Assembly (NCBI GenBank): GCA_025774935.1
Contig: JALGZK010000007.1
Location: 1-64,000 of the forward strand
Length of the DNA: 64,000 bases
Source of the DNA: a bacterium
GTDB taxonomy: Bacteria; Joyebacterota; Joyebacteria; Joyebacterales; Joyebacteraceae
Direction: 5' to 3'
Part shown: positions 1 through 64,000 of the stretch, piece by piece
Layout: each line of letters starts with the position of its first letter
How positions within the stretch are numbered: position 1 is the first letter of the stretch
Notes under the pieces: generated by a model
What the model saw: the letters and a program-made list of their open reading frames with translations, nothing else
Databases searched by the model: none
Told to the model about the DNA's origin: nothing
Translations under genes and position numbers: made by a program

Positions 1-936
1 CTCGGCGGCTCGTTCATGGTCGCGCTCGCAGCGGCGCTCGCCGTCCTGTGGATGACGCGCTCGGGCCTGCCGGTCTCGGTCTCCACGGCGATCGTCGGCG
101 GGATCATCGGGTGGAACCTCTTCACCGGGTCACGGACCGACGTCGCTACGCTCGCGAAGATCGTGACGACGTGGGTCGTCTCTCCGATCCTCGCCGCGGC
201 GTTCGCGGCGGGTCTCTACCTTCTGGTCAGGCGTGTTCCCGAGAGGCTGAACATCCACATCCTCGAGCTTGATGCGGCCACCCGGCTCGGACTCGTCGTC
301 GCGGGCGCCGTAGGCGCGTACGCACTCGGCGCGAACAACATCGCGAACGTCGTCGGCGTCTTCGTGCCGGCCGTTCCCGAGACGTCGCTCGAGCTCTTCG
401 GTGTCTTCACCGTCACGTCCGCGCGGCAGCTGTTCCTCGTCGGCGGGATCGCGATCGCTGTCGGGGTCGCCACGTACTCGCACCGCGTGATGATGACGGT
501 GGGCGAGGGCCTCTACAAGCTCACGCCCGTCACGGCGTTCGTCGTGGTCATCGCCGAGGCGCTGGTTCTGTTCATCTTCGCGTCGGAGGGTCTCGAGAGC
601 TGGCTCGTCGCGCGCAACCTGCCGCCGATCCCTCTCGTCCCGGTGTCGAGCTCGCAGGCCGTGATCGGCGCGGTGCTCGGCATCGCGTTCGTGAAGAAGA
701 GGGGGAGGGGTGTCAGGATGCCCGTCCTCGGCAGGATCGTCGCGGGCTGGATCGTCACGCCGATCATCGCGGCCGTCATCTCGTTCCTCGGGCTCTTCTT
801 CCTGCAGAACGTCTTCGCGGTCGAGGTCCATCGTACCGCGTCGTCGCAGGTGTCTCCCGACGTAAGCGTCCGGCTCGCGTGTGAAGGGGGAGGCCTCGAC
901 GCACCCCACGTTCCGGACGACAATGGAGGCGAGTGA
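1..936 (+). CDS. Inorganic phosphate transporter, PiT family (5'-truncated)
   Basis: C-terminal part of an inner-membrane PiT-type permease (PF01384), which in this family imports phosphate with H+ or Na+. The frame is open from base 1, so the N-terminal part lies outside the window. The family's duplicated signatures are visible: GLPVSVSTAIVGGIIGW near residue 22, GANNIANVVG near residue 110, and a second PVSSSQAVIGAVLG copy near residue 215. Several long hydrophobic segments lie between them. The last ~35 residues after the final membrane helix are hydrophilic and unlike the family. The stop codon overlaps the start of the following esterase (TGATG), so the two may be co-transcribed. Some members carry sulfate, so the substrate is inferred. 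Confidence 0.88.
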   Translation, partial: LGGSFMVALAAALAVLWMTRSGLPVSVSTAIVGGIIGWNLFTGSRTDVATLAKIVTTWVVSPILAAAFAAGLYLLVRRVPERLNIHILELDAATRLGLVVAGAVGAYALGANNIANVVGVFVPAVPETSLELFGVFTVTSARQLFLVGGIAIAVGVATYSHRVMMTVGEGLYKLTPVTAFVVVIAEALVLFIFASEGLESWLVARNLPPIPLVPVSSSQAVIGAVLGIAFVKKRGRGVRMPVLGRIVAGWIVTPIIAAVISFLGLFFLQNVFAVEVHRTASSQVSPDVSVRLACEGGGLDAPHVPDDNGGE

Positions 937-2525
937 TGCGATCTCTGCCCCGCGCGGCAGGCTTTCCCGCGATGTCCGTCCTCTCCTGCGTGATCGTTCT
1001 CCTGACTGCGGTCCCGGCGTCGGCCGGCTGGGAGGAGGACCTCGATGCCCTCCTAAGCACCGACGACGAGGGGGAGCGGGCAGAGCTCCTCACCCGCGTC
1101 CTCGACGAGGGCCCCGACTGGACCGAGGTTGCCTCGCGCATAGAGGGGCTCAGCTTTCCCGAGGCGTACGTGCCCGGCGTGCCGGTCCTCCGCACGACCG
1201 TCTGCATCGACACGGTCGAGCGGCCGTGGGTGCTGGCGGTCCCGGAGACCTACGACCCCGAGACTCCGACCCCGCTCCTGCTCGTGCTCCACGGCGGCGT
1301 CAGCTCGGCCGATGTCGAGGAGGATCCGATCGGCCACGTCGAGGAGAACGAACTGGCCTGGCTCGCCGAGAAGCAGGGGTGGATCGCGCTCTTCCCCTTC
1401 GGCCAGGCCGGCGCGACCTGGTGGGACGAGGTCGGGATGGCGAACATCAGGGATCTCATCCGCACCGCGAAGCGCGAGCTCAACGTCGACGACGACCGGA
1501 TCTGGATGGCCGGGTTCTCCGACGGGGCGTCGGCGGGCTTCGCGCACGCGATGATCGGTCCCGACGACTATGCGGCGTTCGTGGCGCTGAACGGCCACAT
1601 GGGCGTCGGGAGCCTGGATGGGGACCTCGCGATCTACGCTCCGAACCTCGCCAACACGCCGATCTACGCGACGACGACGTTCGACGACGGGCTCTACCCG
1701 TCAGCGAAGATGCGGGGGACGATCGAGATGGCGCAGGCGGCCGGCGGCGACATCCTGTACCGGGAGATGAAGGGCGGGCACGACTTCGACGACGTGGAGG
1801 ACGAGCTCCCGGGCATCGCGCGGTTCCTGGACCGGCATCCACGCGATCCGTTTCCGACGACCATCGTGTGGGAGACGGCCGGGAAGGACTTCGGTCGCTG
1901 CCGGTGGTTCGCGATCGACGAGGTGACGCGCGTCGAGCCGGCGCCGTGGCACGAGGACCACAACGCAGCGCTCGTCAACGACCGCATCACGGTGGGGTTC
2001 CAGCCGGACTGGGAGTACGAGGGTGAGGGAGTCCTCATCGACCTCGTCGTCGAGGGCGACTACCCGGCTCAGAACATGGGGCTCCTGGCTGGCGACGTCA
2101 TCGTCAGGGGCGACGACATGGACGTTCCCGACATGGACGCGCTGAACGCGTGGAAGGGTACGATCGAGCGCGGGGATGAGTTCACGCTCACGGTCACACG
2201 GGAAGGGGAGACCGTGACGCTCTTCGGGAGGATGCCGCCCCCTGAGAACTACAACATCTTCAAACGTGAGAAGCCCTCGGCGGCAGCGAGGGTCTCGTAC
2301 TCGGCGAACCGCATCGACGTCGACGCGTCGCGAGTCGGCGCGTTCCGGGTCATGGTCCATCCGGACATGATCCGCCTCGACGAGGACCTGGTGATCGCCG
2401 TCCGGGGAGAGGTCGTGTACGACGCGCCGGTCGAGCCCGACCTCGAGTATCTCATCCAGAACTTCCTCGACAACCGGGATCGCAGACTCCTGTACGTCGC
2501 CGAGATCGCCGTCGACCTCCCGTGA
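936..2525 (+). CDS. Secreted alpha/beta-hydrolase (esterase) with PDZ-like domain
   Basis: The N-terminus is a signal peptide (about residues 1-30, ending PASA). An alpha/beta-hydrolase domain of the PHB-depolymerase/feruloyl-esterase type follows: LLLVLHGG oxyanion region near residue 115, nucleophile elbow GFSDGAS with Ser at about 195, and a GGHDF segment that probably holds the catalytic His. A PDZ-like domain (about 355-430: AQNMGLLAGDVIVRGDDM) and a beta-rich tail complete the protein. ATG 936 was chosen because GGAGG sits 6 bases upstream; it overlaps the stop of the permease gene. GTG 933 is also possible. The substrate cannot be read from sequence. An esterase/PDZ fusion of this kind is periplasmic or extracellular by inference. 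Confidence 0.8.
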   Translation: MRSLPRAAGFPAMSVLSCVIVLLTAVPASAGWEEDLDALLSTDDEGERAELLTRVLDEGPDWTEVASRIEGLSFPEAYVPGVPVLRTTVCIDTVERPWVLAVPETYDPETPTPLLLVLHGGVSSADVEEDPIGHVEENELAWLAEKQGWIALFPFGQAGATWWDEVGMANIRDLIRTAKRELNVDDDRIWMAGFSDGASAGFAHAMIGPDDYAAFVALNGHMGVGSLDGDLAIYAPNLANTPIYATTTFDDGLYPSAKMRGTIEMAQAAGGDILYREMKGGHDFDDVEDELPGIARFLDRHPRDPFPTTIVWETAGKDFGRCRWFAIDEVTRVEPAPWHEDHNAALVNDRITVGFQPDWEYEGEGVLIDLVVEGDYPAQNMGLLAGDVIVRGDDMDVPDMDALNAWKGTIERGDEFTLTVTREGETVTLFGRMPPPENYNIFKREKPSAAARVSYSANRIDVDASRVGAFRVMVHPDMIRLDEDLVIAVRGEVVYDAPVEPDLEYLIQNFLDNRDRRLLYVAEIAVDLP

Positions 2526-2584
2526 CCCGGAGGTCGCGCGAGCAGGGCCGCGACTCCGCACCCGCCGCATCGAGGCAACACAGA

Positions 2585-2616
2585 AACTCCCCCCGGGGCG
2601 ATGCCCGGGGGGAGTT
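2585..2616. terminator. Bidirectional hairpin terminator
   Basis: A perfect 13-bp inverted repeat (AACTCCCCCCGGG and its complement) with a 6-base loop. It lies between the convergent ends of the esterase gene and the HAF-repeat gene. There is no clean T-tract on either side. Confidence 0.7.
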
Positions 2617-2728
2617 CGTCGGTCGTTGCTGCAGTTTGGGGGCTGAGTTCAAGTGCGCGTGATTATCGCTTGCCCCCCTCGGGTTGCTGGCCCGACCGGC
2701 GTCACGTGACCGCGCTGCCCGTCGGGGA

Positions 2729-4150
2729 TCAGCGCAGGACCGTGATCTTCGTCGTTTCCTCATGTTGGTCGGTCGCGAGGCGGCAGAGGTAGATGCCCGA
2801 AGCCACGTCCGCCCCCGAAGAGTCCTTCCCGTCCCAGTGCACCTCGTGCTTCCCGGCGTCCACGGTTCCCGCAACGAGGCGCCTTACGAGCCTGCCGCTC
2901 ACGTCGTAGACCTCGAGGTCGACCCGCGCTCTCTCGGGCAGGTTCAGCGAAAGCGTCGTCGCTCCGCGCATCGGGTTCGGATACGCGCGCATGCGGGAGG
3001 CCACCTCCGCCTCGCCCGGCGCGTCCGGATCGTCCGCGACGCCGGTCGCCGTCGTGCGGATGATGAACCAGCGATTGGCCCACGGGGGCATAGTGTCCAT
3101 GCCGATCCCGACCATCGTCGTGGCGTCGGCCGAGACGCCCGTGAGCGTCTGGATCCTGAACGACGTGGGGACGGTGACGCCGTTGTCGTTGAGGTAGTCC
3201 TCGATGTCGTACATCCCCGTCTCTTCCGTCCAGACGAACCCGGTCGACTGGGTCCAGTCGTAGGCGTTGTACCCGACGATCGTGCTCCCGTCCGGGGTCA
3301 TGTCGTTGCAGATCACCGAGCCGTAGTGCGGGAACGTGTTCGGGAGCGTCCCGAGCCGGTCCTCGTCCCAGGACGACCCGTTCCAGCGCCACAGCGTGGC
3401 CACAGAGATGGAGAGCGAATCGTCGTAGGCCTGCCCGCCGACGATCGTGCCGTCGTAGTTGACCGTGTTGAGTATGGCCATTGCGTCGGTCTCCTGGAGG
3501 ATCGTCATCTCCTCGTCGACCCACACCGTCGGCTGCCACCCGCCGACGTCGGACTCGGCCCAGCCCACGATGACGGAGCCGTCGTAGTTCGCAGCGTTCG
3601 CGCGGCTGTTCCCGCCGGCACTGCCGAGGTCCACCATCCCGCCGTCTACGGTCCACCTGCAGGCATGGGCGAGACCGTCTCCAACCGGTCCGCCGTGTCC
3701 CGGCCGCCAGTAGAGCCCGACGACGGTGGTGCCGTCGCCGGAGAGGCCCCACGCGGAACCGTACGCGTTGTCGATGAGTCCGCCGTCCGGGAGCGTCGGC
3801 GGCATCAGCTCGAGCCAGCCTTCGTCCAGCGTCCAGCGGCCTACCGTCGCGTATGTGCTGTCGCGTCCCAGGATCGTCGCGGAGGCGTGTACGCCGTCGT
3901 CCGAGACATCGGGCGTGCCGGCGCCGACTCCGAGAACCGGGACCGTCGCGAGACCGAGGAGGACCATGCCGTCCTCCTGCGTCCAGCGAAAGGTTTCGTA
4001 GGCGCCGTTGGTGTTTCCGACAACGACCGTGCCGTCGTCGGAGATGTCGGTAGCACCGCCCTCGGCGATGATCTCGAACGTGACTTCGGCCTGTGCTGTT
4101 GCGCAGACGGCGAGTACTCCCACGAGCAGAATGAACCGTACGATCTCCAT
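2729..4150 (-). CDS. Secreted HAF-repeat protein with FlgD-like C-terminal domain (paralogue 1)
   Basis: A signal peptide (1-21, ending AQA) is followed by a beta-propeller-like array of HAF-type repeats recognisable by D-G-[TS]-x-[VI]-V-G cores (SDDGTVVVGN, GDGTTVVGL, YDGSVIVGW, PDGSTIVGY). A FlgD-like/T9SS-like beta-sandwich occupies about residues 385-473 (YPNP, VYDVSGRLVRRLV, HWDGKDSSG, SGIYLCRL). Such C-terminal domains are common on secreted proteins of FCB-related lineages, where they act in sorting or anchoring. AAGGAG lies 9 bases before the ATG. The neighbour upstream (4220-5599) is a close paralogue in the same orientation, so this is a tandem duplication. The function is unknown; a surface or extracellular role is inferred. 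Confidence 0.82.
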   Translation of the reverse strand: MEIVRFILLVGVLAVCATAQAEVTFEIIAEGGATDISDDGTVVVGNTNGAYETFRWTQEDGMVLLGLATVPVLGVGAGTPDVSDDGVHASATILGRDSTYATVGRWTLDEGWLELMPPTLPDGGLIDNAYGSAWGLSGDGTTVVGLYWRPGHGGPVGDGLAHACRWTVDGGMVDLGSAGGNSRANAANYDGSVIVGWAESDVGGWQPTVWVDEEMTILQETDAMAILNTVNYDGTIVGGQAYDDSLSISVATLWRWNGSSWDEDRLGTLPNTFPHYGSVICNDMTPDGSTIVGYNAYDWTQSTGFVWTEETGMYDIEDYLNDNGVTVPTSFRIQTLTGVSADATTMVGIGMDTMPPWANRWFIIRTTATGVADDPDAPGEAEVASRMRAYPNPMRGATTLSLNLPERARVDLEVYDVSGRLVRRLVAGTVDAGKHEVHWDGKDSSGADVASGIYLCRLATDQHEETTKITVLR

Positions 4151-4219
4151 GCTACCAAGCTCCTTGTGCGGGTCGTGGCCCTTGCCGGCTGCGGGACCCG
4201 CCCCGAGCCGGCCGCCTTC

Positions 4220-5599
4220 TTACCTCAGAACCGTGATCTTGCGCGTCTCTCTCGTGTCTTCGGTCGTGAGTCTGCAGAAGTAGATGCCGGACGTCACTTC
4301 GATACCCGACGCGTCCCTTCCGTCCCAGTACACCTCCTGTTGTCCGGCTTCGACGGACCCGGTCACCAGCTTCTTCACCAGCCTGCCGCTTATGTCGTAG
4401 ACGGCGAGATCGACGCGGCCGCTCCGGGGGATGGAGAGCGACAGCGTCGTCTCTCCGCGTGTCGGGTTCGGGTACGCGTGGACGCGGGAGGTCACCTGAG
4501 CGGGTGATTCCTCGATGCCCGTCGATTGCGTGTTAATGAAGAACCACCTGGCGGTGTACGGCGGGTAGATGTCGTAGCAGATTCCGACCATGGTGGAGCC
4601 GTCCGGGGTGATCGCCTGAAGCGAGACGATGTTGATGTCGGACGGCACGATGACTCCGTTATCCGTGAGGTAGTCCTCCACGTCCATGACGCCGGTCTCT
4701 TCCGTCCAGATGAACCCGGTCGCGTCCCCGGGATTGGAGAACCGGTTGTAGCCGACGATGACGCTACCGTCTTCCGTCGCGTCGTAGCAGAGGGCCATGC
4801 CGAAGTTCGGGTGCAGTCCGGGGAGCGCTCCCAGCAGATCCTCGTCCCACGAGGTCCCGTTCCAGATCCACCGGGCCGCCACCCTGAGGTTGGTAGAGTC
4901 GTCGAGCGCCTGCCCCAGGACCACGGACCCGTCCCGAAGCACCGCGGTTGCCTCGCAGAACGCTTCGTCCTCCGCGAGGATCGTCTTGACGCCATCGACC
5001 CAGACGGTCGGCTGCCAGTGCCCGAAATCGGATTCGTCCCAGCCGGCGATCACGGTTCCATCTTCGTTGGCGTCGTTGGCCCGGCTGTTGCCGCCGCTGC
5101 TTCCGAGGCCGACCGCGCCGGTCTCTCTCGTCCACGTGCTCCCGTGCGCGCTTCCGCCCGGCTGTCCCGCACGCCAATAGAGCCCGACCACGGTGCTTCC
5201 GTCATCCGAGAGGCCCCACGCCGAGCCGTAGGAGTCGCTCATTGGGTTCCCGTCCGGCGGCGGAGGCGGCATCGTCTCTTCCCAACCCGCACCGAGCGTC
5301 CACCTACCCTGCGTCCAGTAGGTTCCATCGGCGCCGGGAATGCTCGCCGACACCTGCGTGCCGTCCGCCGAGACGTCGGGCGAACCGGATCCGCCTCCCT
5401 CGGCGAGGATCTCTATGCCGCCCTCGGCGGTCCAGCGAAATGGCTCGTACAGACCTTCGGTATTCCCGACCACGACCGACGCGTCGTCGGAGATGTCGGT
5501 CGCGTACCCTACGTCGATGATCTCGAACGTGACCTCGGCCCGAACGATTCCTGAGAGCACGGCCGACACCACCAGCAGTGCGAGACACGTGACCTTCAT
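4220..5599 (-). CDS. Secreted HAF-repeat protein with FlgD-like C-terminal domain (paralogue 2)
   Basis: It has the same architecture as the next gene downstream: signal peptide, repeated D-G-S-x-V-V-G units (DDGSTVVGLYW, EDGTVIAGW, EDGSVIVGYN, PDGSTMVGI) and a FlgD-like domain ending CRLTTEDTRETRKITVLR. The alignment runs end to end with shared landmarks such as GSAWGLS-DG-T-VVGLYWR and GNSRAN-AN. The start is placed at the ATG of MKVTC because AAGGAG is 9 bases upstream; an ATG three codons earlier would sit too close to it. Sequence divergence between the copies is highest in the loops, which suggests an old duplication. The ligand or role is not known. Confidence 0.82.
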   Translation of the reverse strand: MKVTCLALLVVSAVLSGIVRAEVTFEIIDVGYATDISDDASVVVGNTEGLYEPFRWTAEGGIEILAEGGGSGSPDVSADGTQVSASIPGADGTYWTQGRWTLGAGWEETMPPPPPDGNPMSDSYGSAWGLSDDGSTVVGLYWRAGQPGGSAHGSTWTRETGAVGLGSSGGNSRANDANEDGTVIAGWDESDFGHWQPTVWVDGVKTILAEDEAFCEATAVLRDGSVVLGQALDDSTNLRVAARWIWNGTSWDEDLLGALPGLHPNFGMALCYDATEDGSVIVGYNRFSNPGDATGFIWTEETGVMDVEDYLTDNGVIVPSDINIVSLQAITPDGSTMVGICYDIYPPYTARWFFINTQSTGIEESPAQVTSRVHAYPNPTRGETTLSLSIPRSGRVDLAVYDISGRLVKKLVTGSVEAGQQEVYWDGRDASGIEVTSGIYFCRLTTEDTRETRKITVLR

Positions 5600-5693
5600 A
5601 CTCTCCATCTCCTTGCGTGTGGGCTGAGCTCAGTCGAGCGCGGTCTCATGCCCGCATCTTGTGCGCGAGACTCCCGTCGTCCCCGACTCGGTC

Positions 5694-5732
5694 CCGGACA
5701 AAGGCCGCCCGCGGGGGGCGGCCCGTGTCCGG
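5694..5732 (-). terminator. Terminator after the small secreted protein
   Basis: Nested inverted repeat: outer arms CCGGACA/TGTCCGG and inner arms GGCCGCCC/GGGCGGCC. It lies just past the minus-strand stop at 5758 and separates that gene from the HAF pair. Confidence 0.6.
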
Positions 5733-5757
5733 AGAACTTGTGCTTCGAACGATCTCA

Positions 5758-6417
5758 CTAGCGATACAGAGCCTTGATCTCGCCCCACGTCGCGCTCTCC
5801 ACCGGCGTCGAGCCGGGGAGACCTTCGATCAGGATCGACGAGTCGAGTCCCGGGTTGAAGTTGAACCACATCGAGGGCGGCGGGAACGCGTACACGTCGT
5901 AGGATGCGCTCGCATCCAGAAGGTACGTCATGGACGACAGATGAATCTCCGGGCCGAACGGGCCGGCCGGGGCGATCGGGGTGATGCCGATCCAGTAGTC
6001 GCCCTCTCCGAGCGGGATGTCCAGACCGGATGCGGTCACGACGAAGTGGTCCATGTCGAGCACCGCGGACATCGCCACGATCGGGCTCGCGGTCGGATCG
6101 TCGGTGCCGTCGATCGGCAGCGGGCCTGTCTTGTCGTAGACGTGCAGGTAGCCCTGCGTGATGCCGTCGCCCCAGACCATGTCGAGGGCGGAGTAGTACG
6201 TGCTGATGCTCTGAACGGTCCAGCCCGAGGCGTCGACGGTCACGTCGCTCACGGTGTGGACCTGCATCCCGAAGGGCGGGGCGCCGGCGTCGGCGTTGAA
6301 GAAGCCCATGCCCCAGACATCGTAGTCCGACTGGTCCCAGAGGATGTCGGCGGCGGCGGCCTGCGCCATCGCGAGTGCGGCGACCATCACGACAAGCATC
6401 GTAAGTCTTACGTTCAT
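5758..6417 (-). CDS. Secreted protein of unknown function ending in WGEIKALYR
   Basis: A 219-residue protein with a signal peptide (MNVRLTMLVVMVAALAMAQA) and an all-beta-looking body rich in Trp, Tyr, Gly and Asp. It recalls the PEP-CTERM-type exported proteins (SxxDVWGMGFFN..., DYWIGITP), but it has no PEP-CTERM tail. It ends TPVESATWGEIKALYR. The same terminal signature occurs on two unrelated secreted proteins in this window (52010-52933 and 54624-55436). The start is the ATG with GAGGAG 7 bases upstream; a GTG five codons earlier lies inside that ribosome site. I do not recognise the family. Cell-surface or extracellular location is inferred. Confidence 0.72.
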   Translation of the reverse strand: MNVRLTMLVVMVAALAMAQAAAADILWDQSDYDVWGMGFFNADAGAPPFGMQVHTVSDVTVDASGWTVQSISTYYSALDMVWGDGITQGYLHVYDKTGPLPIDGTDDPTASPIVAMSAVLDMDHFVVTASGLDIPLGEGDYWIGITPIAPAGPFGPEIHLSSMTYLLDASASYDVYAFPPPSMWFNFNPGLDSSILIEGLPGSTPVESATWGEIKALYR

Positions 6418-6642
6418 CTTCTCACTCCTCACGTGTTAGTATGCTCCTGCTTCACTTCTGAGCCGTTACTGCGAGCGCTACTGGTGGAATCCGTGTCTGC
6501 CTCCTTTCAAGCATCTCCGACGTCAGCACTGTCTGGCCCACTCGTCGGATCGTCGCTCGCTGCCAGGCCTCTCTCTCGTGGTAGTCGAAGTGGGGGGCAC
6601 TCAATGTCCACGATGAGAAGTGTAGCATATCTGCCGGAGTTC

Positions 6643-6669
6643 TGCAAGTGTTCTCTGAAAGAACTTGCA
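6643..6669. promoter_or_regulatory. Imperfect palindrome overlapping a -35 box (putative operator)
   Basis: Arms TGCAAG...TTCT and AGAA...CTTGCA pair around a CTGAA centre, with two unpaired bases in the left arm. The right arm overlaps the TTGCAA -35 hexamer of the promoter at 6665-6693. Binding by a repressor would block that promoter; the regulator is unknown. Confidence 0.4.
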
Positions 6670-6693
6670 AAGAACTCGAGGGTGTGCTATAAT
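6665..6693 (+). promoter_or_regulatory. Sigma-70-type extended -10 promoter
   Basis: TTGCAA, a 17-base spacer and a perfect TATAAT preceded by TGC (extended -10). It sits in an unusually AT-rich patch and would start transcription near 6700, upstream of the gene at 6789. The 6418-6664 stretch before it is otherwise featureless to me. Confidence 0.7.
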
Positions 6694-6788
6694 GTGCCAT
6701 AGGAAACAACGAGCCTCGGCTAACTCCCTTTTGGAACGTCGATTAAGCGACGCCCGGGGCAAGCCGCGGCTTCGGGACTGGGGGCAGG

Positions 6789-8069
6789 GTGCCCTCTGAG
6801 AGCGAAAGGCCGAGAAGGATGGGGAGGATTTCGTACCAGGAAGCAGGGACGACTATCGAGGGACGGCTGCGCTGGGTCGCTGGGGATCTCCAAGAGGCAC
6901 TGGTGCCGATACTCCAGGAGGCCGCAGGACCGGCGGGGCGCCCGTCGAGACTCGTGAAGGGGCTCGAGATCGACAAGAGCCTTGCGAGCAGGCTCACGAG
7001 AGCCCTCCGCACCGAGGACCCGCTCGGGTTCATTCACCTTCTCCCGGCGCCCACAGGGCTCCGGATCTTCCTCAACGCAGCGAAGGCGGCAGGGATCGAG
7101 GAGGTGGCGTGCAGGAACGCAGAGGAGAGCGTCGCGAGGTTCCAGGCGCTCATCGAGGACACCCCCGGGGGGAGGGCGACGCTCGACGCGGCGATCTCCG
7201 GCTCCTCGGCAGAGGCGCGGGCGCGGAACGAGCGGACGGCGAAGCAGGCCGCGTATCGGGCCATGTCCTACCTGTTCGGGTTCCGTTGCGAAAAGATGAT
7301 CACGACCTTCGCGATCCAGCCGTCGGAGGACGGACGCATGGTCGACGCGGTCGATCTTCATCAGCGGATCGGGATGCGCAGGCTTCGCCCGACGGCTCCG
7401 GTCGGTCTCTTCAGCCTCCGGGTGCATCCGCCGACGGATGGCGAGATCGAGATGCCGCGAGTCGAGACCCTCGACGGTGAACTCGCAGAGGACGTCCCGA
7501 ACTACTTCCTCAGCGACTACTCGAGTGAGCCGCTCCCGGACCTCGAGATGTTCAAGGACGGCGATCAGACCACAATAGCCCTCTCTGAGAACGACCCGCC
7601 GCTCGACTCGCCGCTGACACTCACGACGGGTGTTCTCATCAAGAACGTGCAGCAGCGGTACAGGAACCCGGGCCTGCGAGACGAATGGAGGGGCTACCTC
7701 CAGCACTCGCCGTGCAAGACGCTCGTGAGGGATGTCTTCATCAGGGAAGATCTCTACGTCGGGATCGTCCCGGAGATGACACTGCACATCCCGAGCCCGA
7801 AGGGCCCGGAGACGTCCCGGCAGCCAGGTCTCCACGGCATGCTCAACACCCTGGACATGACGGCGCCGGTCGAGACGCTGGGCCTCGGAATGGGGAACAT
7901 CGCCATCCGCGGCGTTCCTTCGTATCCGAAGATGGTCCGCGATAGCTTCGAGCGGGTAGGGTGGGATTCATCGCGATTCCGGGGCTATCGCCTGCGGATG
8001 GAGTATCCGGTTCCCATGGTGCTCATGACGTGGTGGTTCTCGCTGCCACAGCCTCCCGCTGTTGAGTGA
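6789..8069 (+). CDS. Conserved hypothetical protein, possibly DNA-binding
   Basis: A 426-residue soluble protein with no signal peptide or membrane segment. Residues ~55-95 (IDKSLASRLTRALRTEDPLGFIHLLPAPTGLRIF contains the pattern; SLASRLTRALR is the clearest part) look like a short helical, possibly helix-turn-helix, region. The rest is mixed alpha/beta with no motif I can name. It is a monocistronic unit: a strong promoter lies about 100 bases upstream and a bidirectional terminator follows. The start is uncertain. GTG 6789 has only a weak GGGGGCAGG upstream, while ATG 6819 is preceded closely by GAGAAGG. A regulatory role is a guess based on the N-terminal region and the isolated, tightly promoted context. 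Confidence 0.62.
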   Translation: MPSESERPRRMGRISYQEAGTTIEGRLRWVAGDLQEALVPILQEAAGPAGRPSRLVKGLEIDKSLASRLTRALRTEDPLGFIHLLPAPTGLRIFLNAAKAAGIEEVACRNAEESVARFQALIEDTPGGRATLDAAISGSSAEARARNERTAKQAAYRAMSYLFGFRCEKMITTFAIQPSEDGRMVDAVDLHQRIGMRRLRPTAPVGLFSLRVHPPTDGEIEMPRVETLDGELAEDVPNYFLSDYSSEPLPDLEMFKDGDQTTIALSENDPPLDSPLTLTTGVLIKNVQQRYRNPGLRDEWRGYLQHSPCKTLVRDVFIREDLYVGIVPEMTLHIPSPKGPETSRQPGLHGMLNTLDMTAPVETLGLGMGNIAIRGVPSYPKMVRDSFERVGWDSSRFRGYRLRMEYPVPMVLMTWWFSLPQPPAVE

Positions 8070-8136
8070 CGGGGGACGCCCCACTCAGCAGCTCACTCAC
8101 CTGACGATTTTCCACAACACGCTCACACAGCAAAGA

Positions 8137-8161
8137 AGGCCCCGGCGCGATGCCGGGGCCT
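8137..8161. terminator. Bidirectional hairpin terminator
   Basis: A 10-bp perfect stem (AGGCCCCGGC and its complement) with a 5-base loop between convergent genes. A CTCTCGTT run follows on the plus strand and, read on the minus strand, TTCTTTG follows, so it can serve both directions. Confidence 0.75.
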
Positions 8162-8195
8162 CCTCTCGTTCGTGGGGCGCTCACCGGGCTTCCGG

Positions 8196-9425
8196 TCAGC
8201 CCCCTGTCCGCGCTCGGATCTCCACGATAGCATCTGCCAGGTATTCGTACTGCTCGACCGAGTTGTAGACCTGCGCGGAGATCCTGAGGATGCTCGGGAG
8301 CCCATCGGGACACTCGAGCACCGGGACCTCGATCCCATACTCGTCTCGTAGGGCCTCCTCGATCGGGTCGAACGCGAGGGACGTCTTCGTGAAGTGGTAG
8401 CTCCCCTTGCCGAACGGGATGCTCGCGAGCGTCCCGATCATCTCGTCGGGGCACGCGATCACCGCGCCGAGTCGGTCGCAGAGAAGCCGCCTTGCCTCGA
8501 GGGCGAGCTCGCGGTTAGTCCGCATGAGCTCGGGCCATCCGCCGGGGAGGAGTCCGCCCATGAACTCGAGGGAGTCCGACACGCACAGGTACGGGCTGGG
8601 GTCCCGAGTGCCCGTCCAGTCGAACTCGAGATGAAACCGCGACTTGTCGGTTCGGTCGTCGTTTGCGCCGTGGCTGATGACGACCGGCCGGATCCCGGGC
8701 TGGCGGTCGCGCCGGACGTAGAGGAGCGCGGCACCCTTCGGCGCGCACAGCCACTTGTGGCAGTTGCCCGTGAGGTACGTGGCACCGAGCTCGCGGAGGT
8801 TCAGCGGGACCATCCCGGGCGCGTGCGCGCCGTCGACCATCGTGTCGACGCCCCTCTCGGAGAACGCGGCGACGAGCTCCCTGACGGGCATGACCATGCC
8901 CGTGAGGCTCGTGATGTAGTCGAAGAGGCCGAAGCGGGTCTTCGGCGTGATGCGCTCTCGGACGGCGTCCACGATCTCCCCGGGCGAGCCGACGGGGAAG
9001 GGGATCTCGGCGAAGACGACCGTGGCGCCCGAGCGCTCCGCGACGAAGTCCAGGACGTTCCTGCAGGCGTTGTACTCATGGCTCGTCGTGAGGAGCTCGT
9101 CTCCCGGCTCGAACTCGAGGGACCGAAGCACGGTATTGACGCCGGTGGTTGCGTTCGGGACGAACGCGATGTCCTCCGGGTCGGCGCCGACGAACGCAGC
9201 CAGCTCCGCGCGGGAGCCGTCGAGCGCGTCCTCGAGTTCGTGACACATGAAGTAGACCGGCTCACGCTCGAGCCGGTCCCTCCAATAGACCTGCTTCTCG
9301 AGGACGGGGACGGGACACGCGCCGAACGACCCGTGGTTCAGAAACGTCACCGCCGGGTCGAGGGACCAGTGGTTCGCGAACTGGCTGGGTGGCGGGAGTC
9401 GGCGCCCGCTTCCGCTCCCGGTCAA
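8196..9425 (-). CDS. Class V aminotransferase (isopenicillin N epimerase-like)
   Basis: A PLP-dependent enzyme of aminotransferase class V. It carries LNHGSFGACP near the N-terminus, TTSHEYNA, D-G-A-H (VDGAHAPGMV) and the PLP-lysine segment GNCHKWLCAPKG, an arrangement typical of the isopenicillin-N-epimerase-like group within this fold. The name describes sequence similarity only; no beta-lactam genes are nearby. The start is taken as TTG 9425, because it overlaps the stop of the upstream lipoprotein gene (TTGA) with GAGGAG 8 bases before it, and no in-frame ATG precedes the conserved N-terminus. The resulting 409 residues match the family. It is the last gene of the trehalose operon; its link to trehalose is unclear. 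Substrate unknown. Confidence 0.82.
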   Translation of the reverse strand: MTGSGSGRRLPPPSQFANHWSLDPAVTFLNHGSFGACPVPVLEKQVYWRDRLEREPVYFMCHELEDALDGSRAELAAFVGADPEDIAFVPNATTGVNTVLRSLEFEPGDELLTTSHEYNACRNVLDFVAERSGATVVFAEIPFPVGSPGEIVDAVRERITPKTRFGLFDYITSLTGMVMPVRELVAAFSERGVDTMVDGAHAPGMVPLNLRELGATYLTGNCHKWLCAPKGAALLYVRRDRQPGIRPVVISHGANDDRTDKSRFHLEFDWTGTRDPSPYLCVSDSLEFMGGLLPGGWPELMRTNRELALEARRLLCDRLGAVIACPDEMIGTLASIPFGKGSYHFTKTSLAFDPIEEALRDEYGIEVPVLECPDGLPSILRISAQVYNSVEQYEYLADAIVEIRARTGG

Positions 9426-10399
9426 TCCTTCAGCTCCTCGATGCGCTCCTGCTTCTCGATCCAGTCGGCCTCGTCCCAGTCGGCGATTCCGGCCTCCTCG
9501 AGCTCCTTCAGGGCCTTCGACATGAGCATGAGCCCGGCCGTCTTGTCGCCCTGCTCGATGATGATTTCGCCGAGCTCCCAGCGGCTGAAGCCCATCCACT
9601 CCAGGGCTTCGTCGCCGCCGGCGTCGTGGAGCCGCTTCGCCCAGCGGAACACGCCCTCCATCCCCACCTTCGCGCCGTCCATGTCGCCGGTCATCTTCAT
9701 GGCGTAGGCCACGGAGTAGTCGGCTATGAGCTTCGAGAGCTCGTTCTCGCCCATGTGGTGGTACTCGCGCGCCTGCCTGAGCGCCTCGAGTCCCTCCTCG
9801 TAGCGCCCGGCATCCAGGTAGTCCCAGCCGAGGTTATTCCAGAGCGGCCCGAGCCAGCCGATGAGCTCGCCCTCCTCGGCCATCGCGATCCCCCGCTCGG
9901 CCCACTCGAACCTCTCCTCCGGGTCGCCGGTGATCGCGATCATGTGTGCGGCGTCGACCGCGCGGTCGTAGATGGCCCGCTCGCGGCAGAAGTCGAACAT
10001 CTCCCTGAAGGTGGCGGTCGCCGCCTCGTTGTCTTCGCTCTTCCACTCGAACCGCCCTCGCACGCCGAGGTAGCGCGACCATCCCATGGAGTCGCTGGGG
10101 TCGGCGCTCGCCGCGGCCTTCTTGAGCCACGGGCGTCCGGACTCGTCATCTCCAATGATGAGGAAGCTCCGCGCTCGCATGGCGCAGGCCTCCACGTACT
10201 GGGACGTGGCGCCGGCGGCCTCGGCGTCGGTCGCGATCGCTTCGTAGAGCGTGCCGGCTTCCTCGTACTCGCGGCTCCTGAAGATCTGGTCCGCCTCTTC
10301 GAGGCGCACGTCGAGCTCCTCCGTGCCGCCACCGCAGCCCGAGATCGTCGTGGCCAGCGCGCACGCAGCGACTGCGAGCAGCAGGAACCTCTTCCTCAT
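9422..10399 (-). CDS. TPR-repeat lipoprotein
   Basis: A lipoprotein signal with lipobox ISGC (Cys at residue 22) is followed by about 300 residues of helical tetratricopeptide-like repeats, for example ADQIFRSREYEEAGTLYEAIA, GWDYLDAGRYEEGLEALRQA and SRWELGEIIIEQGDKTAGLM. TPR proteins scaffold protein complexes; the lipid anchor puts this one on the periplasmic face of a membrane. The ATG has GGGAGG 7 bases upstream and overlaps the stop of otsA by 4 bases (ATGA), and its own stop overlaps the aminotransferase start. It is therefore firmly inside the operon. The partner is unknown. Confidence 0.8.
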   Translation of the reverse strand: MRKRFLLLAVAACALATTISGCGGGTEELDVRLEEADQIFRSREYEEAGTLYEAIATDAEAAGATSQYVEACAMRARSFLIIGDDESGRPWLKKAAASADPSDSMGWSRYLGVRGRFEWKSEDNEAATATFREMFDFCRERAIYDRAVDAAHMIAITGDPEERFEWAERGIAMAEEGELIGWLGPLWNNLGWDYLDAGRYEEGLEALRQAREYHHMGENELSKLIADYSVAYAMKMTGDMDGAKVGMEGVFRWAKRLHDAGGDEALEWMGFSRWELGEIIIEQGDKTAGLMLMSKALKELEEAGIADWDEADWIEKQERIEELKD

Positions 10400-11949
10400 G
10401 GCGATTCCTCCCGATGGTGGACCGTCTCGGCTTCGGGGACGTAGTCCTCGACGACCGGGAAGCTGTCCAGGCTCTTGGCGATCGACGCCCTCAGGAACGA
10501 GTCGACCCACCAGAAGATGTCGTGTTTCTTGATGGTCTGGCGCAGGCGGTGCATCCGGCGGTGGCGCTCACCGGGCTCCATGTGGAGCGCGTCGTAGATG
10601 ACGTTGGACACTCCGACGATGTCGTACGGATTCACGAGAAGGGCCCACTTCTGGAGCTCGGCCGCGGCGCCCGCGAACTCGCTCAGGATCAGGACGCCGT
10701 TCTCTTCCGTGCTCGACGCGCAGTACTCCTTCGCGACGAGGTTCATTCCGTCCTTGAGAGGAGTGATGAGCGCGATCTCCGCCGTCCGGTAGTAGCCCAG
10801 GAGCTCGTAGCGGGAGAGCGACCTGTAGATGTAGTGGATCGGGATCCAGCCCGTCTGGCTCGTGAACTGCCCATTGATCTCACCCACGAGCCGCTCGATG
10901 TGGGTCTTGAGCTCCTCGTATCCCGGGATGCCGCGCCGGCTCGGGACGACGACCTGCACGAGAGTGACGCGGTTCCGCAGTTCCTCGTGCTGCTCGAGCA
11001 TGTGCCGGAACGCCTCGAGCCTATCCGGGATCCCCTTCGTGTAGTCGAGCCGGTCGATGCCCAGGATGAGCTGTCGCTCCGGCAGGTTCTCGTGGATGTG
11101 CCACGCGCTCTCCGCGACCTCGTGGCTCCCGGCCTCCTGCTCGTACGCGTGGTAGTCGATGCTGATGGGGAACGCGCCGATCCTGATCTGCTTCTCCTCG
11201 GTGGCGATCTCGCAGACCTGCCCGCGTCCACACGACTCGGCGGGGCCGACGAACGTCCGCAGACACTGGACGAAGTTCCTCCGGTCACGCATCGTCTGGA
11301 ACCCCAGCAGATCGAACTCGGTCAGGGCCTTCAGGATCTCGAACCGCCACGGGAGCTTGACGAAGATGTCGAGGGGCGGGAACGGGATGTGAAGGAAGAA
11401 CCCAAGCTTCGAGGCAACGCCCATCTCGCGGAGCTGGCTCGCGACCAGCATGAGATGGTAGTCGTGGACCCAGACGAAGTCGTCGGGGCCCGTGTTGTCC
11501 GCGATGACGCGGGCGAACTTCCTGTTGGCCTCGACGTAGGCGTTCCAGTACGAAGGGTCGAAGTTGCACCGAGACTGCAGGTCGTGGAAGAGCGGCCATA
11601 CGACCTCGTTCGAAAACCCCCTGTAGTGCTTCTCCACTTCCTGCTCGGTGAGATGAACGGGGATGAGGGAGTATCCGATCCCCTCGGTCGCGTCGGCCAG
11701 CGCCTCGGAGAGGCCATCCTCCTCGGACGTGCCGGGCCAACCTATCCAGAGTCCTCCGCGGTTGCGGAGAACGGGAGCGAGCGCAGTCACGAGGCCCCCG
11801 GAGCCTTCCTCTACCTGCCAGCGGTCGTGTTTCGACAGCACGACCGGCAGCCGGTTCGACACGACGACGAGCCGACGGACGTCGGGCTCCGCCCTGCGCT
11901 CCTCATCGTGCCCCGTCTCGTGCTCCGTCACGTCGTGGTCCTGATCCAT
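10396..11949 (-). CDS. otsA: Trehalose-6-phosphate synthase (GT20)
   Basis: OtsA joins UDP-glucose (or another NDP-glucose) to glucose-6-phosphate to give trehalose-6-phosphate in the cytoplasm. The 517 residues show the family landmarks: VVVSNRLPV near the N-terminus, GSGGLVTALAPVL, WVHDYHLMLVA, FLHIPFPP, GIDRLDYTKGIPDRLEAF and the C-terminal TPLKDGMNLVAKEY nucleotide-sugar site. The first ~25 residues are an acidic extension not typical of the family. The start lies inside the end of otsB (22-base overlap), and the stop overlaps the lipoprotein start. Together with otsB and treT it forms a compact trehalose locus. Confidence 0.95.
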   Translation of the reverse strand: MDQDHDVTEHETGHDEERRAEPDVRRLVVVSNRLPVVLSKHDRWQVEEGSGGLVTALAPVLRNRGGLWIGWPGTSEEDGLSEALADATEGIGYSLIPVHLTEQEVEKHYRGFSNEVVWPLFHDLQSRCNFDPSYWNAYVEANRKFARVIADNTGPDDFVWVHDYHLMLVASQLREMGVASKLGFFLHIPFPPLDIFVKLPWRFEILKALTEFDLLGFQTMRDRRNFVQCLRTFVGPAESCGRGQVCEIATEEKQIRIGAFPISIDYHAYEQEAGSHEVAESAWHIHENLPERQLILGIDRLDYTKGIPDRLEAFRHMLEQHEELRNRVTLVQVVVPSRRGIPGYEELKTHIERLVGEINGQFTSQTGWIPIHYIYRSLSRYELLGYYRTAEIALITPLKDGMNLVAKEYCASSTEENGVLILSEFAGAAAELQKWALLVNPYDIVGVSNVIYDALHMEPGERHRRMHRLRQTIKKHDIFWWVDSFLRASIAKSLDSFPVVEDYVPEAETVHHREESP

Positions 11950-12722
11950 CCCTTCAGGAACTCCCTCACCGCGTATGGGTCCGCGAGCCTGCCCGGCGCG
12001 TGCGTGGGGACCTCCGGGCTCCCGACCTTGATGCCGATCCCGCGGTCGACGAGGACCTCGAGCGCGTCCTCATCGGTGTAGTCGTCTCCGACGTAGACGC
12101 AGAAGTCATCGCCGGGCCGCTCCTCGAGCAGCTTCTCGAGCGCCGTTCCCTTGTCGACGTCGTCAAGTCGGAGTTCAACTCCGCCCAGGAAGTGCCGGCA
12201 CTCGAGGTCGTAGTCTCCCGCGTCACTCTGCCAGAGCGCGCAGACCTCGTCCTCCATGCTCTTCGCCCGCTCCGGGTCGATCCCCCGCGTGTGCATTGCG
12301 ACGCTTGCGACCTTGCGCTCGACGCGGCCGTCCGGCGCGATCCCGCGAGCCTCCTCGAGCGCCCGCGTGAGCCTCTCTTCCTGGACGGGCGTGGGCACGA
12401 GCGTCAGCCAGGTTCCGTCTGCGAACCGGAACTCCGTTCCCTGGCTCGCGCTGACCGGGATGTCCAGGTCGCCGAGAAGCGCCTCGAGCTCCCTCATCGG
12501 ACGCCCCGTCATGATCGACAGATGCGTGCGCCCTCCGTCCCGGATCCGTGTCAGAAGGTCGACCACGCCTTCGAGCGGGAACGCCTTCATCCGGTCGACC
12601 TGGAACGGGGCGAGCGTGCCGTCGTAGTCGAGCACGAGGCTCGGGCTTCCCGCCTGCGCGAGCCGCTCCCAGAAGTCGGGCACGCCCTCGATCTCGATCA
12701 GGTTCTCATCAGGTCCTGGCAT
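11928..12722 (-). CDS. otsB: Trehalose-6-phosphate phosphatase (HAD superfamily)
   Basis: It dephosphorylates trehalose-6-phosphate from OtsA. HAD motif I is LVLDYDGTLAP (both aspartates present), motif II is LSIMTGRP, and the C-terminal motif III/IV is YVGDDYTDEDAL. About 264 residues is normal for OtsB. The start is not certain. ATG 12722 begins MPGPDENLIEIEG with only a weak ribosome site; a TTG seven codons upstream is an alternative. It lies 40 bases after treT and overlaps otsA, consistent with one transcript. Confidence 0.92.
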   Translation of the reverse strand: MPGPDENLIEIEGVPDFWERLAQAGSPSLVLDYDGTLAPFQVDRMKAFPLEGVVDLLTRIRDGGRTHLSIMTGRPMRELEALLGDLDIPVSASQGTEFRFADGTWLTLVPTPVQEERLTRALEEARGIAPDGRVERKVASVAMHTRGIDPERAKSMEDEVCALWQSDAGDYDLECRHFLGGVELRLDDVDKGTALEKLLEERPGDDFCVYVGDDYTDEDALEVLVDRGIGIKVGSPEVPTHAPGRLADPYAVREFLKGWIRTTT

Positions 12723-12762
12723 GCGGGGTCCGATGCCGCCCAACGCGGAGCCGGGGAGAGCC

Positions 12763-14055
12763 CTAGAGCTCGATCCGGTCCTCCGCCTTGCCGGTCAGCG
12801 CCACCATCGCCGTCAGGTACTCGCGGAGGTGACGCGTCAGCAGGAAGTTCTCGCGGACGAACGATCTTGCCTTCTCGCCCATCTCCACGAGCTTGTCGCG
12901 GTGGTGCAGGAGGTACCGGATCCTGAGCGCGGCGCCTTCCGGCGTCGAGACGAGGAACCCGGTGTGGTCGTTGACGATCTGGAGACGGATGCCGCCGGTG
13001 TCGCCTCCGATGACGGGCTTCCCCTTCCACATCGCCTCGGCGACGGTCAGGCCGAAGCCCTCCTTCGTCGATTTCTGGAGGACGATGTCGGCGGCGCGCT
13101 GGAGCGCGTTGATCGTCCGGTGCGCGTCGGGGGGGAGGAGCAGGATGTGGATGTCGGTGTCTTCGCCGGCCGCGGCCTCGGTCTCGTTCAGCACGGCCAT
13201 GCCCTCGGGGTCGTCGGTCGCCGTGCCACCGGCAAGCACGAGCTGGAGCCCCGGACTGAACTTCTTCGCGAGCCGGTACGCCTCGATGACGCCGACCGGG
13301 TCCTTGAACCGGTCGAACCGCGAGACCTGGAGCATCAGCTCGCGGTCCGGGTCGAGGTCGAACTTCCGGTAGACCGCGTCGATCTCGTCGGGTCCGAGCT
13401 CCGTGTTCTTGTCGCTCAGCGGATCGATGCTCGGCGGGATCAGGTACTGCACGTGCGGGAGGTCCTGCGCGAACGCGGCGAGCGAGAAGATGCTGGCGTC
13501 GTACCCGGCGACGACGTCCCTGAGGTATCGCCACACCGGTCTGTGCGGGTGGCTCACGTCGATGTGGCAGCGCCAGATCCAGATGCCCTTCCTGTCGGGC
13601 ATGAGCCCGAGAAGGGGAGCCGGCTGCGGGTCGTGGATGAAGACGACGTCGGCGTCCTCGAGCGCCGGACGGAGCGCGGCGGCGTTCGCCTCGTTGATCT
13701 CCTCGTAGTGCCGGAGCTCCTCGTCCGAGATGTGTACCCGGTTCCCCTGAAGCGCGTTGTGGAACGACTTCGTCGTCGCGTAGAACTCGGCGTCGCCCTC
13801 GATGACCTCCCAGGTCGCGTCGATTCCGAGCTCCTGTTTGAGGGGAACGAGCTTCTCGAGGATCTCCGCGACGCCGCCGCCCACTCGGGTGGAGTTCACG
13901 TGGACGACCTTCATGCCCTCGAGGGGCGTCGAGAGCTGACGGAGGTGATCTACGGCGCTCTCGCCGGCCACTCTCGCATACTCCTCGAGGAGGTGGGACA
14001 TCCCGTTCGGCTCCTGCGTTGCCGCCCCGGCGGGGCTACGCCGGAAGGTACTCAT
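12763..14055 (-). CDS. treT: Trehalose synthase, glycosyl-transferring (TreT-like GT4)
   Basis: A GT4 glycosyltransferase closely matching the TreT pattern: VVHVNSTRVGGGVAEIL, FIHDPQPAPLL, WRCHIDVSHP, LQVSRFDRFKDPVGVIEAY, STKEGFGLTVAEAMWKGKPVIGG. TreT reversibly makes trehalose from NDP-glucose and free glucose. ATG 14055 has GGAGG 6 bases upstream and overlaps the preceding gene by 20 bases. An internal ATG at 14001 (MSHLLEEYA) with AGGAG 9 bases upstream would give an N-terminus nearer the archaeal enzymes, so both are plausible. Having TreT and OtsA/OtsB in one operon gives two independent routes to the same sugar. Confidence 0.9.
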   Translation of the reverse strand: MSTFRRSPAGAATQEPNGMSHLLEEYARVAGESAVDHLRQLSTPLEGMKVVHVNSTRVGGGVAEILEKLVPLKQELGIDATWEVIEGDAEFYATTKSFHNALQGNRVHISDEELRHYEEINEANAAALRPALEDADVVFIHDPQPAPLLGLMPDRKGIWIWRCHIDVSHPHRPVWRYLRDVVAGYDASIFSLAAFAQDLPHVQYLIPPSIDPLSDKNTELGPDEIDAVYRKFDLDPDRELMLQVSRFDRFKDPVGVIEAYRLAKKFSPGLQLVLAGGTATDDPEGMAVLNETEAAAGEDTDIHILLLPPDAHRTINALQRAADIVLQKSTKEGFGLTVAEAMWKGKPVIGGDTGGIRLQIVNDHTGFLVSTPEGAALRIRYLLHHRDKLVEMGEKARSFVRENFLLTRHLREYLTAMVALTGKAEDRIEL

Positions 14056-14722
14056 TGAAGACCTCCAGGAGTTCCTCTCGAATCTCGAGCAGCGTCTTGA
14101 AGTACGGGTCGACGCCGGCGAGCCTGGTGCAGAGCTGCGCGTACTTCACGTCCTGAAGATCGGTGAGCCACGTGCTGAAGTCGTCGACGCCGTTCGGTGT
14201 GCGGCGCCTGGCGTCGATGAAGTGGTAGAAGATGCTCGACGCCGTCATCGTCGCGACGGCGTCCGGGAGCTCGCTCGGGTCGTGGATGGTCCTGTTCGTG
14301 CTGAAGACCACGATCTGGGACCGGATGAAGAAGAACTGCTGCTCCCGCGACGTCCAGGGGAGGACCTCGCTCCGGTCGAGCTCTTCCTCGATCACGTCCA
14401 CGAGCTCGCGCCGGAGCCCGTCGGGCGTGTCGAAGTCGGTCGGATCGATCACGCTCAGTCGTTCCGCTAGCGGCTGGTTGTGCAGCGACTGGAAGACCCA
14501 GCGCGCGAATCCATTGTTGAATCGCGGGTCGTCGAAGATCGGTCGGAGCAGGCCCGCCCAGAAGTGGTAGAGAAGGCACGCCGGATCGATCGTCTCGATC
14601 TCGTCCCGGAGTTCCTTCAGGTTCTGGGCGTGCCTCCCGGTGGCGATCGCCGCGAGCGCACAGTCCTTGATGGCGAACCCGCCGTCCGAAGCGACGGGTC
14701 CGTCTTGTTTCCTCTTCGGCAT
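14036..14722 (-). CDS. DUF5752-like protein
   Basis: A soluble 228-residue protein, mainly helical: FAIKDCALAAIATGRHAQNLKELRDEIETID, then YHFWAGLL, RFNNGFARWV, FIRSQIVVFSTNRTIHDPSELPDAV and a second IFYHFIDARRR...DDFSTWL segment. The two halves look like an internal duplication (S-I/L-[FL]YHF-[IW]...). I associate this pattern with the DUF5752 family, which I recall occurring beside TreT-like glycosyltransferases. The position directly upstream of treT, with a 20-base overlap, fits that and suggests a role with trehalose synthesis. No catalytic motif is visible. The family assignment is from memory. Confidence 0.72.
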   Translation of the reverse strand: MPKRKQDGPVASDGGFAIKDCALAAIATGRHAQNLKELRDEIETIDPACLLYHFWAGLLRPIFDDPRFNNGFARWVFQSLHNQPLAERLSVIDPTDFDTPDGLRRELVDVIEEELDRSEVLPWTSREQQFFFIRSQIVVFSTNRTIHDPSELPDAVATMTASSIFYHFIDARRRTPNGVDDFSTWLTDLQDVKYAQLCTRLAGVDPYFKTLLEIREELLEVFNEYLPA

Positions 14723-14746
14723 CAGCTGACCGATCGACTGGAGCCC

Positions 14747-14935
14747 CTACTCCTTCTTCGGGGCCTTCTTCCATGAGGAGGCGACGTTGCCGCACACGCC
14801 GCAGACGGGGAACTCCTCGCCTTCCTTGAACTCGTGGACGTGGACGCCGCCCTCGGTGTGGCAGAGCTCGCAGACGTACTCGGCGGTCTCCTCGACCTTG
14901 TCGCCGACGTGGTAGTTCTTCTTCTCGTCGCCCAT
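14747..14935 (-). CDS. Small zinc-ribbon protein
   Basis: A 62-residue protein with two CxxC pairs (CELC near residue 22, CGVC near residue 45) separated by a HVHEF segment, the pattern of a zinc or iron ribbon. The ends are rich in Lys and Glu. GGAGG is 6 bases before the ATG, and a strong promoter lies 55 bases upstream, so this is the first gene of the minus-strand trehalose operon. Small ribbons of this kind often have no assigned function; a regulatory or chaperone role is only a guess. Confidence 0.75.
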   Translation of the reverse strand: MGDEKKNYHVGDKVEETAEYVCELCHTEGGVHVHEFKEGEEFPVCGVCGNVASSWKKAPKKE

Positions 14936-14990
14936 TTGGGACCTCCGCGGTTGAGTGGTTCCTCGAGAACTGTCGTGGTCAACACTCTAT

Positions 14991-15019
14991 TCTATAGAGG
15001 AGAGCCGAGCGTCTGTCAA
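14991..15019 (-). promoter_or_regulatory. Sigma-70-type promoter for the trehalose operon
   Basis: Read on the minus strand: a perfect TTGACA (15019-15014), a 17-base spacer and TATAGA (14996-14991). Transcription would start near 14984 and run through the zinc ribbon, DUF5752-like, treT, otsB, otsA, lipoprotein and aminotransferase genes to the terminator at 8137-8161. Confidence 0.68.
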
Positions 15020-15102
15020 GGCGCAGCCAGAGAAGAGGCGAACGCTGGTCACTTGAGACCCCGTAGGAGCGGCGCTGGCGGGCGCCGGCGGGGTGTCGTA
15101 CC

Positions 15103-16275
15103 ATGAACGGCATGCGGGACACGGATCCCACACAGGACGCACGGCACAACGAGCGCGAAGCGACCTCCTTCGGGGAAGACCTCTTGGCGTGGTACGACGC
15201 GAACCGCCGCGAGCTTCCCTGGCGCGAGACGACCGACCCGTACGCCATCTGGGTGTCGGAGGTCATGCTCCAGCAAACGCAGGTCTCGCGCGTCGTCGAC
15301 TACTGGCCGCGCTTCCTCGAGCGATTCCCCACGGTCGCCGCCCTCGCGGAGTCGTCCGCGGACGACGTCCTCGGCCTCTGGTCGGGGCTGGGGTACTACC
15401 GCCGGGCGCGGCTTCTGCGCGAGGCCGCCCGCGAGATCGCCGGTTCCCGAGGGGGAAGCATCCCCACGTCGGCGGCGGAGCTGCGCGAGCTCCCCGGCAT
15501 GGGGGAGTACACGGCGTCCGCCGTCGCGAGCATCGCGTTCGCGGAGCCGGTCCCGGTGGTCGACGCGAACGTCGCGCGTGTGCTGGCGAGGGTCCTCGCG
15601 ATCGAGGGCGACGTCAGGCGGGGAGACGCTCGCCGGGCGGTGCGCGAGGGAGCCCAGGAGTTGCTCGACCGGCACCGGCCCGGTGACTACAACCAGGCGG
15701 TGATGGAACTCGGTGCGCTCGTCTGCACGCCCGTGAACCCCGACTGCGGGTCGTGCCCCGTTGCGGCGATGTGCCGCGCGGCGGCGCGTGGTGAACCGAC
15801 GGCCTTTCCGACCGCAACGGCCGCCCCCAGCACGGTCGCCCTCCGCGAGGCGGCGGCCCTAGTTCTCAGCGGCGGAAAGGTGCTCCTCGAGCGAGGAGGA
15901 TGCCGAGGGTGGTGGGAGGGACTCTGGGTCCTGCCGCGGATCTCACTCGATGAAGGCGACGACCCGAAGACCGCACTCGCGACCCGGCTCGCGTCCGGAC
16001 ACGGGGTCGTCCCCGAGACGCTCGAAGGTCCTCTCGAGGAGACCTACTCAGTCACGAATCACCGCGTGACGATGCTCGTCTTCACCACAGCCGACCACGA
16101 TTTGGCGTCGGCCGACGCCGGCGACTCGTCGCGGTGGTTCGCGCCCTGCGAGCTGGAAGACGTGGGAGTTCCCGCGCCCGACAGGAGGGTCGTCGAGCGT
16201 GTGTTCGGTCCGCGCGCCGGCCTGGGCTCCGGCTCGAAGGGCGAGCCTACTCGCCGAGCACGTACGAGAAGATGA
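15103..16275 (+). CDS. mutY: A/G-specific adenine glycosylase
   Basis: MutY removes adenine mispaired with 8-oxoguanine. Visible features: SEVMLQQTQV with the catalytic Glu (near residue 50), helix-hairpin-helix LPGMGEYTASAV, VDANVARVLAR with the catalytic Asp, and the iron-sulfur cluster ligands C-x6-C-x2-C-x5-C (CTPVNPDCGSCPVAAMC). A NUDIX-like C-terminal domain (about 245-370) reads the oxidised base. The tail is Arg-rich. The alternative ATG at 15112 cannot be excluded. The 3' end overlaps the convergent deoxyhypusine-synthase-like gene by 29 bases. Confidence 0.95.
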   Translation: MNGMRDTDPTQDARHNEREATSFGEDLLAWYDANRRELPWRETTDPYAIWVSEVMLQQTQVSRVVDYWPRFLERFPTVAALAESSADDVLGLWSGLGYYRRARLLREAAREIAGSRGGSIPTSAAELRELPGMGEYTASAVASIAFAEPVPVVDANVARVLARVLAIEGDVRRGDARRAVREGAQELLDRHRPGDYNQAVMELGALVCTPVNPDCGSCPVAAMCRAAARGEPTAFPTATAAPSTVALREAAALVLSGGKVLLERGGCRGWWEGLWVLPRISLDEGDDPKTALATRLASGHGVVPETLEGPLEETYSVTNHRVTMLVFTTADHDLASADAGDSSRWFAPCELEDVGVPAPDRRVVERVFGPRAGLGSGSKGEPTRRARTRR

Positions 16276-17215
16276 GGGGCGCCACGATCGAGGCGTCCGA
16301 GTTGATCATGAACTTCGGTGTGTCGACGTCGAGCTTGTGCCACGTTATCTTCTCGTTCGGGACGGCGCCCGAGTACGAGCCGTACGACGTCGTGCTGTCG
16401 GAGATCTGGGCGAAGTAGGCCCAGTACGGGGTCGGCGACTTCAGGTCCTGCAGGATCATCGGTACCGCGCAGATCGCGAAGTCTCCGGGTATCCCTCCGC
16501 CGATCTGGAAGAACCCAACCGGCGTCCCCGCCTCGGCTCGCTCGAGGTACCACCTCGCGAGGTGCTCGAGCTGTTCGGTGCCGCTCCTGACCGCGGAGTG
16601 GCTCTTGATCTTGCCCCGCATGACGTCGGCGCAGAAGACGTTCCCCAGCGTGGAGTCCTCCCATCCGGGCGAGTAGACCGGGATGCCGTTCTCCTTCGCG
16701 GCCATCACCCACGAGTTCTCAGGCGGAACGGTGTAGTGCTCGGCGAGGTCCTTCCTGTCGAGGAGGTCGAAGACGTACTCCCATGGGAACCTCGCATCGC
16801 CGGTCTCCGCGGCCTCCTTCCACATGTCGAGGAGCGCATACTCGGTGCGGCGCATGACGGACTCGGGAATGCACGTGTCGGTCACGCGGTTGAGTCCCGC
16901 GTCCCGGAGCTCGCGCTCGTCCTCGGGCCTGAGGTCGCGGTAGTGGGGCACCATCTCGTAGTCCGTGTGGGCGAACAGGTTGAAGACGTCCTCCTCGAGG
17001 TTCGCCGCCGTGCAGGCGATTGCGTGCACCTTGTCCTGACGGATCATCTCCGCGAGCGAGATCCCGATCTCGCCGGTCGACATCGCCCCTGCCATCGCCA
17101 CGAACATCTGGCCGCCACGGTCGAGGAGTTCCCGCCACGCCTTCGCGGCGTCGAGGGTCTCGCGCGCGTTGAAGTGCCTGAAGTGCTTCTCCATGAACTC
17201 TGTGACGGTAGGCAT
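16247..17215 (-). CDS. Deoxyhypusine synthase-like protein
   Basis: A 322-residue NAD-dependent enzyme of the deoxyhypusine synthase fold: GGQMFVAMAGAMSTGEIGISLAEMI near the N-terminus, IACTAANLEEDVFN, GIPVYSPGWEDSTLG, and a C-terminal ITWHKLD segment that keeps the lysine used for imine formation in the family. Bacteria do not normally make hypusine, and bacterial members have been linked to homospermidine formation; which reaction occurs here is inferred. AAGGAA lies 6 bases upstream of the ATG. CstA lies downstream of its promoter side but is probably a separate unit. Confidence 0.85.
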   Translation of the reverse strand: MPTVTEFMEKHFRHFNARETLDAAKAWRELLDRGGQMFVAMAGAMSTGEIGISLAEMIRQDKVHAIACTAANLEEDVFNLFAHTDYEMVPHYRDLRPEDERELRDAGLNRVTDTCIPESVMRRTEYALLDMWKEAAETGDARFPWEYVFDLLDRKDLAEHYTVPPENSWVMAAKENGIPVYSPGWEDSTLGNVFCADVMRGKIKSHSAVRSGTEQLEHLARWYLERAEAGTPVGFFQIGGGIPGDFAICAVPMILQDLKSPTPYWAYFAQISDSTTSYGSYSGAVPNEKITWHKLDVDTPKFMINSDASIVAPLIFSYVLGE

Positions 17216-17296
17216 CGGTAATTCCTTTCATCGGGCGCGTGCGTCGCGGCATGCGGCGGCTGGGCCCGCAATGATAGCGCGGACGGTTGAGGAATG

Positions 17297-18961
17297 CTAC
17301 CCGTCCACCGAGGTCCGAGCGGCCCTGAGGCCACGCGGCGCCTCCGTTGCCACGAGCGCTCCGAGCGCAAGAAGGACGGCGCTCACGATCCCGAGAGCAA
17401 TGTTCGCGCTCTCGCCCGCCGGCGGGAAGAAGAACCGCCACCCCTTCCAGGCGAGCGCCGCCATCGTCGTCGCAAGCATGAAGATCGCAGGATAGAGCGT
17501 GTATCTCGATGGCTTCCTCATGCCGATGAGATACGCAGTGAGGACGATGAGCGTGAGCGCGGCGACGAGCTGGTTGGCTGCCGCGAAGACCGGCCAGAGC
17601 ACCGTCCACTTGCCCGACGAGCCGAGCAGGTAGGCGCCGACGATCCCCACCGCCGACGCGGCGAACCTGTTCCGGAAGAGCCTGACCTTCTCCCCGAAGA
17701 GCTCGGCCGTGATGAAGCGCGTGATGCGCACCGTCGTGTCGAGCGTCGTAAGGACGAACGTCTTGAGCATCGTGATCCCGACCAGCGTCCCGATCGCGAC
17801 GCTCCAGAGCGGAGCCGTGATCGAACCGTAGCCCGTTCCGAACGCCTGGATTGGTCCGCCCGAGTCGAGCGCTCCGAAGAAGCTCAGGGGCTCGCCTGCC
17901 GGCGCCGCCCACCTGAGTCCCGCCGCCACGCACACGAGCGCGAGCGTCGCGACAGCACCCTCCGTAAGCATCGCCCCGAATCCGATCGCCTTCCCGTCCG
18001 ACTCGTTCTCTAGCTGCTTCGACGTGGTGCCGCCTGCCACGAGCGAGTGGAACCCCGAGATCGCTCCGCATGCGATGAGGATGAAGAGCATCGGCCACAT
18101 CGGACCCTGCGTCGCGGAGTGCCAGCCCGTCCAAAACGGCGCGTCGATCGCCGGCCTCGAGAGCGCCAGCCCCGCGAATCCGATGACCATGCCTAGGATG
18201 AGCACCCACGTCGAGATGTAATCGCGGGGCTGGAGGAGGACCCAGACCGGGAGTACCGAGGCGACGAACCCGTACGCGATCAGGATGGCGAACCACGCCC
18301 GGAACGCGGCGTCGGGTCCGAACGGGAGCGCAAGCGGGTACCGGTAGCCGAGCGCGATAGAGGCGGCGAGGACGACGAGGGAGACGATCGTCGCCGGAGC
18401 GACCGGCACGTTCGCCCTGTTCGTGAGCCACCCGAAGAGCATCGCGATCGGCATGATCGCGAGCGTCGGGATCACGATCGCGGGGGTGCTCACGAGCGTC
18501 CGCGCAGCGACGACGGCGAAGACCGCGATGATCAGTATCAGGGCGAGCCAGACGAAGAGCATGAAGAGGAGGCGCGCCCTCGGCCCGACGACATCGCGGG
18601 CGATGTCGGGGAGCGACTTCCCGCCGTGGCGAACGGAGACCATGAGGGAGAGATAGTCGTGGACCGCGCCCGCGAAGACCACACCGAGAGCGATCCAGAG
18701 GATCGCAGGCCCCCAGCCGAACGCGGCCACCGCGGCGACCGGCCCGATAATCGGCCCCGCTCCTGCGATCGAAGAGAAGTGATGTCCGAAGAGGACGAGC
18801 CTGCTGCCCGGGCAGTAGTCGACGTCGTCCCGGAGCTCACACGACGGTGTCATCCGGGAGTCGTCGGGGTGGACGATTCGTCGGTCGAGGAGACCCCCGT
18901 ACCAGCGATAGGCCACCACGAGCCAGGCAACCACGATGAGGGAGAGGAGCAGGCTGTTCAC
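17297..18961 (-). CDS. cstA: Carbon starvation protein A-like permease
   Basis: A polytopic inner-membrane transporter of the CstA family (peptide or pyruvate uptake in characterised members). It has many hydrophobic helices and family signatures: FGHHFSSIAGAGPIIGPV, AGAVHDYLSLMVSVRHGGKSLPDI, ACGAISGFHSLVAGGTTSKQL, and FVLTTLDTTVRITRF. GTG 18961 is preferred because it gives the usual MNSLLLSLIVVAWLVVAYRWYG start and has AGGGGG 8 bases upstream. An ATG at 19003 lies only a few bases after a TATAAT-like box and has no ribosome site. The length (about 554 residues) is on the short side for CstA but covers the core. Confidence 0.9.
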   Translation of the reverse strand: MNSLLLSLIVVAWLVVAYRWYGGLLDRRIVHPDDSRMTPSCELRDDVDYCPGSRLVLFGHHFSSIAGAGPIIGPVAAVAAFGWGPAILWIALGVVFAGAVHDYLSLMVSVRHGGKSLPDIARDVVGPRARLLFMLFVWLALILIIAVFAVVAARTLVSTPAIVIPTLAIMPIAMLFGWLTNRANVPVAPATIVSLVVLAASIALGYRYPLALPFGPDAAFRAWFAILIAYGFVASVLPVWVLLQPRDYISTWVLILGMVIGFAGLALSRPAIDAPFWTGWHSATQGPMWPMLFILIACGAISGFHSLVAGGTTSKQLENESDGKAIGFGAMLTEGAVATLALVCVAAGLRWAAPAGEPLSFFGALDSGGPIQAFGTGYGSITAPLWSVAIGTLVGITMLKTFVLTTLDTTVRITRFITAELFGEKVRLFRNRFAASAVGIVGAYLLGSSGKWTVLWPVFAAANQLVAALTLIVLTAYLIGMRKPSRYTLYPAIFMLATTMAALAWKGWRFFFPPAGESANIALGIVSAVLLALGALVATEAPRGLRAARTSVDG

Positions 18962-19015
18962 GGTCGGAGCCCCCTGTAGCCGGGAATCCAGAGGGAATCG
19001 CATAGGGTCTCACGC

Positions 19016-19021
19016 ATTATA
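19016..19021 (-). promoter_or_regulatory. Possible -10 box for cstA
   Basis: TATAAT on the minus strand, 55 bases before the GTG start of cstA. No convincing -35 hexamer lies 16-18 bases upstream (nearest is TAACTC), so an activator may be needed. The intergenic region 18962-19172 is AT-rich and holds divergent promoters. Confidence 0.4.
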
Positions 19022-19074
19022 AGCGATTACTGAGTATGGAGTTAGAAGAAAACGATGGCAACTAACTGTATCAC

Positions 19075-19103
19075 TTGACATATACACCAATACACCTTAT
19101 GAT
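19075..19103 (+). promoter_or_regulatory. Strong sigma-70-type promoter of the GntR/ABC operon
   Basis: A perfect TTGACA, a 17-base spacer and TATGAT, in an AT-rich intergenic region. It would drive the genes from 19173 onward, starting near 19110. Confidence 0.75.
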
Positions 19104-19115
19104 GGTCACTGGTGT
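19082..19115. promoter_or_regulatory. ATACACC repeats in the promoter spacer (putative GntR operator)
   Basis: Two direct copies of ATACACC (19082-19088 and 19090-19096) fill the spacer between -35 and -10. An inverted GGTGT follows at 19111-19115, so ACACC/GGTGT form an inverted pair around the start site. The location suggests autoregulation by the GntR protein encoded in the same operon, as YtrA does in Bacillus. Confidence 0.45.
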
Positions 19116-19172
19116 CAGTTGAAATGAGGCCGGACGACAGGCCTCTGAAGGGGCAGGCGAGTGGAGGCGGAC

Positions 19173-19562
19173 GTGAGAAGGAACCACTTGAGACGATTGA
19201 AGGCAGGAGCGCTCGTCGCGCTGGTGTTGATGGCGCCGACGGCGTCACGTGGGGCACCCGGAATCATGCGAGTCGAGGGTCTCTCGGCCGTGTCCGACCG
19301 GGCGTTCGGGATCAGCATCCAGGCGCACTCGCCGATAGGTGGTGGCTCGGCGGGGTCGGAGGAGGTGGGGTGCTGTCCCGGGACCAGCGGGACCCAGAGG
19401 AGTTCGATCGGAGAGCTGCTCGAGCGCGTGCCCGACTCCGACGATCTGATCGCGGGAGGCGCGCGGGTCGCGCGGGCGGTGGTCAAGGTGCTGAGAGCGA
19501 TCGCGGAGACATGGCTGGACCGGAGCGACGGGACCCCGGGACCGCACGAGGAGACAGCGTGA
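19173..19562 (+). CDS. Small secreted protein of unknown function, first gene of GntR/ABC operon
   Basis: A 129-residue protein with a basic start and hydrophobic stretch (RRLKAGALVALVLMAPTASRG) that reads as a signal peptide. A Gly/Ser-rich middle with adjacent cysteines (VGCCPG) and a helical C-terminal part (GGARVARAVVKVLRAIAETWL) follow. GTG 19173 is chosen because GGAGG lies 5 bases upstream; GTG 19161 is possible. Its stop overlaps the GntR ATG by one base (TGATG), so the two are translationally coupled. I do not recognise the family, and such a gene is not part of the usual ytr-type operon. Confidence 0.6.
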   Translation: MRRNHLRRLKAGALVALVLMAPTASRGAPGIMRVEGLSAVSDRAFGISIQAHSPIGGGSAGSEEVGCCPGTSGTQRSSIGELLERVPDSDDLIAGGARVARAVVKVLRAIAETWLDRSDGTPGPHEETA

Positions 19563-20020
19563 TGCTGATCGTCGTCGACCCACACAGCGGTGTTCCGGTC
19601 TACCGGCAGCTGATGGACCAGATCAAGCTCCACGTGGCGAGTGGTCTTCTGAAGCCGGGGGACGAACTCCCTTCGACGCGTGCTCTCTCGTCCGAGCTCG
19701 GCGTGAACCCGATGACCATCAGCAAGGCATACAGCTTCCTCGAGAGGGACGACATCGTCGAGCGGCGCCCGGGCCGCCCGCTCGTGGTGAAGACCGTGAC
19801 CGGAGGCGTGATCCGCGACAGACGGGTCGAGGAGCTCCGGAAGAGCCTCGCGCCGACTGTGACGATGGTAAAGCAGCTCGGGCTCTCGGATGAGGAAGCG
19901 GTTCGAGCGTTCGCCGATCTGCTCGAGTCGACGCGGGAGCCCGGCGAAGGCTCCGGTGATGAGCCGCGGCCCGACGACCCTGACAACGGAACGACCGATG
20001 AGGAGGTCTCGAGAGCATGA
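19562..20020 (+). CDS. GntR-family transcriptional regulator, YtrA-type
   Basis: A 152-residue repressor: winged helix-turn-helix at about residues 10-75 (PVYRQLMDQIKLHVASGLLKPGDELPSTRALSSELGVNPMTISKAYSFLERDDIVERRPG) in the standard GntR layout, followed by only a short helical C-terminal part without an effector-binding domain. That short form is the YtrA subfamily, which typically controls an adjacent ABC transporter. The ATG has GAGGAG about 7 bases upstream, and the stop overlaps the ATP-binding protein start (ATGA). Motif strings here are quoted only to mark position. Confidence 0.88.
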   Translation: MLIVVDPHSGVPVYRQLMDQIKLHVASGLLKPGDELPSTRALSSELGVNPMTISKAYSFLERDDIVERRPGRPLVVKTVTGGVIRDRRVEELRKSLAPTVTMVKQLGLSDEEAVRAFADLLESTREPGEGSGDEPRPDDPDNGTTDEEVSRA

Positions 20021-20910
20021 ACGTCTTGGATTTCACAGACATCCACCGAGCGTACGTGAAGGGGAAGGACGTCCTCGATGGCGTCAGCTTCTCGGTGGGC
20101 GAGGGCGAGGTGGTCGGGCTCCTGGGGAAGAACGGGGCGGGGAAGACGACGCTCATCCGGATCGCCATGGGGATGCTCGAAGCTCAGAAGGGGACGGTCA
20201 GCGTGTTCGGGACGGACCCGCGCGAGAAGCCGGTCGACATGAAGCGGCGCGTGGGGTACGTCTCCGAGGTCCAGATCATCCCGCCGTTCCTGAAGGTCCG
20301 TGAGGTCGTCGAGATTCACCGAGAGCTCTACCCGACCTGGGATGAGTCGATGGCGCGCGACCTGGCGGAGCGCTTCGAGATCCCGGGCGGGAAGCGGATG
20401 AAGCACCTGAGCAAGGGGCAGGCGAGGCAGGTCGCGCTTCTCTGCGCGGTCTCGCACCGTCCGGAGCTCCTGCTTCTCGACGAGCCGGCAGGCGGGCTCG
20501 ACCCCGCGGCACGTCGGGAGTTCCTCGAGACCTCGATTCAACTCCTGAATGAAGAGGGTACGACGATCCTCTTCTCGTCGCACTACATGCAGGACGTCGA
20601 ACGGATGGCAGGCAGAGTCGTGATGCTCCACGACGGCGGAGTCCTCATCGACGACGCGCTGGACCGACTGCGCGAGGCGCACACGCTGGCGCTCGTGCCC
20701 CTCGACGGGAAGGCGACGATCGACCGGATCCGCTCGCTCGAGCCGTGCCTCGGCGTGCGCGAACGCTCCGACGGGCTGCACGCCGTCTTCGCGATGAGCC
20801 CGGAGGAATCGTGCCGGCTCCTCGAGAACGACCTTGGGATCAGCGGCGCGAACTGCCGGAGCATCGCGCTCGAGGACATGTTCATCGAGCTCGTGGGAGG
20901 CCAGGCATGA
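20017..20910 (+). CDS. ABC transporter ATP-binding protein (YtrB-like)
   Basis: A cytoplasmic ATPase subunit of 297 residues. Walker A is GKNGAGKTT (near 40), the signature region is LSKGQARQVALLCAV (LSKGQ replaces the usual LSGGQ), Walker B is LLLLDEPAGGLD, and the switch His is in FSSHYMQDVER. A C-terminal ~80-residue extension (LVPLDGKATIDRIRSLEPC...) is typical of CcmA/YtrB-type exporters. The start and stop both overlap their neighbours by 4 bases. It energises the permease encoded next. Confidence 0.92.
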   Translation: MNVLDFTDIHRAYVKGKDVLDGVSFSVGEGEVVGLLGKNGAGKTTLIRIAMGMLEAQKGTVSVFGTDPREKPVDMKRRVGYVSEVQIIPPFLKVREVVEIHRELYPTWDESMARDLAERFEIPGGKRMKHLSKGQARQVALLCAVSHRPELLLLDEPAGGLDPAARREFLETSIQLLNEEGTTILFSSHYMQDVERMAGRVVMLHDGGVLIDDALDRLREAHTLALVPLDGKATIDRIRSLEPCLGVRERSDGLHAVFAMSPEESCRLLENDLGISGANCRSIALEDMFIELVGGQA

Positions 20911-22775
20911 TCCTCTCGCTTCTCAGGCGGGACTACGCTCTGAGATTCCTCGGCCGGTGGGCGATCATCGGCCCCGTCACCGGGCTCACGTTCCTGAGCC
21001 TGCTCGTGAGCGCGCGTGCGGCTTCCGGAGTCGGGACGGAACTGACCGCCCTCGAGATCTTCCTCGTCGTGGTGGCGCTCTGGGCTCCGATCTCGATCGA
21101 TCTCGGCATGACGGCGGTCGCGCCCCGCGCGGGTCGATTCGATCTCACGATCCCCGTCGCGGGAAGGGACCTCTGGGTCGCGCACACGGTCGCGGCGTGC
21201 ATCTCCTCTGTCTCGGTCGCCGCGATCACGGCCACGGTCGCGGGTGGCCTGGCGTGGATCATCGTGACTAAACTCGGGGCCGGCCACTTCGCCTACGCGC
21301 TAGAGATCCCGGTCATCGCGGTGCGGAGCGTGGCAGCGGCCTCTCTCGTGGCCGTGCTCTTCCAGAGCCGGCTCCCGTCGCTCTCGCGGCTCCCGAGGGG
21401 GCGCCGTACGAGCGCCCTGACTGTCTTCGTCCTGTTCGTCTTCCTGGGTGTCACGTACGCCTTCAGTCTGATCCCGGCGTGGTGGAGCATCGCTCTGCCG
21501 ATCGCCGCGCTGGTTGTCGCCCGTCGAACGTACGGGCTCATCCCTCCGGCCCTCGCTCTCCTTCCGCGCAAGGCGAGCGAGGAGCCCGGAGGCGGGGAGG
21601 CGCAGGACGTCGGACTCGCGAGCGTTCCGAGGCGTGGGTTCGGCTTCTCCTGGTTTCTCCTGTGGGTATTCTACCGGAGCACGACGAAGGTGCCGCTCGG
21701 CCCCGCCATCGTGGTCCCGATCCTGTTCGGGTTCGGCATGGTGCTCGCCGGGTTCAAGCGCGCGGTGTTCGGCGGCGACATCATCCGCTTCGCCTTCGTC
21801 ATCCTGACGGCCTACATCCTCCTGGCGGGGAGCGGGCTGCCTCCCAGAAAGCTATTCACGTTCGATCCTCTCCCGATCTCGCGGAGGAGGATCTTCGCGG
21901 CGGTCACCCTCCCGCTCGTGATCGTCCTCTCGCTCGGGTACGCGGGTGGGCGCATCTGGGCGGAGACCCGTGGGGGCCAGAGGGAGCTCATCCGGCTCGC
22001 GGAGTACGACTGCTGCCACTACGTCCAGGTCCCCTACGAGATCTGCGAAGTCTCGTGGGACGGCCGGCCCGTCACGATCACGTCGCCGTGGGGTGAGAGC
22101 GTCACGCCGCGAGCCGACCATCTCCGGGAGGGTGGACAGGTCTACATCTACTCGCCGTTCGCCACGAACGACGACAGCTCGCTCGAGTTCGTGGCCCTTC
22201 AGATCAGCCGCGCGGTGGAGGCGCTCTACGGGAGACAGATCCACCCCGACGAGATTGCGGACCGCTATCTCACCGTGGGCCCCGACGGATTCGTCGTGCC
22301 GAAGGGCGACGGCCTCACGCTGGCCCGCGACTATCCGGAACTGACGCCCCTGTCGGGAGGGCCGATCTTCCCTGTGGTGATGATGGTGATCCTGGGGCTC
22401 TGGTACGCGTCGTTCGCTCTCTATCTGCGTACGCTCCGCGCGGCGGTCAGCGAGAGGATCCGCAAGGGCGCCTTCTGGGGGAGCATGATCGGGCTGCTCG
22501 TGCTTCACATGTGGCAGTTCTTCGCGCCCGTGGTGAACGAGGTCTCTCTGACGGAGTTCGGCGCGTTCTGGGGTATCGCCATACGGCACCTGGGCCTGGC
22601 GGTTCCCGGGGGCTCGGTGACGGTGTGGGTGCTCTGCTCCCTCATCGTCTTCGGGGTCTACAGGGTCGCCGAGCGTCAGTTCGTCCGAGCGGAGTCACTG
22701 CCCGGGGACGAGAGCCACATGGACATGATGCCGCTCATCAACTGGGCCGCGAGGCCGGACGGCGTTCGCCAGTAG
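20907..22775 (+). CDS. ABC transporter permease with large soluble insert
   Basis: A 622-residue membrane protein starting MILSLLRRDYALRF. About six hydrophobic helices precede residue 250, another group lies around 255-350, and two to three more lie after 480. Between them, residues ~355-470 form a hydrophilic domain with an unusual YDCCHYVQVPYEICEVSW segment. The start ATG overlaps the ATPase stop (ATGA). The permease of a two-gene ABC exporter under GntR control is the clear reading; the substrate is unknown. In ytr- and bcr-type systems such transporters respond to envelope stress or peptide antibiotics, which would be a hypothesis here. Confidence 0.8.
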   Translation: MILSLLRRDYALRFLGRWAIIGPVTGLTFLSLLVSARAASGVGTELTALEIFLVVVALWAPISIDLGMTAVAPRAGRFDLTIPVAGRDLWVAHTVAACISSVSVAAITATVAGGLAWIIVTKLGAGHFAYALEIPVIAVRSVAAASLVAVLFQSRLPSLSRLPRGRRTSALTVFVLFVFLGVTYAFSLIPAWWSIALPIAALVVARRTYGLIPPALALLPRKASEEPGGGEAQDVGLASVPRRGFGFSWFLLWVFYRSTTKVPLGPAIVVPILFGFGMVLAGFKRAVFGGDIIRFAFVILTAYILLAGSGLPPRKLFTFDPLPISRRRIFAAVTLPLVIVLSLGYAGGRIWAETRGGQRELIRLAEYDCCHYVQVPYEICEVSWDGRPVTITSPWGESVTPRADHLREGGQVYIYSPFATNDDSSLEFVALQISRAVEALYGRQIHPDEIADRYLTVGPDGFVVPKGDGLTLARDYPELTPLSGGPIFPVVMMVILGLWYASFALYLRTLRAAVSERIRKGAFWGSMIGLLVLHMWQFFAPVVNEVSLTEFGAFWGIAIRHLGLAVPGGSVTVWVLCSLIVFGVYRVAERQFVRAESLPGDESHMDMMPLINWAARPDGVRQ

Positions 22776-22844
22776 CTCGAGCGAATAGACTTGCCTGACA
22801 GCTGTATCAACTAGTGCGGGAGCAACTGGAGAAAGAAGGCTGCC

Positions 22845-22991
22845 ATGCACATCGGAAACGCCGGTATCGTTCTGCTCATCGTGCTCGCTGTTCCCATTCT
22901 CTTCCAGGTCGTGAAGCTCGCGATCGACCAGAAGAAGAGGCACGATGAGGTCGTCGAGCGCCTCGAGAGACTGGAACGGTCCGCCAGGTAG
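22845..22991 (+). CDS. 48-residue single-span membrane protein
   Basis: The product begins MHIGNAGIVLLIVLAVPILF, one membrane segment, followed by a charged amphipathic tail (KKRHDEVVERLERLERSAR) that looks like a short coiled coil. AGAAGG lies about 7 bases before the ATG. It sits 69 bases after the permease gene and 44 bases before another small membrane protein, in the same orientation, so it is probably in the GntR/ABC operon. No family recognised; the layout resembles small regulatory partners of membrane complexes. Confidence 0.6.
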   Translation: MHIGNAGIVLLIVLAVPILFQVVKLAIDQKKRHDEVVERLERLERSAR

Positions 22992-23035
22992 CCTCGCGCC
23001 CGGTCAGCGCCCGCGCACCGAGAAGGAGACGCACC

Positions 23036-23254
23036 ATGCTCGCACGGCTGGATCCTCAGCGGAAGATCGGCGTCGGAGCCGCACTGGCGGCAAGTGCAGG
23101 CGCCGTGATGTCGGTCGCGCCGCACTTCGGATGGACGACGCTCGACAGACCCTGGAGCTTCCTTGCGGGGTTCGCGTTCGGCCTGCTCGCGGGGGTCGGA
23201 GCCATGACCGCTATCGTCGGGCTCGTCGAGTGCAGGAAGGAGAGAGTGTCATGA
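23036..23254 (+). CDS. Small membrane protein, two predicted spans
   Basis: A 72-residue protein with two hydrophobic segments (about 13-32 and 42-64: GVGAALAASAGAVMSVAP and FLAGFAFGLLAGVGAMTAIV) and a basic tail CRKERVS. AAGGAG is 6 bases before the ATG; its stop overlaps the next start (ATGA). The close packing with the genes either side places it in the operon that begins with the GntR regulator. I see no motif that suggests a function. Confidence 0.65.
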   Translation: MLARLDPQRKIGVGAALAASAGAVMSVAPHFGWTTLDRPWSFLAGFAFGLLAGVGAMTAIVGLVECRKERVS

Positions 23255-23526
23255 CGCCACTCGTCGCCGTTCTCGTGACGACCGCGGTCATCGCCTTGGT
23301 GTCCGGAGTGGCCTCCATGGTCGCGATCGCCTGTGCAGTGGCACGGCGCGGGCTGCCGGTGAACTGGATCTTCATTAGGCTCCTCATCCCCAAGTACGTT
23401 ACCCAGTACCGCGCTCTCACCATCGAGGAGAGCGGGCGAGCGGGCCCTCTCTTCTACTGGTTCCTGATCTCCATGAACCTCGCGCTCGTGTGCACGATCG
23501 CTGCGTTGGTACTGCGCGCTTCTTGA
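23251..23526 (+). CDS. Small membrane protein, two predicted spans
   Basis: A 91-residue protein with hydrophobic segments at about 3-30 and 66-88 separated by a cationic loop (ARRGLPVNWIFIRLLIPKYV). It overlaps the previous gene by 4 bases (ATGA), with GGAG upstream inside that gene. Together with the 72- and 48-residue proteins it makes a run of three tiny membrane proteins after an ABC exporter. Their order suggests accessory subunits, but this is inference. Confidence 0.65.
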   Translation: MTPLVAVLVTTAVIALVSGVASMVAIACAVARRGLPVNWIFIRLLIPKYVTQYRALTIEESGRAGPLFYWFLISMNLALVCTIAALVLRAS

Positions 23527-23540
23527 GATTGGGGGACGCG

Positions 23541-23720
23541 ATGATCCACATGCACGAGCGAAACGACGTGGCCCCGATCTGCCCGCACTGCGAGACAGAG
23601 GTCCGCCAGGTCTGGTTCCAGAGGATTCCGGGGGTGGCGGGGAAGCGGTACATGTACTTCTGCTCGAACTGTCGGAAGGTCCTCGATGTCTCACATCGCA
23701 AGGGCTTCCTGATGGGATAA
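23541..23720 (+). CDS. Small CxxC zinc-ribbon protein
   Basis: A 59-residue protein with CPHC near residue 14 and CSNC near residue 42, a zinc-ribbon pattern, and aromatic residues between them (VWFQRIPGVAGKRYMYF). The start at ATG 23541 has GGGGGA 5 bases upstream; the next ATG (two codons on) is also possible. It follows the small membrane proteins by 14 bases and is likely the last gene of that operon. Function unknown; such ribbons are often nucleic-acid or protein-binding. Confidence 0.65.
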   Translation: MIHMHERNDVAPICPHCETEVRQVWFQRIPGVAGKRYMYFCSNCRKVLDVSHRKGFLMG

Positions 23721-23806
23721 CCGCATGGGAAGCTGTACCGCGGGCGCGCGGAGAGCGCGCCCCGCACCGTGAACACAACCGCGCGCGGCACAACGGAGGT
23801 AGCACC

Positions 23807-25789
23807 ATGAGGTGGAGGACGATAGCTGGAGTGATGTTCCTTCTGCTCGCCGCATCGGTCCTCGTCGAGGCCGGCGACTGCGCGGGCACCGACGAGGGGC
23901 GCAGCGAGCCCATCCGGATAACGACCCCGATGAGCCCGCTCCCCGGGCGCGCGGCCTCGCCGTGGAGGAGCAGCCAGGAGGAAGACGCCCCCGACCGGCC
24001 GATGGCCGAGCGGAGACTGCCGGGCGTGCAGGAGGTCTACCTCGGCGAGAACCTGACAGCCGCGAGCCTCCGGCTCGAGAGCGACTACACGGTCGAGCGC
24101 GGGTTTGAGGTCGTGGGCGCAGTCTCGAACTCGGGCTCGGTCGATCTGTACGATATCGTCGTGAGGTTCTTCCTCGGCGGTCCCGACTTCGGCATCCAGA
24201 TCGGCGAGGACATCGTCATCGAGCACCTCGCCGCCGGGGAGACACAGGTCTTCTCCGTGCAGTGGCCCGGCGCGGGAGGCAGTCACACGCTCCATCTTCT
24301 CGTCGACGCGGACGAGTCGATCATCGAGGTGAACGAGGCCGACAACACGGACACGCTCAGCGTGACGCTTCTGGACGACGTGCCGTGGGTCTCGCAGGTA
24401 GTGAACGGCTACTGCAACTACGCCGCGCTCGCTATGCTCTTCAACTACTACGGCGCGGAGAACACGGTGTACGAGGCGGTCGAGTTCGCGGGGTGCGCGC
24501 ACTCGCCCGTCTACATAGACGACAAGTTCTACATGCACGGCGGGGTCCTGAGCTGCCAGACGTGGAGCGACTACGAGTTCGCCGGTGAGATCAGGAACCT
24601 CGAGACGGACGCCGGCACGAGCGCCTCCTGGATTCTCTACATGTTCGCCCTCCGTCAACGGATCGACGCGGGAATCCCCTTCGAGACCGGGGTCGACCCG
24701 TACTACCTCCCGCAGGTGGACTACGACATCCTGAGGGTGCTCGACGCCCACAGCGGCCACGCCGTGGTCGTGACCGGATACACGGACTCCTCGGTCGTCA
24801 TCAACGACCCTGGCGTCGGGATCGAGTTTCCGATGCAGCCGCCGATCCCCGGTGGCGAGCTCCGGGGGGCCGACGTCGTCGTGAGCGTGGAGGAGTTTCG
24901 ATCGGCTGTCGAGCTCACGCTCGGGACGCCTCGAGTGCTGATATCGTACGCGCCCGTGGGTCCCATGCAGCCGCACGACATGATGGTCCTCCAGGCGGCC
25001 CAGAAGAGCGCCAGGCGACTGGAAGGCGACCCGGAGGCCTACGACGACGCGACGCTCTACGGATGGCCGCCCGGCTGGACCCCCGCGCTCGGCGCGAACG
25101 CGTTCGCAACGGCTCAGTCCGACATGAACCAAGGCACGTTCGAGGCACGGTTCTGGGAGCTCGCCGCACAGATGGGCGGCGACCTCGATGCGACGCTCGA
25201 CGCGCTTGCGATCCACTTCGTCGACGGGCTCTTCTGGCACCAGATATCCTGGGACGCGGCGCGCGCGTTCTACGAGACGGAGGGGACGCCCGAGGCGGAC
25301 GCTATCGCGGCTCTCGCCGACGAGCTCACTCTCTGGGGCGAGCTTGCCTACATGGAGTACTACAACATGCTGGTGGCGATCTGGAACTCGGGCGGCAATC
25401 CGGCGGTGGCCGAGCCTCACCTCTCCGTCGTGGCGGGCTACCTTGCGGAGATCGTGCTGCTCGAGGAGCAGGTCATATACTGCCTCCAGTCGCTCGTCGA
25501 GTCGGGCGTTCCTGAAGGCGACGAGATCGCGCGACCTGCGATCATCGCGACGCCGAACCCTTTCAGCTCGTCGACCGAGATCCACTGGGTCGCGGAGCGC
25601 GGCGTCGACGGGAAGATCTGTATCTACGACGTGACCGGGAGACTCGTGCGCGAGCTCCCGGCAGGGAACGCGCGCGGGACGCTCACCGTGAAGTGGGATG
25701 GGGTGGACGGAAGAGGGAGAAGCGTCGCCGCGGGCGTGTACCTCGTGAGGGACTCGCACGGGCACACGACCAAGGTCGTCAGGCTCTAG
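23807..25789 (+). CDS. Secreted C39-like protein with CARDB and FlgD-like domains
   Basis: Domain order in 660 residues: signal peptide (1-22), low-complexity linker, a CARDB-like beta-sandwich (about 80-185; GFEVVGAVSNSGSVDLYDIVV), a peptidase C39-like papain fold (about 190-390; nucleophile candidate Cys in NGYCNYAALAML, His in SGHAVVVTGY, Asn/Asp in VVINDPG), a helical region, and a FlgD-like sorting domain (about 580-660; ATPNPFSSSTEI, IYDVTGRLVREL, KWDGVDGRG, AAGVYLVRD). It is presumably exported and possibly a peptidase on the cell surface; activity is inferred from the retained triad pattern. Upstream 23721-23806 holds only its ribosome site (GGAGG). Confidence 0.8.
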   Translation: MRWRTIAGVMFLLLAASVLVEAGDCAGTDEGRSEPIRITTPMSPLPGRAASPWRSSQEEDAPDRPMAERRLPGVQEVYLGENLTAASLRLESDYTVERGFEVVGAVSNSGSVDLYDIVVRFFLGGPDFGIQIGEDIVIEHLAAGETQVFSVQWPGAGGSHTLHLLVDADESIIEVNEADNTDTLSVTLLDDVPWVSQVVNGYCNYAALAMLFNYYGAENTVYEAVEFAGCAHSPVYIDDKFYMHGGVLSCQTWSDYEFAGEIRNLETDAGTSASWILYMFALRQRIDAGIPFETGVDPYYLPQVDYDILRVLDAHSGHAVVVTGYTDSSVVINDPGVGIEFPMQPPIPGGELRGADVVVSVEEFRSAVELTLGTPRVLISYAPVGPMQPHDMMVLQAAQKSARRLEGDPEAYDDATLYGWPPGWTPALGANAFATAQSDMNQGTFEARFWELAAQMGGDLDATLDALAIHFVDGLFWHQISWDAARAFYETEGTPEADAIAALADELTLWGELAYMEYYNMLVAIWNSGGNPAVAEPHLSVVAGYLAEIVLLEEQVIYCLQSLVESGVPEGDEIARPAIIATPNPFSSSTEIHWVAERGVDGKICIYDVTGRLVRELPAGNARGTLTVKWDGVDGRGRSVAAGVYLVRDSHGHTTKVVRL

Positions 25790-25826
25790 GACACGTCTCC
25801 TCCGAACCTGCGGACCCTCACGCTCG

Positions 25827-25855
25827 GGGCCCGGAGACACCCGATCTCCGGGCCC
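25827..25855 (+). terminator. Intrinsic terminator after the C39-like gene
   Basis: An 11-bp perfect stem (GGGCCCGGAGA and its complement) with a 7-base loop, followed by ATCTCTTTCCC. Confidence 0.75.
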
Positions 25856-25976
25856 ATCTCTTTCCCGCCCCCAACACGCCCCCGCGTCCGCCGGTCGCCC
25901 GAATCCACTTGAGCGCGGTCGCCGCGTCTGGTAAGGGTTGGTCGCTTGAGAACACCACCGACGATCGGAGGACGGA

Positions 25977-26582
25977 ATGCGAAGAGGAACGTTGTTGGTC
26001 CTTGCAGTTCTGCTGCTGTGCTCGTCGCCGGTGCTGGCCCAGAAGTTCGAGCTCACCCCGTTCTATGGATACCGCTGGGGAGGGACGCTCAAGACCGACG
26101 CGGGCGACTTCGTGGTCGAGGCTTCGGGGAACTACGGGGTCATGTTCGACATGGCGGTCAAGCCGGGCGCGTACGTCGAGTTCATGTTCAGCCGGCAGGA
26201 CGGAGAGGTGACACTCAAACACAACGACGGCAGTCCGGACACGAACCCGTTCGACCTCGCGATCGAGTACTGGCACGTGGGCGGTCTCTACGAGTTCATC
26301 GCCGACGGCTCGTTCCGTCCGTTCGTCGTGATCGGTCTCGGTGCGACGCACCTCGTCCCGACCGACGATCGCGACGCCAACTGGCACTTCTCCGGGAACC
26401 TGGGAGTGGGCGGGAAGTACTTCTTCAGCGACAGGTTCGGACTCAGGGTCGAGGCGCGGATCGAGTCGACCAGCCTTCCGAGCGGCAACTACTTCTGCGA
26501 TCCGGGGAACGCCTGCTACAACATCCATGACGAGGGAATGCATCAGGGGAGCGTCAACGCGGGGCTCATCATCCGGTTCTGA
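25977..26582 (+). CDS. Outer-membrane beta-barrel protein (family A, copy 1)
   Basis: A signal peptide (MRRGTLLVLAVLLLCSSPVLAQ) precedes an 8-strand-like barrel of about 180 residues with alternating hydrophobic/polar strands: KFELTPFYGYRWGGTLKTDAGDF, YVEFMFSRQDGEV, EYWHVGGLYEF, GLIIRF. The final residue is Phe, as expected for barrels inserted by BamA. It is homologous to the protein at 40690-41331 (shared KFE[LI]TP-YG--WGGT, G-Y-VGGLYEF, and G--S-GLI--F). GGAGG is 6 bases before the ATG. Possible adhesin or small porin; the role is unknown. Confidence 0.75.
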   Translation: MRRGTLLVLAVLLLCSSPVLAQKFELTPFYGYRWGGTLKTDAGDFVVEASGNYGVMFDMAVKPGAYVEFMFSRQDGEVTLKHNDGSPDTNPFDLAIEYWHVGGLYEFIADGSFRPFVVIGLGATHLVPTDDRDANWHFSGNLGVGGKYFFSDRFGLRVEARIESTSLPSGNYFCDPGNACYNIHDEGMHQGSVNAGLIIRF

Positions 26583-26636
26583 CCGCGGCCCGCGGCGCGG
26601 CGTGACCACCGTCGCATCGCGCACACCGCCACAATA

Positions 26637-26668
26637 CGAGTCGGCCCGGGTCTACCCGGGCCGACTCG
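26637..26668. terminator. Bidirectional hairpin terminator
   Basis: A 15-bp perfect inverted repeat (CGAGTCGGCCCGGGT and its complement) with a 2-base centre, between the convergent barrel and porin genes. Confidence 0.75.
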
Positions 26669-26687
26669 CTCATCTGTCTCGGACTCC

Positions 26688-27884
26688 TTAGAAGTCTGCC
26701 TGAAACCTGAACGCGACGCCCCTCGCGCCGCCGGCCTTCTCGAGCTTGCTCAGGGAGTATTCGATGGTGACGCGGACGTGAGGTGCCATGTACCAGTTCC
26801 CCGCGAACGCGATCACGCTCAGGGCGCCATCGACGTTGTTCGCATCAGTGAGGTCGAGCGTCGAGTAGCGTCCGACGAGCTCGATCGCACCTGCTCCTTC
26901 GTACTTGAGGAAGTTGGTGCTCGGGACGACAGGATTGAACGCGCCGTTCCAGTTGTCGTAGGTACGATGCTCACCCGTGAAAAAGTGCCCGATCTGGATG
27001 TACCATCCCCAGAAGTACGGATTCACCTTGCTTCCGATGTCCGTGGTACCTGTGGGCGACGTCACCTTCGACCGCATAAACTCTGTCTGGAAGTGGCTGG
27101 AACCGAAGCTCCCAGCTATCTCTAAGCCGAGGAGCGAGTTACTCGTCGCCTTCACATACTCCTCGTCACCCGAGTCTGGATCGCCCGTGTCGACATACCA
27201 CGGCGCGAGGTTGAGCTCGGGTTTGCTCTCGTACCTGACGGCGGCATCGACCGGCTCACGGAAGCTGTAGGCCGCCCCGAGGTGGAGATAACGATGGTCG
27301 TCCTCGTCGTGGAACGGGAGTCCAGTGACCCTCACGGTGAGGTTGCTCGTCCCCGCACCGATGCTGTCCCCGTACTGATCCGCCGCCTGGTAGAGACCAG
27401 CCGCCCAAGCCATCTTGTGGTCCAGGAGATCGTTGTGGAACAGGAAGCCGATGTTGCGCCCGGGTGCGAGCGCCGTCGGGCAAGCGAACTCCATGAAGGA
27501 GACGTACCGGCTGGTCGTCATCTCCTCGATGCTGAACGGTTCCCTCGTGTGGCCCACTCTGAAGCGGCCGACGTACGGGATGTCTATGAACTCGGCGAAC
27601 GCGTTTCTGAGAATCGCCTCTCCGCTCTTTATGTCGAAGCTGACGTCCAGCAGGACACGGCCGCTCAGCGTCCCCTGCGCCCAGAGGCGCACTCTCCTGA
27701 ACTCCGAGCCGTTCTCCAAAGGCCCCACGGCGTCGTTCAACCCGTCGTCGACCGACCGCCAGTTGAGCCAGTCGGCCATGAACACGTAGCCGAACCTAAC
27801 ACTGTTCTCGGCCCCGAATGCCTGCGCCGGCGGCGCGGCGATTGCGACCGCGATGACGATGAGTACGAACGAGCGGATCCTCAT
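26688..27884 (-). CDS. Phosphate-selective porin OprP/OprO-like
   Basis: A 398-residue outer-membrane porin (PF07396-like). The start at ATG 27884 gives MRIRSFVLIVIAVAIAAPPAQA, a signal peptide, with GGGAGAAGAG just upstream. Family-type segments are YVFMADWLNW, VGPLENGSEFRRVRLWAQGTL, YVGRFRVGHTREPFSIEEMTSSR-like and EFMRSKVTSP, ending FRFQADF. OprP-type porins pass anions such as phosphate; a phosphate permease lies at the start of the window, 25 kb away, but the two are not linked. It is convergent with the barrel gene at 25977. Confidence 0.82.
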   Translation of the reverse strand: MRIRSFVLIVIAVAIAAPPAQAFGAENSVRFGYVFMADWLNWRSVDDGLNDAVGPLENGSEFRRVRLWAQGTLSGRVLLDVSFDIKSGEAILRNAFAEFIDIPYVGRFRVGHTREPFSIEEMTTSRYVSFMEFACPTALAPGRNIGFLFHNDLLDHKMAWAAGLYQAADQYGDSIGAGTSNLTVRVTGLPFHDEDDHRYLHLGAAYSFREPVDAAVRYESKPELNLAPWYVDTGDPDSGDEEYVKATSNSLLGLEIAGSFGSSHFQTEFMRSKVTSPTGTTDIGSKVNPYFWGWYIQIGHFFTGEHRTYDNWNGAFNPVVPSTNFLKYEGAGAIELVGRYSTLDLTDANNVDGALSVIAFAGNWYMAPHVRVTIEYSLSKLEKAGGARGVAFRFQADF

Positions 27885-28012
27885 CTCTCTTCTCCCGCCT
27901 CGAATCCCTGCTTTGGGGCACGGACCATCTTGGCATTCTACCTGCTCCGCGGGACTCGGGGCAACACCGGGATACGAGCGCACGGAGCGGCTCCAGGCCG
28001 CAGACGACGTCG

Positions 28013-28041
28013 TTGACGGTTCTCCCGACCGGTGATATACT
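28013..28041 (+). promoter_or_regulatory. Sigma-70-type promoter
   Basis: TTGACG, a 17-base spacer and TATACT, starting near 28048, upstream of the DUF4136-like lipoprotein and the barrel gene after it. Confidence 0.68.
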
Positions 28042-28137
28042 GCCCCGTCTGAGAATCGGGGGACACACACTCCGCGGCCTGCGGCCACTCGGTGACCTGC
28101 GGGCAGCACGAGAGATCGGATCACGGAGGGAAGAGGA

Positions 28138-28836
28138 ATGGAGACTACGGGCAAACCGAAGCACCGGCTGCTGGCGTGGTGCCTGGCCGCGCTTCTTGTC
28201 ACGGGAGCGCTCTTCGGGCTTACCTCGTGCAGTCTGGACTCGGGCTTCAACACGATCGAGGACTTCGATGTGGTCGTCACGCTGTACACGCCCGGTCTGG
28301 ACTACAGCCAGTTCACCACGTACGCGATGCCGGACTCTATCGCGTACCTCGGGTACGACCCCGAGGAGGACGATCCGCCGGACAGGAACTACGACGACCT
28401 CATTCTCGAACTAGTCGAAGAGAATCTGGCGGCCCTGAACTACGTCAGGGTCACCGACCCGGAGGCGCCCGCTCCCGATCTGGCTGTGCTCGTCTCGATC
28501 ACGGACCAGGACTGGGCCGCCTGGGTCGGGTACCCGTGGTGGGGATACTGGGGCTGGTACCCCGGTTATCCCGGATGGGGCTGGGGTCCCGGGTACGGAT
28601 GGTACTATCCCCCGTGCTACTACTGCGGCGGCTCCGTCTACGAGTTCACGACCGGCACGGTCATCATGGACATGCTCGACTTCCTCCAGCCTCCCATCGA
28701 GGACGAGATCCCCGTCCTCTGGTCCGGGGCCCTGAACGGCATCATCGACGAGGGGAGCAACCAGCAGCAGCGGATCACCGACGGAATCAACCAGGCGTTC
28801 GACCAGTCTCCGTACCTGGGTACGGAGGCTCCGTAA
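28138..28836 (+). CDS. DUF4136-like lipoprotein, aromatic-rich
   Basis: A lipoprotein with lipobox LTSC (Cys at residue 31). The first part matches the DUF4136 layout (SGFNTIEDFDVVVTLYTPGLDYSQFTTYAMPD), and the tail repeats the family's IIDEGSNQQQRITDGINQAF pattern. In between lies a striking Trp/Gly/Tyr/Pro run from about residue 134 to 165 (WWGYWGWYPGYPGWGWGPG and more), more extreme than in the paralogue at 40053. It is followed by a barrel gene 42 bases on; the same pair occurs at 40053/40690. Lipid-anchored envelope protein, function unknown. Confidence 0.75.
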   Translation: METTGKPKHRLLAWCLAALLVTGALFGLTSCSLDSGFNTIEDFDVVVTLYTPGLDYSQFTTYAMPDSIAYLGYDPEEDDPPDRNYDDLILELVEENLAALNYVRVTDPEAPAPDLAVLVSITDQDWAAWVGYPWWGYWGWYPGYPGWGWGPGYGWYYPPCYYCGGSVYEFTTGTVIMDMLDFLQPPIEDEIPVLWSGALNGIIDEGSNQQQRITDGINQAFDQSPYLGTEAP

Positions 28837-28877
28837 CCGGATGTGGCTGATCGACTGAATCGGGGAGGATGCACACA

Positions 28878-29483
28878 GTGAGAACCATTGTAGCAATAGC
28901 GCTCCTCGCGGTCCTCGCATCCGGAGCGTACGCCCAGTTCAACAGGGACTACACGGGCGTGATCACGTACGACATCTCGATCCCGACATCGGACACGAGG
29001 GAGTGGATCTCGGACTCGAGCTTCCGTGGGTTCGGTTTCCACGGGCGGCGGATGATCAGCGAGAACACCTCGTGGGGAATCTCGTGGGACTGGAGCACGT
29101 TCAACATGCCGACGGACGGCACGATCGAGTTCGACTCCGGCGCAGTGACCGGCCACCAGCACCGGATCATGTACTCGATGCCGATCCTCGTGAACTACCA
29201 CTACTACTTCAAGGACGCCCACGTCTCGTCGGATGAGACAATCCCCTACGTTGGGATCGGCGCCGGGACCTACTGGATCAAGCAGACGCTCGAAATCGGC
29301 GTGATCGCCATCGAGGATAGCAACTGGCACTTCGGGGTCTCGCCCGATGTCGGAGTCAAGATCCCCGTCAGCTTCTACTCCGACCTCGTGGTGGGAGCGC
29401 GGTACAACTACGCGTTCGAGTCCGGGAACACACCGTCCCAGTCGTACTGGACGCTCTACCTGGGGCTCGGGTACTCGAGGTAG
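28878..29483 (+). CDS. Outer-membrane beta-barrel protein (family B)
   Basis: About 201 residues: signal peptide MRTIVAIALLAVLASGAYAQ, then strands with aromatic girdles (TGVITYDISIPTSD, HRIMYSMPILVNYHYYF, YTLYLGLGYSR-like end). GTG 28878 is favoured because GGGGAGG lies 9 bases upstream; the ATG at 28869 touches that ribosome site. It is probably co-transcribed with the DUF4136-like lipoprotein. It resembles an OmpW/OmpA-type small barrel in size; I cannot assign a ligand. Confidence 0.72.
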   Translation: MRTIVAIALLAVLASGAYAQFNRDYTGVITYDISIPTSDTREWISDSSFRGFGFHGRRMISENTSWGISWDWSTFNMPTDGTIEFDSGAVTGHQHRIMYSMPILVNYHYYFKDAHVSSDETIPYVGIGAGTYWIKQTLEIGVIAIEDSNWHFGVSPDVGVKIPVSFYSDLVVGARYNYAFESGNTPSQSYWTLYLGLGYSR

Positions 29484-29502
29484 TCTTCGAAGCGACCTTC
29501 AA

Positions 29503-29547
29503 GGCCCGGAGAGCCTCGCCGAATCGCGCGACGGGGTCCTCCGGGCC
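29503..29547 (+). terminator. Hairpin terminator
   Basis: GGCCCGGAG and CTCCGGGCC pair around a 27-base loop, between the barrel gene and the radical-SAM gene. Confidence 0.45.
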
Positions 29548-29580
29548 AGTTCTTGAATCGAGCCAGGTTGAAGGAGCGTC

Positions 29581-30864
29581 GTGGCGACCACCGAACCGAA
29601 GGCGAGGCGAGCGGGTGAACTCCCGCAGGGCTTCTCCATCATGGCGAAGCCGACGGGTCCCGCGTGCAACCTCAACTGCGAGTACTGCTTCTATCTCGAG
29701 AAGGAAGCGCTCTTCCCGGAGGGGGAGAAGTACCGGATGCCTCGTGATGTGCTCGAGGCGTTCATCCGGAAGAACATCGAGCGCCAGGACTCTCCCGTCA
29801 TCCCCTTCGCCTGGCAGGGTGGGGAGCCGACCCTCCTCGGCGTCGACTTCTTCCGCGAGGCAGTCAGGTTCGAGAAGAAGTACGCGGCCGGCAAGGACGT
29901 CCGGAACTCCCTCCAGACGAACGGCACGCTCCTCACCGATGAGTGGTGCGAGTTTCTGGCGAAGCACGAGTTCCTCGTCGGGCTCTCCCTCGACGGTCCC
30001 GAGGACGTCCACAACAACTACCGCGTCGACCGCGGCGGGGAGCCGACGTTCGACCGCGTGATGCGCGGCCTCCATCTCCTCCAGAAACATGGCGTCGAGT
30101 ACAACATCCTCGCGTGCGTCGCCCGCGCCCATCAGAAGAGGGGCCTCGAGATCTACCGCTTCTTCAAGGAGGCGGGAGCGGAGTTCATCCAGTTCATCCC
30201 CATCGTGGAGCGCGTTCCCGGAACCGAGTCGCGCCGGCTTGGGCTCGAGCTCGGCCTGCCACCCGCGCTCGACGGGAACGAGGTCGATCCGGCCGTCACG
30301 CCCTGGACGGTCGACCGTGACGCGTACGGCGAGTTCCTCGTCGAGATCTTCGACGAGTGGGTTCGGCACGACGTCGGCACGATGTTCGTGATGCTCTTCG
30401 AGTGGACGCTCGCGAACTGGGCAGGTCTCGCTCCGGGAAGCTGCTTCTTCGAGAAGCAGTGCGGCCGCTCGACGATCATCGAGCACAACGGCGATGTCTA
30501 CTCGTGCGACCACTTCATGTACCCGGAGTATCGCCTGGGCAACGTTCTCGGCGACGACCCGAAGGCGCTGATCGATTCCGAGCGGCAGGCGACGTTCGGC
30601 GCCGCGAAGGAGGCCGCGCTCCCCGACTACTGCAGGAGCTGCGACGTCCTCTTCGCCTGCAACGGAGAGTGCCCGAAGCACAGGTTCACGACGACGCCGA
30701 CCGGAGAGCCCGGGCTGAACTACCTCTGCCCGAGCTACAAGAACTACTACCATCACGTCGCGAAGTACATGAACGTCATGCTCCAGCTTCTCAATCAGGG
30801 ACTTCCAGTCTCGAACGTGATGAAGGCGACGGAAGGGCCGCTGGTGATCCCGTACGGAGAGTGA
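29581..30864 (+). CDS. Radical SAM/SPASM protein, anaerobic sulfatase-maturase-like
   Basis: A 427-residue radical SAM enzyme: CNLNCEYCFY carries the CxxxCxxC cluster, PFAWQGGEPTLLG is the GGE SAM-contact region, and a SPASM domain has its cluster ligands in CGRSTIIEHNGDVYSCDHF and CRSCDVLFACNGECPKHRF. The match is to anSME, which oxidises a Cys or Ser of sulfatases to formylglycine in the cytoplasm. Start is GTG 29581 with GAAGGAG 5 bases before. No sulfatase gene is in the window, so the target may lie elsewhere or be different. It has its own position between a terminator and an outer-membrane gene. Confidence 0.88.
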   Translation: MATTEPKARRAGELPQGFSIMAKPTGPACNLNCEYCFYLEKEALFPEGEKYRMPRDVLEAFIRKNIERQDSPVIPFAWQGGEPTLLGVDFFREAVRFEKKYAAGKDVRNSLQTNGTLLTDEWCEFLAKHEFLVGLSLDGPEDVHNNYRVDRGGEPTFDRVMRGLHLLQKHGVEYNILACVARAHQKRGLEIYRFFKEAGAEFIQFIPIVERVPGTESRRLGLELGLPPALDGNEVDPAVTPWTVDRDAYGEFLVEIFDEWVRHDVGTMFVMLFEWTLANWAGLAPGSCFFEKQCGRSTIIEHNGDVYSCDHFMYPEYRLGNVLGDDPKALIDSERQATFGAAKEAALPDYCRSCDVLFACNGECPKHRFTTTPTGEPGLNYLCPSYKNYYHHVAKYMNVMLQLLNQGLPVSNVMKATEGPLVIPYGE

Positions 30865-30916
30865 CCGGCGCCTGGCCGTTCACGTCCACCGCGAAGGTGC
30901 GTAGCAGGACCGGCAG

Positions 30917-32104
30917 ATGACCGATTTCAGGACGCCCGGCTCCCGCTCCTCGGCAGTCGGGCGACGCGGGAATCCCCACACTCGCTCGACCCGAGTCGCG
31001 CGGTTGGCTGTCTGTGCCGCTGTCGCCGCGGCGCTGCTCATCCCTGCGGAGCGCGCCCGTGCCGAGGATAGCGAGGCGGACGACTTCACCGAGAGGGTCG
31101 GGGCCCTCGTCACCGACCTCATGACGCGGGAGTCGTTCATCGTACCCCTCTTCATCTCGAACCCCACGATCGGCTCTGGCCTGGGGCTCGCTGCGGCGCT
31201 CTTCTACCAGCTCGATCCCGTCTCCCGTCCGTCGAGCACCTCTCTCGGCGCATACTACACATTCAATGACAGCTGGATCGTGGCGCTCCGTCAGATGACG
31301 TACTTCGGAGAGGGGAAGCATCGTCTCAACGCCCTCGCGGGGGGATACTCCCTGAACACCGACTACTTCGGTATCGGCTACGAGGCGGGCAGCGAGGGGG
31401 AGTCGATCGCGATCAACGAAAAGGGCTACGCGGTCGAGCCGAACTACCTCCGTCGCGTGACAGAGCACTTCTACGCCGGGATCGGGTACCGCTACATCTA
31501 CATGGACACGTCTCAGGAGCGCGGCCCACTCACGATTCCCGACGAACAGGAGAAGGTCCGGAGCTCCGCACTCGGCGGCGAGCTCGTCTACGACAGCCGC
31601 GACAACGAGCTGAATCCCCGCACCGGAACACACCTGGAGGCGTCCGCCTACGTCAACAGAGCGGCGATCGGAAGCGATACCGACTACGAGATCTACAAGA
31701 TTCAGTACAACACGTACATCGAGTTCAGCGGAGTGCGCGTGCTCGCGCTTCGCGCCATGACACGCGCCACGGCCGGCCAGGTTCCCTACTTCGATCTGAG
31801 TCGCTTCGGAGCCGGCAGCGATCTTCGCGGCTACGTGATGGGGCAGTACCGCGATCATGTGATGTATGCGGTGCAGGCTGAGGGCCGCTTCCCACTCGCG
31901 GGTCGTTTCGGCGCCGTCGTCTTCGCGGGCGTGGGGGGCATCGCGCCCGCTGTCGGTGAGTTCCGTGCCGACGAGCTCCTGCCTAGCGTCGGTACCGGAC
32001 TCCGATTCACAATCTCGGAAGAGCGCCGGATCACTGTCGGGGTCGACTACGCGGTCGGTCGGGACACGGACGGCTGGTACGCGAGGATCGGCGAGGCGTT
32101 CTGA
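30917..32104 (+). CDS. BamA-superfamily surface-antigen barrel without POTRA (copy 1)
   Basis: About 395 residues: signal sequence (hydrophobic core ARLAVCAAVAAALLIPA), a short acidic leader, then a beta-barrel of the bacterial surface antigen type (PF01103): SNPTIGSGLGLAAALFYQ, ALGGELVYDSRDNELNPRTGTHLE, FDLSRFGAGSDLRGYV (the conserved RGY loop) and a terminal IGEAF. There is no POTRA region, so it is not an assembly factor of the usual BamA kind. It aligns along its whole length with the protein at 37776-38942. Transport or secretion function unknown. Confidence 0.82.
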   Translation: MTDFRTPGSRSSAVGRRGNPHTRSTRVARLAVCAAVAAALLIPAERARAEDSEADDFTERVGALVTDLMTRESFIVPLFISNPTIGSGLGLAAALFYQLDPVSRPSSTSLGAYYTFNDSWIVALRQMTYFGEGKHRLNALAGGYSLNTDYFGIGYEAGSEGESIAINEKGYAVEPNYLRRVTEHFYAGIGYRYIYMDTSQERGPLTIPDEQEKVRSSALGGELVYDSRDNELNPRTGTHLEASAYVNRAAIGSDTDYEIYKIQYNTYIEFSGVRVLALRAMTRATAGQVPYFDLSRFGAGSDLRGYVMGQYRDHVMYAVQAEGRFPLAGRFGAVVFAGVGGIAPAVGEFRADELLPSVGTGLRFTISEERRITVGVDYAVGRDTDGWYARIGEAF

Positions 32105-32180
32105 GTGTCCGCTTCCGGCTGAATCGCCCGCGCCTCTCTGCTAGAATGGTCACCCGCGATCTCCGAAGGACCCGGAACCC

Positions 32181-34082
32181 GTGAGCCGAACGGGAGGTTC
32201 CTTGCGACGACTCCTCTCAGTCTTCCTTCTCTCCGCTCTCGCAGCGGCGTGTCCCGCACGCGCGGACTGGATCAATCTCACGGGCTCCGAGAGCGCGCCG
32301 AACATCGCGGAGATCTACGTGCTCGACGACCACGTCAAGGTCGTCCTCGAGGTGTACGTCGGAGACCTGCTCGTCTTCGAGAGGTTGCTTCCGGCCGAAC
32401 TCCTCCGTGACGCCGGAGTCACGCGGCGATCCGACGCCGAGCGGCTGCGCCTCTTCTCGACCGAGGACTTCCAGGTGGTCACGGAGACCGGGAAGAAGCT
32501 CCGGGCGGAGCTGGAGCTCATCGAGCCGAGGGTGAGGATCGACCGGAGGGGCCCGTTCAAGTTCATGAAGAACCCCCTCACGGGGGCGCCTCTCAGCCAG
32601 CCGCCTGACGACCCGCGTGTGCTCTACGTCGAGCTCCTCTACCACTTCGACGGCCGCCCTCCCGGCGAGCTCGTGTTCGTGCCGCCTCTCGACGCCGACG
32701 GCATGCCGAGGGTCACGATGGGCTTCATCGCCTATCACAAGAACGTCCCGATCACCGACTACCGCTATCTCGTGGCGGGGGAGAGGCTCCTCCTCGACTG
32801 GGACGATCCCTGGTACTCGACGTTCGAGAACCCGGCGCTCAAGCGCAAGCACAAGACCGGGCTCATGGGGTTCCTCTACATCGAGCCCTACGAAGTCAGG
32901 CACGAGATCCTCGTCCGCGTGAGGGAGATGGAGAACTGGATCGACCTTGGTCTCCGAGGCGACGGATACATCGAGGTCGACGAGCTCGCACCGGTCAAGC
33001 AGAAGATCGGCGAGTTCCTCACGACCAGGAACCCCGTCCTCATCGACGGCGAGTCCGTCGACCCGATCCTCGACCGCATGGAATACGTGACGGTCTCGCT
33101 CCAGGGCATCAAGTTCCTTCAGGGCCAGGAGCGCGTGGAGATTCCGGGCGCGATCGTGGGCGTCATCCTGACGTACCTCACAGACGGCATCCCGCAGAAC
33201 GTGACCGTCGACTGGGACATGTTCACCGACCAGATCCAGCAGGTTCCGGTGAATGCGATCGATCCGGCGGGACCGTTCCCCGGTTTCGTGACGCCCGAGT
33301 ACCCGGTCCACGAGTGGGTGAACTACCTCAAGACATACCGGATCCCCACGGTGACCGAGGTGAGCGTGGCCGACACCCTCGCCGTGGGCTCGATCCCGAT
33401 TCTGTCGGTCCTGTGCCTCGTGGGACTGGTGTCCGTCGGGTGGCAGTTCGCGAAGGCACGGGCATCCGGAGGTCCCACCCGCGCGTTGATCGCCGCGGCC
33501 TGTGCGCTCGTCGTCGCAGGGGCGGCGCTGTATCCGGTCGCAAGGGTCCCGGTCGGGAGGCCGGGGAGCCTCGCGGCGAGGATCGCGCCGGAGGAGCGGG
33601 CCGTGATCCTCGAGAGCCTCCTTCGGAACGTCTACCGTGCGTTCGACTTCCGCGAGGAGGAGGACGTCTACGACAAGCTCTCGGCGAGCGTGAGCGGGGA
33701 CCTCTTGGCGGACGTGTACCTTCAGAACCGGCAGTCGTTCGAGGTCCAGCGTGCGGGAGGGGCGAAGGCGAAGGTGAAGGACGTCGAGATCGTCAAGCTC
33801 GACGTCACCGATCACCCGGAACGGCGCGGCGCGCTCGCGTTCGAGTCTACGTGGACGGCGTTCGGGACCGTGGGGCACTGGGGGCACATCCACGGGAGGA
33901 AGAACCAGTACGACGCCGTCCTCGCCGTCGAGCCAGTGGGAGGTGCCTGGAAGATCACAGGACTCGACCTCATCGAGGAGTCGAGGATAGACCTCTACGC
34001 ACAGCCCGCGCCTCCGGACTCCGCAGCGGGGCGTGTGACCGTGCCGGAGATCAGGGCCACGGGTTCGGGGGGAGCGCCATGA
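32181..34082 (+). CDS. Membrane-anchored protein with C-terminal HWGHIH domain
   Basis: A 633-residue protein: signal peptide (1-28), a ~380-residue periplasmic beta-rich region (INLTGSESAPNIAEIYVLDDHVKVVLEV...), two membrane spans near 415-455 (IPILSVLCLVGLVSVGW, ALIAAACALVVAGAALYPVA), then a ~130-residue domain (about 470-610: LLRNVYRAFDFREEEDVYDKL, GDLLADVYLQNR, HWGHIHGRKNQYDA, WKITGLDLIEE). That domain recurs in the protein at 46150. The stop overlaps the ABC ATPase start by 4 bases, so it is the first gene of the metal-type ABC operon. A TTG at 32202 with GGGAGG upstream is an alternative start. I know no name for it; a metal-linked role is inferred from context. Confidence 0.7.
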   Translation: MSRTGGSLRRLLSVFLLSALAAACPARADWINLTGSESAPNIAEIYVLDDHVKVVLEVYVGDLLVFERLLPAELLRDAGVTRRSDAERLRLFSTEDFQVVTETGKKLRAELELIEPRVRIDRRGPFKFMKNPLTGAPLSQPPDDPRVLYVELLYHFDGRPPGELVFVPPLDADGMPRVTMGFIAYHKNVPITDYRYLVAGERLLLDWDDPWYSTFENPALKRKHKTGLMGFLYIEPYEVRHEILVRVREMENWIDLGLRGDGYIEVDELAPVKQKIGEFLTTRNPVLIDGESVDPILDRMEYVTVSLQGIKFLQGQERVEIPGAIVGVILTYLTDGIPQNVTVDWDMFTDQIQQVPVNAIDPAGPFPGFVTPEYPVHEWVNYLKTYRIPTVTEVSVADTLAVGSIPILSVLCLVGLVSVGWQFAKARASGGPTRALIAAACALVVAGAALYPVARVPVGRPGSLAARIAPEERAVILESLLRNVYRAFDFREEEDVYDKLSASVSGDLLADVYLQNRQSFEVQRAGGAKAKVKDVEIVKLDVTDHPERRGALAFESTWTAFGTVGHWGHIHGRKNQYDAVLAVEPVGGAWKITGLDLIEESRIDLYAQPAPPDSAAGRVTVPEIRATGSGGAP

Positions 34083-34747
34083 TCTCCGTCCGGGGACTCG
34101 AGTTCAAATACGAAGGCGGTGAGTTCCACCTCACGATGCCCGAGTTCGGAGTCGAGAGAGGGGAGAAGGTCGCCGTCATCGGACCCTCGGGGTCGGGCAA
34201 GACGACTCTCCTGAACCTCCTTGCCGGCATCCTCTCGCCCGTGGCGGGGACGATCACGGTCGCCGGAACGGAGGTCAGCGCCCTCGGCGACACCGAGCGC
34301 CGGGACTTCCGCATAACGACGATCGGATTCGTGTTCCAAGACTTCGAGCTTCTCGACTACCTCACGGTGACGGACAACATCCTCCTCCCATACCGCATCA
34401 CGAGCGCCCTCGCCCTCGACCGCGACGTCCGCGCGCGCGCCACGGCGCTCGCGGGGGAGATGGGGATCAGCGACCTCGTCCAGCGGCACCCGAGCGAGCT
34501 CTCCCAGGGCGAGAAGCAGCGCGCCGCCATCTGCCGCGCACTCCTCCCGCGTCCGAGGCTCATCCTCGCCGACGAGGCCACCGGCAACCTCGACCCGGTC
34601 AACAAGACGCACATCCTCGACCTGCTCTTTCGGAGCGTCGACCATCACGAGGCGACGCTCCTCGCGGTCACGCACGACCACGAACTCCTCGACAGGTTCG
34701 ACCGCGTCGCTGACTTCAAGGACTTCCACGCGTGGGGGGACGCATGA
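34079..34747 (+). CDS. ABC transporter ATP-binding protein, LolD/MacB-type
   Basis: A 222-residue ATPase: Walker A GPSGSGKTTLLNLLAG, Q-loop FVFQDFELLDYLTV, signature LSQGEKQRAAICRALL and Walker B LILADEATGNLD. The TGNLD D-loop and the short size are characteristic of LolD/MacB/FtsE-type subunits, which power mechanical work or export rather than classical import. It overlaps the gene before and the permease after by 4 bases each. Within this operon it serves the FtsX-like permease. Confidence 0.93.
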   Translation: MISVRGLEFKYEGGEFHLTMPEFGVERGEKVAVIGPSGSGKTTLLNLLAGILSPVAGTITVAGTEVSALGDTERRDFRITTIGFVFQDFELLDYLTVTDNILLPYRITSALALDRDVRARATALAGEMGISDLVQRHPSELSQGEKQRAAICRALLPRPRLILADEATGNLDPVNKTHILDLLFRSVDHHEATLLAVTHDHELLDRFDRVADFKDFHAWGDA

Positions 34748-35925
34748 TCGACAACCTCTACCTCGCGTGGCAGTACGTGCGGTTCAACCGCGCGAAGTAC
34801 TGGACGCTCGTCGCCTGTATCACCCTGGTCGCGTTCCTCCCGATCGCTCTCGAGCTGCTGCTCGACGAGAGCGAGAAGCAGCTCCTGTCGCGTGCCGTGA
34901 CCACTCCACTCGTGATCGGAGCGAAGGGTAGCTCGCTCGACCTCGTGATGAACTCCCTGTACTTCGGGGACGAGGTGCCCGAGATCATCACCATGGGGGC
35001 GGCACAGGACGTGGCGGAGACGAGCCTCGCGCTTCCCATTCCCGTATACGTCAGGTTCCGCGCGCGGGGGCACCCGATCGTCGGCACGACCGTCGACTAC
35101 TTCGACTTCCGCGGGCTCGACGTTGCGGACGGCCGGATGATCGCCGTTCTCGGGGACTGCGTCCTCGGGGCGACCGCCGCGCAGCGGCTCGGTGTCGGGG
35201 TCGGCGACGGTGTCGTGTCGTCTCCGGAGACGGTCTTCGATCTCGCGGGCGTCTACCCGCTCAGGATGAACATCGTCGGTGTTCTCGAGAGGACGCACAC
35301 GTCGGACGACCTCGGCATCTTCGTCGACCTCAAGACCGCGTGGATCATGCAGGGCCTCGTTCACGGGCATCAGGACCTCACGACGGTCGAGGACCAGCAG
35401 CTCATCCTCACTGAGGAGGAGGGGAACGTCGTCGGAAGCCCGAAGGTCTTCGAGTTCACCGAGATCACCCAGGAGAACCTCGACTCGTTCCACTTCCACG
35501 GCGACGAAGCGGCCGCGCCGATCACGGCGGTCATCGCGGTTCCCGTCGACGAGAAGTCCGGCACGATCCTCCGCGGGCGCTATCTCACGCCGGAAGCAGT
35601 CCATCAAATCATCGTGCCGAAGGAAGTGATCGACGGTCTTCTCACCAACATCTTCCGGATCAAGAACGTCCTAGACGCCGTCATCCTCGTGGTTGGTCTC
35701 GCGACCGTGCTCGCGATGATCCTCGTCTTCGCGCTCTCGCTCAGGCTCAGGAGGCGCGAGATCGACACGATCTTCAGAATCGGATGCGGGCGTGCTACCA
35801 TCACGCGGCTTCTGGCGGCGGAAATCGGCATCATCGTGGTGTCGAGCGCTGTCCTCATCGGTGCTCTCGCGGCCGCGGTCGCGCGTTACGACCACGCTTT
35901 GGTTCGCATGCTCTTCATTCGGTAG
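34744..35925 (+). CDS. FtsX/MacB-type ABC permease
   Basis: A 393-residue permease: one N-terminal membrane helix (about 20-40, YWTLVACITLVAFLPIALELL), a ~260-residue extracytoplasmic domain, then three helices (about 305-385). This layout is that of FtsX/LolC/MacB permeases. The periplasmic part contains HFHGDEAAAP, a possible metal-binding patch, and the last loop reads RRREIDTIFRIGCGRATI, typical of the family's coupling region. The start overlaps the ATPase stop (ATGA). Its partner is a ZnuA-like binding protein 50 bases downstream. Confidence 0.85.
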   Translation: MIDNLYLAWQYVRFNRAKYWTLVACITLVAFLPIALELLLDESEKQLLSRAVTTPLVIGAKGSSLDLVMNSLYFGDEVPEIITMGAAQDVAETSLALPIPVYVRFRARGHPIVGTTVDYFDFRGLDVADGRMIAVLGDCVLGATAAQRLGVGVGDGVVSSPETVFDLAGVYPLRMNIVGVLERTHTSDDLGIFVDLKTAWIMQGLVHGHQDLTTVEDQQLILTEEEGNVVGSPKVFEFTEITQENLDSFHFHGDEAAAPITAVIAVPVDEKSGTILRGRYLTPEAVHQIIVPKEVIDGLLTNIFRIKNVLDAVILVVGLATVLAMILVFALSLRLRRREIDTIFRIGCGRATITRLLAAEIGIIVVSSAVLIGALAAAVARYDHALVRMLFIR

Positions 35926-35975
35926 GAGCGTGGGGACGGCGTCGCGAGGGCGCGCGCATGGAAAGGGGGAGAACC

Positions 35976-36896
35976 ATGTCGGCGGTGACACGTCTCTCGA
36001 CTCTCCTCATCGCGGGCGCTGTCGTCGCCGGCCTGCTCGTCGCTCACGCGCCGCACGCTGCCGCCGATGACCCCTTGACCGTCTACACGGTCAGCTACCC
36101 GCTCGCATACTTCGCGGAACGAATCGGCGGCGACCACGTGAAGGTCACCTTCCCCGCGCCGCCCGACGTCGATCCGGCCTACTGGATGCCCGACGCGAAC
36201 ACGATCGCCGGCTACCAGGGCGCGGACGTGATCCTGCTGAACGGGGCAGGATACGCCGACTGGGTCGAGAAGACCGCGCTCTCGCAGTTCCGCCTGGTCG
36301 ACACGGCCGCCGGGTTCGCCGACGTTCTCATCGAGCTGGACGACATCGTGACGCACAGCCACGGTCCGACCGGCGAGCACTCGCACGAGGGGACGCTCGC
36401 ATTCACGACGTGGCTTGACTTCCGGCTGGCGGTGCTCCAGGCCGGGGCGGTCGAGGAAGCGCTGTCGAAGCGGCGCCCCGCCCTGGCGAAGGAGCTCGAC
36501 GCGAACTTCGAGGAGCTGAAGGCCGACCTCCAAGCGATCGACGACGCGATCTCGGAAATCACCGCGTCGATCGAGGAACTCCCTCTCGTGATGTCCCACC
36601 CCGTCTATCAGTACTTCACGAGGCGCTACGGCCTCAACGCCGTGAGCGTGCACTGGGAGCCCGACGTGGTCCCCGACGCCCCGCAGTGGCTCGAGTTCGA
36701 GGAGCTCCTCCAGAGTCATCCGGCGGAGTGGATGATCTGGGAAGGCGAGCCGCTCGAGGCCTCGGTAGCGAAGCTCGCGGCGGCGGGCGTGGGCAGCACG
36801 GTCTTCGATCCGTGTGGCAACAGGCCGGAGGAAGGTGACTTCCTCGCTGTGATGAACGAGAACGTCGAGAACCTGCGCGCGGCCTACGAGGACTAG
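35976..36896 (+). CDS. ZnuA/TroA-like metal-binding periplasmic protein
   Basis: A 306-residue exported protein of the metal-receptor (cluster A-I) type: VYTVSYPLAYFAERIGGDHV at the start of the mature part, PDANTIAGYQGADVILLNGAGYADW, a His-rich loop near residue 125 (THSHGPTGEHSHEG), LVMSHPVYQYFTRRYGL, and DPCGNRPEEGDFLAVM. The His-rich loop and conserved order are those of zinc receptors. ATG 35976 was chosen for its GGGGGAG 5 bases upstream; ATG 35958 is in frame. It lies 50 bases after an FtsX-like permease instead of a ZnuB-like one, which is unusual. Zinc binding is inferred. Confidence 0.85.
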   Translation: MSAVTRLSTLLIAGAVVAGLLVAHAPHAAADDPLTVYTVSYPLAYFAERIGGDHVKVTFPAPPDVDPAYWMPDANTIAGYQGADVILLNGAGYADWVEKTALSQFRLVDTAAGFADVLIELDDIVTHSHGPTGEHSHEGTLAFTTWLDFRLAVLQAGAVEEALSKRRPALAKELDANFEELKADLQAIDDAISEITASIEELPLVMSHPVYQYFTRRYGLNAVSVHWEPDVVPDAPQWLEFEELLQSHPAEWMIWEGEPLEASVAKLAAAGVGSTVFDPCGNRPEEGDFLAVMNENVENLRAAYED

Positions 36897-37004
36897 AAGG
36901 GAGACGCGGCTCCTCGCCGGCGTGGACACGTTGGAACTTCGGGCTCAGGATCGGCGAGAGGACTGAGGCAGCGGCAGCCCGTCAGTCAGGCAAGGGGGTC
37001 TCAG

Positions 37005-37553
37005 ATGCTCGATCTCATCTCAAGGAACTGGTGGGCCTACCTCATCCGAGGGATCCTGGCGATCCTGTTTGGTCTGGTCATCTGGACGAGGCCTCTGGCG
37101 GGCACGGGGTTCCTCGTGTGGCTCTTCGGGATCTTCGTGTTCGTGGAGGGCATCTTCGCGGTGGTCGCCGCGTTTGGCGGGCGAAAGGGGAACCCGAACT
37201 GGTGGGCAGTGTTCATCCAGGGGCTCGTCGGAATCCTTATCGGGATCGTCATGTTCACGAACCCGCTCATGACGGCCGTCTTCTTCGTTCGCCTCCTCGG
37301 GCTGTGGGCGATCATCGTTGGCGTCTTCCGAATCGTCGGGGCTCTCCGCCTCCGGACGGAGGTCGCCGGCGAGTGGATGCACGTCGTCGGCGGGATCATC
37401 ACCGTGCTTCTCGGGATCATCGTGATCGCCTGGCCAGCGGGTGGCGTGCTCGCGTTCGCGTGGCTGATCGGTCTCTTCGCGGTCCTGATCGGCGCCTTCC
37501 TCATCGGCGTCGCCATGAAGGCGAGAGCGGCAGGGAAGGCGGTGGCCGCCTAG
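37005..37553 (+). CDS. HdeD-family (DUF308) membrane protein
   Basis: A 182-residue inner-membrane protein with six evenly spaced hydrophobic helices in three pairs (RGILAILFGLVIW..., GLVGILIGIVMFTNP..., GGIITVLLGIIVIAWP), the internal triplicated repeat of HdeD/DUF308. HdeD is linked to acid stress in E. coli; the role in this organism is unknown. AAGGGGG is 6 bases before the ATG. It stands alone between the metal ABC operon and a BamA-like gene; a hairpin at 37654-37682 could end its transcript. Confidence 0.88.
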   Translation: MLDLISRNWWAYLIRGILAILFGLVIWTRPLAGTGFLVWLFGIFVFVEGIFAVVAAFGGRKGNPNWWAVFIQGLVGILIGIVMFTNPLMTAVFFVRLLGLWAIIVGVFRIVGALRLRTEVAGEWMHVVGGIITVLLGIIVIAWPAGGVLAFAWLIGLFAVLIGAFLIGVAMKARAAGKAVAA

Positions 37554-37653
37554 AAACCACATGGCGCGCCACGCAGACCCGGGCGTCCAGGCTTCGCACG
37601 GGTCTCTGACACGGCCTCGACGCGGGTGCGTGCGAGGCTGATCAGACGGGCAG

Positions 37654-37682
37654 TCGGGGGCGTCCGCCACGGTCGCCCCCGA
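37654..37682 (+). terminator. Possible terminator after hdeD-like gene
   Basis: TCGGGGGCG and CGCCCCCGA pair around an 11-base loop, 100 bases after the stop; no T-tract. Confidence 0.4.
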
Positions 37683-37720
37683 GCCCCATCGTGTGGCTTC
37701 GCGGAGCGGCTCCGCCCGCG

Positions 37721-37749
37721 TTGACACCCCGAACGGGCGCGCGTAGAAT
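37721..37749 (+). promoter_or_regulatory. Sigma-70-type promoter
   Basis: A perfect TTGACA, a 17-base spacer and TAGAAT, starting near 37756, 20 bases before the BamA-like gene (ribosome site GGAGGAACCGC). Confidence 0.72.
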
Positions 37750-37775
37750 CCACCCAACCCCGCCGGAGGAACCGC

Positions 37776-38942
37776 ATGGCCGGAGTACGTTCGAACGCAG
37801 CAGGACTCGCCTGCGCGCCTCGCGTCCTTGGCCTCGCGGTCCTCGTCGGCGCTCTGTGCCTGGCGTCGACCCCGGTCCTGGCCGGGGAGTCCGACAGCGA
37901 GGAGGTCGATACGGCAAAGGACATCCTGGAGGTCACGTCGAGCGGGCGCGACTTCGTCTTTATGCCGATCCCGATCGCGAACCCCACGGTCGGGGCGGGG
38001 CTCGGCCTCGCCGGGATGTTCCTCTACCAGCTCGCCCCCGACGCGTCCCCGTCGACCACAACGATCGCGGGGTTCTACACGAGCTCGAAGACTTGGGGGA
38101 CGGGTGTCCTGCAGGAAACCTACTTCGCCGGGAACCGGCACAGACTCAGCGGCCTCCTGGGCTACTTCAGCCTCAACTATGACTTCTACGGCGTCGGGCA
38201 GGAGCCTGGAGAGGCGGACAGGTACCTCCCACTGAACCAGAGCGGGCTCTTCTTCGTCCCGGAGTATCACCTCCGAGTGAGCGAGCATGCCTACCTCGGC
38301 GTCCTCTACAGGCTCGCCAGGATCGAGAGCGAGATCAGGATCGACGAGACGGACCCTCCGGGCTGGTGGGACCGTCCGAACCCGACGTGGGAGACGCAGA
38401 GTTCAGGTCTCGGGTTCATCGTCGAGTACGACAGCCGCGACAACCACCTGAACCCGCAGGGCGGGCACTTCCTCGACACGTCGATCACGTTCAACGCGGA
38501 GTGGCTCGGGAGCGACAAGAGGTACCAGATCTACGAGGGCTCCTACAACTACTACTGGGGGAGGAAGTCCGGACACGTGGTTGCCTACCGGCTCCACACC
38601 AGAGTCGCGAAGGGCGACGTGCCGATCTTCGACCTCAGCTACTACGGCGAGAGGAGCGACCTCCGCGGCTACTCGGCCGGCACGTATCAGGACAACTTCC
38701 TTCTCTGCACCCAGCTCGAGTACCGGTGGAGATTCCACAGGAAGTGGGGTGTGGTGGCGTTCGCGGGGACCGGCGGCGTGGCGCCCTCGATCTCGGACAT
38801 GGACTGGGGGAACGGCCTCCCGAGCGCGGGCCTCGGAATCCGGTACATGGCATCCGAGGATTACGCCACCAACGTCGGCATCGACTACGCGGTCGGCATC
38901 GACGGCGGAGTCTTCTACTTCCGAATCGGCGAGGCGTTCTGA
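37776..38942 (+). CDS. BamA-superfamily surface-antigen barrel without POTRA (copy 2)
   Basis: A 388-residue paralogue of the protein at 30917-32104. Signal peptide (about 1-37), acidic linker (GESDSEEVDTAKDIL), then the same barrel landmarks: IANPTVGAGLGLAGMFLYQ, GLGFIVEYDSRDNHLNPQGGHFLD, FDLSYYGERSDLRGYSAGTYQ and a terminal IGEAF. No POTRA domain. GGAGG is 6 bases upstream of the ATG. The two copies lie near opposite ends of a 12-kb envelope region with related neighbours, suggesting a duplicated segment. Confidence 0.82.
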   Translation: MAGVRSNAAGLACAPRVLGLAVLVGALCLASTPVLAGESDSEEVDTAKDILEVTSSGRDFVFMPIPIANPTVGAGLGLAGMFLYQLAPDASPSTTTIAGFYTSSKTWGTGVLQETYFAGNRHRLSGLLGYFSLNYDFYGVGQEPGEADRYLPLNQSGLFFVPEYHLRVSEHAYLGVLYRLARIESEIRIDETDPPGWWDRPNPTWETQSSGLGFIVEYDSRDNHLNPQGGHFLDTSITFNAEWLGSDKRYQIYEGSYNYYWGRKSGHVVAYRLHTRVAKGDVPIFDLSYYGERSDLRGYSAGTYQDNFLLCTQLEYRWRFHRKWGVVAFAGTGGVAPSISDMDWGNGLPSAGLGIRYMASEDYATNVGIDYAVGIDGGVFYFRIGEAF

Positions 38943-39011
38943 CCGTCGGATGCGAATACAGGAGAAACGCCCCGGGGACGTCCTGAGGGGCCCGGAACGG
39001 CCATTTCCGCC

Positions 39012-39040
39012 TTGACTCCTGCCCGCCGGCAAGCGACAAT
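39012..39040 (+). promoter_or_regulatory. Sigma-70-type promoter
   Basis: TTGACT, a 17-base spacer and GACAAT, starting near 39047 and reading into the barrel gene at 39128. Confidence 0.5.
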
Positions 39041-39127
39041 CACTCGCAGCATTTCGAGCCGGCGCGGTCCGGTATCCTCACGACTCCGGCCAGTGCGCGT
39101 TCGCGCGACCCAGATCAGGAGACCGAA

Positions 39128-39955
39128 ATGAGAGGTCCGAGGCAGCTTCCCATCGTCGTAGCGCTCATTCTGCTTGTGATGTGCTCGGGTGTGGCCCGCG
39201 GCCAGGCCGACGATCTGATGAAGCAGCAGGCGGAGACCGGCTGGCAGTTCATGGTCACGCCGTACCTCTGGATGGTGAGTCTCAAGGGGGAGGCACAGGT
39301 CGGCTGGAGGGAGTACGACGGCAACGTCGTGCCTCTCAAGGTCCCGATCGACATCGGCTTCAGCGACATCTGGGACAACCTGAGCTTCGCCGGGGCGCTC
39401 CACTTCGAGGTCAAGAAGAACGACTGGGGCGGCATCTTCGATGTGATGTACGTGCAGACCAAGCAGGTGCAGCGTGACGTCGTGTACCCGAACGAGGGAC
39501 CGGGCACGCTGGACGTGAAGCTCGGACTCACCGTCGTCGACATCCTCGGCACGTACCGCGTCCAGCAGACCGACGTCGGATCGATCGAACTCCTGCTCGG
39601 TGCGCGCTTCACCGACTGGAACCCAGAGCTCACGTTCGCCTACGGCGACACGACGGAGACGCCGGACGCGGGAGGATCATGGACCGACCCCCTCGTCGGA
39701 GTGCGTCTGCATACGGACATCACGAACAAGTGGTACGCGTCGGCCCGGATCGAGATCGGGGGGTTCGGCATGGGTTCCGACTTCACGTCGGGCTTCCACC
39801 TCATCACCGGGTACAGGCTGACGAAGATGATCGATCTCAATCTCGGCTATCGTACAGTCAGCATCGACTGGTCGAGCGAGGGCGCGGGGGTTGACGCGAG
39901 GACACTCGACCTCACGGAGAGCGGGTTCCTGCTGGGAGTCGGATTCAGGTTCTAG
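39128..39955 (+). CDS. Outer-membrane beta-barrel protein (family C)
   Basis: A 275-residue protein: signal peptide (ending VARGQ), then barrel strands such as WQFMVTPYLWMVSLKGEAQVG, LHFEVKKNDWGGIFDVMYVQT, IELLLGARFTDWNPEL, MIDLNLGYRTVSIDW and the terminal FLLGVGFRF with C-terminal Phe. The TPYLWM...G start is seen in a widespread family of uncharacterised outer-membrane barrels. AGGAG lies 6 bases upstream. It is followed 97 bases later by a DUF4136 lipoprotein. No ligand can be inferred. Confidence 0.75.
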   Translation: MRGPRQLPIVVALILLVMCSGVARGQADDLMKQQAETGWQFMVTPYLWMVSLKGEAQVGWREYDGNVVPLKVPIDIGFSDIWDNLSFAGALHFEVKKNDWGGIFDVMYVQTKQVQRDVVYPNEGPGTLDVKLGLTVVDILGTYRVQQTDVGSIELLLGARFTDWNPELTFAYGDTTETPDAGGSWTDPLVGVRLHTDITNKWYASARIEIGGFGMGSDFTSGFHLITGYRLTKMIDLNLGYRTVSIDWSSEGAGVDARTLDLTESGFLLGVGFRF

Positions 39956-40052
39956 GGCCGGACGAGAGCGTTCGGCCGCGCGCATAGGCGATCGAAAAGA
40001 CCACCCCAAGACCGTCGCGGTTCCCAGGCCGCGCGAAGAGAGGAGTCTCCAC

Positions 40053-40628
40053 ATGCGAGCGCTGAAGCGCGTCGCCATTCTCGGCCTCATCGTTGCGCTG
40101 GCGGTCGGCTGCTCGTCGATTCAGTCGAACTACGACTACGATCCGACGGCCGACTTCTCGAAGTTCAAGACCTACGCGTGGATGGAGCGAGCGACTGCCA
40201 CCGACGGCAGCGGGCGTCAGGTGCAGCCGGGCGACATGACGGACAAGAGAATCAAGATGGCGGTCAACACGCAGCTGGCGGAGAAGGGGCTCACGGAAGA
40301 TAACCAGGACCCCGATCTCCTGCTTGCCTATTACGCCGGTATCGAGGAGAAGGTCGACGTCACCGACTGGGGCTACCGCTCCTACGGCGGCTGGTACGGG
40401 TACGGAAGCGGGTACGGCGGCTACTACGGAAGGGACGTCGACGTCTACTACTACAACCAGGGCACCATCGTCCTCGACATGGTCGACGTCGCCGACGGAG
40501 AGCTCGTCTGGCGCGGGATCGTGAGCGACTACGTGACCGAATCCAACTCGCCCCAGCAGCGAGAGCAGAAGATCAACGAGGCGATCATGCTCATCATGGT
40601 GAACTACCCGCCGCCGTCGCAGCAGTAG
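40053..40628 (+). CDS. DUF4136 lipoprotein
   Basis: A 191-residue lipoprotein (lipobox AVGC, Cys at 20) with the DUF4136 pattern: SNYDYDPTADFSKFKTYAWM after the Cys, then DKRIKMAVNTQLAEKGLTEDNQDPDLLLAYYAGIEEKVDV, a Gly/Tyr-rich stretch (GGWYGYGSGYGGYYGRDVDVYYYNQGTIVLDMVD) and a C-terminal LVWRGIVSDYVTE...QREQKINEAI. This is a closer match to DUF4136 than the paralogue at 28138. GAGAGGAG is 7 bases upstream. A barrel gene follows 61 bases on. Periplasmic, lipid-anchored; function not established. Motifs are quoted to mark positions only. Confidence 0.85.
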   Translation: MRALKRVAILGLIVALAVGCSSIQSNYDYDPTADFSKFKTYAWMERATATDGSGRQVQPGDMTDKRIKMAVNTQLAEKGLTEDNQDPDLLLAYYAGIEEKVDVTDWGYRSYGGWYGYGSGYGGYYGRDVDVYYYNQGTIVLDMVDVADGELVWRGIVSDYVTESNSPQQREQKINEAIMLIMVNYPPPSQQ

Positions 40629-40689
40629 CAACGGGATCACATGAACGCGCGCCCCTCGCGGGGCCGGAATCGGGAAACGGAGGACGAAT

Positions 40690-41331
40690 ATGAAATGGAG
40701 GGTATGCCTCGCGGTCGCGCTCGTGTTCCTCTGCTGTTCGACGCCCGCGCTGGCGCAGAGGCGCATGTCCGGCGGCTCAGGGACCGTCAGCGCGAACGAG
40801 ACGAAGTTCGAGATCACGCCTCTCTATGGATGGATTTGGGGTGGCACGATTCGGACGTACGAAGGTGACTTCATTCTCGACGCGTCTGGCGGCTGGGGTG
40901 TTCTCGTCGACATCACGCTGAGACCCGGCGCTCAGCTCGAGCTGAAGTACATCCGACAGGACACAGACCTGTACTTGAAGTCAGGAGTCGAAAGAGAGAC
41001 GCTCGCGGACATCGCCGTCAATTACTACCAAGTCGGCGGGCTCTACGAATTCCAGCACAAGGGGAACGCCGACTTCTTCGGGACGGTGACACTGGGGGCG
41101 ACACAGCTGAGTCCGAAGAACGTCGCCGCCGGAGACGAGTGGCTGTTCTCGTCTACCCTCGGCGTGGGGACCAAGGTCTTCCTGAGCGAGCGGATCGGTC
41201 TCAGACTCCAGGCGGACTGGATGCTGAACTTCGTCACATCGTCGATGTGGTGCGGCTGGTACGGTTGTTCCCTTGGCGGCCAGGCCATCTCGCAGGGCAT
41301 GCTGTCCGCAGGACTCATTTTCGCGTTCTAG
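40690..41331 (+). CDS. Outer-membrane beta-barrel protein (family A, copy 2)
   Basis: A 213-residue paralogue of the protein at 25977-26582: signal peptide (ending ALAQ), a Ser/Gly linker, then TKFEITPLYGWIWGGTIRTYEGDF, YYQVGGLYEFQ, GVGTKVFLSERIGLRLQADW and a terminal GLIFAF. Two cysteines in a loop near the end (WCGWYGCSLGG) match the cysteine pair in copy 1, so a disulfide is likely. GGAGG is 6 bases before the ATG. It pairs with the DUF4136 lipoprotein just upstream. Confidence 0.75.
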   Translation: MKWRVCLAVALVFLCCSTPALAQRRMSGGSGTVSANETKFEITPLYGWIWGGTIRTYEGDFILDASGGWGVLVDITLRPGAQLELKYIRQDTDLYLKSGVERETLADIAVNYYQVGGLYEFQHKGNADFFGTVTLGATQLSPKNVAAGDEWLFSSTLGVGTKVFLSERIGLRLQADWMLNFVTSSMWCGWYGCSLGGQAISQGMLSAGLIFAF

Positions 41332-41442
41332 CGGGACGGGCCGCAGGACGGCGATTCGAGAAGCCATCTGACGGGCGCCCGGTCATGACCGCGCGCCCGT
41401 TTCTTCTTCAACCACAGATGAGCATCGAAAGGACATCGGAGC

Positions 41443-42762
41443 GTGCGTCTCACACCGATCCTCCTCTCCTTGTTCCTCCTTCTCTCTGCTCCTCTGTCCT
41501 CGGTCGCGCAGAACGGGGATGACTCCGAGGCGAAGTACGCGGGGATGACCATCACCAAGATCACAATCTCGGGCAACGAGAAGACGAAGGAGCACTACAT
41601 CTGGCGGGAGATCGAGCTCGAGGTCGGGGAGCCTCTCGATCCCAAGATCCTCTCGGAGGACATCGGGCGTCTGAAGAACGTGGGTGTCTTCAGCTCCGTA
41701 GTGGTCGTTGAGAAGGAACACGAGGGCGGTATCGCGCTCGAGTACATGGTGCGGGAGATGCCGGGCTTCATCCCCTTCGTCACCTTCGCCTACTCCGAGA
41801 CCGACGGCTGGTCCATCGGCCCCGCGGTGTTCGCCGGGAACTTCCTGGGGCGCACCATCAAGCTGTCGGGGTCCGTGCTCTTCGGCGGGACGAACGTCTA
41901 CTCCTTCGGGTTCAGACATCCATGGATCGCGGGCCAGCGCGTCTATCTTGACGCGTCCCTCAAGCACACGATTCGCGACAACACCTACTACGACTTCCAG
42001 GAGACCGTCGACGAGTTCACACCGTGGATCGGTGGCTACCTTGGGAAGAACGGACGGATCGAGGGGATGCTCGGGTACTTCAGCGTCGGGAGCGACAAGG
42101 ACGGGCGCACGCTCTCCGCCGACAACCGCGACGAGATGATTCGATCGGCCCTCTCGACCTACTATGATTCGCGCGACGTCTACAGCGACCCTCACGTCGG
42201 CTGGCACTCCGGCATCGAGGTCATGGTGTCGAAGGGCATCATGGACACGCCGGCCGAGTACTGGACCGGCACCATCGATATCAGGCGGTATCAGCCGTTG
42301 CTCTGGGGGAATCCTCTCGCAGTCGGCCTGCTCACCACCCTCCAGTCCGGGACCGTCGGCGTGGACATCCCGGAGTACATGCAGTACAACCTGGGTGGCG
42401 CGAACAGCATCCGCGGCTACACAGCGGACGGTCTCGGCATGAAGCTCTTCGGCAAGAACCAGCTCATCCTGACCGTGGAGCAGCGCCTCGACATCATCCC
42501 CCTCAGAGAAGTCAAGGCCTTCGGCTGGGCCTTCAGCGCGGGACTTCAGGGGGCGCTCTTCCTCGACAGCGGGATCGCCTGGAGTACGCCCGAGGAGTTC
42601 ACGTGGGAGCGTGAGAAGACCGGAGTCGGAGTCGGGCTGCGGGTCCTCTTCCCGTGGGTGGAGATGATCCGGCTGGACTTCGGCTTCAACCAGCAGTGGG
42701 AAAGCACGTTCAATCTTGGATTCGGTTCGAAGTTCGACGCGCAGAGGAACCGCATCCGCTGA
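41443..42762 (+). CDS. BamA/Omp85-type protein with a single POTRA domain
   Basis: A 439-residue Omp85-family protein: signal peptide (ending SSVAQ), one POTRA domain at about 34-105 (ITKITISGNEKTKEHYIWREIEL, VGVFSSVVVVEKEHEGG), then a 16-strand-type barrel with DSRDVYSDPHVGWHSG, and NLGGANSIRGYTADG (the RGY motif of loop 6). A single POTRA is fewer than BamA (usually five) and resembles short Omp85 or TamA-like relatives. Start is GTG 41443. It could help insert the neighbouring barrels or export something; both are inferences. The C-terminal extension after the last strand is unusually basic (KFDAQRNRIR). Confidence 0.84.
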   Translation: MRLTPILLSLFLLLSAPLSSVAQNGDDSEAKYAGMTITKITISGNEKTKEHYIWREIELEVGEPLDPKILSEDIGRLKNVGVFSSVVVVEKEHEGGIALEYMVREMPGFIPFVTFAYSETDGWSIGPAVFAGNFLGRTIKLSGSVLFGGTNVYSFGFRHPWIAGQRVYLDASLKHTIRDNTYYDFQETVDEFTPWIGGYLGKNGRIEGMLGYFSVGSDKDGRTLSADNRDEMIRSALSTYYDSRDVYSDPHVGWHSGIEVMVSKGIMDTPAEYWTGTIDIRRYQPLLWGNPLAVGLLTTLQSGTVGVDIPEYMQYNLGGANSIRGYTADGLGMKLFGKNQLILTVEQRLDIIPLREVKAFGWAFSAGLQGALFLDSGIAWSTPEEFTWEREKTGVGVGLRVLFPWVEMIRLDFGFNQQWESTFNLGFGSKFDAQRNRIR

Positions 42763-42785
42763 TCTCAAGCGACTGATGAATGTGA

Positions 42786-42813
42786 AGAGGCCGCTGCTGC
42801 CGCAGCGGCCTCT
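42786..42813. terminator. Bidirectional hairpin terminator
   Basis: A 12-bp perfect stem (AGAGGCCGCTGC and its complement) with a 4-base loop, between the convergent Omp85 gene and the PLP-lyase gene. Confidence 0.75.
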
Positions 42814-42848
42814 CTTGATGTCGCGGCCCCAAGGCGGCGCGCCCTCTC

Positions 42849-44012
42849 TTAGCCGACGTGCGCGAGAGCGCTCTCCAGATCCTCGATGAGGTCGTCCGGA
42901 TGCTCGATCCCGGCCGAGATCCTGACGAGCCCGTCGCCCAGCCCGACCTTCTCCCGCTCCTCTCTCGGGATCGACGCATGCGTCATGAGTGCCGGGTGCT
43001 CGATGAGGGACTCGACCCCTCCGAGGCTCTCGGCGAGGGCGAAGACCTCCAGATTCTCGAGGAACGTCCGCGCCGCCTCGAGCCCGCCCGCGATCTCGAA
43101 CGACAGCATCCCGCCGAACCCCGACATCTGGCTCTTCGCGAGTTCGTGCTGCGGGTGGCTCGGGAGCCCGGGGTAGTGGACGCAGTCGATCTTCGGATGC
43201 GGCTCGAGATACTCCGCGATCTTCTGCGCGTTCTCGGCGTGCGCGCGCATCCTGACGGCGAGCGTCTTCGTCCCGCGCAAGACCATGTAGCTGTCAAAGG
43301 GGGAGAGGACGGCACCCACGGCGTTCTGGTTGAACTTGATCGCCCGGAATAGCTCCTCGTCGTTGACCATGATGGCGCCGCCGATCGAGTCGCTGTGACC
43401 GTTCATGTACTTCGACGTGCTGTGTAGGACGACGTCCGCTCCGAGGTCGAGCGGGTTCTGGAAGTACGGGCTCATGAACGTGTTGTCGACGGCAGTGATG
43501 ATGCCCCGCTCTCGCGCGATGTCCGAGGCCTCGCGCATGTCGCAGAGGCGCATGATCGGGTTCGTCGGCGACTCGAGGAACACGAGCTTGGTGTTCTCCT
43601 TGAGCCCGCAGCGGATGTTCTCGCAGTCCCTGGCGTCGACGTAGGTGAACTCGATGCCGGCGTTCGGAGCGAGCACGCGGTCGAAGAGCCGCCGCGTCCC
43701 TCCGTAGAGGTCGTCGAACGCGACGACGTGGTCGCCGGGCTTGAGGACGGAGAAGCAGAGGGTCGCCTCGGCGGCCATGCCCGAGGAGAACGCCAGCCCG
43801 TACTTCGCGTTCTCGAGCGCGGCGAAGCGGGCCTCGAGCGCGTCGCGCGTCGGGTTCCCCGACCGCGAGTACTCGTACCCGGCCGTAGGCTCGTCGACTT
43901 TGCTGCGCGCGAACGTCGAGGAGAGGTGTATCGGCACGACGACGTCCCCGGAGCCTCCGTCACGGAAGTCCGGGTCCTCGCCGACGTGTACTGTCTTCGT
44001 CTCGAATCTCAT
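42849..44012 (-). CDS. Cystathionine gamma-lyase/synthase-family PLP enzyme
   Basis: A 387-residue enzyme of the Cys/Met metabolism PLP family: PIHLSSTFARSKVDEP near the N-terminus, YEYSRSGNPTRDALE, FSSGMAAEATLCFSVLKPGDHVV, DNTFMSPYFQNPLDLGADVV, and the PLP lysine in HSTSKYMNGHSD. Sequence alone does not separate gamma-synthase from gamma-lyase. Because the adjacent gene is a cystathionine beta-synthase core, reverse transsulfuration (cystathionine to cysteine) is the likelier reaction. The two genes are 9 bases apart on the minus strand. Confidence 0.9.
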   Translation of the reverse strand: MRFETKTVHVGEDPDFRDGGSGDVVVPIHLSSTFARSKVDEPTAGYEYSRSGNPTRDALEARFAALENAKYGLAFSSGMAAEATLCFSVLKPGDHVVAFDDLYGGTRRLFDRVLAPNAGIEFTYVDARDCENIRCGLKENTKLVFLESPTNPIMRLCDMREASDIARERGIITAVDNTFMSPYFQNPLDLGADVVLHSTSKYMNGHSDSIGGAIMVNDEELFRAIKFNQNAVGAVLSPFDSYMVLRGTKTLAVRMRAHAENAQKIAEYLEPHPKIDCVHYPGLPSHPQHELAKSQMSGFGGMLSFEIAGGLEAARTFLENLEVFALAESLGGVESLIEHPALMTHASIPREEREKVGLGDGLVRISAGIEHPDDLIEDLESALAHVG

Positions 44013-44021
44013 GTCGCCCCT

Positions 44022-44993
44022 CTATAGAAAGCCCTTCTCCTTCATCCAGTCGTCGTTGTAGATCCTGCTCAGGTAGTTGTATCCCGAATCGGGAAGTATG
44101 ACCACGACGGTCTTCCCGGCGGGAAGGTCGCGTGCGACCTCGAGCGCCGCGTGGACCGCCGAGCCGCTCGACCCGCCCGCGAAGATTCCCTCCTCGCGCG
44201 CGAGCCTCCTCGCCATCAGGAACGACTCCCGGTCGCCGACCTGGAGCATGTCGTCGACGTGCTCGAACTGCATCGTCTCACAGAGCATGTCCTCGCCGAT
44301 GCCCTCCACCATGTATACGTGCGGCTCCACGAGCTCACCGCGCTTGAACCAGTCGTAGTAGACGGAACCCTCCGGGTCGACGCCGATCACGCGGACGTCC
44401 GGATTCTTCTCCTTCAGGAACTTCCCGGCCCCCGAGACCGTTCCGCCCGTTCCCGCGCCCGCGACGAGGACGTCGATGCGTCCTTCGGTCTGCTCCCAGA
44501 TCTCTGGACCCGTGGTGGAGTAGTGCGCGTCGACGTTGGCGAGGTTGTGGTACTGGTTCGGCATGAACGAGTCCGGGGTCTCGGCCGCGAGTCGTTTCGC
44601 CGTCTCGTAGTAGCTCTCGGGCGAGGCCGCAGGAACGGCCGTCGGGCAGATCGTCACGTCGGCGCCGAGGGCCCTCAAGAGGTTCACCTTCTCGTCGCTC
44701 ATCTTGTCCGGGATTGTGACGCGGAGCGAGTAGCCCTTGACCGCCGCGTAGAGCGCGAGCGCAATCCCCGTGTTCCCAGACGTGTTCTCGACGATCGTCC
44801 CGCCGGGCTTGAGCTTCCCCGTCCTCTCCGCCTCCTCCACCATGTAGATCGCCATCCGGTCCTTCACGCTCCCGCCGGGATTGAAGAACTCGAGCTTCAC
44901 GAGGACCGTCGCGGCGATGCCCTCCGTCACTCTGTTCAACTCCACGAGCGGCGTACCGCCGACTGCCTGGAGCACGTCGTGGTGGTGCGCCAT
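44022..44993 (-). CDS. Cystathionine beta-synthase-type PLP enzyme, catalytic core only
   Basis: A 323-residue fold-type II PLP enzyme: GGTPLVELNRV, KLEFFNPGGSVKDRMA (PLP lysine), ENTSGNTGIALAL, NQYHNLANVDAHYSTTGPEIW, GTGGTVSGAGKFL, GGSSGSAVHAAL, and a DSGYNYLSRIYNDDWM end. The NQY-N-AN-AHY-TTGPEIW and DSG-NY---I--D-WM patterns are those of cystathionine beta-synthase rather than cysteine synthase. The C-terminal CBS (Bateman) domains of the eukaryotic enzyme are absent, so no S-adenosylmethionine control of that kind. AGGAGGAG is 5 bases before the ATG. It probably works with the downstream lyase to convert homocysteine to cysteine. Confidence 0.88.
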   Translation of the reverse strand: MAHHHDVLQAVGGTPLVELNRVTEGIAATVLVKLEFFNPGGSVKDRMAIYMVEEAERTGKLKPGGTIVENTSGNTGIALALYAAVKGYSLRVTIPDKMSDEKVNLLRALGADVTICPTAVPAASPESYYETAKRLAAETPDSFMPNQYHNLANVDAHYSTTGPEIWEQTEGRIDVLVAGAGTGGTVSGAGKFLKEKNPDVRVIGVDPEGSVYYDWFKRGELVEPHVYMVEGIGEDMLCETMQFEHVDDMLQVGDRESFLMARRLAREEGIFAGGSSGSAVHAALEVARDLPAGKTVVVILPDSGYNYLSRIYNDDWMKEKGFL

Positions 44994-45140
44994 GGTTCTC
45001 CTCCTGTTGCGGTCGGTATCGAGTCCTCTGTTCTGATGCCGGCCCGCCGGGTACGGTCCGGGCGGACGCGCCGTAAGGCCTACTCGCGACGGAGAGTACC
45101 ACCGGATGGGCGCATCTGGAAGCCCCGTGAGGCTTCGTTC

Positions 45141-45169
45141 TTGACCACCGAGCGGAGCCGCGGTAGCAT
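45141..45169 (+). promoter_or_regulatory. Sigma-70-type promoter
   Basis: TTGACC, a 17-base spacer and TAGCAT, starting near 45176, about 50 bases before the PpiC gene. The 233-base divergent region (44994-45226) presumably also holds the promoter for the transsulfuration genes, which I could not pick out. Confidence 0.55.
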
Positions 45170-45226
45170 CTTCGAGCGCACGCGACGCCGTTCCCACCGG
45201 ATCGACACACACACGAGGCAGCATTC

Positions 45227-46153
45227 ATGGCCGGTACAGCAGAAGGCGCCGGGAAGCTCCGGCGATGGCTCCGGAGCCCGCTCCTTCACTTCTTCGTGCT
45301 CGGGCTGGTCGTCTTCGGCCTCCACGCTCTCCTTAACCTGGAGGCGGAGACGTCCCGCAGGGACCCGCATCTCGTCGAGATCACCTCTGCCGACATCGAG
45401 TTCCTCCGCACGAACTGGAACCGCCTCATGGGCCGCGAGCCGACAGCCGACGAGCTCGAGCGTCTGCTCGGGGACTTCATCCGCGAGGAGGTGCTCTACC
45501 GCGAGGCGCTAGGGATGGGGCTCGACCAGCACGACACGGTGATTCGGCGCCGGCTCGCGCAGAAGATGGACTTCCTCTTCAAGGACCTCGCGGAGATGAA
45601 CGAACCCTCCGACGAGGAGGTCGTGACCTACTTCGATGCGAACGCCGAGCGCTACCGCGCTCCGGCGACGGTGAGCTTCACGCACGTGTACTTCAGTCCC
45701 GATCTCCGGGGCGACCGGGCCTTTGCTGATGCGGAGGCCGCGCTGGCCGACGTCCGCGCGCGCGGCGTCGATCCGTCCGTCGATCAGGACGAGACCGCCT
45801 CGCTCGGCGACCGGTTCATGTTGCAGAGCTACTACCCGCGCCAGACGTACGAGAGCGCCGCGTGGGAGTTCGGTCGGGGTTTCGCCGCCGCGCTTCCGGA
45901 CCTTGAGACGGGGGAGTGGCACGGCCCAGTCGGGTCGGGGTTCGGTCTTCATCTCGTGTACCTTCACGAGAGGGTGGAACCCAGGCTCCCGGGACTCGAC
46001 GAGGTTCGCCAGCGCGTCGTGACTGACCTCCTCGCCGACAGGCGTCAGATGGTGAACAGGGCGGCCTACGCCGAGATCAGCTCGCGCTACACGATCCTCG
46101 TCGAGGACATGCCCTACCGCGTTGCCGGCGAGAGCGGAGAGGAGACGCGATGA
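45227..46153 (+). CDS. Membrane-anchored PpiC/SurA-like peptidyl-prolyl isomerase
   Basis: A 308-residue protein with an N-terminal anchor (LLHFFVLGLVVFGLHALL), a SurA-like helical chaperone part (about 50-150: FLRTNWNRLMGREPTADELERLLGDFIREEVLYREAL, QHDTVIRRRLAQKMDFL), and a parvulin-like domain (about 150-260: YRAPATVSFTHVYFS, YESAAWEFGRGFAAALPDLETGEWHGPVGSGFGLHLVYL). It should help fold exported proteins on the periplasmic side. It overlaps the next gene by 4 bases (ATGA). Similar PpiC proteins are known to me next to HupE-like and DUF3604 genes, which is what follows here. Confidence 0.87.
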   Translation: MAGTAEGAGKLRRWLRSPLLHFFVLGLVVFGLHALLNLEAETSRRDPHLVEITSADIEFLRTNWNRLMGREPTADELERLLGDFIREEVLYREALGMGLDQHDTVIRRRLAQKMDFLFKDLAEMNEPSDEEVVTYFDANAERYRAPATVSFTHVYFSPDLRGDRAFADAEAALADVRARGVDPSVDQDETASLGDRFMLQSYYPRQTYESAAWEFGRGFAAALPDLETGEWHGPVGSGFGLHLVYLHERVEPRLPGLDEVRQRVVTDLLADRRQMVNRAAYAEISSRYTILVEDMPYRVAGESGEETR

Positions 46154-47193
46154 CGAGGAACGCGGCACTCCTGCTTCTCGCCGCGCTGCTCCTGGCCGCG
46201 CCCGCGGTTCGCGCGCACAACGTCCATCCGGCGTTCCTCGAGCTCATCGAACGGGACGGCGGACAGGTCGACGTCACGTGGAAAGTCCCGCTCTACCAGG
46301 GCAACCCCCTCCCGCTCGCTCCACTCCTCCCACCCGGCATGAGGGCCACGTCCGACCCGAGCCGCGCCGTCATCGGGAACGCCGTCGTCGAGCGGTGGAC
46401 CGCCGTCGCCGGCGAGGACGGGCTGGCCGGACACGAAATCGGCGTGGACGGGCTCTCGACCCTTCTCACCGACGCTCTCGTGCGGGTCGAGCTGGCGGAC
46501 GGGCAGGTGCATCGGGTCGTCCTTCGGGCGAACGAGCCATCGACCGTCATCCCCGCCGCCGGGAGCGGCGCCAGCGGGGGAGGCGGGATCCGCGCGAGTC
46601 TCGCGGGCATCGACCGCCTCCGGCTCCCAGTCCTCCTCGTCGGGGCCCTCGCGCTGGGGCTTCTCTCGTCGACGCGGAAGCGCGGCGCCATGCTCTGCGC
46701 GCTTGCCTTGATAGCGGGGTCGGTCGTCGGGTACACTGTTCCGCGCGCCGCCGCCGCGGAGTGGTTCCCTTCGGGGGGGCTTCCCTCGGAGGAAGAGGTG
46801 TCGCCGATCCTGCACGGTCTTCTCCTGAACACGTACCGCGCGTTCTCCTACGAGAACGAGGAGGCCGCCTACGACCGGCTGGCGCTCGGCGTCGTCGGAG
46901 ATCTCCTGAGCGATGTCTACCTCGAGAACCGCGACGCGATGCAGATGGAAGAGGCAGAGGGCGCGACCACGATGATCGACAGGCTCGACGTGAAATCGAT
47001 CGAGTCGATGACACCGCGCGACGGTGGCGGCATCCAACTGATAGCCGACTGGGACGTCTACGGCTCCGTCCGTCACTGGGGCCACGTCCACTACCGCCTG
47101 AACACGTACAGGGCGGAGCTGATCCTGGTACCTTCAGGGAACTACTGGAAGCTGGCCGGTGTGCAGCTGCTCGACGAACAGCGCGTCATGTGA
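46150..47193 (+). CDS. HupE-like N-terminal domain fused to HWGHVH domain
   Basis: A 347-residue protein: signal peptide (ending VRAH), an N-terminal domain (HNVHPAFLELIERDGGQVDVTWKVPLYQGNPL..., EIGVDGLSTLLTDALVRVELADGQ) that matches the periplasmic part of HupE/UreJ_2-type proteins, one or two short hydrophobic stretches near 155-200, and a C-terminal domain (LLLNTYRAFSYENEEAAYDRL, GDLLSDVYLENR, SVRHWGHVHYRLNTYRAEL, YWKLAGVQLLDE) homologous to the end of the protein at 32181. The usual multi-span HupE transporter region is missing and seems to have been replaced. Co-transcribed with the PpiC gene; DUF3604 follows. Confidence 0.7.
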   Translation: MTRNAALLLLAALLLAAPAVRAHNVHPAFLELIERDGGQVDVTWKVPLYQGNPLPLAPLLPPGMRATSDPSRAVIGNAVVERWTAVAGEDGLAGHEIGVDGLSTLLTDALVRVELADGQVHRVVLRANEPSTVIPAAGSGASGGGGIRASLAGIDRLRLPVLLVGALALGLLSSTRKRGAMLCALALIAGSVVGYTVPRAAAAEWFPSGGLPSEEEVSPILHGLLLNTYRAFSYENEEAAYDRLALGVVGDLLSDVYLENRDAMQMEEAEGATTMIDRLDVKSIESMTPRDGGGIQLIADWDVYGSVRHWGHVHYRLNTYRAELILVPSGNYWKLAGVQLLDEQRVM

Positions 47194-47237
47194 CGGGTCC
47201 CGATCGAGCGCGCCCGGCCGAGGCAAGGGGGAGAGAC

Positions 47238-49457
47238 ATGAGCACGAAGCGAATCCGCGCCGGCGTCGCGATCGCCGTCGCGTGCGCGTTGCTGGTGAGC
47301 GTCGGGGTCGGTGGCGCGATGGCCCAGGAGCCGAACCCGCTCAAGAACGCGTACTTCGGCGACCTTCACGTGCATACGAGCTGGTCGCCCGACGCGTTCA
47401 CGGCAGGCGTTCGGGTCACGCCCGACGACGCTTACATCTACGCGAAGGGCGGAGAGATCGACCACACGAGCGGCGTGAAGGTGAAGCTCCTTTCGGGGCC
47501 GCTCGACTTCTACGCCGTCACAGATCACTCAGAGTACATGGGCGTCCTGCCGGGTATGCTCGACCCGAACAACCCGCTCTCGGAGCATCCGCTGGCGGTG
47601 GACATCCTGGGCGACGATCCGACCGCACAGCAGCAGGCGCTCTTCCAGGTCGTGGCGAGCATCACCGGTGAGATTCCGCCGATTGAGGAATTCGCCGACG
47701 AGGACGTCTCCAGAACCATGTGGCAGGAGATCCAGGACATCGCCGACGAGCACTACGAGCCCGGCGACTTCACGACGTTCATCGCCTACGAGTGGACCTC
47801 GAACGGGCCCGACGGCTGGCAGAATCTCCACCGGAACATCATCTTCCGCGACAGGGACGTCCCGGACCTGCCGTACTCGTCGATGGCGTCCGAGAAGCCG
47901 GAGGATCTCTGGAACTGGATGGACGCGCAGCGCACCGAAGGCGCGACGCTTCTCGCGATCCCTCACAACTCGAACCTCTCCGACGGTCTCATGTTCCCGC
48001 TCGTCGACTCGTACGGGAAGCCGATCGACCGCGCGTACGCCGAGCAGCGCATGAGGAACGAGCCGATCGTCGAGATGACGCAGATCAAGGGCACCTCCGA
48101 GACGCATCCTCTGCTCTCCGACACCGACGAGTTCGCCGGGTTCGAGATCTCCGACTTCCTGCTCAAGATGTCCGACATCGGAGCGACGGGGCCGGCGAAG
48201 GGAAGCTACGTGCGGGACGCGTACAAGTCAGGACTCGTCTTCGAGGAAGCGACCGGCGCTAACCCGTACAAGTTCGGCATGATGGGCTCCTCCGACACGC
48301 ACAACGCAGGTGCGCCCGTCGAGGAGTTCAACTACTTCGGGAAGATCGGCCGGGAGGACGGCACCCCCGAGGCGCGCATCCTCGAGGACGACGCGCTCGC
48401 GCCATTGAGAAGGAGCTGGGGCGCGTCCGGCCTGGCAGCCGTCTGGGCAGAGGAGAACACGCGCGAGGCGATCTACGACGCGCTCGCTCGGAAGGAGTGC
48501 TTCGCGACCTCCGGACCGCGGATGCAGGTCAGGCTCTTCGGCGGCTGGGACTATACGTTCAAGGACGTGAACCACCCCGACTTCCTGTCGATCGGCTACG
48601 ACAAGGGCGTCACGATGGGCGGCGACCTGCCCCTGACCGATGCGCTTGAGCGGGGTCCCGCCTTCCTCCTGTGGGCCGTGAAGGACCCGAACGGGGCGAA
48701 CCTCGACCGGATCCAGATCGTCAAGGGCTGGACATACCGGGGTCAGACGTTCGAGATGGTCCACGACGCCGCGGTCTCCGACGGCCGCGTCGTGAACCTG
48801 AACACCGGCCTCATGCCCGAGGTTGGAAGCACGGTGAACCTGGCCGGCGCCTCCTACGACAACTCGATCGGCGACGCCGAGCTCAGGGGAATCTGGCGAG
48901 ACGAGGGCTTCGACCCGACCGTCCGCTCGTTCTACTACGCGCGCGTACTGCAGATCCCGACGCCGAGGTACACGACCTACGACGCCATGCGGCTCGGTGT
49001 AGCCCCGCCCGAACCCTCGACGATTCAGGAGCGAGCGTGGTCGTCTCCGATCTGGTACACGCCGAGCGCCGAGGACGAGGCGAGCGGGAAGGAAGGGGCG
49101 GTCACCGTCGCGAGCGTCGAGGCGGAGGGCGGGAGAGCTCTGACGACCGAGGAGCTCAAGGACCTCCTCGTCGGGAAGCTCGTCACCATCAGGAACAACG
49201 TGACGGGTCAGGTCACGGGCTCCCTCTTCACGCTGGACGGGATCCGCTGGAGGGGAGAGGACGCGGGGTTCGCCGCCATGCACGGCGGTTCGGACATTTC
49301 GGGCAACCCCTACGAGATCAAGGAGGGGAGGCTCTTCACCACGTTCGACGATGGGAGCGAGTTCTCTGCGAAGGTCTACAAGCTCGGGTCCAGGTTCCTG
49401 GGCGCGAAGAGCGACGAAGCCGGGTATGTGAACTACGAGATCACAGGCATGCGCTAG
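47238..49457 (+). CDS. Exported DUF3604 protein (PHP-like metal-dependent fold)
   Basis: A 739-residue exported protein (signal peptide ending GGAMAQ). It matches DUF3604 (PF12228): LKNAYFGDLHVHTSWSPDAF at the start (D-x-H-x-H-T metal-site pattern), DFYAVTDHSEYMG, IAYEWTS, LAIPHNSNLSDG, GMMGSSDTHNAG, RKECFATSGPRMQVRLFGGW and RIQIVKGW. The His/Asp pattern suggests a PHP-like hydrolase, but no substrate is established. GGGGGAG is 5 bases before the ATG. It is separated from the HupE-like gene by 44 bases and probably belongs to the same unit. The last ~120 residues look like an added beta domain. Confidence 0.88.
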   Translation: MSTKRIRAGVAIAVACALLVSVGVGGAMAQEPNPLKNAYFGDLHVHTSWSPDAFTAGVRVTPDDAYIYAKGGEIDHTSGVKVKLLSGPLDFYAVTDHSEYMGVLPGMLDPNNPLSEHPLAVDILGDDPTAQQQALFQVVASITGEIPPIEEFADEDVSRTMWQEIQDIADEHYEPGDFTTFIAYEWTSNGPDGWQNLHRNIIFRDRDVPDLPYSSMASEKPEDLWNWMDAQRTEGATLLAIPHNSNLSDGLMFPLVDSYGKPIDRAYAEQRMRNEPIVEMTQIKGTSETHPLLSDTDEFAGFEISDFLLKMSDIGATGPAKGSYVRDAYKSGLVFEEATGANPYKFGMMGSSDTHNAGAPVEEFNYFGKIGREDGTPEARILEDDALAPLRRSWGASGLAAVWAEENTREAIYDALARKECFATSGPRMQVRLFGGWDYTFKDVNHPDFLSIGYDKGVTMGGDLPLTDALERGPAFLLWAVKDPNGANLDRIQIVKGWTYRGQTFEMVHDAAVSDGRVVNLNTGLMPEVGSTVNLAGASYDNSIGDAELRGIWRDEGFDPTVRSFYYARVLQIPTPRYTTYDAMRLGVAPPEPSTIQERAWSSPIWYTPSAEDEASGKEGAVTVASVEAEGGRALTTEELKDLLVGKLVTIRNNVTGQVTGSLFTLDGIRWRGEDAGFAAMHGGSDISGNPYEIKEGRLFTTFDDGSEFSAKVYKLGSRFLGAKSDEAGYVNYEITGMR

Positions 49458-49493
49458 AGCTGGCTCCACCGAAGCTCACACACGTTAGGAGGC

Positions 49494-49523
49494 TCCCGCG
49501 ACACCGCGGGAGTCTTCTTCTTG
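49494..49523 (+). terminator. Intrinsic terminator after the DUF3604 gene
   Basis: An 8-bp stem CTCCCGCG/CGCGGGAG with a 4-base loop, followed by TCTTCTTCTT. Confidence 0.8.
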
Positions 49524-49718
49524 ACCCCCGCTGCCCGCCTCTGGCGGGGCATCCTCCCGCCGACGGGACGTTCAACCGAACCCTCCCGCGACCTGTCCAA
49601 GAGGGGTGAAGACGAGCGCGGCTGGACATGCCCCCCATATTCAGGCGCTCTTGGGCCCCGCCTCCGGCAGGGTGCGGGTCCCGTATGTTCATGGGCCATC
49701 TAGCGCGGGAGGAGCCCT

Positions 49719-51833
49719 GTGAGAACGATGCTCATCCTCGCGGTGGCAGTCGTTCTGGCGATCGCCCTGCCTGTCACGGCGAGCGAGATCCACGACGCGG
49801 CCGCCGAAGGAGATGATGCGCGAGTGAAGGAACTCCTGAAGGAGAATCCGGAGCTCGCGCTCGAGAAGGACGTAAGGAACGAGACGGTCCTCCACATCGC
49901 GGCCCGTGAGGGCCATCTCGAAGTGGTCAAGGCCGCGCTCAAGGCGGGAGCCCCCATCGACATCGGCGACAACGAGGGGAGCACGCCGCTCGATGTCGCG
50001 GCGATCTTCGGACACATGGAGCTCGCCGAGTACCTCGTCAAGAAGGGCGCCGCCATCGACCACGCCGACGTCAACGGCCTCACGCCCCTGCATTTCGCCG
50101 CCTACAACGAGCAGCCCGAGATCACCGCGTTCCTGATCGAACGCGGCGCCGACGTCAGCGCCTTGACGGCTGGCAGCAGCACCCCGCTCCACGGCGCCGC
50201 CTACAACGGCGACGTCGCTACCATGACGGTCCTCCTCGAGAACGGCGCCGATCCGAACGCAAGAAACAGCGCCGGCTACACGCCGATCCTGAGCGGAGCC
50301 GCTGTGAACGGCGGACTCGACGCGATCGAGCTTCTCGTCGCTCACGGAGCGGACATCTACGACCGCGTACACGAGGGCTCGAGCGCGCTCATGTTCGCGG
50401 CCGCCGCCGGAAAGCCCGATCTCGTCCGCTACTTCCTCGAGGCGGGCGTGCCTCCGGACGCGCGGAACAACCACGAGTGGATGGCGATCCATACCGCCGC
50501 CGAGGGCGGCAACGTCGAGATCATCGACATCCTCGTCGAGAACGGGGCCGACGTGAACGCAGGCTGCGGGTTCGGAAGGACTGCCGTCACCTGGGCAGTG
50601 CTCCGCAGTCACCAGGAAGCGACGGCGCGGCTTCTCGAGCTCGGCGCCGATCCCGACCCTGTGGACGACTGGGGCGGCACGCCGCTCGCGCGCGCGTTCC
50701 TGAACGGTGACATCGAGATCGCGCGACTCCTGATCAGCGCCGGCGCCGATGTCAACAGGCCGGCGGGTGACTGGGAGCGCTCGATCCTGCACACCGCCGC
50801 CGTCAGCGGCCGGACCGACCTCATCGCGCTGGCCGTCGAGTTCTCCGCCGACGTGAACGCTGTCGATGCCTACGGAATGACTCCGATCGAGTACGCGGCA
50901 CGCTACGGGCACAAGGACGCGGCGGACGCGCTCATCGCGGCGGGCGCTCGGGCCGAAGGCCTTGAGGAGAACTACGGTCGCCCCGAGCTCCTCGACCAGC
51001 GTGTCGCGGACGGCGAGGCGGTGATGTGGTATCTTGGTCACTGCGGGTTCGCCGTCAAGACGAGAGACCACTTCATGGTCTTCGACTACTGGAAGGACGA
51101 CGACGCACCAGCGTCCGCCTCGCTCTCGAACGGCCACATCGTGGCGTCTGAACTCGACGGCCAGAACGTTGTCGTCTTCGTCACCCACGGCCACGGCGAC
51201 CACTTCGATCCTCGGATCTTCGATTGGGCCGACTCCGTCGGGAAGATCGAGTACGTCTACGGGTTCCGTCCCGAGCTCACGGAGCCGTACCGCACGGACG
51301 GATACGAGGGTCCGGAGTATCAGTTCATTGGTCCCCGTGAGCAGGCCACGTTCGGCGACGTCGAGGTAAGGACGATCGAGGCGAACGACGGCGGCGTCGG
51401 GTTCCTGGTCTCGGTCGACGGCATCGTCCTCTATCACGCCGGCGACCACGCCGGGTGGGCCGAGGGCGAGCGCGACGGGTATTTCGCCGAGATCGACTAC
51501 CTCGACCCGTTCGTGGACGAGCTCGACCTGGCGTTCGTGAACGTCACGGGCTGTCACGCGCACGACCCCGATCGGCTCCGCGAGGGCAACCTCTACACGA
51601 TGGAGAAGCTCAAGCCAGCGGTGGTCGTCCCGACGCACGCGTTCAATCGGGAGTACGCCTACGCCGACGCGGCGGTGGAGTTCGCGGAGGCCGGCTGCAC
51701 CACGCCGTGCTGTCTCCCGGTGAACTGCGGCGACAGCTTCGTCTACTCGAGCGGCAGGGTCGCGATCCTCGCCCCCGCCATCCCGGCAGGAAGCGCGATG
51801 GCGAACGCGACGGTTCCTACCTGCGCGCCCTGA
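49719..51833 (+). CDS. Exported ankyrin-repeat/metallo-beta-lactamase-fold fusion
   Basis: A 704-residue protein: signal peptide (ending PVTAS), about eleven ankyrin repeats (residues ~25-415; G-x-TPLH-AA and L-GAD-N units such as NGLTPLHFAAYNEQPEITAFLIERGADV), then a metallo-beta-lactamase domain (about 425-690) with VFVTHGHGDHFDP (H-x-H-x-D-H), YHAGDHAGW and PTHAFNREYAYADAA, plus a Cys-rich patch (CTTPCCLPVNCG). The second part resembles UlaG-like hydrolases, which act on sugar lactones or phosphodiesters. I do not recall this fusion as a named family. Start is GTG 49719 with GGGAGGAG close upstream. Periplasmic by inference. Confidence 0.82.
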   Translation: MRTMLILAVAVVLAIALPVTASEIHDAAAEGDDARVKELLKENPELALEKDVRNETVLHIAAREGHLEVVKAALKAGAPIDIGDNEGSTPLDVAAIFGHMELAEYLVKKGAAIDHADVNGLTPLHFAAYNEQPEITAFLIERGADVSALTAGSSTPLHGAAYNGDVATMTVLLENGADPNARNSAGYTPILSGAAVNGGLDAIELLVAHGADIYDRVHEGSSALMFAAAAGKPDLVRYFLEAGVPPDARNNHEWMAIHTAAEGGNVEIIDILVENGADVNAGCGFGRTAVTWAVLRSHQEATARLLELGADPDPVDDWGGTPLARAFLNGDIEIARLLISAGADVNRPAGDWERSILHTAAVSGRTDLIALAVEFSADVNAVDAYGMTPIEYAARYGHKDAADALIAAGARAEGLEENYGRPELLDQRVADGEAVMWYLGHCGFAVKTRDHFMVFDYWKDDDAPASASLSNGHIVASELDGQNVVVFVTHGHGDHFDPRIFDWADSVGKIEYVYGFRPELTEPYRTDGYEGPEYQFIGPREQATFGDVEVRTIEANDGGVGFLVSVDGIVLYHAGDHAGWAEGERDGYFAEIDYLDPFVDELDLAFVNVTGCHAHDPDRLREGNLYTMEKLKPAVVVPTHAFNREYAYADAAVEFAEAGCTTPCCLPVNCGDSFVYSSGRVAILAPAIPAGSAMANATVPTCAP

Positions 51834-51863
51834 CGGGTGCCACGGTCCACGCTTGAGGCAATC

Positions 51864-51894
51864 TCGGGGTCCGGGCACATCGTCCGGACCCCGA
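51864..51894 (+). terminator. Intrinsic terminator
   Basis: An 11-bp stem (TCGGGGTCCGG and its complement) with a 9-base loop, just after the ankyrin/hydrolase gene. Confidence 0.65.
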
Positions 51895-52009
51895 CTCATC
51901 TGGCACACAGACGACACTTGCGCTCGTCCGTCGTCTGTGGTATTCGGGAGTGTGTGATCTCGCCGGTTCGGACAGAAGCTGCTTCAGGCCCTTTGAAAGG
52001 GAGGAGCTC

Positions 52010-52933
52010 ATGAAGAGAGCGATCGTGCTCTTGTGCATTGCCCTCCTGGTGTCGTCGCCGGTGATGGCGATCGCCAGGCAGAGCCTCAGGGAGGCGGTTC
52101 CGGACCTCCCGGACGACCAGGAACCGCTCGTCGTCGCGGATGTGCTCATCGCGATCGACATCGACGCGAACCCAGGATTCGCCGATCTCACCTCGCGCTA
52201 CGCGGACGCGTTCACTGCCGCGGGCGCGGCGTCCGTCGCGACCTGCGCCGTCGAGGCGACCGGCGGAACGATCAACTTCCCGCCGGACGTGACGTACGCG
52301 AACTATCCGGTGGTCGTCGTTCTCACGAGCGAGAACTGGTGGGAGATCCCGAGCAACATCGACCCTGCCGACGAGGTCGTCCTCATGAACTACCTCGACA
52401 GCGGCGGCAACCTCCTCCTGGTCGGTCAGGATTACATGTACGGCTCGCACGGGGACATGGACGGCGCCTCCAACCCCTGCTACGGGTTCCCGCTCAACTA
52501 CCTCGGTCTTGATCTCGTCTTCCAGGACTTCGACGGGCCGACGCCGCCGATGCGGAAGGGCGAGCCCCACGACGGAGAGCGGTCCGAGGTGGCAACGCTC
52601 TACGGCCGCGCCAATTGGATCCTCGTGGGCCTGGTGGTCATCATCGTCGCCAACACGGTCTTCATCAATAACCCGTTCTACACGGACCGCGGGGTGCCCG
52701 TGAGCAGGGGGGCCGGGATGGGTCTCGACTACGAGGGGGAATTCGCCTCGGCTGAGGGAGTTCTGACCTACTACGAGACGGACACGTTCCAGGCTGTCTG
52801 GTCTGGCGTCGAGATCTCCGCGGCCGGCGACGAGGACTTCAACGAGATCATCGCGCGACTCTACGAGTGGTTCGACGGCGAGACGCCCGTCCAGCGCCTC
52901 CACTGGGGAGCGATCAAGGCGCTGTATCGCTGA
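52010..52933 (+). CDS. Exported protein with internal membrane segment, ending WGAIKALYR
   Basis: A 307-residue protein: signal peptide (ending PVMAIA), an alpha/beta domain (about 40-200: VLIAIDIDANPGFADLTSRYADAFTAAG..., YPVVVVLTSENWW, LDSGGNLLLVGQDYMYG) that looks like a class-I-amidotransferase-like Rossmann fold, a hydrophobic segment WILVGLVVIIVANTVFI near 205-222, and a tail ending TPVQRLHWGAIKALYR. The tail matches two other secreted proteins in the window. GGGAGGAG is 4-5 bases before the ATG. It stands alone between two terminators. I do not recognise the family; the mid-protein hydrophobic stretch could be a buried strand rather than a span. Confidence 0.68.
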   Translation: MKRAIVLLCIALLVSSPVMAIARQSLREAVPDLPDDQEPLVVADVLIAIDIDANPGFADLTSRYADAFTAAGAASVATCAVEATGGTINFPPDVTYANYPVVVVLTSENWWEIPSNIDPADEVVLMNYLDSGGNLLLVGQDYMYGSHGDMDGASNPCYGFPLNYLGLDLVFQDFDGPTPPMRKGEPHDGERSEVATLYGRANWILVGLVVIIVANTVFINNPFYTDRGVPVSRGAGMGLDYEGEFASAEGVLTYYETDTFQAVWSGVEISAAGDEDFNEIIARLYEWFDGETPVQRLHWGAIKALYR

Positions 52934-52962
52934 GCGAGTTCTGAAGTCGCGGCACTCGAGAG

Positions 52963-52992
52963 AGCGGGGAGCACTGCTCCCCGCTTCTCTTT
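52963..52992 (+). terminator. Intrinsic terminator
   Basis: A 10-bp stem AGCGGGGAGC/GCTCCCCGCT with a 3-base loop, followed by TCTCTTTG. Confidence 0.78.
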
Positions 52993-53144
52993 GCGCTCCC
53001 AGCACAGATCAGGAGCGACCGCGCCCGAGTCGGTGGTTGACTCGGTTGGGGCCGGCGTGTATCGTCTCGGCCAGTTCCCCCGGGGCTCCAACGCCTGACG
53101 AATAACGCCGCCGCACAGGTGTATCATCTACGGGAGGTGATACC

Positions 53145-53594
53145 ATGCTCGAGAACTACTGGTGGATCTGGTTCGCGCTCGCCGCGATCTTCATCATTGT
53201 AGAGATCTTCACGGCGGGCTTCTTCATTCTGTGGTTCGGTGTGGGCGCAGCAGTCGCAGGAGTTCTCGCGCTACTCGGGCTCGACCCGGTCTGGCAGTGG
53301 GGAGCGTTCGTGGTCGTCTCGGCGGCGCTCTTCGCGGGGTCGAGGCGGTTCGCGGAACGGTTCTCGAAGAAGCAGCCCCCCGGAATCGGCGCCGACCGGC
53401 TCATAGGCAAGCGGGGCGTCGTGCTCGAGGCGATCGACGACGTCGGGAACACCGGACGCGTCAGGATCGACAAGGAAGAGTGGCGAGCCGATGCCCATGA
53501 AGCCGAGGCGGTGCCTGAGGGTGCGCGTGTCGAAGTGGTCAGGCTCGAGGGCACGCACGTCGTCGTGAGACAGCTCAAGGAGGAGCAATCATGA
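53145..53594 (+). CDS. nfeD: NfeD-like membrane protein
   Basis: A 149-residue protein: three hydrophobic segments in the first ~70 residues ([54 protein letters not shown]), then a soluble OB-fold domain (about 80-145: [32 protein letters not shown]). This is the short NfeD (YbbK/NfeD1b) form. NfeD proteins pair with SPFH proteins; the next gene, overlapping by 4 bases (ATGA), is one. The pair is thought to maintain membrane microdomains or protein quality in the inner membrane. GGGAGG lies 7 bases before the ATG. Confidence 0.92.
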
Positions 53595-54508
53595 TAGGGC
53601 TCTACGCTGCAGTCGTCGTCCTCGTGCTCATCATCGCGGCCAGAGGCCTCAAGATCGTGAGGCCCTGGCAGAAGGCCCTCATCGAGCGGCTGGGACGGTA
53701 CCAGCGGACCGCGGACAGCGGCCTCTCGATCATCATCCCGTTCATGGAGAAGATGATCAAGGTCGACATGCGGGAGCAGGTCGTTGACGTTCCGCCGCAG
53801 GGCGTGATCACGAAGGACAACGTGGTCGTCGAGGTCGACGCGGTCGTGTACTACGAGGTGACCGATCCCGTGAAGGTCACCTACAACGTGGCGAGTTTCT
53901 ACCTCGCAGCCACGAAGCTCGCTCAGACAAACCTCAGGAATCTGATTGGCGACCTGGCGCTCGACGAGTCGCTCACCTCGCGCGAGATGATCAACACGAA
54001 GCTCAGAGACGTGCTTGACGACGCGACCGACAAGTGGGGAACGAAGGTGACCCGCGTCGAGCTTCAGAGGATCGAACCGCCGCAGGAAGTGATTGACGCG
54101 ATGCACCGTCAGATGAAGGCGGAGCGCGACCGTCGCGCGATGATCCTCGAGGCCGAAGGCCACAAGCAGTCGGCGATCCTGAAGGCCGAGGGCGAGGCCG
54201 AGGCGATCAAGAAGGTCGCGGACGCCGACAAGTACCAGAAGCTCACGGTCGCGAAGGGCGAGGGCGAAGCGATCCAGACGGTCTACAACGCGATCCACGA
54301 CGGGCGTCCTACGAACGACCTCATCGCGATCAAGTACCTCGAGGCTCTCCAGGCGATCGCCGACGGGAAGGCGACGAAGATCTTCCTGCCGCTCGAGACC
54401 TCGGGCGTGCTCGGGAGCATCGGTGGTATCGCCGAGCTTCTGAAGGAGAAGGTGGCGCCCCAGCGGTCCGAGCCGCCGACGCGTGGGCAGGGAACTCCGC
54501 AGCCGTAG
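53591..54508 (+). CDS. SPFH/Band 7 (stomatin/paraslipin) protein
   Basis: A 305-residue membrane-anchored protein: one N-terminal hydrophobic helix ([17 protein letters not shown]), the SPFH domain (about 25-185: [50 protein letters not shown]), and a long charged coiled coil (about 185-245, with repeats of K-A-E-G-E-A). It matches the QmcA/paraslipin group. With NfeD it forms a membrane complex. The A-E-G-[HE] repeats are typical. It is the second and last gene of the pair; a terminator follows. Confidence 0.93.
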
Positions 54509-54542
54509 TCGGCGGGCGCGAACATACGCAGCACACAAGAGA

Positions 54543-54574
54543 ACGCCCACCGATCCTCTCGGGTCGGTGGGCGT
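54543..54574 (+). terminator. Intrinsic terminator
   Basis: An 11-bp stem ACGCCCACCGA/TCGGTGGGCGT with a 10-base loop, followed by CTTCG; separates the SPFH gene from the convergent gene at 54624. Confidence 0.7.
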
Positions 54575-54623
54575 CTTCGAGTGGTGCCAATTGTGCATGT
54601 GGAGCGCTACCGGCAGAGCGCCG

Positions 54624-55436
54624 CTATCGATAGATCCCCTTGATCGTACCCCAGCTCTCTGTTTCGACCGGCGTGACTCCAGCGATCTCCTCGTTCTCCG
54701 TGAGCCAGCAGGTCCAGGGGCCGCGCTCGCCCTCGCGGATGGCGAACTCCACCCAGGCGAGCCGCGGCGCGAAGAGGTCGTTCGCGGACACGATCTGAAG
54801 AGGGTCCATGCTCATTATGTAGTTCGCGTCGTCGTGGAAGTCGAGGAGGACATTCACGGGGGGGCCGGGCTCAAGGACCCAAGTGTTCGGTCCCGTGGGC
54901 GTCCCGAAGAGGTCGAACGACGGGAAGCTGAGCATGAAATCGACGACGTGGCCTGTGAGTGGCGGCGGCACGTTGTCCCACTGGATCATGATCTGCCCGG
55001 TGGCTCCCGCCGGGGACGCGCTGTCGATGACGGTGCCGTCCTCGTAGACGAATGTCATGGCGTCAACGGACGAGCTTTCCGCGAACACGAACAGGTTCAC
55101 GCCCCCCGGAAAGATCTCAGGAGGCTCAGCGGTCACGGCGTGCCATCCGGCGGCAGTCATGTGGGGCCCACTGCCCCCTCCGCCACCGGCACCCTTGATG
55201 CACTTGCAGTCTCTCCACGGGACGATCCCGCCGCCCGTTACCTCTTTGCAGGTCCCTATCCCACCGCCAGGGGGAGTGCACGACGTCCCTGGCTGACTGC
55301 ACGTGACGGTGGTTCCGGTGTTATGAACGTGAACGCAGCCGGTCAGGTGGCGGGAGCATCCCCCGTCGTGACCGAGTGCGCTGCCCGCGGCGAGCGCTAG
55401 GCTCATGACGGCCAAAGCGACAACGATCCATCTCAT
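54624..55436 (-). CDS. Cys-rich secreted protein ending WGTIKGIYR
   Basis: A 270-residue secreted protein: signal peptide (MRWIVVALAVMSLALAAGSALG), a cysteine-rich region of about 70 residues with eight cysteines (GGCSRHLTGC, TCSQPGTSC, GTCKEVTGGG, RDCKCIKG), a Gly-rich hinge (GGGGGSG), a beta-rich body, and the tail TPVETESWGTIKGIYR. Vicinal Cys pairs suggest disulfides. GGAGG is 7 bases before the ATG. The body resembles the secreted protein at 5758-6417 in composition only. Function unknown; surface exposure inferred from the tail shared with two other exported proteins. Confidence 0.7.
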   Translation of the reverse strand: MRWIVVALAVMSLALAAGSALGHDGGCSRHLTGCVHVHNTGTTVTCSQPGTSCTPPGGGIGTCKEVTGGGIVPWRDCKCIKGAGGGGGSGPHMTAAGWHAVTAEPPEIFPGGVNLFVFAESSSVDAMTFVYEDGTVIDSASPAGATGQIMIQWDNVPPPLTGHVVDFMLSFPSFDLFGTPTGPNTWVLEPGPPVNVLLDFHDDANYIMSMDPLQIVSANDLFAPRLAWVEFAIREGERGPWTCWLTENEEIAGVTPVETESWGTIKGIYR

Positions 55437-55863
55437 CTCGTCACCTCCCTTTCGTGAGGAAGACGGTCTCTCGAACACAGGGGCAGCGGGCCCCCGCGCG
55501 GTGCACTCCGCAACTCGCGCGGGTGTGCGCGTGTCACGGCGGCGGGTGTTCCCGTCACCCCCTACGGGCGCGGCGTCGTGCGCCGCGGCGCATCACCTGC
55601 GTCGTTCCCTTGGCGAGTGGGGTCTTGTCCGTCCGGCTCAGGGTCCCTTCGTGGCGGGACACGGAACTGCCGGATTCGGCGATCAGTACATTCTGATGCG
55701 GGCTCATCCAAACCGATGCTGCAGGTGAACGGCCACGCAAGCCAGACGTGAGTGAACCTGCTCAGTTATGCAGTTTCGGGTTCTGTCCGCGGCACCGGCA
55801 CCGTGCTACAATCGTCACCGGTCACCGGTGAGGACTGCCACGTCCTCCGGGAGGTTCGATTCG
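55437..55863. other. Gene-free intergenic region
   Basis: No convincing gene. It holds the upstream region of the minus-strand Cys-rich secreted gene and, at its right end, a possible -10 box (see 55804-55812) for the DUF4126 gene. A 10-bp palindrome TCACCGGTGA lies at about 55819-55828. Confidence 0.4.
55804..55812 (+). promoter_or_regulatory. Possible extended -10 promoter
   Basis: TGCTACAAT, an extended -10 element 50 bases before the DUF4126 gene; no clear -35 hexamer. Confidence 0.4.
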
Positions 55864-56439
55864 ATGGAGATTCTGCTGAGCGTCCTCATAGGTCTCGCGC
55901 TCGCGGCGGCCTGCGGCTTCCGTGTCTTCGTGCCCTTCCTCGTAGTGAGCATCGCCTCAGCGAGCGGTCACCTCGACCTCACGCCGGGCTTCGAGTGGAT
56001 CGGCACGACTCCCGCCCTCATCGCGTTTGCCGTCGCCACGGCGCTCGAGATCGCCGCATACTACATACCGTGGCTCGACAACCTCCTCGACACGATCGCG
56101 ACGCCCGTCGCGGTGGTCGCGGGGACGATCGTCGCCGCCTCAGTTGTCCAGGAAGTCTCGCCGCTCCTCCGGTGGACCCTCGCCGTCATCATCGGAGGGG
56201 GAGTCGCCGGAACCGTACAGGTCGCGACGGCGACTCTCCGCGTCGGCTCGTCGGCCACCACCGGGGGGCTGGCGAATCCGGCTGTGTCGACCGGTGAGCT
56301 CGGGGGCTCAGTCATTACGAGCGTTCTCGCCGTCATCGTTCCAGTCGTCGCCGCCGCGCTCGTCGTCCTCCTCTGCGCTGTGATTCTCCGTAAGCTCAGG
56401 CGTGTGCGCCTGTTCCGGCGGCAGTCGCGAGCGGACTAA
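55864..56439 (+). CDS. DUF4126-family membrane protein
   Basis: A 191-residue protein with about five hydrophobic helices: ILLSVLIGLALAAACGFRVFVPFLVVSIA (the DUF4126 start with CGFRVFVP), WIGTTPALIAFAVATALEIAAYYIPWLDNLLDTIATP, VVAGTIVAAS, a Gly/Ala/Thr-rich GGGVAGTVQVATATLRVGSSATTGGLANP stretch, and a last helix VLAVIVPVVAAALVVLLCAVIL. The ATG has GGGAGG 9 bases upstream. Family function is unknown. Segments are cited for location only. Confidence 0.85.
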   Translation: MEILLSVLIGLALAAACGFRVFVPFLVVSIASASGHLDLTPGFEWIGTTPALIAFAVATALEIAAYYIPWLDNLLDTIATPVAVVAGTIVAASVVQEVSPLLRWTLAVIIGGGVAGTVQVATATLRVGSSATTGGLANPAVSTGELGGSVITSVLAVIVPVVAAALVVLLCAVILRKLRRVRLFRRQSRAD

Positions 56440-56482
56440 TCCGGCCGCAGGGGGAGCCCCGAGGCGTGCCCTGAGCGATTCC

Positions 56483-56511
56483 TTGACAGAGCGGCCCCGT
56501 GGTTGTATCCT
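56483..56511 (+). promoter_or_regulatory. Sigma-70-type promoter
   Basis: A perfect TTGACA, a 17-base spacer and TATCCT. Transcription would start near 56518, leaving a leader of about 145 bases before the gene at 56663. Confidence 0.65.
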
Positions 56512-56662
56512 GTTATTGGACCTCTCAGTACGCGAGACCCCCTCTGCCGCGAACACCCCGCCGATGGACGTCCGCAGTACCTTACTACGTCATCGACGAA
56601 CCCGAGCGACAGCCGAAGACAGCGATTCGCACGCGAGAACCCCCTCAGCAAGGAGGGCTGTC

Positions 56663-57025
56663 ATGAACGCGAGGCGTTTGCTCACCCTGCTTGTGGTCGT
56701 TGCGCTCGGTGTGCTGCTGGTGTCGAACACCGCAGTGTGCCGGTCGGACGCGCCGCACAGCACCGCGCTGCCCTGGGCCGATGACGACGGCCCGGTCGGC
56801 GGGGACCCGGACGACATCGATCCCGAGGAAGGCCTCGGGGACGACGACAACTGGGACAAGGCGGTGCCCACCGATCCCCCGCTGAACGAGTTCGGCGCCG
56901 GAGACGACGGGAGCGTGAAGAGCCCCGATCCTCAGGGCAGGGAGTTCCTGTGGACCGAGGACTTCTTCCGTGTCCAGCTGAGGATACTCCTCAGTACCTG
57001 GACGTTCGCTCTCGGCGTTCGTTGA
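56663..57025 (+). CDS. Small acidic secreted protein
   Basis: A 120-residue protein: signal peptide or anchor (MNARRLLTLLVVVALGVLLVSNTAV), a very acidic middle (PVGGDPDDIDPEEGLGDDDNWDKAVP), and a C-terminal amphipathic or hydrophobic segment (FFRVQLRILLSTWTFALGVR). AAGGAGGG is 5 bases before the ATG. It precedes the large sigma-54-type activator by 38 bases and probably shares its transcript. The Asp-rich region could bind calcium. No family recognised; it may be a regulator or target of the adjacent system. Confidence 0.6.
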   Translation: MNARRLLTLLVVVALGVLLVSNTAVCRSDAPHSTALPWADDDGPVGGDPDDIDPEEGLGDDDNWDKAVPTDPPLNEFGAGDDGSVKSPDPQGREFLWTEDFFRVQLRILLSTWTFALGVR

Positions 57026-57063
57026 TGCTGATCTGATTCCGAACCTCGCTACGGGGGGCAACA

Positions 57064-60000
57064 GTGGCTGGACAAAGACCGAACATCGAGCCTGAGCGCA
57101 ACGCGCGCGAGACACGTCGGCGACCCGACGCGTCGCGTCCCGCGCGTGAAAGGGCTCTGTCGGCCATCCAGCTGGGCCACGTCTATCTGGAATCGGACAG
57201 CTACTCCGACGCGATCGGCTGCTTCAATGAGGCCGAACGAGACGAGCTCAGAACGGAGCTGACAGGAGCTGAGGTAGCCGGGCTCCTCGCGAGCATCGCG
57301 AGGTGCCATCTGGGGCTCGGCGACCACGGCCAGGCCAGGAGGTACATACAGGACGTGGAGGGTCTCGACCTCGACGACGACGATGCGTCCGCGAAAGCGG
57401 AAGCGTACGTCGTCCTCTCGAGGGTCGAGACGAAGGGCGGACGCTTCGGCGAGGCACTCGAAGCCGCGCGCGCCGCCTACGATCTCCTTCGCGGTGGAGA
57501 AGAGAGCGAACTCCTCGCGGAGGCGAGCAAAGCGATGGGGACGGCACACGCCGAACTGGGCGACAGCGGTGCCGCGCGCGACTGCTTCATCGAGTGTCTC
57601 GTCACGAACCGGAGGCTCGGCAACGACGCCGGGGTCTCGGGCGCATACAACAACCTCGGCATCCTCGCGAAGCGCTCCGGCGACCTCGCGTCGGCCATCG
57701 ACTACTTCAGGCGTGCGCTCGAGATCGACGAGAGACTCGGGCGGCCCGCGTCGATAGCTCGTCGTCTGAACAACCTCGGCATCGCTCTCTTCAGGATGTC
57801 GAGATGGACTGAGGCGGAACAGCACCTCATCCGGGCACTCGAGATCTACTCCGGACTCGGAGCGGCGAGGGACGTCGTGTCCGTGGAGTCGGCGCTCGGG
57901 AACATCTGCCGTGTCCGGCGTGAGTGGGGGAGAGCGAGAAGCCTGTTCGAGAGTGTCCTCGAGAAGAGTAGGGAGGCCGGATATCGCCGTGCGGAAGCCC
58001 TGGCGCTCGAGTTCCTGGGGGAGCTCTCGTTCGATCGCGGCGAGTACGATGCGGCGCTCGACCTGCTCGACCAGGCGCTCGCGTGCGCGTACCGGCTCTC
58101 TTCGAGCAGCGACGTGGTCGCTGAAGTCCTGAGGAGGCGGGCGGAGGTCCTGCTCGGTCTCGGTCGACTCGACGAGGCGGAGCGAGACGGGACGAGGGCG
58201 CTCGCGCTCTGCAGGAAGCTCGGCGACCGGCTCGAGGGAGGGGCGACACTGCGCGTGCTGGCGGAGGTGTCGTACGAGCGGGGGGACGCCGACGAGGCGC
58301 GAGTCCTCGTCAGGCGGGCGGAGGACACCCTTCGCCGGACTGGAGAGTCGTTCGAGCTCGCCAAGGCCGCGTTCTCGGACGGCGTAGGGCTTGCCCGCGC
58401 CCTCCACGGAGTGCCGCTGCCGCTCGACACGATCGAGGCCAGGATCGCGACGGCGGAGGAGCTCTTCCTCAGGATCGGCGCGGCCCACTGGGCAGCAAGG
58501 TGTCGCCTGGAGCGCGCGAAGGCGCTGCGGCGGGCCGGCCGTGCCAGTCGCGCCCGGTCGTGGCTCGAGCAGGCGAGGCCCGAGTTCGAGAAAGCGGGCG
58601 ACCGTGCGGGACTCATCGAGCTCGACGCACTCCACAGGGAACTCGACAGCGAGCTCGCCGCCGCGACCGCGACCGCTTCCAGCAGATACTCGATCATCGC
58701 CGAAGCATACAGACTGCTTCAGACGTCCGGGGCCGACGTGAGCTCACTTCACTCTCTCGCAGCGAGGGTGGCGGAGGCCCTCTCGGCCGACCGGCTGCTA
58801 CTCCTGACGCTTCTTGGGAACGGGAGGGTCCGGGTGTCGACGTCGGTCGACCGCAGTGGGCGGCGTCTGGCGGAAGTCCGGCGTCTCGTCCGTTCGGTCA
58901 TCGAGGGACGTGCTTCACTCGCGCCGGTTGTTGCCGGAGCCGGGACGTCCGAGGGAGTGGTTCCGCCTGGCATAGCGGGGCTTGCGCTCGTTCCTGCCGA
59001 GTCTGTCGGTGAGGGCGACGCGAGATCACTGCTGTACGTCGACCGCCTCGCCGGTGATGGTGTCCCCGCGTTCAGCACGGCGGACGTGGAGTTCATCGCG
59101 GCCGCGTCCTCGATGCTCGATCTCGTCAGCGCGGGGGTAGCCGCTGCTGCGACAGACCACGCCGACCGCGATGAGGAGGACGACGGACACGACCTCGTCA
59201 AGGACGACTTCGTCACGCGCGATCCCCGGATGCTCTCGATCCTCGCGAACGTCGCGAGGCTCCGGGAGAGCACGATTCCGGTGCTCATCCTCGGCGAGTC
59301 TGGGGTTGGGAAGGACATCGTGGCGCGGATGATCCACGACGGAGGGCGGAGCGGAACCGGACGGTTCGTCGCGCTCAACTCCGGCGCGGTCGTGCCGAAT
59401 CTGCAGGAGAGCGAGCTCTTCGGTCATGCGAGGGGAGCGTTCACCGACGCCGTCCGGGATCGCGAGGGTCTCGTCGGAGTCGCGGAGCGGGGAACGCTCT
59501 TCCTCGACGAGATCGGTGAGATGAGCCTCGAGCTTCAGGTGAAGCTCCTGAGGTTCCTCCAGAGCGGGGAGTATCGGCGCGTCGGAGAGAGCACGCTCAG
59601 GACGAGCGACGCCAGGATTATCTCCGCGAGCAACCGTGATCTGCGCGGGGAGGTGGCTGCAGAGCGGTTCCGGCGCGATCTCTTCTACCGCCTCAGTGGG
59701 TTCGTCATCGAGGTTCCGCCGCTCCGCGAGCGGCCGCACGACATTCCGCTTCTCATGGAGCATTTCCTCGAGCTCTACTCGAGGCTGGAGGGGAAGCGGG
59801 TCGCGGGGTTCAGCCGTGAGGTCAGGGAGCTCTTCCTTCGTCACGATTGGCGCGGCAACAACGTGCGCGAGCTCGAGAACGAGGTGCGACGGGGCGTGGC
59901 GCTGTGCGACGATGGCGGGACGATCGGGCTCGACGAGATCCGGCCGGAACTCGCGGCGAGGCGCGAGGAGATCCTCCGCCGGTCAGGCCGGCTCGGGACG

Positions 60001-60159
60001 CATCCTCTCTCGCTCAGGGAAGAGGTAGAGGCCCTCGAGCGGAACCGCATCCGCGAAGCGCTCGAGACGACCGGGCACAGCAAGCGCGGAGCTGCGAAGC
60101 GGCTCGGTCTGTCGAGGACGGGGCTCTACACGAAGCTCAGGAAGTACGGAATGGAATGA
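57064..60159 (+). CDS. Sigma-54-dependent activator with TPR array and GAF domain
   Basis: A 1031-residue bacterial enhancer-binding protein. Order: TPR-like repeats (about 30-540; AYNNLGILAKRSGDLASAIDYFRRALEIDERLG is one), a GAF-like sensor (about 560-690), an acidic linker with DRDEEDDGHD, AAA+ domain (about 715-950) with Walker A GESGVGKD, GHARGAFTDA, Walker B GTLFLDEIGEM and FRRDLFYRLSGF, then a Fis-type HTH at the end (GHSKRGAAKRLGLSRTGLYTKLRKY). The sigma-54 contact loop reads GAFTDA in place of GAFTGA. There is no receiver domain, so signals probably reach it through the TPR/GAF part. Start is GTG 57064 after GGGGGG. A sigma-54 promoter with an upstream dyad lies 380 bases downstream. 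Confidence 0.9.
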   Translation: MAGQRPNIEPERNARETRRRPDASRPARERALSAIQLGHVYLESDSYSDAIGCFNEAERDELRTELTGAEVAGLLASIARCHLGLGDHGQARRYIQDVEGLDLDDDDASAKAEAYVVLSRVETKGGRFGEALEAARAAYDLLRGGEESELLAEASKAMGTAHAELGDSGAARDCFIECLVTNRRLGNDAGVSGAYNNLGILAKRSGDLASAIDYFRRALEIDERLGRPASIARRLNNLGIALFRMSRWTEAEQHLIRALEIYSGLGAARDVVSVESALGNICRVRREWGRARSLFESVLEKSREAGYRRAEALALEFLGELSFDRGEYDAALDLLDQALACAYRLSSSSDVVAEVLRRRAEVLLGLGRLDEAERDGTRALALCRKLGDRLEGGATLRVLAEVSYERGDADEARVLVRRAEDTLRRTGESFELAKAAFSDGVGLARALHGVPLPLDTIEARIATAEELFLRIGAAHWAARCRLERAKALRRAGRASRARSWLEQARPEFEKAGDRAGLIELDALHRELDSELAAATATASSRYSIIAEAYRLLQTSGADVSSLHSLAARVAEALSADRLLLLTLLGNGRVRVSTSVDRSGRRLAEVRRLVRSVIEGRASLAPVVAGAGTSEGVVPPGIAGLALVPAESVGEGDARSLLYVDRLAGDGVPAFSTADVEFIAAASSMLDLVSAGVAAAATDHADRDEEDDGHDLVKDDFVTRDPRMLSILANVARLRESTIPVLILGESGVGKDIVARMIHDGGRSGTGRFVALNSGAVVPNLQESELFGHARGAFTDAVRDREGLVGVAERGTLFLDEIGEMSLELQVKLLRFLQSGEYRRVGESTLRTSDARIISASNRDLRGEVAAERFRRDLFYRLSGFVIEVPPLRERPHDIPLLMEHFLELYSRLEGKRVAGFSREVRELFLRHDWRGNNVRELENEVRRGVALCDDGGTIGLDEIRPELAARREEILRRSGRLGTHPLSLREEVEALERNRIREALETTGHSKRGAAKRLGLSRTGLYTKLRKYGME

Positions 60160-60222
60160 CGCAACACCGGCCGGCTGTGGCACCTGCCCCAGTGGCCGGG
60201 AGGGCAAAAGTGGTGGAGCGAT

Positions 60223-60249
60223 AGGCCGGGCGTCGCTGGCGCCCGGCCT
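60223..60249 (+). terminator. Intrinsic terminator of the activator gene
   Basis: A 10-bp stem AGGCCGGGCG/CGCCCGGCCT with a 7-base loop, 64 bases after the stop codon. Confidence 0.65.
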
Positions 60250-60485
60250 CCGCACGTCCACGAGCGTCACCTCGCCGATCGATCAGCGGGGCTCTGAAGT
60301 CCTCCGCTGCGCCGTCGAGAACCCGACCCCCTGTCGTGTTCTCGACGTCCGTCTAACTCCAAGTATCTAGAGAAGATAGGCAGCACGGCGTCGAAGCGGC
60401 CCGGTGAGGCCTGTCGCGGGTCCGTCCTGAACGCACTCAGTTGTGTGACCGCGCGCCGGCTGGTGATGACGTAAGTGCTTTGTAA

Positions 60486-60497
60486 GCAATCGGTTGC
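60486..60497. promoter_or_regulatory. Putative upstream activator site for sigma-54 promoter
   Basis: The dyad GCAA-TCGG-TTGC is centred about 76 bases upstream of the predicted start site at 60568, a usual distance for enhancer-binding proteins. The same 12 bases (CAATCGGTTGCA) recur inverted at 60631-60642. Confidence 0.5.
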
Positions 60498-60540
60498 ACG
60501 GTGACTGCTCGGCCACTCACGGGTCCTCAGAAGTCCCGTT

Positions 60541-60557
60541 CTGGCACGGACCTTGCG
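60541..60557 (+). promoter_or_regulatory. Sigma-54 (-24/-12) promoter
   Basis: CTGGCACGGACCTTGCG: TGGCACG at -24 and TTGC at -12 with exactly 10 bases between the GG and GC. Only the base after TTGC departs from the usual A/T. Predicted start near 60568 on the plus strand; no coding gene lies on that strand until 63190. Confidence 0.75.
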
Positions 60558-60674
60558 GTTGAAGGGGCTGCAGCGCTCCGGCATTTGTTGGAGCCGACAA
60601 GAAGGGCTCACAGGGCATAAGCCGGAGCGTTGCAACCGATTGACAGCCTGAGCTCGAGAATAGGAGCTCGAGCC

Positions 60675-60706
60675 GGGTTGCGGCTGACGCGGGTTGCGGT
60701 TGACGC
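60675..60706. repeat. Tandem 16-base repeat
   Basis: Two adjacent copies of GGGTTGCGGYTGACGC (one C/T difference) within the non-coding region. Confidence 0.8.
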
Positions 60707-61041
60707 TAGGTTTCGTCTCGAAGTTCGGCTGGGGCCCGACCTCCAGCCCTGGCTCCAGTGCAGGTTCTCGACGAAACCCTCTCCCAGGCTCTCCTTCGCA
60801 CTGGGAATGACGTGGTCCCTGGCTCTTTGCCGACGTCAGATCCTCTCCGTCGGGCGGGTGTTCCGGGAGGGTGGCGAGGAGCCAGGCGCCCGTCGCGCTG
60901 ACGCGCTCACGGCAGATCGGCGGGATCGCGCGGAACATAGGGTCCGGTCCGTCGCTCCTCTGATCTCGCTGATCCCGTGGGCGCGAGAACACAGGAGGGC
61001 GACATCGCGCCTGACGCAGGACACGACCATCACCAGAAGAG

Positions 61042-61071
61042 CCGAGGCCGCTGCATGTGCAGCGGCCTCGG
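61042..61071. terminator. Bidirectional hairpin terminator
   Basis: A 14-bp perfect stem (CCGAGGCCGCTGCA and its complement) with a 2-base centre. It can end the minus-strand lipoprotein gene and the putative plus-strand RNA. Confidence 0.72.
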
Positions 61072-61121
61072 TGCGTTCAGTGCTTGTGAGAGATGCGCGG
61101 TGCCGCGCGCCGGTCTCCCCC

Positions 61122-62165
61122 CTAGAGGACCGACCCCACGAGCGACTTCGTGATCTGGAACATGTCGAACATGGCCGGGGTCGTGATGCCCGCGGAGAGC
61201 TTCCGGTGCGTCTTGACCCACACATGAATCGCGAGACGGGCGGTCCTGAGGGCCTTCACGCTCGTCTCGACGATCGTGTCGATCTCGGTCACCTGGTTGT
61301 AGTACATGTCGACGTCCCACACCAGCGACTGCCGGAGACGGTCCATCTTCTCGAGCCGTCCGTAGAGACGCTCCTCGACCTCGACGATGTCCCTCACGGT
61401 CAGCTGGGGGGTGGGAGGCATGCCCTCGAAGAAGTAGGGAATGCTGTCCCTCAGCGCGGCGATCGCAGACTCGTCGCCGGTCTTCCAGTACTCGTCGACG
61501 AGGATGAGGCCGTTGAGCACGAAGTTCTGCTGCCGCTTGAACGAATCCCCGTACGTCAGCATCGTCCCGTGTCTCCCGTAGATCGCCTCCATCATCTCGT
61601 CTTGTGCGGCGACGAGCGCATCCTGGAGATCGTCGACGATCGCCATGGCTGCATGCCCGGCGTCGTCTGCCAACGGCTGCGCGGCGCGAAGCGCCCCGAC
61701 CAAGTCCTCCGCGTCTCGCACGTCCTCGATCAGCGTGTCGAGGCTGGCCGCGGAGAGACTGAAACGCGCGCTCGGGTACTCCTCCACGTGGTCCCTGAGT
61801 CCCTCCAGGAACTTGGCCATCTCAGCCGACTTGAGCGTGTCAGGCAGTCCGGACTCGGCGACGGTCACCGCTTGGAACGAGTAGGCAACGATGCCTTTCA
61901 CGACTCCCTGGAACTCGCCCAGGAGCTCTCTGTAACGCTTGACCTCAGGCCCCTTGGCCAGGTGGCGGGTGTAGACGATCCGGCCCTCGGCGAGGCTCGA
62001 GTCGACCTCCCCCGACATCGCGATCGTCTGGTCCGCGAACGGGGCCACGTTCGCCTTGGTGCTCGGCACGAAATAGCTGCAGCCGGTGGTCGTGAGTGTC
62101 GTCGCCGAGACGAGCGCGACGAGCGTGATCCACGCGGCGGTCTTGCTGCGCTGCGTAGTTCTCAT
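61122..62165 (-). CDS. Helical lipoprotein of unknown function
   Basis: A 347-residue lipoprotein: signal (TAAWITLVALVSATTLTTTGC, Cys near 29) and a long all-alpha body with coiled-coil character (VVKGIVAYSFQAV, MAIVDDLQDALVAAQDEMMEAIYG, EERLYGRLEKMDRLRQSLVWDVDMYYNQVTEIDTIVETSVKALRTARLAIHVWVKTH). The ATG has AGGAGG 9 bases upstream. An ion-channel gene lies 101 bases upstream on the same strand, so the two may be co-transcribed. The helical layout recalls periplasmic adhesin- or chemoreceptor-like sensors, but I cannot place it. Confidence 0.68.
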   Translation of the reverse strand: MRTTQRSKTAAWITLVALVSATTLTTTGCSYFVPSTKANVAPFADQTIAMSGEVDSSLAEGRIVYTRHLAKGPEVKRYRELLGEFQGVVKGIVAYSFQAVTVAESGLPDTLKSAEMAKFLEGLRDHVEEYPSARFSLSAASLDTLIEDVRDAEDLVGALRAAQPLADDAGHAAMAIVDDLQDALVAAQDEMMEAIYGRHGTMLTYGDSFKRQQNFVLNGLILVDEYWKTGDESAIAALRDSIPYFFEGMPPTPQLTVRDIVEVEERLYGRLEKMDRLRQSLVWDVDMYYNQVTEIDTIVETSVKALRTARLAIHVWVKTHRKLSAGITTPAMFDMFQITKSLVGSVL

Positions 62166-62266
62166 TCCGCTCTTCCTCCTTGCTGTTCGCATCCTCACGT
62201 GTGCCTCTCTCTCTGTCGATTCAGGTGACGAGTGTCGTTTCGGCGCCTTCGTCGCTCACGTCGTCG

Positions 62267-62995
62267 TCACTGGGTACATTCCTCCTCATCGGAGACGTCA
62301 GAGGGATAACCTGGCCCGGTACCTGCGGTCGAGTGGGCCACGTGCAGGCCGACCACGCGCCCCAGGAGGATCGCGAGATAGAGCTGTCCGATGATGGCCT
62401 CGAGTGAAGACAGCGTCTGCGCGATCGGCGCCACCGGCACGATGTCCCCGTATCCAAGCGTCGTCAGCGTCACGATGCTGTAGTAGAGGAAGACGGAGAT
62501 CCCCGACATCTGGAGGGTGCCTTCTTGGACGAGGCGCTCGACGTGGGGAGCATGGAACGCACCGGGAACGAACGCGACGATGAGTATGTACGCGAACGCC
62601 CAGAAGAGCCCGATGAGCAGGTACACGGAGGCCGCGCCGAAGACGACGTCCGAGGTCACAGTCTGAGCCCTGCGGATCGTGTTCAAGAGGAGGAAGATCA
62701 TGTAAGCGACGAAGGCCATGGCGAAGCCCACCCCGATAGCGCCGAGCGCGACCGAAGGTCGAAGATGGAACGCCCAGGTCAGTATGAGTGCCGGTCCTCC
62801 GAGGAAGAGCATCACGACCATGCCGCGCTTGCGCGCGCCGGCCGAGTAGACGCCCGCGAAGAACATCACCGAGAGGAACAGGTTGATGAAGACCCCTCCG
62901 GGCACCGCCGCTCTGATGAGCGGATACAGCCCGTAGAGGAGAAGCAGGGACACGAGCAGAGCCACCACGCCCTTCTTGGGCTTACTTGGAGGCAT
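62267..62995 (-). CDS. Two-span-pore potassium channel-like protein
   Basis: A 242-residue membrane protein with about six to seven hydrophobic helices. Near residue 183 is the selectivity-filter pattern TLTTLGYGDIVP between two helices (ISVFLYYSIV and LEAIIGQLYLAILLGRVVG), the ion-channel pore domain (PF07885). Four to five extra N-terminal helices precede the pore, unlike a minimal KcsA, resembling a voltage-sensor-sized N-terminus without the Arg ladder. A C-terminal acidic tail (DVSDEEE) ends the protein. Potassium selectivity is predicted from GYG. Confidence 0.88.
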   Translation of the reverse strand: MPPSKPKKGVVALLVSLLLLYGLYPLIRAAVPGGVFINLFLSVMFFAGVYSAGARKRGMVVMLFLGGPALILTWAFHLRPSVALGAIGVGFAMAFVAYMIFLLLNTIRRAQTVTSDVVFGAASVYLLIGLFWAFAYILIVAFVPGAFHAPHVERLVQEGTLQMSGISVFLYYSIVTLTTLGYGDIVPVAPIAQTLSSLEAIIGQLYLAILLGRVVGLHVAHSTAGTGPGYPSDVSDEEECTQ

Positions 62996-63189
62996 TGGCG
63001 AGACCTCGGTTCACGGGAATGCGCGCCGAGCCAGCGTGCGGCCGAAGGTACAGCACTCCCGGAGCCGTGTCAACGTGCCGGCAACGAGGTCGCGAGGAGC
63101 CCGTGGCGCGACAGAGCCTCCCGCCCGGGACATCGGTGTGGCCTTGGCCATGGCACTCGTGTATGATGGTTAGATGTTCACCCGACACC

Positions 63190-64000
63190 ATGGGGTTGGA
63201 TCCTCCCGAGGCGCCGGACTTGCGGGATCTCCGTCTCAGTACCCAGAAGCCCACTTCGAGCGGCCACAGCCCACTCCGGTGGAGCCGTCCGCACGGACCA
63301 CGTCGCCTTGCCGCGATCCGGCGCTCGGCAGCCTTCTTCCTGTGCCTCGCGGTCGTCCTCGCTCAGGTCCCGGGCTGCATGCGAGTCGGTCCGGACTACG
63401 AGCCGCCCGAGCCCGACGTGCCAGACGTCTGGAGCCAGGAGCTCGCCGAGGGTCTCGAGGAAGGGGAGGCCGACCTCCAGACCTGGTGGACCACACTCGA
63501 CGACCCGGTCCTGAACACACTCATCCTCCGCTCGACAGAGGGGAACCGCGATCTCGCGATGGCGGCCGCGCGCGTCCGTGAGGCCCAGGCTCGCTACGGG
63601 ATTGCGACCGGCGGACGGTGGCCCAATGTCGACGGTTACGGGTCCTACCAGCGCGAGCAGCTCAGCGAGGACTTCGCTTCTGACCCCGACAACAGAGTCG
63701 ACGACTACTACGCCACGGGGCTCGAGGCGTCGTGGGAGCTCGACTTCTGGGGCAGGATCGCGCGGCAGATCGAGTCGGCCGACGCATCGTTCGCCGCCTC
63801 GGTCGAGACGTATCGCGACGTCATGGTGCTCCTGTACGCCGAGCTCGCCATAGAGTACATCAACCTCCGGACTCAGCAGGAACGTCTGCGCTACGCGATG
63901 GCGAATGCCGAGGCTCAGCGACAGACCCTCAAGCTGGTCGAGGACCGATACCGCGCGGGACTCGTCCCCTCGCTCGACGTCCGGCAGGCGGAACTCAACG
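63190..64000 (+). CDS. RND-type efflux outer-membrane factor, OprM/NodT-like (3'-truncated)
   Basis: The frame stays open to the end of the window (270 codons). After a hydrophobic stretch and a lipobox-like VPGC come the family's start MRVGPDYEPPEPDVPDVW, then WWTTLDDPVLNTLI, NRDLAMAAARVREAQARYG, GLEASWELDFWGRIARQIESADASFAAS and YINLRTQQERLRY, all typical of NodT/OprM outer-membrane factors of tripartite pumps. The start is uncertain: ATG 63190 or ATG 63166. A TATGAT box lies at 63162-63167 without a good -35. The rest of the channel and any pump genes lie beyond the window. Confidence 0.85.
   Translation, partial: MGLDPPEAPDLRDLRLSTQKPTSSGHSPLRWSRPHGPRRLAAIRRSAAFFLCLAVVLAQVPGCMRVGPDYEPPEPDVPDVWSQELAEGLEEGEADLQTWWTTLDDPVLNTLILRSTEGNRDLAMAAARVREAQARYGIATGGRWPNVDGYGSYQREQLSEDFASDPDNRVDDYYATGLEASWELDFWGRIARQIESADASFAASVETYRDVMVLLYAELAIEYINLRTQQERLRYAMANAEAQRQTLKLVEDRYRAGLVPSLDVRQAELN

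Follow-up and report, generated by a model that had tools for sequence, protein, structure and literature searches.

We identified a short C-terminal tag, W-G-x-I-K-x-x-Y-R, that closes exported proteins with otherwise unrelated bodies, and we consider it very probable that this tag serves as their C-terminal sorting signal. The narrower reading, that it is a minimal sorting signal linked to the type IX secretion system (T9SS), is one that we favor by a slight balance of the evidence; recognition and export by the T9SS are inferred. The tag came to attention in the 64,000-nucleotide stretch of DNA analyzed here (the window), for which a preliminary description had proposed that it is recognized in sorting, processing or attachment. 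That proposal is supported by the strictly terminal position of the tag, its occurrence on unrelated exported bodies and its mutual exclusivity with the T9SS type A signal. It also fits the finding that elsewhere bodies of these kinds end in different sorting signals; which machine reads the tag is a matter of inference.

The three tails can be read directly in the window and are present with the positions and sequences originally described. The first (TPVESATWGEIKALYR; 5761-5808, minus strand), which fits the genome-wide pattern, lies directly before the stop codon at 5758-5760 and closes an exported protein of 219 amino acids (5758-6417, minus strand). The second (TPVQRLHWGAIKALYR; 52883-52930, plus strand) and the third (TPVETESWGTIKGIYR; 54627-54674, minus strand), each likewise before the stop codon, close exported proteins of 307 amino acids (52010-52933, plus strand) and 270 amino acids (54624-55436, minus strand). 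All three proteins carry a Sec-type signal peptide according to a heuristic score. Searches of the three against Pfam and NCBIfam returned nothing over the cut-offs, and none of them has the FlgD_ig domain, as the earlier description had stated. BLAST among the three gave no pairwise match; their bodies are accordingly unrelated by this measure, and homology over the full length, which had been named as a possible refutation, was not encountered. The third protein has a tagged paralogue (49% identical) on contig C9 (L169:551-1366). The window also encodes, on the plus strand, a protein with many ankyrin repeats and a C-terminal metallo-beta-lactamase-like domain just upstream of the second tagged gene (49719-51833), an NfeD/SPFH (Band 7) pair between the second and third tagged genes (53145-54508), for which there is no evidence of a link to the tag, and a large protein that combines TPRs with a C-terminal sigma-54 activator domain and a Fis-type HTH (57064-60159).

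A DNA pattern search found W-G-x-I-K-x-x-Y-R at 48 places in the 3.24-Mb genome, versus none for the reversed pattern. Of these copies, 44 end exactly at a stop codon; two run past the motif by a single residue and two by more. Relaxing the pattern to W-G-x-[hydrophobic]-K-x-x-[YF]-[basic or polar]-stop raises the count to 75, and the control still gives no match. From an alignment of 186 tails, 51 from this genome and 135 from others, we derived the consensus [ST]-P-V-E-x-x-[ST]-W-G-x-I-K-x-[LMI]-Y-R-stop. The tryptophan and glycine were fixed by the search expression, the remaining positions being free to vary. Across the alignment W, G, and K are invariant, and the final arginine is present in 99-100% of the tails, the isoleucine in 94-95%, the tyrosine in 94-97%, and the serine or threonine preceding the tryptophan in 91-94%. 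There is no hydrophobic segment within the last 29 residues, and the protein ends at the arginine of the motif. A minority of tags have residues beyond this arginine (YRAR, YRVR, YRD, YRP or longer; L051:3274-4977, L097:1767-3473, L008, L012, L009, and L036), among which real exceptions and frame errors could not be distinguished.

The spacing of W, K, and R at every fourth residue, together with that of the isoleucine and tyrosine, would be that of a short helix capped by the serine or threonine, an inference drawn from the residue pattern. In a structural model of one tagged family (15 sequences, mean pLDDT 84), a compact, weakly cohesin-like body, predicted to be a soluble beta-sandwich, is followed by a linker and then a helix at residues 193-204. 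Confidence in this terminal helix is low (~52), as expected for a free tether, and a helix in solution is inferred. The model contains neither a CTD-like beta domain nor a transmembrane segment. A single-sequence model of the first window protein likewise places a helix at the terminus (residues 211-218, low confidence), but at a pLDDT of 42 it provides no evidence for a helical tag.

The carriers of the tag are enriched in exported proteins, which the preliminary description had made its own test for refutation. We scored all genes by a single rule, a heuristic rather than SignalP, and used as background 243 genes drawn from the window and from 20 stretches spaced well apart. A signal peptide was found in 84% of 50 tagged proteins of this genome versus 21% of the background (Fisher p = 6e-17), and in 80% of 105 tagged proteins from other genomes under the same rule; several of the tagged proteins that fail the score are short, frame-broken, located at contig ends, or annotated with a wrong start. 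Tagged proteins occur in 72 sequence clusters, and most of their recognizable bodies contain extracellular or adhesin-like domains, the carrier domains including beta-helix, starch-binding CBM20/X25, lamin tail, PKD, plastocyanin, NHL, FG-GAP, laminin G, and Cleaved_Adhesin. Several of 103 tagged proteins match the NCBIfam choice-of-anchor E, J, and V models, and further matches in this set are to MYXO-CTERM-anchored MXAN_6652, rhombosortase- or myxosortase-dependent M36, and PEP-CTERM ScyF, some of these sorting-linked matches lying only below the curated cut-off. The names of the models indicate that such bodies have other C-terminal sorting signals in other bacteria, suggesting that the tag occupies the slot of a sorting signal. 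Tagged paralogues also occur in tandem arrays of up to four in a row (contigs C15, 8253-10064, and C12, 22740-25066, of the window's genome, G000; L047:96-3405; L070), one such family being the one modeled as a cohesin-like beta-sandwich.

The tag is widespread in the phylum of the window, most probably Ca. Effluviviacota (described in PMC11323493), where all 20 genomes examined contain between 6 and 51 stop-anchored copies. In a scan of 85,000 species genomes, the matches listed with informative titles include Eisenbacteria, Krumholzibacteria, Effluviviaceae, Latescibacterota, and Aegiribacteria, as well as, among the matches listed, single ones titled Poribacteria, Cloacimonadota, WOR-3, and Gemmatimonadota; matching genomes have 1 to 52 tags each and no control match. 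A search in related phyla, which had been suggested at the outset, is thus answered by Eisenbacteria, Krumholzibacteria, Latescibacterota, and their relatives. The strict tag is present in 37 of 47 Eisenbacteriota, and 8 of 9 strict-negative Eisenbacteriota that were retested contain variant tags such as WGKIKxRYR*. Among 2.9 million viral contigs, only three encode the tag, each time at the end of a protein. These IMG/VR contigs (L337:7493-7522, FRAWGAIKELYR; L338:1570-1599, DSGWGRIKSLYR; L339:12449-12478, GATTWGRIKTMYR) could derive from phages that infect tag-bearing hosts, or could be host DNA filed in error.

Next to the first tagged gene, at a distance of 150 bases, is a gene (4220-5608, minus strand) encoding a T9SS type A C-terminal sorting domain (FlgD_ig; TIGR04183 44.1, PF18962 34.7, and PF13860 40.5 bits), and a second type A neighbor is found at 2729-4150 (minus strand; TIGR04183 37.6, PF18962 32.6, and PF13860 51.1 bits); all three genes are on the same strand. 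Judged by these profile scores (the TIGR04183 cut-off is 23 bits), the domain that the preliminary description had called FlgD-like in the neighboring proteins matches the T9SS type A sorting signal, which had gone unrecognized there. The genome contains 150 FlgD_ig matches, a full SprA translocon (529 bits), and about 10 PorV-family proteins (for example, contig C22 of G000, 196914-198855 and 320405-321307), an expansion that suggests several specialized T9SS shuttles.

Tag and type A signal are mutually exclusive, in that no FlgD_ig domain was found inside the tagged ORFs; the single apparent case (L039) reflects a mis-chosen start, since the start that opens the signal peptide excludes the FlgD_ig stretch. 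Likewise, the 103 tagged proteins gave no match to the type A domain (TIGR04183, PF18962) or, in NCBIfam, to the type B model TIGR04131. We observed, in addition, that 26 tagged bodies have homologs ending in a type A domain, mostly in the beta-helix family. The clearest such pair is adjacent on contig C27, with the tag on one protein (L035:3407-4627) and the type A domain on the other (L035:4729-7530), the two being 37% identical. Genome-wide, tags do not cluster with type A genes beyond what is expected from random placement.

Each of the phylum's 13 near-complete genomes encodes SprA, as do about 38 of 43 other tag genomes and nearly all Eisenbacteriota. Tag genomes without convincing SprA, which are drafts, include one with no match (G069) and two with weak fragments only (G029 and G042). 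Because the T9SS is so general in these phyla, its co-occurrence with the tag is weak evidence, amounting to consistency and not to proof. Most Eisenbacteriota genomes also encode a second family of ~1000-1400 amino acids that matches the SprA model weakly and only at positions ~600-650 (for example, G050:C130:16003-16161), perhaps an outer-membrane protein with a short SprA-like stretch.

C-terminal sorting signals are a known kind of signal, and the tag differs from the named classes with which we compared it (type C was not among them) in its length, its fold, and the lack of a membrane anchor. No model for the tag itself exists in NCBIfam (June 2026) or Pfam, and a search of the open-licence literature for the motif or for C-terminal sorting in these phyla returned nothing relevant, which does not exclude an earlier description. 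The tag resembles PEP-CTERM, which is read by exosortases, as well as GlyGly-CTERM (rhombosortase), MYXO-CTERM, and LPXTG, in being a short C-terminal signal on many unrelated exported proteins, and several tagged bodies match families that carry signals of these types elsewhere. In those systems, however, a transmembrane helix and then basic residues come after the motif, whereas the tag ends at its arginine and has no transmembrane helix, and none of the CTERM models match the tails. The C-terminal signal of outer-membrane beta-barrels is a terminal aromatic residue on the last barrel strand; the last residue of the tag is, in contrast, an arginine in 99-100% of the tails, and the modeled body is a soluble beta-sandwich.

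The closest likeness is to the T9SS type A signal. Both are C-terminal, are found on Sec-exported proteins with many unrelated bodies in the same genomes, and may alternate on homologous bodies. The type A signal is, however, an Ig-like beta-sandwich of roughly 75 residues, whereas the tag spans ~16 residues with a nine-residue helical core. Type A, type B, and short T9SS CTDs are all beta folds; type B forms a domain family of its own, and in Prevotella intermedia the short CTDs comprise 43-55 residues with three beta-strands (PMC11969387), the tag being shorter than either and without beta-strands. Short CTDs of this size do function in Prevotella (PMC11969387), and T9SS export of HBP35 depends on the final 22 residues of its CTD (PMC3120885). 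Type B and type C CTDs are alternatives to type A in the same secretion system (PMC10202324), and different T9SS signals use different shuttles (PMC12618676; PMC10202324).

It is plausible, on the T9SS-linked reading, that the tail is built of a short linker ([ST]PVE), a serine or threonine helix cap, and a nine-residue amphipathic helix, W-G-x-I-K-x-[LMI]-Y-R, of which the arginine is the C-terminus. Sec would carry the protein into the periplasm, where the N-terminal signal peptide would be removed and the free tail would be read, with the T9SS as the most probable reader; within it, the candidates are the SprA translocon acting together with a PorV-like shuttle, or a different subunit. The tagged protein would then cross the outer membrane or be placed on it, so that the tag could be a pared-down substitute for the ~75-residue type A domain encoded at about 150 other places in the genome. 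Recognition by the T9SS, a destination at the surface, and any cleavage or attachment are all inferred.

We found no dedicated sortase or secretion gene for the tag and identified no reader protein, cleavage site, or attachment enzyme. Beside the tagged genes there is no recurrent enzyme or shuttle, the only widely recurrent neighboring family being a cluster of type A proteins. A tag-specific PorV subfamily was considered and rejected, as no clade tracks the tag in a tree of 111 proteins from 16 genomes; the contrast between tag-bearing and tag-less genomes in this tree is weakened by the variant tags carried by most "tag-less" Eisenbacteria. The PorV clades, none of them specific to the tag, and the absence of likeness to T9SS CTDs count against the T9SS-linked reading, as do the fact that the sharing of bodies with type A proteins rests mainly on one family, the beta-helix proteins, the want of an identified reader, and the few tag genomes, drafts though they are, without a convincing SprA.

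These points leave room for a surface-sorting signal that is independent of the T9SS and serves a separate, unknown outer-membrane machine or anchoring enzyme, comparable to PEP-CTERM and the exosortases, a possibility that we regard as unlikely but not to be neglected. The helix-like tag is unlike any T9SS signal and is missed by T9SS-type HMMs, its distribution is not followed by any PorV-family clade, and the tagged bodies come from families that use several unrelated sorting systems. Set against this, tagged and type A proteins share bodies and coexist in genomes with SprA, no enzyme recurs beside the tagged genes, and there is no transmembrane segment on which an exosortase-type enzyme could act. 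That the tag is the signal of a new T9SS-independent outer-membrane sorting or anchoring pathway, with dozens of proteins per genome in several uncultured FCB-related phyla, is likewise a minority view, to be held tentatively. Less probable still is a docking or retention peptide, whose terminal helix would bind a scaffold or outer-membrane protein non-covalently while the protein uses another export route or stays in the periplasm. An amphipathic helix that is short and always closes on the same residue would be typical of peptide ligands (an inference), and some bodies, such as the plastocyanin-like ones, could work in the periplasm, but most of the recognizable bodies are extracellular or adhesin-like, and the bodies shared with T9SS type A cargo point to the surface. 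That the three tails are alike by chance, or merely because the proteins share an ancestor, can be set aside almost entirely: for two of the window proteins no relatives were detected in the tagged set, so that an old common origin could not be excluded from the window alone, but reversed-pattern controls, with zero matches in every genome tested, rule out the former, the number of clusters with tagged proteins rules out the latter, and the terminal position and key residues are kept across phyla.

If the tag is a sorting signal, it would provide a marker for surface or secreted proteins of several uncultured phyla, many of these proteins having no domain annotation, and in each genome it would bring dozens of exported proteins that are now unassigned into a single pathway. 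Should the T9SS read it, a nine-residue helix would do the work of a 75-residue domain, making minimal T9SS cargo recognition directly testable; should it not, an unknown outer-membrane sorting machine would exist in these bacteria.

Follow-up and report, generated by a model that had tools for sequence, protein, structure and literature searches.

What is the function of a domain with three closely spaced histidines that is found at the C-termini of two otherwise different membrane proteins? The question is raised by the window, a stretch of 64,000 nucleotides from one bacterial contig, in which the initial annotation had aligned the C-terminal ~130 residues of the proteins encoded at 32181 and 46150 (here P0001 and P0002; Table 1) and had proposed a metal-handling accessory domain. 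The alignment was borne out by BLASTP (37% identity over 173 aa, E 1e-32); i.e., the two C-termini are homologous, and the similarity is limited to the last transmembrane (TM) helix and the C-terminal domain. The N-terminal parts differ, as had been claimed, with ~370 aa of periplasmic sequence in P0001 and a ~115 aa HupE/UreJ-type domain in P0002.

The histidine-triad domain and its two carriers

Table 1. Features of the window discussed in the text
Feature	Position	Strand	Remarks
P0001	32181..34082	+	signal peptide, periplasmic region of ~370 aa, TM helices 401-419 and 435-453, HxxHxH domain; opens the ABC operon
C-terminal HxxHxH domain of P0001	33594..33992	+	residues ~472-604
HWGHIH motif of P0001	33876..33893	+	H566, H569, H571
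ABC-type ATPase subunit	34079..34747	+	PF00005
MacB/FtsX-type permease	34732..35925	+	invariant periplasmic pairs H211xH213, H254xH256
ZnuA-family periplasmic protein	35958..36896	+	PF01297; start codon uncertain (35958 or 35976)
PpiC-type peptidyl-prolyl isomerase	45227..46153	+	Rotamase_2; membrane-anchored
P0002	46150..47193	+	signal peptide, extracytoplasmic domain of the HupE/UreJ type, TM helices 151-169 and 179-197, HxxHxH domain
C-terminal HxxHxH domain of P0002	46804..47190	+	residues ~219-347
HWGHVH motif of P0002	47074..47091	+	
DUF3604 exported protein	47238..49457	+	PF12228; invariant H/D residues taken to be PHP-like; possible client

A search of the window's own genome returned exactly two copies of the domain, those of P0001 and P0002. 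Pfam and NCBIfam have no family that matches either protein, PDB sequences gave no meaningful match to a profile of the domain or of full-length P0001, and a scan of viral contigs with P0002 found no relatives. Signal peptides and helices were assigned from hydropathy. The loops between the two helices are positively charged in both proteins, so that by the positive-inside rule the domain is probably periplasmic, following a two-helix TM hairpin.

Scanning genome contigs with P0001 yielded 80 loci, the record titles of which cover Gammaproteobacteria, Desulfobacterales, other deltaproteobacteria, Bacteroidota, Acidobacteria, Gemmatimonadota, Myxococcota, Planctomycetota and Sulfurovum; when 50 of the genomes were searched with a domain profile, paralogues turned up. 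In an alignment of 91 non-redundant domains, with all classes counted, H566, H569 and H571 are each invariant (91/91), so the histidines suggested at the outset as metal ligands are conserved across the family. The intervening residues vary (W567, 78/91; G568, 86/91), giving motifs such as HWGHIH, HFGHRH, HWNHIH, HQNHVH, HWQHIH and HLDHIH, and the conserved pattern is therefore H-x-x-H-x-H. Y485, L500, W558 and W590 are also invariant. The HxxHxH domain is real, without a name in databases, and present in several phyla. P0001-family genes are broken over two or three reading frames at three loci (L043, L064, L065), which are either assembly errors or decaying copies.

Conservation of histidines can also reflect catalysis, which counts against a metal reading, and the domain might be an enzyme under the control of the ABC transporter described below, e.g., a hydrolase or isomerase of the periplasm in which the histidines are catalytic. 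The invariant aromatics Y485, W558 and W590 could line a pocket, and the helix-then-strand layout resembles, in our impression, the NTF2-like fold, which includes enzymes. However, no acid accompanies the histidines invariantly in all classes of the 91-domain alignment, and the sole NTF2-like hint is a match of one member to MecA_N (E 0.1), so an enzymatic role appears improbable.

The HupE-like N-terminus attributed to P0002 stood in part. Its N-terminal domain resembles the region preceding the HupE/UreJ core in relatives, matching those of the core-bearing proteins of L159 (E 4.7e-10) and L123 (E 6e-9), and is of the extracytoplasmic type. However, the TM core (PF13795/PF04955) gave no Pfam match in P0001 or P0002, each of which has, besides its signal peptide, two predicted TM helices; P0002 itself is no HupE transporter. 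A recent duplication of P0001 was rejected as the origin of P0002, as in the tree P0002 groups apart from P0001 in a clade of its own (with L120, L122, L124 and L154; support 100/99), next to the HupE-core class and among relatives linked to HupE, PpiC and DUF3604.

Linkage of the domain to an ABC transporter

P0001 opens an ABC operon that includes a ZnuA-like protein, in agreement with the initial annotation and as the Pfam matches describe. At 45 of the 55 evaluable loci the whole series lies within 7 kb, with the domain protein followed by the ABC ATPase, the FtsX/MacB permease and the ZnuA-like protein; two further loci have the ABC and FtsX genes only, and eight (L012, L024, L030, L049, L050, L058, L079 and L083) have no ABC, FtsX or ZnuA genes in that interval. 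Genomes of the Colwellia and Sulfurovum types are among those with the operon. At L024 and L058 a metallo-beta-lactamase-type (MBL) gene lies near the P0001-family gene in their place. Two similar Omp85-like outer-membrane proteins flank the operon region of the window (30917-32104 and 37776-38942, both +), and upstream lies a SPASM radical-SAM protein like anaerobic sulfatase-maturating enzymes (29581-30864, +), which is also present in L005.

The association is also seen in presence and absence. Genome samples were taken from the class of G054 (274), the phylum of G047 (249) and the phylum of G066 (247), 770 together, and a permease orthologue was defined as a match above 390 bits. The domain occurs in 4/274, 8/249 and 5/247 genomes and the high-scoring permease in 6, 9 and 6, respectively; all 17 domain genomes carry the permease orthologue, which is found without the domain in four others. 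With the six genomes known beforehand to carry the family removed, the comparison is 11/11 against 15/764 (hypergeometric p ~1e-21, a value made optimistic by the relatedness of the genomes, although the three groups agree). In three genomes (G687, G702, G940) domain and permease are both present and not adjacent. The domain is tied by gene order and by presence and absence to one transporter system.

The second locus appears to belong to the same system. P0002 lies between the PpiC-type isomerase and the DUF3604 protein and has the same neighbours in L120, L122, L124 and L154. In a further class the domain is joined to a HupE/UreJ core and a P0001-like middle region (L115-L118, L152, L153, L158-L160), and a PF13795 or PF04955 core was found in the fused relatives of L115, L117, L123, L152 and L159. 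The gene order is DUF3604-PpiC-HupE/domain-ABC in L123; in L159 the DUF3604/PpiC/HupE-domain set adjoins ZnuA-FtsX-ABC; and in L164 six genes are contiguous (DUF3604, PpiC, HupE-type/domain, ABC, FtsX, ZnuA). As all six stand in a row in one genome, the two loci of the window appear to be two halves of a single module. Immediately downstream of the window's DUF3604 gene, ankyrin repeats are fused to an MBL/UlaG-like C-terminal region (49719-51833, +).

The ZnuA-like protein is a member of PF01297 (E 1.9e-42), and its ligands were examined by alignment to the solved zinc-binding solute-binding proteins (SBPs) 1pq4 and AdcA. His1 is replaced (PAYWMP where the solved proteins have PHTYEP), as is His2 (TTWLD, where the others carry a histidine two before W), and His3 (SHPxY) is kept. 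Among its relatives (46 aligned, then 58 scanned) the DPAxWxP-type sequence was found in 58/58, TTW in 53/58, SHPxY in 56/58 and an HxHGxxGxHxH loop in 50/58. As two of the three canonical zinc ligands have been lost, neither zinc nor nickel can be deduced from family names, and the protein should not be called a zinc SBP or a zinc transporter on its family name alone. A PCu(A)C copper chaperone is encoded in one ABC-FtsX-ZnuA operon (L199:4789-5433), by a gene that overlaps the ABC gene at the start of the latter; this is a single case, and a general copper role was dropped for that reason.

The permease matches only MacB_PCD and, weakly, FtsX in Pfam, with no ZnuB-type match. Its two HxH pairs lie between TM1 and the C-terminal helices and are invariant in 65-66 of 66 orthologues. 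No import is known for permeases of the FtsX/MacB type, which counts against reading the operon as a second, Zrg-like metal-uptake system in which the ZnuA-like and HxxHxH proteins capture metal that is then imported through the permease. The SBP without canonical ligands also argues against such a system, which would moreover leave the DUF3604, PpiC and MBL links unexplained. Uptake is nevertheless a reading with some basis, albeit an unlikely one: the permease is distantly related to Zrg-like permeases (matches of 75-96 bits), one of which (L197) lies in a context with ArsR and COG0523-like genes, and zrgABCDE is required for growth of V. cholerae when zinc is limiting (PMC9820375).

The MacB_PCD and FtsX folds would equally suit an export or mechanotransmission machine in the style of MacB or FtsEX, acting on a small molecule, a lipid or a protein, in which the histidines would be metal-sensing or structural. 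FadL-type porins lie close to several loci, and the nearest studied MacB-type relative, the PA4064-PA4065 pair, has been argued to be a MacB-type exporter, with pyochelin as the proposed substrate, rather than a metal mover, the function of PA4063 and PA4066 being unclear (PMC11481552); this also counts against metal delivery. However, no MacA- or TolC-type gene recurs beside the operon in the neighbourhoods examined, and conserved histidine sets occur in three separate proteins of the system. Export appears somewhat less probable still than uptake.

Candidate clients and a possible route for metal

Two kinds of exported hydrolase accompany the system. At 12/55 loci the gene directly upstream, on the same strand, encodes an exported MBL hydrolase, GntH-like by NCBIfam (E 1.6e-138); the window's own genome has two GntH-like MBL hydrolases, elsewhere. 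DUF3604 occurs in 3/20 genomes of the window's phylum, the same three that carry the domain, and these belong to a single genus. In twelve DUF3604 copies the residues D42, H44, H46, D96, H97, H198, H243, H290, D353 and H355 are invariant, a set that we take to be a PHP-like pattern; PDB sequences gave no match to the DUF3604 protein. Recurrent neighbours beyond PpiC, DUF3604, MBL and FadL were sought around the loci and none was found, and a search of the papers available returned nothing relevant on DUF3604, on GntH with guanitoxin, or on ZnuA with FtsX and HupE. The DUF3604 and MBL enzymes are proposed here as candidate clients of the domain.

Several genes near the domain do have links to metals: the ZnuA-family SBP, the HupE/UreJ cores of relatives, the exported MBL hydrolases and, once, the PCu(A)C chaperone. 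With these neighbours and the invariant triad, a metal-handling accessory domain is the best reading of the sequences and a candidate function; the original proposal is partly supported.

More specifically, we favor, at a probability of about 0.55, a periplasmic, ATP-driven metal-delivery module in which the HxxHxH domain passes metal to exported hydrolases. The shared domain would be the periplasmic metal-binding module of a multi-gene system, rather than a single fold employed twice for unrelated purposes. The ZnuA-like protein and the MacB/FtsX-type transporter would handle a transition-metal ion (zinc, copper, nickel or another metal) in the periplasm, ATP hydrolysis would move the periplasmic parts of the permease, and its HxH pairs may relay the metal between the ZnuA-like protein and the HxxHxH domain. 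The domain would then pass it to the co-encoded DUF3604 proteins and GntH-like MBL enzymes, the folding of which may be assisted by the PpiC foldase. The sequences themselves show the homology, the invariant histidines, the conserved operon, the co-occurrence and the fused gene order; that metal is bound, in which direction it moves and that the enzymes are clients is what we infer. Counting against delivery are the eight loci without nearby ABC genes, the adjacency of MBL genes at 12/55 loci only, and the missing His1 and His2 of canonical zinc SBPs.

A bolder version is offered tentatively, as distinctly less probable than delivery as such: an ATP-driven periplasmic metallation machine in which the MacB/FtsX-type transporter imports nothing but powers the supply of metal by a repurposed ZnuA-like carrier to the HxxHxH domain and, through it, to secreted metallohydrolases (DUF3604, GntH-like MBL), with PpiC taking part. 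Such a machine, if real, would be previously undescribed. How exported enzymes are supplied with metal outside the cytoplasm is mostly obscure beyond a few copper and nickel chaperones, and an operon that combined ATPase and carrier with a candidate domain for delivery and with candidate clients would open the question to direct tests. An unannotated domain of several phyla would also gain a name.

Comparison with known systems

Secondary transport of nickel or cobalt is the putative function of HupE/UreJ proteins (PMC2667541). P0002 shares their N-terminal extracytoplasmic domain, and the core is present in fused relatives; in contrast, P0001 and P0002 lack the core, and the C-terminal HxxHxH domain is additional. 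The SBP of the operon, like that of ZnuABC (cluster A-I), is a PF01297 member; it retains His3 together with a histidine loop, but its family has His1 and His2 replaced, and the permease is of the FtsX/MacB type and not ZnuB. The type VII ABC fold is shared with FtsEX, which is reported to pass signals through the membrane to peptidoglycan hydrolases of the periplasm and not to act as a transporter; however, the sequence relation is limited to the FtsX C-terminal region (E 0.01), and no cell-division genes were seen nearby.

The closest system is Zrg/PA4063-PA4066. It shares with the window operon a split MacB-type ABC transporter, the ATPase and the FtsX-like permease of which are separate proteins, and metal-binding partners in the periplasm, which are putative here; ZrgA is needed for growth of V. 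cholerae under zinc limitation (PMC9820375). Two Zrg-like permeases (L197:5667-7025 and L198:5978-7321) contain a histidine-rich stretch in the region that corresponds to the invariant HxH pairs of the window permease. The relation is nevertheless distant, as orthologues of the window permease score 390-634 bits against 75-96 for Zrg-like and other distant permeases, and no protein of the operon has a Pfam match to a ZrgA-type (DUF2796) protein. In the periplasm the operon has a ZnuA-family protein and the HxxHxH protein as partners, and the module is best read as a distant relative of the Zrg zinc systems, possibly with secreted hydrolases as its metallation targets.

Follow-up and report, generated by a model that had tools for sequence, protein, structure and literature searches.

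Surface and secreted proteomes are recognized from sequence by their C-terminal tags, among them LPXTG, PEP-CTERM, and the T9SS domain. The T9SS type A domain (TIGR04183, Por_Secre_tail) is a β-sandwich of about 70 to 80 residues with motifs B, D, and E, and the shortest T9SS signals described, from Prevotella intermedia, are 40 to 55 residues long and have three strands along with the same three motifs (PMC11969387). For one Bacteroidota T9SS substrate, HBP35, targeting information resides in the last 22 residues, which form the last two strands of the folded C-terminal domain, and C-terminal extensions are tolerated (PMC11285876). The PEP-CTERM/exosortase, GlyGly-CTERM/rhombosortase, MYXO-CTERM, and LPXTG/sortase signals are built from a motif, a transmembrane helix, and a basic cluster.

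The C-terminal tail described here, with the core WGxIKxLYR-COOH, has features of each of these signals. With the T9SS type A domain it shares its C-terminal position, its occurrence on many unrelated Sec-exported bodies per genome, the lack of a transmembrane segment, exchange on homologous bodies, and, in these genomes, a Leu-nonpolar-basic-COOH end. It is nevertheless only 9 to 16 conserved residues long, shorter also than the P. intermedia signals, contains Trp-Gly, obtains no score with TIGR04183, and does not form a folded β-sandwich of at least 40 residues with motifs B, D, and E. Like the PEP-CTERM, GlyGly-CTERM, MYXO-CTERM, and LPXTG signals, it is a short repeated C-terminal signal found on the same choice-of-anchor bodies, but the motif is at the very end of the protein and there is no helix. 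The HBP35 segment is of similar length and likewise tolerates extensions, but the tail has no preceding domain. None of the NCBIfam and Pfam models matches the tail, and searches with the motif strings and for sorting signals of these phyla returned nothing relevant in the open-access papers covered. The tail is described neither in those databases nor in the papers searched, and is probably an unrecognized signal.

The window analyzed is a 64 kb stretch of DNA from an uncultured seep bacterium of the phylum Ca. Effluviviacota (PMC11323493), whose genome comprises 3.24 Mb in 40 contigs. The third of the three tails in the window (copy 3) is TPVETESWGTIKGIYR, encoded at 54627..54674 on the (-) strand and followed directly by the stop codon at 54624-54626, as a sequence-only reading of the window had proposed. 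The gene (54624..55436, (-) strand) encodes a 270-residue product of exported type, with a signal peptide, a Cys-containing N-terminal module, a β-rich body, and the tail at the extreme C terminus. The signal peptide, MRWIVVALAVMSLALAAGSALG, is read from the ATG at 55436, which is likely the start codon, rather than the GTG at 55478. The same reading called the protein Cys-rich, a description that fits the N-terminal module: the longest frame (284 aa) has 8 Cys, mostly in its first third. No Pfam or NCBIfam family matched the copy-3 protein. Its AlphaFold model is weak and all-β (mean pLDDT 54, low confidence), with a pLDDT of 22 to 31 in the tail region and no structure in the final 30 residues, and an unstructured end in this low-confidence model is what would be expected of an appended linear signal. 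Two orthologs (68% identity in genome G001 and 54% in G003) and a paralog from the same genome (51%) all terminate in WGTIK[GSA][LI]YR, and no tail-less homolog of the protein was found. The proposal that close relatives should keep the tail was thus borne out in both orthologs.

A search of all six frames of the window for WG.IK..YR returned exactly three matches, each immediately 5' of a stop codon. The copy-2 tail, TPVQRLHWGAIKALYR, lies at 52883..52930 on the (+) strand (stop codon 52931-52933), in a gene at 52010..52933 that encodes a signal peptide and body. The end of this gene is separated from copy 3 by a gap of 1.7 kb, in agreement with the earlier observation that the two are on opposite strands about 2 kb apart. 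A homolog of the copy-2 protein in another Effluviviacota genome (52% identity over 245 aa) has the C terminus WGHIKALYSR. The copy-1 tail, TPVESATWGEIKALYR, is encoded at 5761..5808 on the (-) strand (stop codon 5758-5760), in a gene at 5758..6432 for a protein with a signal peptide and a body of no known family. Copy 1 adjoins two T9SS type A genes, all on the (-) strand: an HAF-repeat-like protein (4220..5608) with a terminal TIGR04183 domain (44.1 bits) that ends TRKITVLR, and an HAF-repeat protein (2729..4150) with a terminal T9SS type A domain (37.6 bits) that ends TTKITVLR. Elsewhere in the window, a (+) strand frame at 49719-51833, read by eye, has an unusual combination of signal peptide, ankyrin-like repeats, and a metallo-β-lactamase-like half (THGHGDHFD).

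From 184 non-redundant tails we derived the consensus [STV]-P-V-E-x-[SAT]-[ST]-W-G-x-I-K-[ASG]-L-Y-R-COOH. Trp, Gly, and Lys are present in all 184, Arg in 182, Tyr in 180, Ile in 177, and Leu in 167, so that the conserved core of Trp, Gly, Ile, Lys, Tyr, and Arg first seen in the window is nearly invariant, with the amendment that core position -2 is Leu (Ile in copy 3). The upstream TPV[EQ] run is present in all three window copies as claimed; elsewhere it is a preference, with P-V-E kept in about 60% of the tails. Conservation spans 16 residues only, including the nine-residue core. A minority of homologs have the core followed by 1 to 10 extra, mostly basic residues (YRR, YSR, YRQRARRRPPG, and YRNGNRRDRR are examples), or Trp-Ser in place of Trp-Gly, and such near-copies were seen at eleven loci. 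The free terminal Arg is therefore not always present.

Every one of the six Arg and four Gly codons is used in the tails, and there is no conservation 3' of the stop codon, which indicates that selection acts on the peptide: the tail is under purifying selection at the protein level. This pattern bears on whether the tails are neutral relics, propagated by duplication of genes or by a mobile 3' end. Some tagged genes are indeed tandem paralogs, and copied 3' ends would fit the over-representation of TAG as the stop codon, found in 48 of 71 tagged Effluviviacota genes versus 106 of 286 other large frames at the same loci, some of which may be spurious. Synonymous sites are nevertheless randomized while Trp, Gly, Lys, Ile, Tyr, and Arg are almost invariant across phyla, and orthologs that have diverged to 50% identity keep the tail. 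The codon pattern refutes a neutral relic unless selection acts on the RNA, which nothing supports, and we regard this explanation as highly improbable. An origin of the tails in mobile DNA was ruled out on the same grounds of free synonymous sites and nothing conserved downstream. In-frame TAG codons were also seen inside two tagged genes, where homologs have Trp (L111) or Tyr and other residues (L140); these are likely nonsense mutations or assembly errors.

At the nucleotide level, WGxIKx[LF]YR has 40 matches in the genome and 0 in a reversed control. Nearly all of the 30 strict matches examined are directly 5' of a stop codon, on otherwise unrelated proteins. A 19-column profile gave 99 tails in this genome and 55 to 98 in four further Effluviviacota genomes; outside the phylum, tagged genomes mostly have 11 to 55, and two have one each. 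Runs of two to four tandem tagged paralogs with differing bodies were seen on contigs C12, C15, and C18 of genome G000 and at two further loci (L064 and L082), and suggest local expansion of small secreted proteins.

Across all genomes, the tagged proteins form 73 unrelated body clusters, and 31 tagged proteins of this genome alone fall into 22. Body types include right-handed β-helix, NHL propeller, lamin-tail, InhA-like MAM, and choice-of-anchor V and J, which are surface or extracellular types. The tagged proteins are exported: a signal peptide was detected by a crude test in 143 of 154 scored genes, and several of the exceptions are broken or wrongly started genes. A hydrophobic stretch exceeding the transmembrane threshold (KD 1.6) within the final 60 residues was present in 1 of 143, and at E 0.01 TIGR04183 was found in 0 of 134 tagged proteins among the families listed. 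The C-terminal position and the terminal aromatic-basic pair are reminiscent of the BAM β-signal, by which β-barrels are inserted into the outer membrane. That signal is an alternating nonpolar last strand with a Phe or Trp end on a barrel body; in the tail, the nonpolar residues (W..I..LY) do not alternate and the last residue is Arg, and the bodies are soluble β-helices, propellers, and binding domains. A role as a BAM signal is accordingly very improbable.

In one tagged family with a binding-domain-like body, an in-frame TGA is conserved, within GFG-TGA-GP[FL] in five genomes of Effluviviacota and within GIG-TGA-SDA in another lineage. Members include G000:C21 at about 36850-37320 (L237) and L238, L239, L240, L037, and L134. 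The TGA is preceded by the signal peptide (seen in L037 and L134) and followed by the tail, all in one reading frame. A hairpin 15 to 20 bases 3' of the TGA retains five of six pairs by double changes in one or more sequences; it had no match in Rfam. Eleven of 20 genomes, this one among them, have a SelB that scores above the family cut-off, and no tRNA-Sec was seen in two SelB neighborhoods. By its sequence, the family looks like a candidate exported selenoprotein. A further tagged gene, at L104 (also L212) and seen in one genome, has DFDD-TGA-DWL in frame downstream of a possible signal peptide.

The tail is present in all 20 genomes examined of Ca. Effluviviacota and in 33 of 47 genomes of the Eisenbacteria phylum, with 0 control matches. 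A scan of genomes of 84,980 species detected at least 111 tail-pattern loci. With the exception of a 16-codon Bacillus frame and a few uncertain cases, the loci listed belong to MAGs with the labels Eisenbacteria, Krumholzibacteriota, Latescibacterota, Effluviviaceae, UBP1, Aegiribacteria, Coatesbacteria, Cloacimonadota, and Gemmatimonadota, and many of them are real tails. Loosening the motif over all loci added few variants, indicating that the core is strict. There were no Bacteroidota among the 111 loci listed, and ordinary T9SS machines thus apparently do not use the tail. Viral contigs gave ten matches, mostly a recurring 56-aa chance frame with a few cellular-looking genes; four contigs classed as viral (L203, L205, L198, and L202) carry tagged proteins and may be misclassified cellular DNA.

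Homologous bodies can end either in the tail or in a T9SS domain. Choice-of-anchor V proteins (NF041895) end in the tail (WGMIKALYR and similar) in genomes G000 to G003 and in the TIGR04183 type A domain in G032. At locus L092, one of two neighboring paralogs (35% identity over 178 aa) ends in the tail and the other in TIGR04183. A pair from within the phylum, L011 and L154 (44% over 178 aa), differs in the same way, with the tail on one and a T9SS-related C-terminal domain on the other; the L154 domain was matched only by FlgD-like relatives of the T9SS domain, not by TIGR04183. The pairs L049/L067, L088/L075 and L107, and L135/L092 show the same behavior, and TIGR04183 was matched in eight of ten exchanged partners. 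Homologous bodies with differing C-terminal signals are what NCBIfam uses to recognize choice-of-anchor bodies, and the tagged families have them; this exchange with T9SS domains is the strongest argument for a sorting signal. The tail takes the place of a known secretion-signal domain and is therefore probably an address label to or through the outer membrane.

Periplasmic tail-specific proteases read C termini, and the tail, a flexible C-terminal peptide of exported proteins in the low-confidence model, might instead be a degron or quality-control handle for such a protease. It would make little sense for about 100 unrelated proteins in each genome to carry a constitutive degron that exchanges with secretion domains, and known periplasmic degrons are much shorter and less strict than this motif; we consider this quite unlikely. 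With high confidence, we interpret the tail as a short sorting signal at the C terminus of exported proteins.

Every tagged genome tested encodes parts of the T9SS. T9SS type A domain matches number 36 to 150 in each of 18 tagged genomes, with 148 in this genome. SprA (SprA_N) was detected in 30 of 36 tagged genomes (17 of 20 in the phylum and 13 of 16 in others), including 13 of 13 near-complete genomes of the phylum, and the PorV family in 28 of 28 genomes tested, with 4 to 18 genes each. Most of the tagged genomes thus encode the translocon. Three from other phyla (G021, from Coatesbacteria and with 40 tails, G023, and G028) had no SprA_N match, although all three have PorV and T9SS-type domains. 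The T9SS domains in these genomes end in [ST]RKMVLL[RK]-COOH, sharing the Leu-nonpolar-basic end with LYR-COOH.

The docking mode and receptor proposed here are inferred, as is any anchoring or release of the tagged proteins. The protein would be synthesized with a Sec signal peptide and cross the inner membrane, exposing the unstructured C terminus in the periplasm. The W..I..LY spacing would place the large nonpolar residues on one face of a helical turn and Lys and Arg on the other, and docking would then probably involve the peptide as a short amphipathic element whose C-terminal end is basic. A receptor would direct the protein to or through the outer membrane, the same job as that of the T9SS C-terminal domain. 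The most economical receptor would be the T9SS itself, a PorV-family protein with the SprA translocon, and the tail would be a minimal T9SS signal.

Against the T9SS route, motifs B and D need room that the tail does not have, and co-occurrence would be expected anyway in nearly all T9SS-bearing relatives. Alternatively, a separate receptor in the periplasm or outer membrane, dedicated to WGxIKxLYR, would act alongside the T9SS and either secrete the tagged protein or retain it at the surface. Such a receptor would account for a tail that shares no domain with T9SS signals and is far shorter, for its apparent absence from T9SS-bearing Bacteroidota among the loci listed, and for the three tagged genomes with no detectable SprA_N. 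The tagged proteins are also small (median 235 aa), whereas T9SS type A frames here are mostly several hundred to 2400 aa. However, the neighborhoods of tagged genes at more than 100 loci revealed no dedicated receptor or protease, and the only recurrent neighbors there are tagged paralogs, T9SS-domain proteins, and scattered housekeeping genes, and T9SS parts are present in every tagged genome tested. PorV-family genes showed no obvious enrichment either, their four occurrences as neighbors being close to the genome-density expectation. Weighing a T9SS that is evolutionarily always near, the similar ends, and the 22-residue precedent against the missing motifs and the Bacteroidota without the tail, we give the T9SS route an about even chance and the separate receptor a distinctly smaller one. 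The favored reading is of a very short sorting signal that can replace the T9SS domain and whose reader is probably the T9SS or an associated receptor. That WGxIKxLYR-COOH marks a new sorting or secretion route with its own outer-membrane receptor, serving scores of proteins per genome in at least six candidate FCB (Fibrobacteres-Chlorobi-Bacteroidetes) phyla, is a tentative alternative.

The tail belongs with the C-terminal sorting signals and would be categorically new only if a machine of its own were proven; the strict motif makes phylogenetic profiling for a receptor straightforward. If it is a T9SS signal, a short linear peptide does a job thought to need a folded domain, which bears on recognition by PorV and SprA; otherwise, a secretion or anchoring system is still to be discovered. 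For several uncultured phyla whose proteins of this type mostly lack annotation, the tail would enlarge the predicted exported proteome by scores of proteins per genome.
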